From assembly GCA_003551785.1 (NCBI GenBank), contig PUNP01000751.1:1-13594 (forward strand): a DNA stretch of 13,594 bases, in the 5' to 3' direction. A model generated the notes under the pieces. That model made no database searches. It saw nothing but the letters and a program-made list of their open reading frames with translations, and was not told the DNA's origin. Shown piece by piece: positions 1 through 13,594 of this stretch. The position numbers were made by a program, and so were the translations under genes. Position 1 is the stretch's first letter, and each line of letters starts with the position of its first letter. This DNA is from Candidatus Brocadiaceae bacterium. Lineage in GTDB: Bacteria > Planctomycetota > Brocadiia > SM23-32.

Positions 1-3
1 AAG

Positions 4-31
4 ACGTCTGTCATCCGACCTCCGACATCTG
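4..31. repeat. Four degenerate 7-bp tandem repeats at the left edge
   Basis: Four consecutive heptamers, ACGTCTG, TCATCCG, ACCTCCG and ACATCTG, fit a loose consensus of the form ACaTCtG. The array may extend to the left beyond the window. Degenerate heptamer runs of this type occur in intergenic DNA of some bacteria, and I associate them with sulfate-reducing Desulfobacterota from memory only. They have no known function and probably mark the boundary of the previous gene's intergenic region. Confidence 0.55.
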
Positions 32-185
32 ATTAAATACCCCTGCCCCATGTTCTGTGGAATAAGGAATACCTTTTGAGTATGTTCAATAAAAGAGCTT
101 GATTTGTGTTGATTTTTCTGTTCAAATTCCGCAGGTTAGAAAAACCGATACCTGGATGAGTTTTTGTTTACTTCTGGATACGAAT

Positions 186-2312
186 ATGCCCACCCTTAAA
201 GATTTAGATCTCAAACTATCATATCGATCAGGCCGGGATAATCTTGTCAACGACTTTTTCCTGCCATGCCTTGGAAGATCTGTAAGCTACAAAAGAGCAG
301 CAGGATACTTTACAAGTGCTGGGCTGGCCTTAGCTGCCCGGGGCATCGCAGGTCTCGCCTCCCGTAATGGTGAAATGCGGCTCATAGCTTCACCCTATAT
401 GGAACCAGATGATGTTGAGGCCTTGCAGAAGGCTTACGATAATCCTGAAAGCATCCTTAAAGCAATTGCCTGGAAAAACCTACATGATATTGAAGACACA
501 ATCTTCAGGGATAGGTTGAATGCTCTCGCCTGGTTAGCTGCCTCAGGATTGCTACAGGTCAAGCTGGCTATAAGAGTTAATAGTGAAGGCGAGGTGATCA
601 GGGGGATCTTTCACGAAAAGACAGGTCTGTTCTCAGATTATGATAATAATCAAGTGGCCTTTGCAGGCTCATCCAATGAAACTACTGGTGGTTTTGTCGA
701 AAATTTTGAAAGCATAAAGGTATTTTGCTCATGGCGAGACAGTGAAGGTCGGGTGAAAGAGGAGTTGGAAAACTTTGATGATCTGTGGAACGACAATACC
801 CCAGGGCTGAAAATTATCGAGTTTAGCCAAGCCACAGCGGAGCTTGTTGATCAATTCCGTGATCCTTCAAAACCCCTTGAAGGTCTAAAAATCAAAGATT
901 TCTGTCAAACCAAAATAAACTGTTATGGCAAAGTTTCCTCGCCAAAATGGATGCAATTACGCGATTATCAGGTCGAAGCTATCCGAGCTTGGGTAAAAGC
1001 CGGTGGAAAGGGCATTTTTTCCATGGCTACAGGAACTGGAAAGACTTTGACAGCACTTGCCTTGGCAGCTAAGGTCGCTGAAAAAAATTATCCTTTAGCT
1101 ATAATCATTGTCTGCCCCTACATAAGCATTTGCCGCCAGTGGATTGGTGAAGCAGCCTTGTTTGGTGCAAAAGCTATCCCTTGCTTTGAAGGACAAAGAA
1201 AATGGCAGTCATTGCTAGAAGAGTCTTATCAGCAATTGAGCAGTGGGCTAAAACAGGTTTCTGTGTTTGTAGCTACAAACTCCACGTTCAAAAGCAAGGC
1301 CTTTCAATCAAGTATATCCAACAAGCTCACATATAGCGGAATTCATCACCTAATAATTGCTGATGAGGTACATAATTTGGGCTCCCCCAAAATGAGCAAG
1401 TCTTTGCCCGATGGCATTGCTATGAGGTTAGGACTATCAGCAACCCCAGAGCGGCACAATGATCCAGAGGGCACCGCTGCACTAATCAACTATTTTGGGG
1501 ATGACATATTTTCCTATCCATTATCCAAGGCTGTTGCTGATGGGCATTTAACCCCATATTTATACTACCCTATTATCGTTAAATTGAATTATGATGAAGC
1601 TGAGTCATACTTGGAGATTACCAGTAGCCTAGCCAGATTAATGTCAGGTAACGACAAAGAAGGTGAGCTAAACGATGCAGCCATGCATCTTTTAATAAAG
1701 CGATCCAGGCTGCTCGGATCAGCAACAAATAAGATTACTGCACTTGAACAGTTGATTGGAAAAATGATTGATAAACCTAAAAAGGCAATATTTTATTGTG
1801 GGGACGGCAAAACTCTTGATCCAAATTCAGATGAGGATATGCGTCAAATCAAAGCAGTAGCAAGGGTTTTAGGCGAACAATGTGGTTTGCGGGTCAGAAA
1901 TTTTACATATATGGAGAGTTCAGAAGAGAGGAATGGAATTCTTCAAGATCTAAGATCTGGTTTTTTGGATGGTGTGGTTGCTATCCGCTGCTTAGATGAA
2001 GGGATTGATCTTCCTGATCTTGACATGGGTTTTATATTAGCGAGTTCAACCAATCCCAGGCAATTTATTCAAAGAAGAGGTCGTTTGCTACGTAAAGCTC
2101 CTGGAAAGAAGCGATCTGTAATTTATGACTTTATTGTACAACCACCTGATTTTGGCGGAGAGGATGATGACAAGGCATTTAACGTGGAACGCCTGCTCTT
2201 CAAAAGAGAATTAAAAAGGATATCGGAATTTTGCAGTATGGCTGAAAATGGCCCAGAAGCACTACAATCTTTACGTGAACTAAGAATAAAATATAACTTG
2301 GTTGCGGAGTAA
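186..2312 (+). CDS. PLD-nuclease-like / SF2 (DEAD/DEAH-type) helicase, first gene of the putative PT-linked restriction operon
   Basis: This is a two-part protein of 708 aa if started at ATG 186. Residues about 1-200 resemble a phospholipase D-like nuclease domain: an HEK element (H143, K145) is followed by a GSSNET element (161-166), the usual second half of a PLD active site. The SF2 helicase core follows: motif I ATGTGKT (281-287), motif II DEVH (393-396), motif III SATPER (418-423) and motif VI QFIQRRGRLLR (626-636), so both RecA-like lobes look intact. It probably translocates on or unwinds DNA with ATP and may cut it. The in-frame TTG at 99 and ATG at 156 would add 29 or 10 residues. 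I prefer 186 because the conserved-looking LKDLDLKLSYRSGRDN segment begins there and a GGA lies 7 nt upstream; the start is uncertain. The next gene follows after 2 nt. Similar helicases occur near dnd genes, so a restriction role is inferred. Confidence 0.85.
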   Translation: MPTLKDLDLKLSYRSGRDNLVNDFFLPCLGRSVSYKRAAGYFTSAGLALAARGIAGLASRNGEMRLIASPYMEPDDVEALQKAYDNPESILKAIAWKNLHDIEDTIFRDRLNALAWLAASGLLQVKLAIRVNSEGEVIRGIFHEKTGLFSDYDNNQVAFAGSSNETTGGFVENFESIKVFCSWRDSEGRVKEELENFDDLWNDNTPGLKIIEFSQATAELVDQFRDPSKPLEGLKIKDFCQTKINCYGKVSSPKWMQLRDYQVEAIRAWVKAGGKGIFSMATGTGKTLTALALAAKVAEKNYPLAIIIVCPYISICRQWIGEAALFGAKAIPCFEGQRKWQSLLEESYQQLSSGLKQVSVFVATNSTFKSKAFQSSISNKLTYSGIHHLIIADEVHNLGSPKMSKSLPDGIAMRLGLSATPERHNDPEGTAALINYFGDDIFSYPLSKAVADGHLTPYLYYPIIVKLNYDEAESYLEITSSLARLMSGNDKEGELNDAAMHLLIKRSRLLGSATNKITALEQLIGKMIDKPKKAIFYCGDGKTLDPNSDEDMRQIKAVARVLGEQCGLRVRNFTYMESSEERNGILQDLRSGFLDGVVAIRCLDEGIDLPDLDMGFILASSTNPRQFIQRRGRLLRKAPGKKRSVIYDFIVQPPDFGGEDDDKAFNVERLLFKRELKRISEFCSMAENGPEALQSLRELRIKYNLVAE

Positions 2313-2314
2313 AA

Positions 2315-2578
2315 ATGTCAGATAATCAAGAACTTTTGAAAAAACTTAAAGAGCTAGAAGAAGAAAACAAACTTCTAAAGCAAAGGCAATCTAGCAATTC
2401 CAATGTTAAGGTAGTTGAAGGGGATTACAAAGGACGTCCCACACTTACATTTTACGGTCCATTCAAGCCTTTTACACTGGGAATTAGAAAACTTCAGACA
2501 ATTAAAGAGTCTTGGCCTGAAGTGGAAAAGTTTTTGAATCGTCATAACGCAAATGATAATAATGAAATAAAAATATAG
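2315..2578 (+). CDS. Small coiled-coil protein with basic beta/alpha C-terminal domain
   Basis: An 87-aa protein with no confident family assignment. Residues about 4-24 form a strongly charged heptad-like helix (LLKKLKELEEENKLLKQ), likely a coiled coil for dimerisation. Residues about 30-80 read as two strands (KVVEGDYKG, PTLTFYGPF), a basic turn (KPFTLGIRKLQ) and a helix (ESWPEVEKFLNRH). That order loosely resembles PC4-like single-stranded-DNA-binding proteins; this is a hypothesis from pattern only. ATG lies 2 nt after the helicase stop, with GGAG at 2306-2309 inside the end of the helicase gene, so translation is probably coupled. It could be an adaptor or DNA-binding subunit for the helicase or the downstream ATPase. 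Confidence 0.75.
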   Translation: MSDNQELLKKLKELEEENKLLKQRQSSNSNVKVVEGDYKGRPTLTFYGPFKPFTLGIRKLQTIKESWPEVEKFLNRHNANDNNEIKI

Positions 2579-2619
2579 AATGTAAAAATTATTTTGTTTT
2601 TTCTAGGAGATATGTGGTA

Positions 2620-2805
2620 ATGAGTGAAGAACCAATGAAAGTGCAGGCTGAAGAAAAAGCCAAGACAATTTTTCAAAATGCCAAGCCTGAATATCAGGTG
2701 TTGATTCGAGCAATCCTGTCTGAAGAACGTAAAGTAATGCACCTTCAGCGTAGAAATGATATACATCAAAGGATTTACGATCATGTCAGGCGGATTATCA
2801 AATGA
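2620..2805 (+). CDS. Small helical protein of unknown function
   Basis: A 61-aa, charged, mostly helical protein (KAKTIFQNAKPEYQVLIRAI, then RRNDIHQRIYDHVRRIIK) with no signal peptide or membrane segment. ATG 2620 is preferred over GTG 2614 because AGGAGA (2605-2610) sits 9 nt before the ATG but only 3 nt before the GTG. Its stop overlaps the start of the SMC-like ATPase in an ATGA (2802-2805), a strong sign of translational coupling. That suggests a small partner made in step with the ATPase, in the way DndE accompanies DndD; the analogy is positional, and no sequence similarity to DndE is evident. I do not recognise the family. Confidence 0.7.
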   Translation: MSEEPMKVQAEEKAKTIFQNAKPEYQVLIRAILSEERKVMHLQRRNDIHQRIYDHVRRIIK

Positions 2806-4907
2806 AATTAGAGCGGCTCGTTATTGAAAATTTCAGACAATTTAAGGGCAGGCAAGAAATCATTTTTTCTGACCTTAGTGAAAGGAATGTCACTTTAGTT
2901 CACGCAGAAAATGGTTTTGGTAAAACTACACTTCTCAAGGCTTTGCTCTGGGGGCTATATGGAAGAAATGGTCTTATGGGGAACGATGGAAGCCCTGATG
3001 ACTTTGAAAAGCCTGATTCAATAATTCACGAAGGTCTTGCTTTTGGAGCACAAGATCCAGATTCTGTTGCAGCAAGTGTTGAAATCACCTTTAAGCACCA
3101 ATCAACAAGATACATCCTGACCAGAAGGTTGACCCTTTCCCAGCAAAACATTAGCTCTAAGCAAGCTGATTTATCTCTGGAAGAGATGAAGGATGGTCAA
3201 ACCTACAAAGTAGAAAGACCACAGAATAGAATTGAATCGATTATTCCTGAAGGGATAAGCCGGTTTTTGTTTTTTAATGGTGAAAGAATTAATTACTTAG
3301 CAATGGAAAAAAATAGATCTCATGTGACTGAAGCAATCCAGCAAATGCTTGGATTGAAGCTTTTACAGACCACCATTGAAGACCTAAAACACGCAAATGT
3401 TCGAGGAAAATTTCGATCAGAGCAAAAAAATGCTGTTACTGAAGAAAAAAGGATTTTTATTGAGCGCTTGAGCAATAAAGAATCAGAAATAGAAGATTTT
3501 CAAAGCCAAAAACAACAAGCCTTAAATAACCTCGAAGCAATACGCAAAGAGATTGATCTCGTGAATATGAAGCTCGCAAAAAACAGAAAAGCAAAAGAGC
3601 TTCAGACCAAGAGGGTCAAACTGACACAAGAAATAGATCAGCTTGTTAGCCGCAGGAATGAAGTCGAGAAAAAGCTAAAAAAAATCATTTCAGACGAGGG
3701 GTTTACTTTTTTTTCTGCAGAACTGCTAAACAAAGGAAAAGATATTGTCAATAAACTACGGACGGAAGGAAAAATTCCTGCCAGAGTGCTAAATTCCTTT
3801 CTCAATGAATTGTTAGCTTCGGAAAAATGTATATGTCAGCGCAGCTTACCAAAAGATAGTCCTGAGAGAAGAGCTGTTGAACAACTAATGACTATAGCTG
3901 GTGATCAAGATTTTAACAACGCTGTTGGTGCGCTTGACCATGCCCTGGGACACATTGAGGCGATATCCTTACAAGCTTCTAATAATTTGAACGAACTTCA
4001 AAAAGAACGTTTGCAAGTGATATATAATATTCGCGAAAGGGATGAAGAGATTGAAAAAATTCATCAGGAGCTAGGTGCAAAAAAGGATGAAGAAGTCCAA
4101 AGCCTGGAGGACAAAAGAAAAGAACTATATATTGATAATGATACCTTGCAAAATAAACTTGGTAGTGTCGAAAATAATATTGATAGAGCAATAGAGGAAG
4201 CTGAGTCTTTAAAGGTTCAGATTCGTCAAATTGAAGATAAGGAAGATGCAGCAGCCTTAGCACAAAAGCGTATAGATGCCGTTGAAGACTGTATCAAACT
4301 CCTTGCAGACATTCTTGAGGCTGAGACACAAAATATTCGACCGTTGCTTAATGATGAGATAAACAAGTTGTTTAGAAAAATAATGACTAAAGATTACTGG
4401 GCAGAGCTTACAGATGAATATACACTCAAGATTAGGAAGAAAATTGCCGGTGAGATATCTGATCCTAATGGCCAAAAAATAGATGCAGCACTGAGTACTG
4501 GAGAAAGAACTGTGACTTCACTCGTGTTTATCGCTAGTTTAGTAGCCTTAGCAAAAAAAAGATCAGAGATACCAACTATACTCAAAGGATTGTCAGGTTC
4601 TGTCTACCCAGTTGCTATCGACTCCCCATTTGGTTCTTTAAGTATTTTTAGACCAGGTGTTGCCCGTTACATCCCTGAGCTCGCTCCTCAGGTTTTACTT
4701 TTGGTAAGCCAAGAGCAGTATAACGGTGCAGTTGAGTCTGCTCTTACAGATTCCATTCGAGTTGGGAAACGATATTACTTGGTTTATCATGGACCAACCA
4801 TGCCCGACCAGGCAAGCCCTGAACTTGTAGTTCATGATGAAAAGATTCAACAGTATTTTCCTTCTCAAACTGAAGAATATACAGAAATTAAAGAATTAAA
4901 GGTTTAA
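2802..4907 (+). CDS. SMC/Rad50-like ATPase of the DndD-related type, with Cys-X-Cys in the coiled coil
   Basis: A 701-aa ABC-type ATPase with split ATPase halves. The N-terminal half opens with LERLVIENFRQFKG and has a Walker A AENGFGKTT (35-43) in which the usual first glycine is alanine. FLFFNGERI (155-163) matches the DndD hallmark FFFDGEQI seen in the dndD of this same window. Charged coiled coils run from about 190 to 510, broken by CIC (C343, C345) in ASEKCICQRSLP, at the place where Rad50 proteins carry a Cys-X-X-Cys zinc hook. The C-terminal half has an LSTGE signature (564-568) and a Walker B region VAIDSPFG (604-611). It likely acts on DNA as a dimer, driving conformational change with ATP. 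It is the second DndD-like ATPase of the locus and sits in the putative restriction operon. Database annotation could name it 'DndD' or simply AAA family ATPase. Confidence 0.85.
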   Translation: MKLERLVIENFRQFKGRQEIIFSDLSERNVTLVHAENGFGKTTLLKALLWGLYGRNGLMGNDGSPDDFEKPDSIIHEGLAFGAQDPDSVAASVEITFKHQSTRYILTRRLTLSQQNISSKQADLSLEEMKDGQTYKVERPQNRIESIIPEGISRFLFFNGERINYLAMEKNRSHVTEAIQQMLGLKLLQTTIEDLKHANVRGKFRSEQKNAVTEEKRIFIERLSNKESEIEDFQSQKQQALNNLEAIRKEIDLVNMKLAKNRKAKELQTKRVKLTQEIDQLVSRRNEVEKKLKKIISDEGFTFFSAELLNKGKDIVNKLRTEGKIPARVLNSFLNELLASEKCICQRSLPKDSPERRAVEQLMTIAGDQDFNNAVGALDHALGHIEAISLQASNNLNELQKERLQVIYNIRERDEEIEKIHQELGAKKDEEVQSLEDKRKELYIDNDTLQNKLGSVENNIDRAIEEAESLKVQIRQIEDKEDAAALAQKRIDAVEDCIKLLADILEAETQNIRPLLNDEINKLFRKIMTKDYWAELTDEYTLKIRKKIAGEISDPNGQKIDAALSTGERTVTSLVFIASLVALAKKRSEIPTILKGLSGSVYPVAIDSPFGSLSIFRPGVARYIPELAPQVLLLVSQEQYNGAVESALTDSIRVGKRYYLVYHGPTMPDQASPELVVHDEKIQQYFPSQTEEYTEIKELKV

Positions 4908-4918
4908 GTGGGTTAGAA

Positions 4919-5359
4919 ATGAAAAGAATACAGCGAGCGAAGGACAAAGAAGAAATAATTGCCCTTTTGATGGATGAAAGGTTGGGCGTTTTCAAAGAAA
5001 TTTGGAAGCTACTTCTTTTTGCTGCTTTTGTTGGTCTAAAAAATGGGAAGAAGGAGTCATTGAAGTCATCAGATCCTGGGAAAGGAATAGATCAAAGTAC
5101 CTTTGGCAATTCACCAGTTTGGCCAGGGCTACTTTATTTGATTGCGCTGGTTGAGTCCCAAAGCTCGGATTCATTGTCAGGAAGCTCAACTGTAGATGAT
5201 GAAAGAGTACAATTATTTCAAGAATATGTGAATGGTGGGTTAAGTATTCTACAAGATTTTTTTTCAGAAAATAATGCAGATTTGGATGGTTTGCTGGCTT
5301 TTATTGATATCCAAAAGGGTGAAAGTGCTGGAGAACCAGATTTAAATTTGATGATATAA
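4919..5359 (+). CDS. DNA phosphorothioation-associated protein 4-like (dnd_assoc_4-like)
   Basis: A 146-aa soluble protein. It starts MKRIQRAKDKEEIIALL, followed by a helix-rich core (VFKEIWKLLLFAAFVGLKNG) and a C-terminal ERVQLFQEYVNGGLSIL. The run 'vf..A..vG.k.gk' followed by 'F.eYaNGGLeiL' matches my memory of the small family annotated as DNA phosphorothioation-associated protein 4, found beside dnd genes. Its biochemical role is unknown to me. The variable middle (about 40-60) is poorly conserved-looking. It lies 11 nt after the ATPase stop with only a weak SD (GGGTTAG) and 23 nt before the DUF262 gene. This is the best sequence-level link tying the plus-strand operon to phosphorothioation, rather than to an unrelated defence system that merely lies next to it. 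Confidence 0.7.
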   Translation: MKRIQRAKDKEEIIALLMDERLGVFKEIWKLLLFAAFVGLKNGKKESLKSSDPGKGIDQSTFGNSPVWPGLLYLIALVESQSSDSLSGSSTVDDERVQLFQEYVNGGLSILQDFFSENNADLDGLLAFIDIQKGESAGEPDLNLMI

Positions 5360-5382
5360 CAGATGATATTGTCGGAGAAAAA

Positions 5383-7752
5383 ATGACACAAAGAGAAGCG
5401 ACTTCAAACGTGCCACTTAAAATTCTGCTTCCACGAATTAGCACTGGCGATCTCTTAATACCTAACTTTCAAAGAGAATTTGTATGGGACCCTGATCAAT
5501 GGATATCCTTATTCGCTTCGATTATGCTAGATTATCCCATTGGCTTCTTGCTGATAGGAAATAAAGTGGCTGTAAATAAAATGAATTTCTTAAAACCATT
5601 TTCAAGAACAGAAAAAGAAATGAAAGCCGTCTATAAGTTGTTTGCATCTATAAGCGAAGAAAAAATTTCAACAGAATACCTAATGTATGCAAAGGATGAT
5701 GTTAAAAGAGACATACTATTAGATGGACAACAGAGGATAACATCATTAGATTTGATCTTTAGTCAATATTTCGACAAACTCGGTGCTGAATTGTATTATG
5801 GAAAAAGATTTAGATTTTTTTTAGATCTATCATTGTTTGATATTCATGAGATTGGCAATAAAGACTCTAACTATTTTAAAGAAAAATTCAGATATTTGGG
5901 TGATGAGCTTTCACACCAGCAAGTTAAAGAATGTATATACACTCTTCCTTATACTAAGTCTAAAAAAACAGAATATCACATTGAAAAATCTGACCGAGAT
6001 TTAGCTTCTTTTTGCGTAAAGCAGTCACACAATATTTCAGGTTTTGAATTTTTAAGCGACTCTGACACTGTTCTATACCCTGTTGATATGTTATTTACTA
6101 TATCTTCAATAAGAGATGAAAAAGCTTTGGAAATTAATAGAGAGTTTTGGAAAGCATTATTTCAAAATAATAAAAGCAATATAATTGAAAAAACTAAGTA
6201 CTACAAAAATAAGGCTAAATCAAACGAAGATGTTGAAACAATTAAAGCAAATCTTGATGAATATTATGATGAATGGCTTGATGATCTAAAAGAATATTTT
6301 ACGCAAAAGGTTTTAAACTATGAGATACCTATATATAATGTTGAAACAGAGAATTTTCACCGTTTAGCAGGCATTTTTTCAGTAATAAATATTTCAGGAA
6401 CACAGTTGTCGACCTTTGAACTTTTATTAGCTCGAACAGCAACTAAGGATTCTAATTTAAAGCAGATATTTATGGAAGAATTGCAATGTTTTTATAATGA
6501 AATCCAAGAAGATTGTTTCAAGAATGTCGTGCCAGATAGCTCAAGAGACCAATTTGAGAAATACTTTTCTATCCATGATTTTCTTGGTGAAAAAACACAA
6601 GATGACGATAAGTTCCCAGAAAAAATTTCTACTCAATTTGCACAAGTTATCAGTTTAATGACCATTTTGTCTGATATAACTGAAGAGAAAGACCTTAGCA
6701 AGTCAGTTGATGCTTATAATGTGGCTCGCGATATCCTTAAGTTATCTGGCTGGGGTTTTGGAGAGAAACATATCCTTTCCTTAGAACCTACCAAAGTGCA
6801 TAGTGTCCAAAGACAAGCAGCAAAGCAGTTGCTCCGCTCTTATTATTATATGAAGACAACTTTAGGAATTAGGAGACTTTCTGACCTACCCTATCGGCAG
6901 TTAGACTTGGTTCTAACATGTATTTTTAGTGATAAAATCTGGGATGAATTTAAAAAAGGTAGGAACCAACAAGCTGCATGGTTGAAAAAAATTGAGAAGT
7001 GGTTTTGGTCATCATTATTTGGAGGTGCCTATCAATTTAATCAAGATCGAAGGGTGGTTAGGGATATTCCCAGACTCCTGATATATGTCAATAATCCGGA
7101 CGAAAAATGGCCTACACATTTAGTGTCCAAAGATAATTTTGAAATAACAGATAAGGATTATAGCTCATACTCAGAAGATATTACAAATCGTTTTACTTCT
7201 TGTTTTAATAAAGAAGGGTATTCAACCTTTGAATCGTTTTTTGAAGGACACAACAAAGCATTAGAGAGATCACTTATAGCTTTCATACTTAAAGATGAGC
7301 CTGTTGATTTTTTTTACAAGGATAAAAATGGCATCGAAATAAATCAAAGATTAAACTCAAACATGCCTAACTTGGAGGTTGATCATATAATATCTATCAA
7401 GGATTGGAATATCTGGATTGATAAAGTGTCAAATAACGATGAAAATCTTGTGAAAGTTAACAGTCGTAATCAGAACCATCAAATTAATTCTCCTTTAAAT
7501 AAAACAGTTATTTCTGCTAATGCGAATCAGTATTGGCAATCTCAAAAGCTATATGAAAAATGTCAACTAGAAAATCTCAATAGTGAAGCCTCTGTAAAAG
7601 AAAAATTGGAATCTCACTGTATAGATCCTTATTCTTTGATAAATGTTTTAGATAGAGATAAATTAATAAACATTTCAGGTAACATTGAAGCTTTTTTGAG
7701 GAATCGTTTTGAAAAAATTAGAACTAAATTAAATAATATAATTGAATCCTGA
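5383..7752 (+). CDS. DUF262 (GmrS/ParB-like) protein with C-terminal HNH/DUF1524-like nuclease domain
   Basis: A 789-aa protein. The N-terminus is a DUF262 domain: IPNFQREFVWDPDQWISL near residues 26-43, then YPIGFLLIG, and the signature LLDGQQRITSL with D114-G-Q-Q-R118, the nucleotide-binding motif of GmrS- and SspE-type enzymes. A long helical middle follows. Near the C-terminus VDHIIS (D667-H668) is followed by ENLVKVNSRNQNHQIN (687-702), an HNH-like/DUF1524 arrangement with N696 and H699 as candidate active-site residues. Known relatives (GmrSD, SspE) use NTP binding by DUF262 to control DNA cleavage, and SspE acts against phage in a PT-dependent way. Here it is the last gene of the operon, with GGAG (5374-5377) 5 nt before ATG. 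It is visibly AT-richer than dndC (25% GC in 6181-6240 versus 53% in 10801-10860), which suggests separate origin. Target specificity cannot be read from sequence. Confidence 0.85.
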   Translation: MTQREATSNVPLKILLPRISTGDLLIPNFQREFVWDPDQWISLFASIMLDYPIGFLLIGNKVAVNKMNFLKPFSRTEKEMKAVYKLFASISEEKISTEYLMYAKDDVKRDILLDGQQRITSLDLIFSQYFDKLGAELYYGKRFRFFLDLSLFDIHEIGNKDSNYFKEKFRYLGDELSHQQVKECIYTLPYTKSKKTEYHIEKSDRDLASFCVKQSHNISGFEFLSDSDTVLYPVDMLFTISSIRDEKALEINREFWKALFQNNKSNIIEKTKYYKNKAKSNEDVETIKANLDEYYDEWLDDLKEYFTQKVLNYEIPIYNVETENFHRLAGIFSVINISGTQLSTFELLLARTATKDSNLKQIFMEELQCFYNEIQEDCFKNVVPDSSRDQFEKYFSIHDFLGEKTQDDDKFPEKISTQFAQVISLMTILSDITEEKDLSKSVDAYNVARDILKLSGWGFGEKHILSLEPTKVHSVQRQAAKQLLRSYYYMKTTLGIRRLSDLPYRQLDLVLTCIFSDKIWDEFKKGRNQQAAWLKKIEKWFWSSLFGGAYQFNQDRRVVRDIPRLLIYVNNPDEKWPTHLVSKDNFEITDKDYSSYSEDITNRFTSCFNKEGYSTFESFFEGHNKALERSLIAFILKDEPVDFFYKDKNGIEINQRLNSNMPNLEVDHIISIKDWNIWIDKVSNNDENLVKVNSRNQNHQINSPLNKTVISANANQYWQSQKLYEKCQLENLNSEASVKEKLESHCIDPYSLINVLDRDKLINISGNIEAFLRNRFEKIRTKLNNIIES

Positions 7753-7964
7753 AAGATATCAAAAAACAAATGTGCCTTTAAATTTTAGCCAATTAAGACT
7801 ATTAATACCAGCCAAAAAGATTGGTTTTCATATACTCGCAAAAATTTGATTCTGTCGGGCCTGCGCCAGAAAATTTTCAGCTGTTCTTCAAAAAAGATCG
7901 TAACACGAATTATTGACCGTTAACCTTGATTTGGCAAAAAACGACTTTTGGCAGGCGTATCTAT
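7753..7964. other. Convergent intergenic gap, no clear terminator
   Basis: Two hundred bases between the stop of the DUF262 gene and the stop of dndE, which run toward each other. I see no gene and no strong GC-rich hairpin with a T-tract on either strand. The only hairpin-like elements are weak: CCAA-N5-TTGG followed by TTTT at 7812-7828, and the palindrome GAAAATTTTC. Transcription may read through into the opposing operon or depend on Rho. Confidence 0.5.
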
Positions 7965-8315
7965 TTATGTCATTTTTATCCTGGATATTGCTATGATACC
8001 TCTTTCGAGGTGTGTTCTAAAATAGTTGCCCATCATCTCTTTATTATTATGGTCAACACCATCAATCTTTGCCCGATACTTGACCAGAGCAGAAAGTTCA
8101 TCTTGATATGGACCGGCAAAGGTTTTCCAATCCATTTCAATATTGCTGTCTGGCATTTTTTCTCTTGGTGCGGGCGGGGCAGGGTTTGCAAGAGAAGCGC
8201 ACAGGGCAATCCGACATACCTCATTCCACTGCTCAAGCCCGATGTTTCTCTTAACTTTAATTAAGGTGTCCTTCCCTTTGGTACTGACTTTCACTGTTGT
8301 AACTGGGGGCTTCAT
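7965..8315 (-). CDS. dndE: DNA phosphorothioation protein DndE
   Basis: A 116-aa protein at the expected size for DndE, the small basic subunit that binds DNA (reported to prefer nicked duplex) and works with DndC and DndD in sulfur incorporation. Features fitting the family are an N-terminal basic strand region (VSTKGKDTLIKVKRNIGLEQW), a CRIALCASL helix and the C-terminal NYFRTHLERGI segment, where DndE proteins carry a conserved His/Arg-Gly. ATG 8315 is preferred: a strong GGAGGG (8332-8327) lies 11 nt upstream. A TTG at 8336 would lie upstream of that SD. It is the last gene of the operon, in a different frame from dndD, whose final 59 nt it overlaps. Context makes the assignment firm. Confidence 0.88.
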   Translation of the reverse strand: MKPPVTTVKVSTKGKDTLIKVKRNIGLEQWNEVCRIALCASLANPAPPAPREKMPDSNIEMDWKTFAGPYQDELSALVKYRAKIDGVDHNNKEMMGNYFRTHLERGIIAISRIKMT

Positions 8316-10287
8316 TGGAAAAGTATCCCTCCACAATTTTGGAAGCTTGGCGTTCTTTTTGGTGGTTGATTAAATAAGTTTTTGTTATGTAGGGCTCAAT
8401 ATCTTTGTAGTACTTCCCTATGATCTCTTCATCTGTTGAGAGTAAAATAACTTGATGCGAAGCTTCGGGGAAGTATTTTTGCGCCAAGTGGCCTCTGTGA
8501 GATGAATCTAACCGACCAAGTGGGGTATCAATAATGACAGGCATGGGATTTCCAGAAGCTCTAGCTAGTCCCCACAGGAGTGCGGTAGCCAGAAGTTGTT
8601 TTTCTCCAGCAGATAGACGTTCATGAGGCAAGTGACCATGATTATGTCCCTTGAGGGCTATAGTAAAGTTTTCTGGTTCGATTTGAATAGCAGTGACAAG
8701 GTTTTCTTTGTGTAGCAACTGGTTAAACGAGCTCAACATTAGGTTTTCAATTTTTCTTGCATGCATCCTAACAATTTTTTTTCTGAATTTAATTAAGGTA
8801 TCCCTAACTTTTTCAGAATGTTTTAATATTCTCATGCCGCTATCTTGTTGAGCGTATTGCTCAATATTTCGATTCATTAGTCCATTTATTTGACCTTGCA
8901 ATATTTTCCCTTGATCGATAAGAGCTTTTTTTCTGATCTGTAAAGACTCCAACTCTGACTTTTTAATTTCATGCTCTTTTCTTGCTTTGCTGAGCTTATC
9001 TTCAATTAATCTTACATTTTCTTCACTTGGAACTAAAATAAGCTCACCTTCAATACTTGATATTTTTTCTTCAATTATAGAGATATCTTTTTTCAAAGTG
9101 TTAGCTTGCTGTTCAGCCGCAGGGATGGCTTCTTTGTTGAGATAGGAGAGCTTGTATTTCAAGTCGTCTTCAGCATCTAAAATAATTTCTTCTGATGCTA
9201 GAGCGGACTTTTCGATTCTGTCTTTTTCTAGCACCTTGTTAATTAAATCAATTACAGTGCCGTCAATATTGTGTGAACTAAGTTCTCTGAAGAGGTTCTG
9301 GTCTCTTTTGAGCAGCTCATCTGTTAAAATTTTTGCTTTTTTTACCTGAGTTTCATGTCTTGCCTGTTTCTCAACAAGGCTTAGTAAACCCTTTATTTTA
9401 GCAAAGGGGAGAGGGCCTGATAAAAGCTCACGATACTGCTTTTCAAGGTTTTCCTTTTCTAGCTTGAGGCGCTCAAGCTTTACTAACAGATCGTTATACC
9501 TGTAGAATAGTTCTCCTCCTTCAGCTTTGAATTGCTCGTTAATCTCTTCCAGGAGTTTGGCTGAACGACCTGCGTTATTAACAAGTTCACCCTCCTTCAT
9601 TGATAGATTTTCCAGGAGCTTGTCCAACTCTTCAAGTTCTTTATTTTTTTGATTTATAACTATTGTTGTCTTTTGATCTAATCTTTCATTTTTTTTACGT
9701 TTTTCCAGTACTTTCAAATCTGTTTCCAGGCGTTCAACTAAGTTTAAGCCTAATAATGTATGCAATGCAGTGCCTATAATTTCTGCAGTGTTGTTACCTT
9801 CAGCTAATTTTTTAATTTGTTCGCCATCAAAAAAGAACAAATGTGCCATTCCTTTAGGCATGTATGTTTCAATTATTGTGTCCCAGTGGTTAGTATGGAG
9901 TTCGTCATACTCTCCATCAATTAGAACTCTGAACACCTCTTCTAACCCTTTAACGCCTTCACGCCAAAGTCTTTGCAATTCAAACGAACGAGTACAACCG
10001 TCTACAAATTTGCGAAAGCGTAAAATTATGCTGCTGCCTTCACTTGGATCACTGTTACGGTTTATAGATTCTCTCAGGTATTGTTTGTAGCCACGTTTAC
10101 CCCTGCTGGAAGTATTTGCCTTTGAACCATACAAAGCCAGTTGAATGGCATCTAAAAGTGTAGTCTTTCCTCCACCGTTCATTCCTCCAAAAAGGATGAT
10201 GGGCTTACCCTTTTCCGGGGTCAGCAGCACTTCTGTTCTGCCTTGATATACACCGAAGTTTTCAATGCTAACGGAGTCAAAGATCAT
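8257..10287 (-). CDS. dndD: DNA phosphorothioation ATPase DndD (SMC/Rad50-like)
   Basis: A 676-aa ABC-type ATPase with the normal DndD layout and length. It has IENFGVYQG near the start, Walker A GGMNGGGKTT (34-43), the hallmark FFFDGEQIKKL (151-161), coiled coils from about 180 to 510, an ABC signature LSAGEKQ (558-564) and Walker B VIIDTPLGRLD (583-593). DndD hydrolyses ATP and is thought to open or remodel DNA so that the DndC-DndE machinery can exchange oxygen for sulfur. It has a single cysteine (C98) and so no zinc-hook-like element, unlike the related ATPase at 2802-4907. Its start codon overlaps the dndC stop in an ATGA (10287-10284), so the two are translationally coupled. The C-terminal tail after about residue 655 is coded in the stretch shared with dndE. 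Confidence 0.95.
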   Translation of the reverse strand: MIFDSVSIENFGVYQGRTEVLLTPEKGKPIILFGGMNGGGKTTLLDAIQLALYGSKANTSSRGKRGYKQYLRESINRNSDPSEGSSIILRFRKFVDGCTRSFELQRLWREGVKGLEEVFRVLIDGEYDELHTNHWDTIIETYMPKGMAHLFFFDGEQIKKLAEGNNTAEIIGTALHTLLGLNLVERLETDLKVLEKRKKNERLDQKTTIVINQKNKELEELDKLLENLSMKEGELVNNAGRSAKLLEEINEQFKAEGGELFYRYNDLLVKLERLKLEKENLEKQYRELLSGPLPFAKIKGLLSLVEKQARHETQVKKAKILTDELLKRDQNLFRELSSHNIDGTVIDLINKVLEKDRIEKSALASEEIILDAEDDLKYKLSYLNKEAIPAAEQQANTLKKDISIIEEKISSIEGELILVPSEENVRLIEDKLSKARKEHEIKKSELESLQIRKKALIDQGKILQGQINGLMNRNIEQYAQQDSGMRILKHSEKVRDTLIKFRKKIVRMHARKIENLMLSSFNQLLHKENLVTAIQIEPENFTIALKGHNHGHLPHERLSAGEKQLLATALLWGLARASGNPMPVIIDTPLGRLDSSHRGHLAQKYFPEASHQVILLSTDEEIIGKYYKDIEPYITKTYLINHQKERQASKIVEGYFSNEAPSYNSESQYQREGHLN

Positions 10288-11870
10288 TTGTTAACCCCCT
10301 TGTAAGTAGCATTCTCCATGAAAACTTCGCACATAAGAGCTTCTTTTTTTGCAAGGTTCAATTCGTTTTTTGTTTTTACAAGCTCTTCAGCCCTGTTAAC
10401 GGCATCCTCACGGTTATCATAAAAATGACGCTTAAAAGAATGTTCAAGCTGTTGATAAAGACCTGCTCTTCTGGCGCTGGTCCATCTTTTCTGGGTAATG
10501 CTTAATAATTCCCTGACTAGTTCGTAATGCAGTCTGTCATCTCCACATATTTCTGAAAGTTCCTGCATTGCATCATTGCCAAGCACAGAGTGATCGTTAA
10601 AAGAATTGCCAGGGTAATCATGACCTGTTGCTTGCTGATAAATTGCCGGGAGAACATCTTCAATTTCATGTTTGTCCACAACCCAGATTCTTCTTATTTC
10701 CTCTAATTCTTCCAAGGTTATGAGCTCAATATTTTGAGCATGCTCAGGGCCATTTTTACGGATGTATTCCTGGGCCTTCAAAAGAAGATGCAGGATATGT
10801 GTCCTTGTGGACTGCAGATATGGTCCGGGAACTTCCTTGCCGCTGGACATGATCTGGATTTGGCCGCTCATACGTCGAAAGTCTCTGAGGCTTCTGTCTG
10901 CATTTTCTGAATGTTCACCCTTTTCATTGGTCCGGAAGTCTAAGTAATTTCTTATTTGCAGCAGGGGGAGCATCCATTCTTTTTCTTCATCATTGCGGAT
11001 CATGGCACTCATGGACTTATCCTGTTCCACAAGAGTACAAACCCAGCATCCGAACCTGGAGCTTCCGCAGCTTGGGGTGGATTCATCAATTACCAGAGGG
11101 CATTCCCCGTCTTCTGTTGCGCCGGCATACATGCCCAAAAGATCTCGGTTGGTGTGATTCCAGGGGTTTTTGGTCTGCATGAGGTAAAACCAGACATCGT
11201 CATTGGTCCAGTCCTCAATGGGGGTATATACCAGAGAGCCTGGAAGACCGGCATTGGGACTTAATCTGTCTCGAATTCGGCCTTGTTCATGCTTGGTCAT
11301 GCTGGCGGCACGACTGGAGCTTTCAGCCTTTCTGGTTCCCAGGACAAGAATGGCCTCACCACTGGATGATACTACACTGTTAATAAAATTGTTGGAGGGC
11401 AGAATTTTTAAGCGATGGGTGCACCATCTGAATTTGTGCCTGGGAGCTGGGTATCCTTTGCCGATGAGATTTACCCAGAATCTGTCTTGAAGCTCAGGGT
11501 AGAGCCGTTTTGGAATGAAGGGCAGTTGTTGATCCTGTGCAGCCTTGCTCATGGATTGTATGGACCTAGTTACCCAAAAGGAAACTACAGGATTTTCAAC
11601 CATGGTATCTGTGGTAATGACATAGATTATTTTTTGTCTTTTTTCCACAGAGAGCTTGCTAATGGCGTTCCAGACAAGTTGAAGTGCTGCTGTAGAATCT
11701 TTGCCCCCAGAGTAACCAATGATCCATGGAACATTATCTAAACAGTAAAGCTCTTGAATTTCGCTTTCCAAGTATTCAATGGCCCAATTAAAACCATGTT
11801 TTTTAAAAGCTGAATTGCTTTCAAAACCCGTTTCAGCATGTGTACATCTTACTTCTACTTGTGTGCTCAT
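10284..11870 (-). CDS. dndC: DNA phosphorothioation sulfurtransferase DndC
   Basis: A 528-aa member of the PAPS-reductase/ATP-pyrophosphatase family. The PP-loop SGGKDST lies at 54-60. Cysteines typical of DndC follow: C150 in FRWCTHRLK, C257, and C268, C275 and C278 in PSCGSSRFGCWVC. DndC carries a 4Fe-4S cluster, and four of these are the likely ligands; which four is inference. It activates the phosphate by adenylation and relays sulfur delivered from DndA. The N-terminal two thirds are the conserved core, and the C-terminal 150 residues are helical and variable. It sits between dndB (TGATG, 1-nt overlap) and dndD (ATGA overlap), all in one transcript. The middle of the gene is clearly GC-richer than the plus-strand operon. 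No sign of damage. Confidence 0.96.
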   Translation of the reverse strand: MSTQVEVRCTHAETGFESNSAFKKHGFNWAIEYLESEIQELYCLDNVPWIIGYSGGKDSTAALQLVWNAISKLSVEKRQKIIYVITTDTMVENPVVSFWVTRSIQSMSKAAQDQQLPFIPKRLYPELQDRFWVNLIGKGYPAPRHKFRWCTHRLKILPSNNFINSVVSSSGEAILVLGTRKAESSSRAASMTKHEQGRIRDRLSPNAGLPGSLVYTPIEDWTNDDVWFYLMQTKNPWNHTNRDLLGMYAGATEDGECPLVIDESTPSCGSSRFGCWVCTLVEQDKSMSAMIRNDEEKEWMLPLLQIRNYLDFRTNEKGEHSENADRSLRDFRRMSGQIQIMSSGKEVPGPYLQSTRTHILHLLLKAQEYIRKNGPEHAQNIELITLEELEEIRRIWVVDKHEIEDVLPAIYQQATGHDYPGNSFNDHSVLGNDAMQELSEICGDDRLHYELVRELLSITQKRWTSARRAGLYQQLEHSFKRHFYDNREDAVNRAEELVKTKNELNLAKKEALMCEVFMENATYKGVNK

Positions 11871-12964
11871 CAGATTATGCCCTTTTCAGTCTTTTTTTCG
11901 TGTGCCGACTCAATTTTTTTCTGCTCATCAGTTAAAGGTAGGTGAAGAGTTTTTTTGATTAGATTGGTAGCCAATACAACATTTGTGGTAGCCTTAGATA
12001 CTTTTCCTCCAATCAAAGCCCTGCCTTCCCAAATGCTTGCATTTGATCTTGACCAGTCAATACTTTTTAGCTTTTCTAATTTATGAGCCCAATCATTGGG
12101 GTGATTTTTAATCAGAGTGTTGCCAGCTTTTCCCAAGGCCTGCAAAATGATGCCGTGGGTATGCAAATAACTTTCCCTTACTTCACTAGCCGAAAGATGA
12201 CCTTCTTTTACCTGAATCCATGTTGGGAAATGCTTGGCTACTTCCTCCCAAAAGCTCCTAGCCAGATCAGCATCATCCTCCAAATTCCCACTGGCCATAC
12301 CGTTAATCAAGTCTGCACAGGCATTATAAAAAGCTGAAAGGGTAAAAAGCTTGCGCGACCTCCTTGCCAGGGAAGACCGTTCCATATCTACAATATCTCT
12401 AAATATCTCTGATTTAATAATCACTAACTTGGCCAACTTGGCCTTGTCATTTCGATGGTCGTATAACAGCCCTAAAGATCGGCTAGGCCTGACTGAATGA
12501 CGGTTTAAATCTGAAAACATCTGTTGACAGCGCTCTAGACCAACATCTAAAAAAAATACAACAGCTATTGTTTCATAGCCTAATTCAGGCCTATGCTCTA
12601 AAGCATCGATTATTGCTTGGCGGCGATGTTGGCCGTCGTTGATTATAAATTTTGCTTCCATGGGGACTTTCAGCATGCCGAGCTTGTCCTGTCCAGGCAA
12701 TGGTTCAAAGGACACTTCGGAATCTATGGACACCGTCAAGGCTGAAAAAACATAGTCGTTGCTATTGTCTAGTATATAATTCGAAATCTCTGGCAGGCGC
12801 GCCTTGTTAAGAGTACGTTGAGCCCTAAGTGCTGGAGGAAGCCCGTCCTCATCAAAAATGGATATCTGTTTTAGCATGCGCATGGTCCACATAGCCACAT
12901 AGTACTCTCGTTTAGCCTGAACTCCACGAATTACAGGAAAAGTAATGCTTGGCTCAATCTCCAT
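11870..12964 (-). CDS. dndB: DNA phosphorothioation accessory/regulatory protein DndB (DGQHR family)
   Basis: A 364-aa protein of the DGQHR family, with FIINDGQHRRQAI carrying D110-G-Q-H-R114, a ParB/DndB-like nucleotide-binding motif. The rest (AVVFFLDVGLERCQQMFSDL, then a SLGLLYDHRND segment) follows the DndB pattern. DndB is not essential for modification in systems studied but affects its frequency and sites, and in Salmonella it was reported to repress the dnd operon from its promoter. It is the first gene of the operon. A GAGGGG at 12975-12970 lies 5 nt before ATG 12964. Its stop shares one base with the dndC start. The inverted repeat in the promoter region immediately upstream would be an obvious target if DndB regulates here too, which is inference. 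Confidence 0.95.
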   Translation of the reverse strand: MEIEPSITFPVIRGVQAKREYYVAMWTMRMLKQISIFDEDGLPPALRAQRTLNKARLPEISNYILDNSNDYVFSALTVSIDSEVSFEPLPGQDKLGMLKVPMEAKFIINDGQHRRQAIIDALEHRPELGYETIAVVFFLDVGLERCQQMFSDLNRHSVRPSRSLGLLYDHRNDKAKLAKLVIIKSEIFRDIVDMERSSLARRSRKLFTLSAFYNACADLINGMASGNLEDDADLARSFWEEVAKHFPTWIQVKEGHLSASEVRESYLHTHGIILQALGKAGNTLIKNHPNDWAHKLEKLKSIDWSRSNASIWEGRALIGGKVSKATTNVVLATNLIKKTLHLPLTDEQKKIESAHEKKTEKGII

Positions 12965-13003
12965 GGAGTGCCCCTCTTAACCCTCTTTAATAATTGACTT
13001 TTA

Positions 13004-13054
13004 ATTATATCAACCTGATAAGCCTTAATTATCTTGACAGGCTTTGTTTGTCAA
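13004..13054 (-). promoter_or_regulatory. Candidate dndBCDE promoter
   Basis: Read on the minus strand, a perfect TATAAT lies at 13009-13004, about 40 nt before dndB, but the bases where its -35 should be are poor. An alternative uses TTGACA at 13054-13049 with GATAAT/TAATTA 15-17 nt downstream. The first has the better -10, the second the better -35; I cannot choose from sequence. GATAA-N7-TTATC (13017-13033) is a further small inverted repeat inside the region. Confidence 0.45.
13034..13054. promoter_or_regulatory. Inverted repeat TTGACA-N9-TGTCAA between dndB and dndA
   Basis: A perfect 6-bp inverted repeat whose arms read as a consensus -35 box on each strand, so that divergent promoters would share this element. 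The same symmetry could be an operator for a dimeric regulator controlling both dndA and dndBCDE. Both readings are inference; the symmetry itself is seen directly. Confidence 0.5.
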
Positions 13055-13061
13055 ATATAAA
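13034..13061 (+). promoter_or_regulatory. Candidate sigma70-type promoter of dndA
   Basis: TTGACA (13034-13039), a 16-nt spacer and TATAAA (13056-13061) form a near-consensus sigma70 promoter reading toward dndA, with the start of transcription expected near 13068. The 33-nt leader would end in AAAGG (13090-13094), 7 nt before the dndA ATG. It is the best promoter in the window. Confidence 0.65.
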
Positions 13062-13083
13062 TCATGAAAAAACATACAACTAT

Positions 13084-13099
13084 ATATACAAAGGTATAT
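13084..13099 (+). promoter_or_regulatory. Possible hairpin around the dndA ribosome binding site
   Basis: ATATAC and GTATAT form a perfect 6-bp inverted repeat around AAAG, so the Shine-Dalgarno AAAGG (13090-13094) lies in the loop and at the foot of one arm. The stem is nearly all A-U and thus weak. It could modulate dndA translation or be a protein site, or be chance in AT-rich DNA. Confidence 0.3.
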
Positions 13100-13101
13100 T
13101 C

Positions 13102-13594
13102 ATGAATCCTGTTTATTTAGACTGTAACGCTACCACGCCTATTGACCCAGAGGTAAAGGATTTTTTTTGGCAATTCATTGATGAGGAATTTGGCAACGAG
13201 GGGAGCAGGACACATCGATATGGGATGGTCGCTAATCAGGCTGTTCAAAAATCAAGAGAGCAAATTGCCAAGGTGGTAAAATCTTCCAGGGATGAAGTCA
13301 TTTTTACCGGTGGAGCGACTGAAAGCAATAATATCAGCATCCTGGGGCTTCAGGAATTTGGTGAAAAAACTGGCAAAAAACATATTATAACTTCTGAAGT
13401 GGAGCACAAATCTGTGCTTGAGCCTTGCCAGGTTATGCACAAGAAAGGCTTTGAGTTATCACTTTTGCCGGTTGAAAAAGATGGTTATATCGACCCTGAA
13501 AATGTGAAAGCAGCACTTCGTGACGATACCCTGTTAGTTTCAGTGATGCAGGTTAACAACGAGACCGGCTTGCGCCAACCCATTGAATATATTG
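13102..13594 (+). CDS. dndA: Cysteine desulfurase DndA (5' part, cut by the window edge)
   Basis: The first 164 codons of a PLP-dependent cysteine desulfurase of the NifS/IscS class, open to the window edge. Visible family motifs are VYLDCNATTPIDP at the start, GNEGSRTHRYG, FTGGATESNN (which contacts PLP), TSEVEHKSVLEPC with the conserved histidine, and QVNNETG. The PLP lysine and the catalytic cysteine lie beyond the window. The enzyme takes sulfur from L-cysteine and passes it to DndC. The assignment as DndA rather than IscS rests on context and the 'LDCNATTP' and 'SRTH' forms of the motifs. Divergent placement upstream of dndBCDE is the same as in Streptomyces lividans. ATG 13102 has AAAGG 7 nt upstream. 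Confidence 0.9.
   Translation, partial: MNPVYLDCNATTPIDPEVKDFFWQFIDEEFGNEGSRTHRYGMVANQAVQKSREQIAKVVKSSRDEVIFTGGATESNNISILGLQEFGEKTGKKHIITSEVEHKSVLEPCQVMHKKGFELSLLPVEKDGYIDPENVKAALRDDTLLVSVMQVNNETGLRQPIEYI

What the first reader, a model, noticed from the sequence alone, without database searches (positions are those of the whole stretch)
186..7752. Non-canonical six-gene module in place of DndFGH opposite a complete dndBCDE
The window has a full modification operon but none of the usual DptF/DptG/DptH restriction genes. Instead a convergent, tightly coupled operon encodes a PLD-SF2 helicase, two small proteins, a second DndD-like ATPase, a dnd_assoc_4-like protein and a DUF262-HNH nuclease. 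Helicase, SMC-like ATPase and HNH nuclease are a plausible complete restriction machine. The domain motifs are seen directly. That dnd loci may carry alternative restriction partners (DptFGH, PbeABCD, SspE in ssp loci) is known. That this six-gene set is a distinct PT-dependent effector is inference, and I cannot rule out that it matches a described module such as PbeABCD.
Basis: partly seen in the sequence, partly recalled or inferred. Interest (0 to 1): 0.8.

Follow-up and report, generated by a model that had tools for sequence, protein, structure and literature searches.

The report
Sulfur-DNA defence with extra nuclease-like gene
The puzzling gene set is an already described bacterial defence module that works with sulfur marks on DNA, but here it carries one rare extra gene that looks like a second DNA-cutting enzyme.

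Summary
In detail: six same-strand ORFs (186-7752) face dndBCDE; dndA is cut by the window end. Four of the six are PbeABCD, a described phosphorothioate (PT) partner module. The 87-aa ORF at 2315-2578 is a lineage-specific extra. The unusual part is gene 6 (5383-7752), a DUF262/GmrSD_N protein with a conserved C-terminal HNH-like motif. Seven near-full-length relatives were found; the searches are not exhaustive. In all 5 loci whose DNA I could read, window included, gene 6 lies with dndC and a DndB-family gene. The 4 other genomes also hold PbeA, PbeC and PbeD, but only 2 of 5 loci keep PbeA and PbeC beside gene 6, and only 2 of 93 mapped cyanobacterial dnd_assoc_4 loci have gene 6 (one of them was the query source). 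It is best read as an optional second effector added to PbeABCD, as DndI is to DndFGH. Its nearest solved relative is BrxU, not DndI or SspE, so PT sensing is unproven. New variant of a known kind.

The parts
186..2312 (+). PbeA: PLD-like (HKD) region + SF2 helicase, 708 aa
   Evidence: PADLOC PbeA 773 bits; TIGR04095 593.7 bits, cut-off 600; PLDc_2 22.6 bits, cut-off 27; H143-E-K, GSSN 161-164, GTGKT 283, DEVH 393; ORF can open earlier at TTG 99
2315..2578 (+). extra small ORF (87 aa), lineage-specific, function unknown
   Evidence: no family in NCBIfam or PADLOC, only sub-threshold or weak Pfam/PHROGs hits; one relative 95% identical; 2 nt after PbeA
2614..2805 (+). PbeB: small protein (63 aa from GTG 2614; ATG 2620 possible)
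   Evidence: overlaps the pbeC start by 4 nt; small ORFs in the same place in 6 other loci overlap it by 1-11 nt; weak alignment, 14-25% identity
2802..4907 (+). PbeC: CxC-type ABC ATPase of the DndD/CxC clade, 701 aa
   Evidence: PADLOC PbeC 466 bits; below DndD cut-off; C343-I-C345, LSTGE 564; DndD of the same window has no CxC
4919..5359 (+). PbeD: dnd_assoc_4, 146 aa (DndE cognate according to PMC10853773)
   Evidence: TIGR04062 115 bits, cut-off 74.25
5383..7752 (+). gene 6: DUF262/GmrSD_N + C-terminal HNH-like protein, 789 aa; DndI/SspE/BrxU-like candidate effector
7965..8336 (-). DndE (start probably later than TTG 8336)
   Evidence: TIGR03184 88.6 bits, cut-off 71.85, match starts at residue 15
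8257..10287 (-). DndD
   Evidence: TIGR03185 562.3 bits, cut-off 245.85
10284..11870 (-). DndC PT sulfurtransferase
   Evidence: TIGR03183 663.7 bits, cut-off 290.4
11870..12964 (-). DndB
   Evidence: TIGR03233 482.9 bits, cut-off 328; DGQHR 110
13102..13593 (+). DndA cysteine desulfurase, cut by the window end
   Evidence: TIGR03235 230.3 bits over residues 5-163, best family; under its cut-off of 480 as expected of a 164-aa piece

Best explanation
This is a DNA phosphorothioate defence locus with two restriction arms. DndABCDE would put PT marks on host DNA. PbeABCD, the first arm, would block invading DNA without PT: PbeC/PbeD scan the DNA as an ABC ATPase plus DndE-like pair, PbeB holds the complex in check or together, and PbeA brings a helicase and here an intact-looking PLD nuclease motif. 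Gene 6 is a separate, optional second effector: an N-terminal ParB-like DUF262 NTPase would sense the state of the DNA (most likely its PT marks) and gate a C-terminal HNH nickase, as DndI does beside DndFGH and SspE does beside SspFGH. Shown here: gene identities, motifs, fold resemblance, operon layout and recurrent dnd linkage. Inferred: PT dependence, nicking, and independence from PbeABCD.
For: PbeABCD identity. PbeABCD defence phenotype with all four genes needed (PMC6459918, passages) and the PbeA/B/C/D to HKD-SF2 / small protein / CxC ATPase / DndE-cognate mapping (PMC10853773, sections 16-17). Gene 6: GmrSD_N; conserved DGQQR and D-H..N..N; Foldseek's three best PDB chains are BrxU, BrxU and DndI, and BrxU, DndI and SspE fill the first six rows of the second look. 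dndC and a DndB-family gene in the locus in 5 of 5. The weaker relative, in L045, sits among SspA, SspB, SspC and SspD genes. PbeA/PbeC are away from gene 6 in 3 of 5 loci, which argues for autonomy. Precedent for two effectors on one PT system: DndI with DndFGH; SspE and SspFGH additive.
Confidence: 0.62

Rival explanations
1. Gene 6 is a BrxU-like type IV enzyme that cuts phage DNA with modified bases. It complements Pbe as BrxU complements BREX, and does not read PT at all.
Against: Found with dndC and a DndB-family gene in 5 of 5 loci, a linkage a PT-blind enzyme does not need; DndI and SspE have the same domain order (PMC11662687, passages).
Confidence: 0.2
2. All six genes form one machine: gene 6 is the nuclease subunit of the Pbe complex.
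For: Tight co-directional operon in the window; PbeD-gene 6 adjacency in window, L002 and L042; PbeA, PbeC and PbeD present in all 4 other gene-6 genomes; the best-scoring PbeA in each of those 4 has an open frame of only 494-504 aa, helicase without PLD, so an outside nuclease would be useful (one of the 4, G003, also has a second PbeA frame of 730 aa).
Against: Only 2 of 93 mapped dnd_assoc_4 loci have gene 6; PbeA and PbeC lie elsewhere in 3 of 5; the window's own PbeA has its PLD motif; pbeABCD with dndCDEA and no reported gene 6 defends in an archaeal host.
Confidence: 0.13
3. Gene 6 is a passenger: an unrelated defence or toxin gene that happened to land between the two operons.
For: Gene 6 has the lowest G+C at codon position 1 among the six + strand genes (0.40 against 0.47-0.56); few relatives.
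Against: The same kind of neighbours recur in cyanobacterial loci at only about a third identity.
Confidence: 0.05

Closest known systems
PbeABCD / CxC ABC-ATPase system (Xiong 2019, PMC6459918; Rakesh 2024, PMC10853773)
   Same: Gene content and order A-B-C-D, domain make-up, dnd linkage
   Different: Window has an 87-aa ORF between pbeA and pbeB and gene 6 after pbeD; neither is in the four-gene module as described in the passages read
IscS-DndBCDE-DndI (Tang 2024, PMC11662687)
   Different: No sequence relation to the DndI chain detected; 789 against 596 residues; F instead of Y at the matching PT-sensing place; sits with pbeABCD rather than dndFGH
SspE (SspABCD-SspE)
   Different: Partner here is a Dnd, not an Ssp, modification module; no SspE model among its PADLOC hits (whether PADLOC holds one was not checked)
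BrxU (GmrSD-family type IV enzyme)
   Same: Closest by profile and fold
   Different: Lives with BREX and cuts base-modified DNA (recalled; title and start of abstract of PMC8565348 seen); no PT link known to me

Membership tests
PbeABCD | PbeA = PLD + ResIII + Helicase_C | tested here: met
   PADLOC PbeA 773 bits; ResIII and Helicase_C above cut-off, PLDc_2 22.6 bits under its 27 cut-off but HxK and GSxN present
PbeABCD | small PbeB between A and C | tested here: met
   63-aa ORF overlapping pbeC; weak alignment with 6 small ORFs of the same place (18-25% to four, 14-15% to two)
PbeABCD | PbeC = AAA_23 ABC ATPase with CxC hook | tested here: met
   PADLOC 466 bits, AAA_23, C343-I-C345. A PADLOC PbeC model also scores the window's DndD higher than the DndD models do, so the CxC and the NCBIfam cut-off decide
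PbeABCD | PbeD = dnd_assoc_4, about 150 aa | tested here: met
   TIGR04062 115 bits, cut-off 74.25; that PbeD is this family follows from the annotated loci and the paper's mapping, not from an alignment to the original PbeD
PbeABCD | next to PT modification genes | tested here: met
   dndEDCB and partial dndA in the window
PbeABCD | PT-dependent virus exclusion | not testable with these tools
   needs phage assays
DndI | N-terminal DUF262 with DGQQR | tested here: met
DndI | C-terminal HNH (DUF1524) nuclease | tested here: inconclusive
DndI | sequence relation to the DndI chain 9JFL | tested here: inconclusive
   not detected: a profile of 5 gene-6 proteins finds only BrxU at E<=1
DndI | Y25 PT-sensing patch | tested here: inconclusive
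   F29 at the matching P-x-[YF]-Q place; matched by motif, not by structure
SspE | DUF262-nickase linked to SspABCD | tested here: not met
   modification genes in the window are Dnd, not Ssp; the works-like claim is unaffected
BrxU / GmrSD type IV | GmrSD_N plus GmrSD_C/HNH fold | tested here: inconclusive
DndFGH | dndF, dndG, dndH genes | tested here: not met
   none among listed hits of the 10 window proteins scanned; rest of genome unknown

The most novel reading that the evidence does not exclude
Gene 6 founds a new, PT-reading clade of DUF262-HNH nickases dedicated to DndBC/Pbe genomes. Together with PbeABCD it makes a two-layer defence in which the Pbe ATPase stalls unmarked DNA and the gene-6 nickase, kept off host DNA by ATP hydrolysis at PT sites, cuts what is stalled. 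This would help explain why PbeABCD alone shows no DNA cleavage.
Probability: 0.2. Interest if true: 0.65.

Novelty: new variant of a known kind. Interest (0 to 1): 0.38.

Why it matters
Whether PbeABCD destroys DNA is disputed: Xiong et al. infer a mechanism other than direct cleavage, Rakesh et al. expect cleavage. A natural locus with PbeABCD plus an added DUF262-HNH-like gene is a direct test bed, since each arm can be deleted alone. It would also extend to Pbe a pattern already shown for DndFGH+DndI and SspFGH+SspE: one PT mark serving two effectors.

Tried and rejected
New six-gene effector: rejected, four genes are PbeABCD. DUF262 as a general Pbe partner: not supported. A narrow motif scan ran over 137 loci, of which 103 were printed (the 34 not printed, L005, L006, L010-L041, are short pieces from searches, nearly all of them inside stretches fetched later); apart from gene-6 loci it showed DUF262 ORFs only in L045 (Ssp locus) and L134 (a dnd_assoc_4-only locus, about 7 kb away). 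The Pfam scan of the large genes beside pbeA in Ruegeria and Lactiplantibacillus found sigma-70 region 4, no DUF262. P0020 fusion idea (DUF262 + sigma-like HTH as a link to those genes): the only notable similarity is around the HTH. Gene 6 in viruses: 13 viral contigs matched, only over query residues 6-142, the DUF262 stretch. Gene 6 on plasmids: 7 records, none covering 80% of it. Taxonomic origin of the window: not settled; of the 120 PbeA relatives listed (of 3040) the best with an organism name is Geotalea uraniireducens at 63%, and two unnamed ones reach 78-80%. Terminator between the convergent operons: none of the 14 terminator-like sites lies in 7753-7964, only weak inverted repeats. 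First genome scan with gene 6 alone found nothing; the protein search scored only 7995 candidates and did not list the Nostoc, Spirulina and G343 proteins found later, so rarity figures are lower bounds.

Full report
What is there. One search gives six + strand ORFs from 186 to 7752 and, convergent to them, dndE, dndD, dndC and dndB, then a partial dndA running off the end. All four complete dnd genes pass NCBIfam cut-offs; the 164-aa DndA piece is best matched by the DndA model. The + strand genes are spaced like an operon (gaps 2, 35, -4, 11, 23 nt). There are 212 nt between the two convergent 3' ends, with no terminator-like site listed there.

Genes 1, 3, 4, 5 are PbeABCD. PADLOC calls gene 1 PbeA (773 bits) and gene 4 PbeC (466 bits). 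NCBIfam calls gene 5 dnd_assoc_4 (115 bits, cut-off 74.25) and puts gene 1 just under the dnd_restrict_1 cut-off (593.7 of 600). PADLOC's PbeC models alone are not decisive: one of them also outscores the DndD models on the window's true DndD (684 against 662 bits). Two other facts decide: gene 4 is below the NCBIfam DndD cut-off while DndD is far above it, and gene 4 has the CxC motif that DndD lacks. The 63-aa ORF occupies the PbeB place, overlaps pbeC by ATGA, and aligns weakly (14-25% identity) with the small ORF before PbeC in six other loci. Xiong et al. (PMC6459918, passages) describe PbeA as PLD + ResIII + helicase C, PbeB 66 aa, PbeC with AAA_23, PbeD 152 aa, and report that deleting each impairs protection next to dndCDEA (pbeA only partly required). 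Rakesh et al. (PMC10853773; outline, passages, sections 16-17) identify the same set as the CxC ABC-ATPase system with PbeD as the DndE cognate.

The 87-aa ORF (2315-2578). It has no NCBIfam or PADLOC family, one database relative (95% identical, same length, from only 4 candidates) and no ORF of similar size in the pbeA-pbeB gaps of L002 or L004. It is probably a real but lineage-specific gene; function unknown.

How rare, and with what. One search scored 7995 candidates and lists 36 proteins at E<=1e-3: the window's own; four close relatives (29-33% identity, 82-97% of the query); four weaker ones over 89-98% of the query (22-24% identity, E 1e-15 to 3e-4: P0007, P0008, P0012, P0030); five over 46-59%; and 22 over 13-29% or less, essentially the N-terminal DUF262 stretch. 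This search missed the Nostoc, Spirulina and G343 proteins found below, so it understates the family: seven near-full-length close relatives are known to me in all. A pattern scan of genome contigs gave 3 loci: Prochloraceae MAG (the same protein as P0003), Nostoc sp. 106C, Spirulina sp. CCY15215. Among 386 cyanobacterial genomes, 3 matched at E<=1e-15: the Nostoc genome that supplied the centre, one further full-length case (G343), and a weaker one (G079). In the 5 loci that could be read, window included, dndC is in the locus in 5 of 5 and a DndB-family gene in 5 of 5. Gene 6 is directly upstream of dndC in L001 and L003; a divergent DndB-family gene lies between them in L002 and L042; in the window gene 6 faces dndE tail to tail. 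PbeD is within the locus in 4 of 5, PbeA and PbeC in 2 of 5 (window, Nostoc). All 4 other genomes nevertheless encode PbeC, PbeA (over the family cut-off in 4 of 4, and in 0 of 14 control genomes) and PbeD somewhere; in G343 PbeC is about 760 kb away. Two of these loci are on draft contigs and L001 ends inside dndC. The weaker relative in G079 (L045) lies among SspA, SspB, SspC and SspD genes, another PT system. The contexts of P0004, P0005 and P0006 could not be read.

The reverse count. dnd_assoc_4 was found in 95 of 386 cyanobacterial genomes (94 over the cut-off; 0 of 14 controls). Of the 97 rows I mapped 93 loci (four rows dropped: partial, broken or under cut-off); several stretches are cut by contig ends, so presence counts are lower bounds. 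50 of 93 have PbeC in the fetched stretch, 58 have DndC, and 2 have gene 6, one of the two being the Nostoc locus that was itself found through gene 6. Gene 6 is thus an optional addition: so far only in dnd/Pbe genomes, but absent from nearly all of them.

How it most likely works. Established elsewhere: DndI (DUF262 + HNH) restricts phages together with dndBCDE, its ATPase is stimulated by PT, and it is toxic without PT (PMC11662687, passages and section 17); SspE and SspFGH work additively on one PT mark (PMC8092258, passages). By analogy gene 6 is a second effector beside PbeABCD. Inferred, not shown: that it reads PT, nicks DNA and works without Pbe. The strongest rival is a BrxU-like enzyme against base-modified phages, given the closer BrxU match.

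Novelty. The Pbe module is known, and DUF262-HNH effectors of PT systems are known. The pairing of PbeABCD with a DUF262-HNH-like gene, and this small protein family, I did not find in the library: no title or start of abstract in the listings (20 of 40 papers shown; 16 of 16; 5 of 5; 9 of 9; 9 of 9) describes it, and the main text of Rakesh et al. has no 'DUF262' or 'GmrSD' and no 'DndI', though it does mention HNH nucleases of another architecture. Supplementary tables could not be read, and most subscription papers are not held. New variant of a known kind; interest 0.38.

Noticed in passing
[quoted passage not shown] A separate PLD gene nearby was not looked for.
   Followed up: partly
L140 (Rhizobium indigoferae plasmid NZ_CP140639.1), 8844-19903: Pbe genes in the order PbeB-PbeC-PbeD-PbeA lie next to SspB, SspC, SspD and a cysteine desulfurase instead of dnd genes: Pbe may also pair with the Ssp-type PT system.
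   Followed up: partly
L139:3611-6691 and L141:4219-7461: A 1026-1080 aa protein with a sigma-70 region 4 domain sits directly upstream of PbeA on plasmids of Ruegeria and Lactiplantibacillus; the Ruegeria one resembles MzaA over about 90 residues. Possible Pbe accessory.
   Followed up: partly
L045 (G079:C1:2912000-2931000): Ssp locus (SspA-D) carrying a DUF262 protein, a PbeA-like SF2 helicase without PLD, a HATPase protein and a protein with weak ZacB/DrmC matches.
   Followed up: partly
33 of the 93 mapped cyanobacterial loci: dnd_assoc_4 (PbeD) stands without PbeC or DndC in the fetched stretch (some stretches are short contigs): a possibly solitary role of this protein in cyanobacteria.
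   Followed up: no
window 2315-2578: 87-aa ORF between pbeA and pbeB with a single database relative, 95% identical.
   Followed up: partly
window 8257-10287 (DndD): A PADLOC PbeC model scores this genuine DndD above the DndD models (684 against 662 bits), so PADLOC may mislabel DndD as PbeC.
   Followed up: no
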